Source: Fidelibacterota bacterium | GTDB taxonomy: Bacteria > Fidelibacterota > UBA8477 | Assembly (NCBI GenBank): GCA_021734045.1 | Contig: JAIPJR010000105.1 | Location: 1-6,865 of the forward strand | Direction of reading: 5' to 3' | Length of the DNA: 6,865 nucleotides | In this document: positions 1 through 6,865 of the stretch, one piece after another | Position numbering within the stretch: the first letter of the stretch is position 1 | Layout of the letters: every line of letters begins with the position of its first letter | The notes under the pieces: generated by a model | Told to the model about the DNA's origin: nothing | The model's input: the letters and a program-made list of their open reading frames with translations, nothing else | The model's database searches: none | Position numbers and translations under genes: made by a program

Positions 1-100
1 GTATATTGAGATCTTTTACAACAGAATAAGAAAACATTCTGCGCTTGGCTATTTATCGCCGGTGCAGTATGAATTGAACGCAACGAAAACGGCGGCTTAG
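1..100 (+). CDS. IS3-family transposase (OrfB), C-terminal fragment
   Basis: The reading frame is open from the window edge (first full codon at 2) to a TAG at 98-100 and encodes 32 residues. They read YIEIFYNRIRKHSALGYLSP followed by VQYELNATKTAA. This is the characteristic C-terminus of the integrase-core (rve, DDE) transposase of IS3-family elements, where the [YF]IE.FYN..R.H..LGY.sP motif holds the last catalytic-domain helix. The rest of the gene lies outside the window to the left, so whether it is intact cannot be judged. It is followed directly by a sequence resembling an IS3-type terminal repeat, so the fragment is the natural 3' end of the element and not a break. It is absent from a simple long-ORF scan because only the tail is present. 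Confidence 0.9.
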   Translation, partial: YIEIFYNRIRKHSALGYLSPVQYELNATKTAA

Positions 101-136
101 GCTTCTCTATGTGTCCACTTTTTTGTAGCAATACCA
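101..136 (+). repeat. Putative right terminal inverted repeat (IRR) of the IS3-family element
   Basis: This stretch lies between the transposase stop codon and the inferred element end. Its reverse complement starts TGGTATTGC, passes through an A-run and contains GTGGACAC, as IS3-type ends do. The matching left repeat is not in the window, so the repeat is inferred by family resemblance and not shown by pairing. Confidence 0.6.
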
Positions 137-216
137 AGTCTCAATAGGAGTCTTTTGGACCTGCGGAGCTGTGGACCATCGGGGCATGACTTAACCCAGC
201 CCACAACGAAGGAGAA

Positions 217-302
217 CCGTCATCCTGATTCATTTCAGGCTCTGCGTAGGATAGATGCTGAAATAAGTTCAGTCTCGTAGAGATCCCCTTGGGGCATGAC
301 GG
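217..302. repeat. Imperfect palindromic interspersed repeat
   Basis: The ends CCGTCAT (217-223) and ATGACGG (296-302) are perfect inverted complements. Inside them, 224-243 pairs with 253-272, matching at about 13 of 20 positions without gaps around a 9-base loop. The arms contain the paired cores TGATTCATTTCAG and CTGAAATAAGTTCAG. Short intergenic repeats of this style, with a TTTCAG / CTGAAA core and GTCAT / ATGAC ends, are familiar in several environmental bacterial genomes. Transcribed, it could fold into a long hairpin. It has no coding potential. Family assignment rests on pattern resemblance only. Confidence 0.6.
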
Positions 303-330
303 AAACTCTGATTTGTGCTTCATTCAAACC

Positions 331-359
331 TCGCGCAGGGACGCTGAGACGCAGAGAAT
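331..359 (+). repeat. GC-rich 29-base dispersed repeat, copy 1 (forward)
   Basis: It begins TCGCGCAGGGACGC and ends CGCAGAGAAT. It differs from copy 2 at two positions (T/A and A/T swaps around the central GAG). It is one of three forward copies around the GxxExxY gene. Confidence 0.8.
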
Positions 360-391
360 GAAAAAGAATAAAGTCAAGACGAGAGGCTATT

Positions 392-420
392 TCGCGCAGG
401 GACGCAGAGTCGCAGAGAAT
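392..420 (+). repeat. GC-rich 29-base dispersed repeat, copy 2 (forward)
   Basis: It begins TCGCGCAGGGACGC and ends CGCAGAGAAT. It is followed at 437-463 by a degenerate inverted version (CCGCGTCTC ... TCTCTGCGGGA), so 392-463 could fold into an imperfect hairpin just upstream of the GxxExxY start. Confidence 0.8.
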
Positions 421-436
421 GATAGGCACTGATAAC

Positions 437-463
437 CTCCGCGTCTCACCCTCTCTGCGGGAA
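437..463 (-). repeat. Inverted, degenerate copy of the GC-rich repeat (left inner copy)
   Basis: The segment contains GCGTCTC and CTCTGCGGGAA, which read as a diverged reverse complement of the forward 29-base repeat. It lies directly in front of the GxxExxY gene and mirrors a similar inverted copy just after the gene's stop. Any start codon upstream of it, such as the ATG at 419, would put repeat sequence inside the protein, which argues for a later start. Confidence 0.6.
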
Positions 464-464
464 C

Positions 465-470
465 AGGGAA
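465..470 (+). promoter_or_regulatory. Ribosome binding site for the GxxExxY gene
   Basis: AGGGAA lies a few bases upstream of the ATG at 476 (about 7 bases from the AGGG core). No comparable purine-rich site sits the right distance before the other in-frame ATGs at 419 and 488. It is the main reason for choosing 476. Confidence 0.5.
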
Positions 471-475
471 TCCCA

Positions 476-871
476 ATGGTACAAAACATGACGGAAAATG
501 AGATTGGGACAATCGTGATTGATGCAGCCATCGCAATGCATCGCGAGCTGGGGCCAGGACTCTTGGAATCGGTGTACGAAGTTATCCTCGCCCGCGAACT
601 GCAGAATCGGGGGTTGATGGTGGAAAGGCAGGTGCCTGTGTCAATCCGGTACAAGGACTTGCGCTTCGACGAGGGGTTTCGGGCAGACATGATAGTCTCA
701 GGTAAGGTCATCCTTGAGCTGAAGTCGGTGGAGCAGGTAACAGCGGCGCACAAGAAGCAGGTACAAACCTATCTAAAATTGACCGGATGCAAGCTTGGCT
801 ATTTGCTTAACTTCGGAGAAGCGGTGATGAAAACCGGGATCACCCGCTGTGTCAACGGTCTCGAAGAATGA
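476..871 (+). CDS. GxxExxY protein (PD-(D/E)xK_3-type nuclease-like)
   Basis: The protein is a small family member with no experimentally settled role that I know of. Numbered from the internal Met at 488 (MTENEIG), the family-naming motif is GPGLLESVY, with G24, E27 and Y30. A PD-(D/E)xK-like core follows: D67 in FRADMIV, then E77 and K79 in ILELKSV, and Q91 in HKKQVQTYL, so the nuclease-type residues look intact. The C-terminal KLGYLLNFG block is also typical. The ORF opens at 419, but that extension is repeat sequence; 476 has a Shine-Dalgarno match and gives 131 residues. The Met at 488 gives 127 residues and begins like most relatives. The gene is bracketed by GC-rich repeats on both sides and has no operon partner, which suggests it travels with the repeats. 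Family assignment is firm; DNA cleavage activity is inference. Confidence 0.88.
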   Translation: MVQNMTENEIGTIVIDAAIAMHRELGPGLLESVYEVILARELQNRGLMVERQVPVSIRYKDLRFDEGFRADMIVSGKVILELKSVEQVTAAHKKQVQTYLKLTGCKLGYLLNFGEAVMKTGITRCVNGLEE

Positions 872-877
872 TTTCCA

Positions 878-903
878 TTGCGCCTCAGCGTCTCAGCGGG
901 AGA
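878..903 (-). repeat. Inverted copy of the GC-rich repeat (right inner copy)
   Basis: It starts a few bases after the GxxExxY stop and contains CAGCGTCTCAGCGGGAG, a diverged reverse complement of the 29-base repeat. Together with the forward copy at 915-943 it can form an imperfect hairpin (roughly 17 of 23 positions pair) separated by about 11 bases. That hairpin might act as a terminator for the gene, though no T-run follows it. Confidence 0.65.
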
Positions 904-914
904 AAAACAGAACC

Positions 915-943
915 TCGCGCAGGGACGCAGAGTCGCATAGAAT
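915..943 (+). repeat. GC-rich 29-base dispersed repeat, copy 3 (forward)
   Basis: It differs from copy 2 at one position (CGCATAGAAT instead of CGCAGAGAAT). It lies after the GxxExxY gene in the same orientation as the upstream copies, so the gene sits between direct repeats whose inner sides carry inverted variants. Confidence 0.8.
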
Positions 944-950
944 AACGGGA

Positions 951-966
951 ATGATCAATTGATCAT
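951..966. repeat. Perfect 16-base palindrome
   Basis: ATGATCAATTGATCAT is identical to its own reverse complement, with no loop. It lies between the repeat-bracketed GxxExxY unit and the 3' end of the convergent DJ-1-type gene. It has neither the spacer nor the T-run of a normal intrinsic terminator. A dimeric-protein site or an insertion-target scar are both possible. Confidence 0.55.
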
Positions 967-973
967 CAATCAC

Positions 974-1525
974 TCAAACCCGCGCCAAAACACCCCGGTT
1001 CACTTCGATAACTTTTTCTTCACCATACAGCTCCGCCACCAGCTGAAAAGCGAATTCCATGGCACTGCCGGCCGCCTGGCCGGTGATAACACGCCCGGCT
1101 TTTTGAACCCGGGTTCCGGTATGAATTGCCGTGGTCATTTTATCCGCCCAGGTGGGGTGGGAGGTCACCTGCTGACCCGTAGTGACACCGGCTTTTTCCA
1201 GCACATGCGGCGCAGCGCAGATTGCGGCGGTGTATTTTTGCTCCCGGGCTAGCCGTTGAATCAGCGTGATGACCCGCTCATCCTGCGCCAGATTGGGTGC
1301 GCCGGGGACACCACCAGGCAGCACGATCATGTCAAAATCGTTGTCCAGAACATCCTCCAGAACCGCATCGGCCGTAACCTTTATCCCATGCGATCCGCGT
1401 ACCTGACGAACAGATAACCCGGCTGTAATGACCTGAGTGCCGGCCCGGCGTAAAATATCGATAATGGTGATGGCTTCGATTTCTTCAAATCCGTCGGCTA
1501 ACGGAACCAGCACATTTTTTTCCAT
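974..1525 (-). CDS. DJ-1/PfpI superfamily protein, DJ-1/YajL type
   Basis: The 183-residue protein is full length for the DJ-1/YajL branch of the class I glutamine amidotransferase-like fold. The nucleophile elbow is AAICAAPHVL with Cys103. Glu17 in DGFEEIEA corresponds to the acid that tunes the cysteine in human DJ-1 (Glu18). TSHP (His123) and the VITGQAAGSAMEFA block also match the family. No signal peptide is visible, so it should be cytoplasmic. Relatives are linked to oxidative and carbonyl stress protection; glyoxalase III, deglycase and chaperone activities are all claimed for the family, and the physiological one is disputed. AGGTGA at 1529-1534 precedes the ATG and supports the start. 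The putative lipoprotein gene ends 34 bases upstream, so co-transcription is likely but no functional link is evident. Confidence 0.93.
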   Translation of the reverse strand: MEKNVLVPLADGFEEIEAITIIDILRRAGTQVITAGLSVRQVRGSHGIKVTADAVLEDVLDNDFDMIVLPGGVPGAPNLAQDERVITLIQRLAREQKYTAAICAAPHVLEKAGVTTGQQVTSHPTWADKMTTAIHTGTRVQKAGRVITGQAAGSAMEFAFQLVAELYGEEKVIEVNRGVLARV

Positions 1526-1559
1526 AAATCACCTCGCGTCTATTTGCATTGCGACCGGA

Positions 1560-2537
1560 CTAATCAGGTTTTGATTTGGGCAGGAGGGACTTCAGATCGC
1601 CCAACGCCGGTTTATCCCCGGCCAGCGGCGTGGTCGCTTCATTAAGCAGCACGCCCCTTCCGTTATACTTCCGTTCTACCACCACACCCGGTTTTTCATC
1701 GTAAGACCAGGTCTGCCATCCCTTGCTTCGCCGATTGCGTGTCAGAAATTCCTCCCGGATAAGACGCCCGCTTGCATCAAAGTCCTTAATCACCAATTCC
1801 TCGCTCTCTTCGCTGAAAGATTCGGAACGCGTGAGATGGTGGTCGTTAGGATCAAATTCATTGCGATAAAAGGCGATAAGTGTGCCGTTAGAGAGGTAAT
1901 GCTCTTCACTGCGGATGGTGTTAAAATTGGTGTACAGCGTAACCCAAAAATCACGTCGGTTTCCATCAGGCGTGTAGTAAACCACCTGTTTCTTGTCCAG
2001 CCGATTTGCCGGATCGTAGTACAATTCCGCGGTGCTTACGAGCTTGCGGCCCTCACCATAGGTTTCAATAAAAGCTGGCTGGCCCCGGGGATTCACATAG
2101 GTGATTTCCAATTTTTCATATAAGCCCTGAAAATCATAATAGGTCTCGTGCTTTTCCACCGGGCGCCCGTTTTTTAATATCCATTTCACAGCCGAGCGCA
2201 ATTTCCCCGCTTCATTAAAATAACGGTCCTTGCGCGCCAGCAGGGTTGTGTCTTCCCAGTTATATTCATACCGGGCGGTCACCTTCCGCTGCGGATTGTA
2301 GCGCCATACCTGGCGAATACGGCCGTCCTTGTCCTTTTTTACCGCGTAATAGCCACCGGTGGTGAGCTTGGGAGAGGTTAACGGCTTTTCGAATACCAGG
2401 GAGTTGGGATTACCCGTCTGAAACAAATCACTCCCTCGTGGTGCGCTGCAACCCGTGATCAATCCAATACCCAGAATCAAGACAAATACGAGCATTCTCC
2501 GTCTTTCAGAGCCGTTGGTATTGCCATTATAAAACAT
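1560..2537 (-). CDS. Putative lipoprotein with YD-like beta repeats, function unknown
   Basis: I do not recognise a named family. A hydrophobic stretch, MLVFVLILGIGLITGC, ends in a lipobox-like I-T-G-C followed by SAPRG, so the mature protein is probably lipid-anchored. The rest is rich in Tyr, Arg, Glu and Asp. Units of roughly 20-25 residues recur with a Y-[YF]-[DN]-x(2-4)-G-x-L flavour, for example YFNEAGKLRS, YYDFQGLYEK, YTPDGNRRDF, DFDASGRLIREE and KYNGRGVLLNE. This resembles YD/RHS-like or MORN-like beta-repeat surface proteins. The start is uncertain: the frame stays open to a TTG at 2573. The ATG at 2537 keeps the positive ERRR n-region in front of the hydrophobic core. The ATG at 2495 begins exactly at MLVFVL but loses those charges, and its GGAG lies only one base away. 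I chose 2537. The DJ-1-type gene follows 34 bases downstream. Confidence 0.75.
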   Translation of the reverse strand: MFYNGNTNGSERRRMLVFVLILGIGLITGCSAPRGSDLFQTGNPNSLVFEKPLTSPKLTTGGYYAVKKDKDGRIRQVWRYNPQRKVTARYEYNWEDTTLLARKDRYFNEAGKLRSAVKWILKNGRPVEKHETYYDFQGLYEKLEITYVNPRGQPAFIETYGEGRKLVSTAELYYDPANRLDKKQVVYYTPDGNRRDFWVTLYTNFNTIRSEEHYLSNGTLIAFYRNEFDPNDHHLTRSESFSEESEELVIKDFDASGRLIREEFLTRNRRSKGWQTWSYDEKPGVVVERKYNGRGVLLNEATTPLAGDKPALGDLKSLLPKSKPD

Positions 2538-2645
2538 GGAAATCAAAATGGCTAAGAAATGAATGGGACGCAAGCAGAATTGGATTTTCAGTGGCTGTTT
2601 TGATGAGAAAAAATAATGTGGTTCGGGAAAACAGGTCGGCGGGGA

Positions 2646-3101
2646 TTAAGACAAGCGCTTTTCGAACCACAGCTTGGCCTCACCCTTCTCCACAGTTGAT
2701 TTCACCAATGCATAGCCTGCCTTCCGGCCCAATGCCTGCATCTCGGGAAAGCGGTGAAAGGTGTTGAAGCCAATTGTCGTGAACCCGGCTGATCGCGCCC
2801 ATTCTTCCTGCATTTGCAGCATTCGGAAGGCGATTCCCCGGCGCCGGTATTGGGGCACCACGCCCCCCAGCCAGGAGTGAAAATGGCTCGGCCGGCTCCC
2901 GGCGTACGCCAGTTTGAAACCCACCGGGCGTTTCTCATGGCTGGCCACCAGTAACAGATTTGGTACAGCTTGGATCTGCTCCATTTTATCCGCTGTGACA
3001 ATGGTATCACCGAAAATCAACACATCCAGTTCGGTGACCCGCTCCAGCGTGACCGGTTCAGGCTGGATGAGAATTTCAGTGCCAGACATTGACACAGTCA
3101 T
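2646..3101 (-). CDS. GNAT-family N-acetyltransferase
   Basis: The 151-residue protein has the size and motifs of a single-domain GNAT acetyltransferase, which moves an acetyl group from acetyl-CoA to an amine. Acetyl-CoA-binding motif A is clear: GGVVPQYRRRGIAFRML (residues 79-95), with the R/Q-x-x-G-x-A pyrophosphate loop as RRRGIA. Upstream, LLLVASHEKRPVGFKLAY supplies the preceding beta strands. The end, FPEMQALGRKAGYALV, matches the usual final motif of the fold. The substrate cannot be read from sequence. No signal peptide is visible, so it is cytoplasmic. The first ATG (3101) is used; an alternative is the ATG at 3089, and neither has a good Shine-Dalgarno site. It lies 87 bases after the porin gene and more than 100 bases before the lipoprotein gene, so its transcription unit is unclear. 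Confidence 0.88.
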   Translation of the reverse strand: MTVSMSGTEILIQPEPVTLERVTELDVLIFGDTIVTADKMEQIQAVPNLLLVASHEKRPVGFKLAYAGSRPSHFHSWLGGVVPQYRRRGIAFRMLQMQEEWARSAGFTTIGFNTFHRFPEMQALGRKAGYALVKSTVEKGEAKLWFEKRLS

Positions 3102-3188
3102 GTGTTAGAGAGACTAAAAGTTTTCGTTGAAAAAAAAACACGGTTGGTGAGATTTCTCATTTGTCGGAGGTGTCAATACTCAAAGCGC

Positions 3189-4373
3189 TTAAAACGCCAG
3201 GTGCATCTGCAATGCCGCGAGCCGGAGGTCCGGCTCTGCCAGATAGTCCCAATACTGAAAATCGAGCTTCATCAGCGTTTGCCGATTCACGCGCCAGCCA
3301 AGCGCGCTTTCCATGCGGTTAAAATCGTAGCCCCATTCGTAGTTTCCGCCGCTGCCGGTGGCGTAAGGTGCAATTTTGCTATACCGCCACACGTCATACC
3401 GACCCGCCAGATAATACCCTGGCAGGAAATCCCAACGGCCTTCCACATACGCAGTCTGGACAGTCAATTTTTTTTCGAACACATAGGGGGTATCGAAATC
3501 CACCTGTGCGGCCTCTAAAAACCATTGCCAATGACCGGTAAGCCATTCACCGTGGATGCCGACTGTGGTTTGATTTTCCTGTGAATCCGCCGTGGGTGCA
3601 GCCGGCGCTGTACCGCTGAGGAGATAACCTCCGGCATCCGCGCTGGGGGTCATGAAGGGTCCCCGGGCGAATGATGCACCCAATCGCACACCCATGACCG
3701 GCAGGATACTGAATTTACCCATGACCTGATACCCGTCATTAAACCGGGCGCGGGGATTGCCCATACTGCCGGCGGTGATTGCGCCACTCACTTCCAGTCC
3801 CGGCCAGAAAAACAGTGCCTCCACCCCAATATCCCAGCAGGCATCATAGCCCAGCACCACACCCGAATGGTGATTCAATACCTCACCCTCCGGATTAATC
3901 AAGTCTTCATTTGTCACATACATATTGGGAGTGAGGCCGGTTTTATAATGCCAGAGTGCCGGTACACCAATGAGTGGATTCAGGTTAAAATAGGTGCTGC
4001 GCAGGCCATAATTTCCAAACGGCGAGGGAATCATTCCCGCTTTTAAATCCAGGTGGTTTGCAATGATATCTTGGACATAGACATAAGCACCATTCATGCG
4101 GACATCGGCTTCATTATCCAACAAAATCTCTGTATAAACACCGATATTTTCTGTCGCCTGCGTGCGGACGAAAAGACGCAGCCGCGTCAGATCAAAGGGA
4201 TCGTCCCCACGGAAATTGGTGTTCACCGGCGCGTGTTTATCCAATGCCGTTCCCGTGATGGCCAGGTCGCCGCTTATTTCCACCCGTCCCCAAGCGGTAC
4301 TCACCATCAGTATCACCAAGGTGAGAAGCGTGACTTTTATGCTTTGGCGCGTGTGGCCTTGTAGTAACATCAT
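3189..4373 (-). CDS. Porin-like outer-membrane beta-barrel protein
   Basis: The 394-residue protein begins with a signal peptide: a polar, positively charged start, a hydrophobic stretch of VTLLTLVILMVSTA, and a likely cut near AWG at residue 29. The mature part alternates polar and hydrophobic residues and is rich in aromatic and Gly residues. It includes KAGMIPSPFGNYGLRSTYFNLNP, the style of phosphate-selective porin O/P-like and related barrels. It ends in MHLAF, and the terminal Phe is the classic outer-membrane insertion signal read by BamA. The likely role is diffusion of a small solute across the outer membrane; the solute is unknown. The ATG overlaps the TGA of the kinase gene (ATGA at 4370-4373), a sign of translational coupling, and AAGGA upstream may help. 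It is the last gene of the three-gene operon. Confidence 0.88.
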   Translation of the reverse strand: MMLLQGHTRQSIKVTLLTLVILMVSTAWGRVEISGDLAITGTALDKHAPVNTNFRGDDPFDLTRLRLFVRTQATENIGVYTEILLDNEADVRMNGAYVYVQDIIANHLDLKAGMIPSPFGNYGLRSTYFNLNPLIGVPALWHYKTGLTPNMYVTNEDLINPEGEVLNHHSGVVLGYDACWDIGVEALFFWPGLEVSGAITAGSMGNPRARFNDGYQVMGKFSILPVMGVRLGASFARGPFMTPSADAGGYLLSGTAPAAPTADSQENQTTVGIHGEWLTGHWQWFLEAAQVDFDTPYVFEKKLTVQTAYVEGRWDFLPGYYLAGRYDVWRYSKIAPYATGSGGNYEWGYDFNRMESALGWRVNRQTLMKLDFQYWDYLAEPDLRLAALQMHLAF

Positions 4374-6163
4374 GGTTTTGGAATCCTTATGGAGAAGGTC
4401 GTGCCTTTTCCGGTTTCGGTTTCGAATGTCAATGCCCCCTGATGCTCCGCGATAATTTTTCTGGCAATGGCAAGTCCCAAACCGGTTCCGTGGGATTTAC
4501 CATGGGTTACGAAAGGTTCAAAAATTGTCTCCCGAATTGCTTCCGGAATGCCGTCTCCTGTATCCGATATGTGAATCAGTACTGCTTGCGCCGTCTCTTC
4601 GGTCTTGATGGTAATTTTCCCCGCTTCCCGGGGCTTCATGGCATCCATGGCATTGCGAATGAGATTGTCCAGAATCCGCCGCATCCGGTCCCGGTCAATG
4701 TACACGGGCACATCATTTTCCAGCTCCAGAATCAGCGATATTTCGGCATCATCCAGCACATGTTGAACCGGCTCCACCGATTCCCGGATAAAGCGATGTA
4801 GCGAAACCATCTGCTGGTTGAGACGATATTCACCACGGGAAAAATCCAGCAGTTCATTAATCATACCCAACATCCGATTAATCTCGCGGTCAATGACCTG
4901 ATGAAATTCAGCCAGTTTTTCCGGTGTCTGTTCACCCATGGTCATCATCTGGCTATAGAGCGAAATCACCGACATGGGCTGCTTGAAGTCATGGATAATG
5001 GCATTGGCCATGCGTCCCACCAATGAAAGCCGCTCGTTGGTAATCAGCTCCTTTTGCGCTTTGTCCAGCGAAACCCGCATTTCTTCAAACGCTGTGGCTA
5101 ACACACCGATTTCGTCGCGTCCCTGAACCGTCACCGGCTGGGATAAATCACCGGAACCCACCACTCGGGCATGCGCCACCAGCGTTTCTACCGGACGCAT
5201 AATGCTACGGGAGAGGAAATAATTCAGCACCATGGCTAAACTCAATGCACCCAGACCGATGAGAATGAGCAGCCAGCGAGTCTCCACCAATTGGGCATAA
5301 GCCTGATCTTCAGACCGGAAAATTAGAAAATTCCCCAGTTTATTCCCAAGGATGCCATGAATTGGAACCAGGATTCCCCGGTACCGCTCCTCTGAAGTGG
5401 TAAAAGTGAACAGATCACTCTCTTGAAGCACGGGAATGGTTAGGTCTGTTGAACGATGGGGGAGATTCTCGATCTGTTTTCGAACCGCCTGTAAAATCTG
5501 TGCCGTGGTGGCCTTATCAGCCGTTGAATCCAGGGTGGTGGCAATAACAGAATCAGATTTCAAAATAGCAAATTGGGAGGAACTCAGGGGCACAAATGCC
5601 TGCATATAGGGCCGCTGGATATGATTGCCCAGGACCAGAATTCCCACCAAATGATTAGCCAGTGTAATGGGTACGCAGGCAACTTCGTATAATTGTCCAC
5701 CCACATCCCAGAAGTCTGGTGAATCGAACAGATTCATGGCATCCTGTACCGCCGGTTCATCCCGGTAGGCTTTATCTCCCGCGGCAATCGGTCCCCAGAA
5801 GGTAACCAGCTCGGCCTCGTGGGTGAGAATGACGATTAAATCCTCATTTCGAATTTGTTGAATATCCGTGAGTATGTCGTGAATCGTCTCCGGATCGCCG
5901 GTGGACACGCTGCCCTTCAGTCGGGTTTCGTGGGACAGCTCGACAGCGTGATCCATAAGAGCAGTAAACCGCGTCTCCCGAAAATGCTCCAGCACCCGTG
6001 CGGTCTGAAAAAGCGAGTGGGTGAGATTGGTGGAAATCTCTCGTTTGAACCGGGCATTTACCAAAATGATGGTGAGACCGATGACCAGCACCATCAGACC
6101 GGCGGTAAGCACGAAAATTTTATCGCGCAGACTTTCCCGGGGGATGAGGAGTCGTTTTGGCAT
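4370..6163 (-). CDS. Membrane sensor histidine kinase (Cache-like sensor, HAMP, HisKA, HATPase)
   Basis: The 597-residue protein has a first membrane helix at about residues 15-37 and a periplasmic region of about 258 residues. That region holds DLIVILTHEAELVTFWG and YEVACVPITLANHLVGILVLG blocks typical of double-Cache-like sensor domains. A second helix spans about 297-317, and a HAMP linker about 318-371 (IMRPVETLVAHARVVGSGDLSQP). The dimerisation helix carries the phospho-acceptor His391 in IIHDFKQP. The ATPase domain is complete: N box DNLIRNAMDAM (499-509), G1 DTGDGIP (534-540), F box FEPFVTHGKSHG and G2 GTGLGLA (559-565). It should autophosphorylate in response to a periplasmic cue; the cue is unknown. 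No response regulator is visible in the window. It starts 3 bases after the cupredoxin gene and overlaps the porin start by 4 bases, so the three genes are almost certainly one transcript. Confidence 0.93.
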   Translation of the reverse strand: MPKRLLIPRESLRDKIFVLTAGLMVLVIGLTIILVNARFKREISTNLTHSLFQTARVLEHFRETRFTALMDHAVELSHETRLKGSVSTGDPETIHDILTDIQQIRNEDLIVILTHEAELVTFWGPIAAGDKAYRDEPAVQDAMNLFDSPDFWDVGGQLYEVACVPITLANHLVGILVLGNHIQRPYMQAFVPLSSSQFAILKSDSVIATTLDSTADKATTAQILQAVRKQIENLPHRSTDLTIPVLQESDLFTFTTSEERYRGILVPIHGILGNKLGNFLIFRSEDQAYAQLVETRWLLILIGLGALSLAMVLNYFLSRSIMRPVETLVAHARVVGSGDLSQPVTVQGRDEIGVLATAFEEMRVSLDKAQKELITNERLSLVGRMANAIIHDFKQPMSVISLYSQMMTMGEQTPEKLAEFHQVIDREINRMLGMINELLDFSRGEYRLNQQMVSLHRFIRESVEPVQHVLDDAEISLILELENDVPVYIDRDRMRRILDNLIRNAMDAMKPREAGKITIKTEETAQAVLIHISDTGDGIPEAIRETIFEPFVTHGKSHGTGLGLAIARKIIAEHQGALTFETETGKGTTFSIRIPKP

Positions 6164-6166
6164 GAA

Positions 6167-6850
6167 TCAGCGACCGATTGACAGGTTCAGGTCCGTATTA
6201 TTGGCTTGGGTCAGGTCCACCGGAACGATGGTCTCGCCAGCCAGATCGTGCCAGACATATAAATCATATTTACCAGGCGGAATGCCGGAGAGTTCAAAAT
6301 TTCCTGCCCCATCCGGCCGGGTATAAACCGGCGTGTCTGTGACATAAACAATAGCGTTCATCTCGGCATGAATATCACAAAAAACCTTTACCACACCTGG
6401 TCTGTCAAACATGACCTGGCGTGATTCTCCTTCCGGAAACCGGCCCAGGTCGAACCGTTTGGTGGGGGAGAGGGAAAAAATATTGTGGAAAACATCATCA
6501 CGGTTTGGAAAACTCACCACCGACCCAACCGGAATAACCAGCATGTGGGGAATAAGCTGCATGTTGCGCTGTTCGATGGTAAACGTGTCAGGTACAAGGG
6601 GAATGGCATCAAAAGCAGGTTGGCTGGGGATAAACAGCACCACTTCAGTGATTTCGTTGGGCTTCAGTTTGGGTGCGGACGGTTTGGCGTAGCGTGTACG
6701 GGCGTAAGGACTCAGGCTGTGAAGATTACGCTCCACGCTTACCTGTAGGCTGATGTGCCCGGAAATCTTCCGCATTTCCGGTTGTGCCCATCCCTGAGTC
6801 AATCCTATAAGAAGTAACAATATGGTTGTACGCATCGTTTTTTGAATCAT
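6167..6850 (-). CDS. Secreted amicyanin-like cupredoxin with carboxypeptidase-regulatory-like tail
   Basis: The 227-residue protein has a signal peptide (hydrophobic TTILLLLIGLTQG, likely cut near A22/Q23), so it is periplasmic. The central cupredoxin region, about 100-170, shows the blue-copper ligand set: His122 in DVFHNIFS, then Cys158, His161 and Met164 in VFCDIHAEM. The C-x2-H-x2-M spacing is that of amicyanin, and relatives are often labelled methylamine utilization proteins. Residues about 174-200 (YTRPDGAGNFELSGIPPGKYDLYVWHD) form a carboxypeptidase-regulatory-like beta-sandwich piece. No methylamine dehydrogenase gene is in view, so I do not infer methylamine growth. It may carry electrons or bind copper. 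The kinase gene follows after 3 bases. The ATG at 6850 has AGGA at the window edge; the ATG at 6835 is an alternative. The promoter lies outside the window. Confidence 0.88.
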   Translation of the reverse strand: MIQKTMRTTILLLLIGLTQGWAQPEMRKISGHISLQVSVERNLHSLSPYARTRYAKPSAPKLKPNEITEVVLFIPSQPAFDAIPLVPDTFTIEQRNMQLIPHMLVIPVGSVVSFPNRDDVFHNIFSLSPTKRFDLGRFPEGESRQVMFDRPGVVKVFCDIHAEMNAIVYVTDTPVYTRPDGAGNFELSGIPPGKYDLYVWHDLAGETIVPVDLTQANNTDLNLSIGR

Positions 6851-6865
6851 ACCCTGTTGTGTCCT

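Follow-up and report, generated by a model that had tools for sequence, protein, structure and literature searches.

A secreted cupredoxin, a membrane histidine kinase and an outer-membrane porin are encoded by three genes that form a genuine unit recurring in many bacterial phyla, and we lean towards the view that this unit is a cupredoxin-coupled transmembrane receptor, in which the copper protein reports to the Cache domain of the sensor and the porin takes part as well. The window, the whole stretch of DNA analyzed here, is the entire 6.9-kb contig (6,865 nucleotides) of a Marinimicrobia MAG and stops 15 bases short of the cupredoxin ATG, so that the cupredoxin is the first gene of the operon only as far as the contig reaches. 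The ORFs of the cupredoxin (6167..6850, 227 aa), the kinase (4370..6163, 597 aa) and the porin (3189..4373, 394 aa) all lie on the minus strand. As a preliminary description of this DNA had claimed, a 3-base gap (6164..6166) separates the cupredoxin stop from the kinase start, and kinase and porin share a 4-base ATGA overlap (4370-4373), both on the minus strand. The second species of the genus, the sister species, has the same gap and overlap, and across phyla the median distance is +2 between cupredoxin and sensor (n = 36) and -4 between sensor and barrel (n = 20). The spacing itself is thus conserved. The single transcript proposed for the three genes is very likely.

The first gene had been described as coding for a secreted, type-1-copper-like protein, and its product indeed possesses the type-1 copper ligands in their usual order (H122, C158, H161 and M164), and none of these four varies among the 71 sensor-linked cupredoxins compared. 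The match of the window cupredoxin to Pfam Copper-bind stays under the curated cut-off (E 0.0022, 18.8 bits vs 21.2), which the cupredoxin of a relative (L137) passes with 23.9 bits. The C-terminal domain is carboxypeptidase-regulatory-like, with a match to Pfam CarboxypepD_reg that likewise remains under the curated cut-off (E 2.3e-5). Many relatives carry database product names that would make the protein a methylamine utilization protein of the MauL type. We regard this assignment as hardly credible, however, as the cupredoxin lacks an NCBIfam match and the annotated neighbourhoods read show no methylamine genes; a search of the MAG for methylamine dehydrogenase (PF06433) gave no match, and the same search was also matchless in every control genome.

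The kinase is composed of TM1, a periplasmic double-Cache domain, TM2, HAMP, HisKA and HATPase_c. The dCache_3 (29.4 bits vs a cut-off of 25.7), HAMP, HisKA and HATPase_c matches all exceed the Pfam cut-offs, confirming the membrane sensor with a large periplasmic domain that had been expected, and the catalytic boxes are intact, comprising H391 (H box), N504 (N box) and D534/G536/G538 together with G559-L564 (G boxes). In the structure model (pLDDT 86.5) the sensor domain, placed between the two TM helices, has two alpha/beta modules seated on a long helix, and it matches solved double-Cache domains with Z of about 16. LuxQ is among the closest folds (200 of 217 LuxQ residues aligned, Z 16.3, rmsd 3.2), a likeness at the level of the fold, and equally high scores were obtained for DctB and CitA, both direct binders of small ligands; PA2072 has Z 14.3. 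A conserved metal site within the sensor domain was considered and rejected, as H, C or M reaches at most 36% in any periplasmic column of the 33 sequences. Since the copper ligands are strictly kept in the cupredoxin and no such column exists in the sensor, the cofactor site resides in the partner protein.

Adjacency of the genes is kept far outside close relatives. One locus that seemed to lack the cupredoxin (L082) proved to be an artefact of the ORF filter. Searches from the sensor side found a cupredoxin next door in 57 of 58 checkable loci from three phyla, namely in 11/11 loci of Marinimicrobia, 29/29 of Balneolia and 17/18 of Acidobacteriae. Altogether, at least nine phyla have the pair, mostly accompanied by a porin. 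Hence, the linkage is not incidental, and the condition under which the preliminary description would have given up the unit, rare adjacency beyond close relatives, clearly does not apply. As in LuxPQ, a dedicated periplasmic protein is thus encoded with the sensor. From the cupredoxin side, 23 of 30 gammaproteobacterial cupredoxins adjoin a sensor and some members of the family have none beside them, while the sensor domain almost never occurs without the cupredoxin. (The collection was scanned with the closer cupredoxin set, an alignment of 13 cupredoxins being too divergent for this purpose.) Pairwise distances of cupredoxins and sensors correlate with r 0.79, compared to a shuffled maximum of 0.09, a correlation that partly reflects shared ancestry and among distant pairs reaches only r 0.36.

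The part of the sensor inside the cell is exchanged. According to Pfam, the outputs encoded beside the cupredoxin comprise HisKA, HWE and CheA-like kinases, GGDEF-EAL proteins, nucleotide cyclases, HD-GYP proteins and Ser/Thr kinases, that is at least seven types, and the cupredoxin tree requires at least 12 output changes. We compared the window-type periplasmic domain alone with the sensors of the other output classes using hhalign, which yielded probabilities of 99.7% for the cyclase sensors (245 columns), 99.3% for GGDEF-EAL sensors, 98.8% for an HWE kinase sensor, 98.4% for HD-GYP sensors, 98.3% for gammaproteobacterial Ser/Thr kinases and 97.9% for a CheA-like kinase; three control kinases remained below 1%, and the myxobacterial-type Ser/Thr-kinase sensors (0.15%) did not match the window-type domain. 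One swap looks recent, the sensors of HWE kinases and cyclases being 47% identical over 278 columns. The sensor of the window is a kinase, but the unit as such is not confined to this output, which stands beside at least six others. Because the pair recurs while the inner signalling half of the sensor is swapped, the cupredoxin is probably the input partner of the sensor.

A simpler arrangement would be a regulated operon, in which the sensor controls only its own operon and the cupredoxin serves as an ordinary electron carrier, or the porin as substrate channel, without direct contact between cupredoxin and sensor. Regulators often share a transcript with the transport and redox genes they control, rows of barrel, cupredoxin and cytochrome genes exist that have no sensor, and distant cupredoxins are located in respiratory clusters. 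Nevertheless, we consider this arrangement quite unlikely, because the pairing also holds with second-messenger or Ser/Thr-kinase outputs, which are poor local regulators, most kinase versions have no response regulator next to them and the sensor domain so consistently keeps its cupredoxin.

The product of the third gene, proposed to be an outer-membrane barrel, was modelled as a barrel of 16 strands (pLDDT 83.7, pTM 0.81), and its sequence contains a signal peptide and a C-terminal Phe. A long segment between strands 5 and 6 of the model (residues 117-179) represents a long inward-type loop 3. No Pfam or NCBIfam family exceeds its cut-off, the only match being the LbtU porin far under it (E 0.0045). 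The nearest folds are OprP (Z 25.9) and OprO (Z 25.8), with general porins within about 2.5 Z; as these two lead the other general porins by so small a margin, we claim no substrate. A homologous barrel directly follows the sensor in 37 of 50 sensor loci and is dedicated to the cassette in Marinimicrobia, whereas the barrel family is different or absent in units of Pseudomonadota. The regular presence of a barrel could also fit a complex of barrel and cupredoxin, linked to the outer membrane, that informs the sensor about barrel assembly or damage to the envelope, comparable to DbfQ-DbfS, where a periplasmic protein links membrane stress to a kinase (PMC12714742). Such a role would not need the strictly conserved copper site and is difficult to reconcile with the switched or missing barrels of Pseudomonadota, which makes it highly improbable. 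The preliminary description had offered two branches, reporting of metal or redox state to the kinase and support of uptake through the porin. The former is the better supported, since cupredoxin and sensor stay paired across changes of the output domain and even of the porin family. Uptake gained no direct evidence, and there are lineages with cupredoxin and sensor but no adjacent porin as well as lineages with cupredoxin, porin and cytochromes but no sensor.

As to the signal, indications of redox chemistry come from neighbours in relatives, and none from the window. One locus (L033) combines a periplasmic CxxCH in the sensor with a CxxCH barrel, in three others (L085, L087 and L088) the cupredoxin is fused to a CxxCH domain, a truncated haemoglobin is part of beta- and alphaproteobacterial units, and CCP/MauG-type cytochromes adjoin the sensorless cupredoxin-porin pairs; matches to cytochrome c' remained under the Pfam cut-off. 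Alternatively, the cupredoxin, acting as a reporter of copper or as a chaperone, might present the metal to the sensor, so that the unit would answer the copper level rather than redox state. The invariant copper site agrees with this, as does PA14_37690, a relative by its Cache/CHASE4 fold that binds copper 1:1 in its periplasmic domain (PMC13277305). We nonetheless judge it unlikely, given a sensor domain lacking any conserved metal-ligand column, neighbours that are redox or gas-binding proteins in relatives and the lack of copper efflux genes beside the loci read.

For the cupredoxin-coupled receptor we propose that the secreted cupredoxin, as carrier of the metal cofactor, would be the periplasmic input partner of the double-Cache domain, as LuxP is for LuxQ. 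Docking of the cupredoxin to the sensor, and through it kinase activity, would respond to changes at the copper site, most likely in redox state, alternatively in copper load or through binding of a small oxidant like NO. The signal might then be handed to a response regulator that is not linked to the unit, probably from among the NtrC-type regulators of the genome; about 10 strong sigma-54 activators are encoded there, and a related kinase adjoins one. The 16-strand porin would provide the outer-membrane channel of the unit and probably let in whichever molecule reacts at the copper protein. In other units, this input module would act on cyclic-di-GMP, cyclic-nucleotide or Ser/Thr-kinase outputs.

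The main known role of cupredoxins is electron transfer, and Cache domains are commonly taken as direct binders of small ligands. Receptors gated by a partner protein are already known, and a cupredoxin-coupled version would belong to these. LuxP-LuxQ, the autoinducer-2 receptor of Vibrio, similarly joins a periplasmic partner protein to a double-Cache sensor kinase, but LuxP has the fold of sugar-binding proteins, LuxQ is a hybrid kinase, a porin is missing and we know of no output swapping. The copper two-component systems CusS/CopS share the periplasm-facing kinase and the copper theme; they bind the metal directly and are encoded beside a response regulator and copper-handling genes, whereas neither a conserved metal site in the sensor nor such genes were seen here. 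In DbfQ-DbfS of Vibrio cholerae the gene of a small periplasmic protein also lies beside a kinase gene, and DbfQ binds the sensory domain of DbfS and sets its activity, yet the unit has no porin and a cupredoxin is not mentioned (PMC12714742). The CHASE4 GGDEF-EAL proteins IsmP/PA2072 and PA14_37690 resemble the unit in their related Cache/CHASE4 fold, in metal-linked signalling and in the c-di-GMP output found in proteobacterial cassettes, but carry the metal on their own sensor domain, with no cupredoxin partner mentioned (PMC10904736, PMC13277305). Finally, sCache_heme sensors also use a redox cofactor for periplasmic sensing and feed several alternative outputs, and the L033 sensor has a periplasmic CxxCH too; they hold covalent haem inside the Cache domain rather than copper in a partner protein (PMC12889525), and the window sensor lacks CxxCH.

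The preliminary description knew of no system of this composition, and none was found in the searchable literature, in which subscription journals are thinly covered; this is weak evidence that the cupredoxin-sensor-porin unit is undescribed. We tentatively raise the possibility of an undescribed receptor class spanning phyla, in which a secreted type-1 copper protein would signal through its redox state to a Cache domain, with at least seven outputs and a dedicated outer-membrane pore. If true, the conserved cupredoxin-Cache pair, with outputs that range from kinases and cyclic-di-GMP enzymes to nucleotide cyclases and Ser/Thr kinases, would be a general bacterial readout of redox or metal cues in the periplasm. 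It would also give a specific role to many proteins labelled 'methylamine utilization protein' and to orphan sensors of sparsely cultured phyla. Culturable relatives, e.g. Caballeronia, Comamonas and Balneola, make the idea directly testable.

Promoter-like and terminator-like sites were no commoner in the window than in shuffles. The GC content is even along the window and hence gives no sign of a recent import of the operon. Downstream on the minus strand, a GNAT acetyltransferase gene (2646..3101) has its counterpart next to the unit only in the sister species and may thus be a tail of the operon outside the conserved unit.

The three genes described preliminarily as one operon are present as such on the minus strand: ORFs for a secreted cupredoxin (6850–6167), a membrane histidine kinase (6163–4370) and an outer-membrane barrel (4373–3189), with a gap of 3 bases between the first two and an ATGA overlap between the last two. 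The window comprises the entire 6865-base contig, of which only 15 bases remain upstream of the cupredoxin ATG, and belongs to a 2.54 Mb MAG that is 92% complete. Genes for a GNAT acetyltransferase (3101–2646) and a lipoprotein-like protein (2573–1560) follow downstream of the barrel on the same strand in the window genus, to which Candidatus Marinimicrobia CG1_02_48_14 (locus L030, identical to L089) also belongs, and are absent there in the more distant relatives read. No response regulator adjoins the kinase in the window, and about ten strong sigma-54 activators in its own genome are candidate partners. The contig begins inside the C-terminal fragment of an IS3-type transposase (2–100, plus strand; Pfam rve_2, E 5.6e-6), and a GxxExxY gene (419–871, TIGR04256) is flanked by three 33-nt direct repeats (327–359, 388–420 and 911–943; core CGCGCAGGGACGCAGAGTCGCAGAGAAT).

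The linkage of cupredoxin and sensor is more than chance and reaches beyond close relatives, as the neighbourhood comparison suggested in the preliminary description reveals. A cupredoxin adjoins 11/11 checkable full-length matches of the sensor domain among 245 Marinimicrobia genomes, and in two unrelated classes, each searched with the sensor of a relative from that class, it was adjacent in 29/29 loci (Balneolia) and 17/18 checkable loci (Acidobacteriae). When the search started from the cupredoxin, the sensor lay next door in 23 of 30 gammaproteobacterial loci. A scan of 84,980 genomes, biased toward the query's close relatives, placed it immediately downstream in 50 of 64 readable cupredoxin loci, with a homologous barrel following in 37 of those 50. 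Many source genomes are MAGs. Because ORF calling was mechanical, a few absences may be artefacts. The median gaps (cupredoxin-sensor, +2 bases; sensor-barrel, −4 bases) are typical of coupled genes. Cupredoxin and sensor distances correlate at 0.79 overall and 0.36 for distant pairs, which stems partly from common descent. Several Balneolia genomes (L156, L173–L182) harbor a divergent cupredoxin-cyclase cassette, five of them together with the first type, and more distant Marinimicrobia cupredoxins (about 30% identical; L034–L048) belong to respiratory clusters that also encode multihaem cytochromes and oxidase-like subunits.

The output of the sensor is a HisKA kinase in Marinimicrobia, Gemmatimonadota, Acidobacteriota and Eisenbacteria, an HWE-type kinase in Balneolota, a Hpt/CheA-like kinase in Bdellovibrionota, GGDEF-EAL in beta-, alpha- and gammaproteobacteria, an adenylate/guanylate cyclase in Balneolota, Verrucomicrobiota and some gammaproteobacteria, HD-GYP in Acidobacteriota, and a Ser/Thr protein kinase in gammaproteobacteria and, more diverged, in Myxococcota. 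A common HAMP-linked periplasmic domain precedes these outputs; that they are swapped was unexpected. When only the segment enclosed by the two TM helices was compared, the window-type sensor matched other output classes end to end with 97.9 to 99.7% probability, and the myxobacterial Ser/Thr class and three control kinases with <1%. Two Balneolia genomes carry an HWE kinase in place of their relatives' cyclase, the sensor regions being 47% identical, and the cupredoxin tree requires at least 12 output changes.

In the window kinase, about 260 periplasmic residues lie between TM1 and TM2, followed by HAMP, HisKA and HATPase_c, and no catalytic box is missing. A confident model of its first 370 residues (33 sequences, pLDDT 86.5) predicts two periplasmic Cache modules on a long helix. 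Matching solved structures include DctB, CitA, LuxQ and PA2072 CHASE4; LuxQ aligns across 200 of the 217 residues of its domain, almost the full length, with Z 16.3 and rmsd 3.2. Receptors gated by partner proteins are a known kind. In LuxQ the gating partner is a second periplasmic protein (complexes 2hj9 and 1zhh are among the matches), as we propose for the window sensor and the cupredoxin. The periplasmic sensor has no conserved metal-ligand column, with H, C or M in ≤36% of sequences at any column. The window cupredoxin, which also contains a small carboxypeptidase-regulatory-like domain, possesses the four type-1 copper ligands H122, C158, H161 and M164 with a short C-x2-H-x2-M loop, and all four are invariant in 71 sensor-linked relatives.

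Since the pairing is kept across outputs, the metal ligands all reside in the cupredoxin and LuxQ responds to a separate protein, we favour, with moderate confidence, the cassette being a cupredoxin-coupled receptor, in which the secreted, metal-liganding cupredoxin would be the input of the periplasmic Cache sensor, probably by direct contact. Such an input predicts the pairing whatever the output. If the sensor merely regulated its neighbouring genes, pairing with outputs that make a diffusible second messenger or phosphorylate proteins would not be expected, yet it is kept there. The preliminary description knew of no system of this composition, and we likewise found no cupredoxin-sensor unit described in the searchable literature, which leaves many journals outside its reach.

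Our first choice for the cue sensed by this receptor is the redox state of the copper site, because the proteins found with the cupredoxin in relatives have redox or gas-binding character. Caballeronia and Novosphingobium units contain a group 1 truncated haemoglobin, and three cupredoxins (L085, L087, L088) carry an N-terminal CxxCH domain whose cytochrome c' match is below cut-off. Another redox-looking arrangement of barrel and cupredoxin lacks the sensor: in L092, L101 and L114, the pair stands in a row with two CCP/MauG-like dihaem cytochromes. A variant cassette (L033, 2530–8597 in genome G029) encodes a cupredoxin, an outer-membrane barrel with a single CxxCH, a sensor kinase with a periplasmic CxxCH (CVDCH) and an NtrC-type regulator; it resembles haem-Cache sensors, and NO sensing has been published for a Cache subfamily that binds its haem covalently (PMC12889525). 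The main rival to redox state is copper level, as a CHASE4 relative itself binds copper (PMC13277305).

The third protein, for which no Pfam family was found, is predicted to be a 16-strand porin (pLDDT 83.7) with OprP/OprO as nearest solved structures. In Marinimicrobia the porin is dedicated to the cassette, which contains all full-length matches (7/7); elsewhere, other barrels (DUF3034, BBP2-like) take its place or it is missing. Two Marinimicrobia loci are probable cassette remnants: one, at the edge of a contig, joins a sensor to the C-terminus of a barrel (L084, 7188–7985 in G033), and the other is a barrel remnant of 90 residues (L220 in G231). In a Longimicrobiales MAG, kinase and barrel share one 972-aa ORF (L093, 8739–11657), which is biologically odd and probably means that a stop codon was lost or the sequence is in error.
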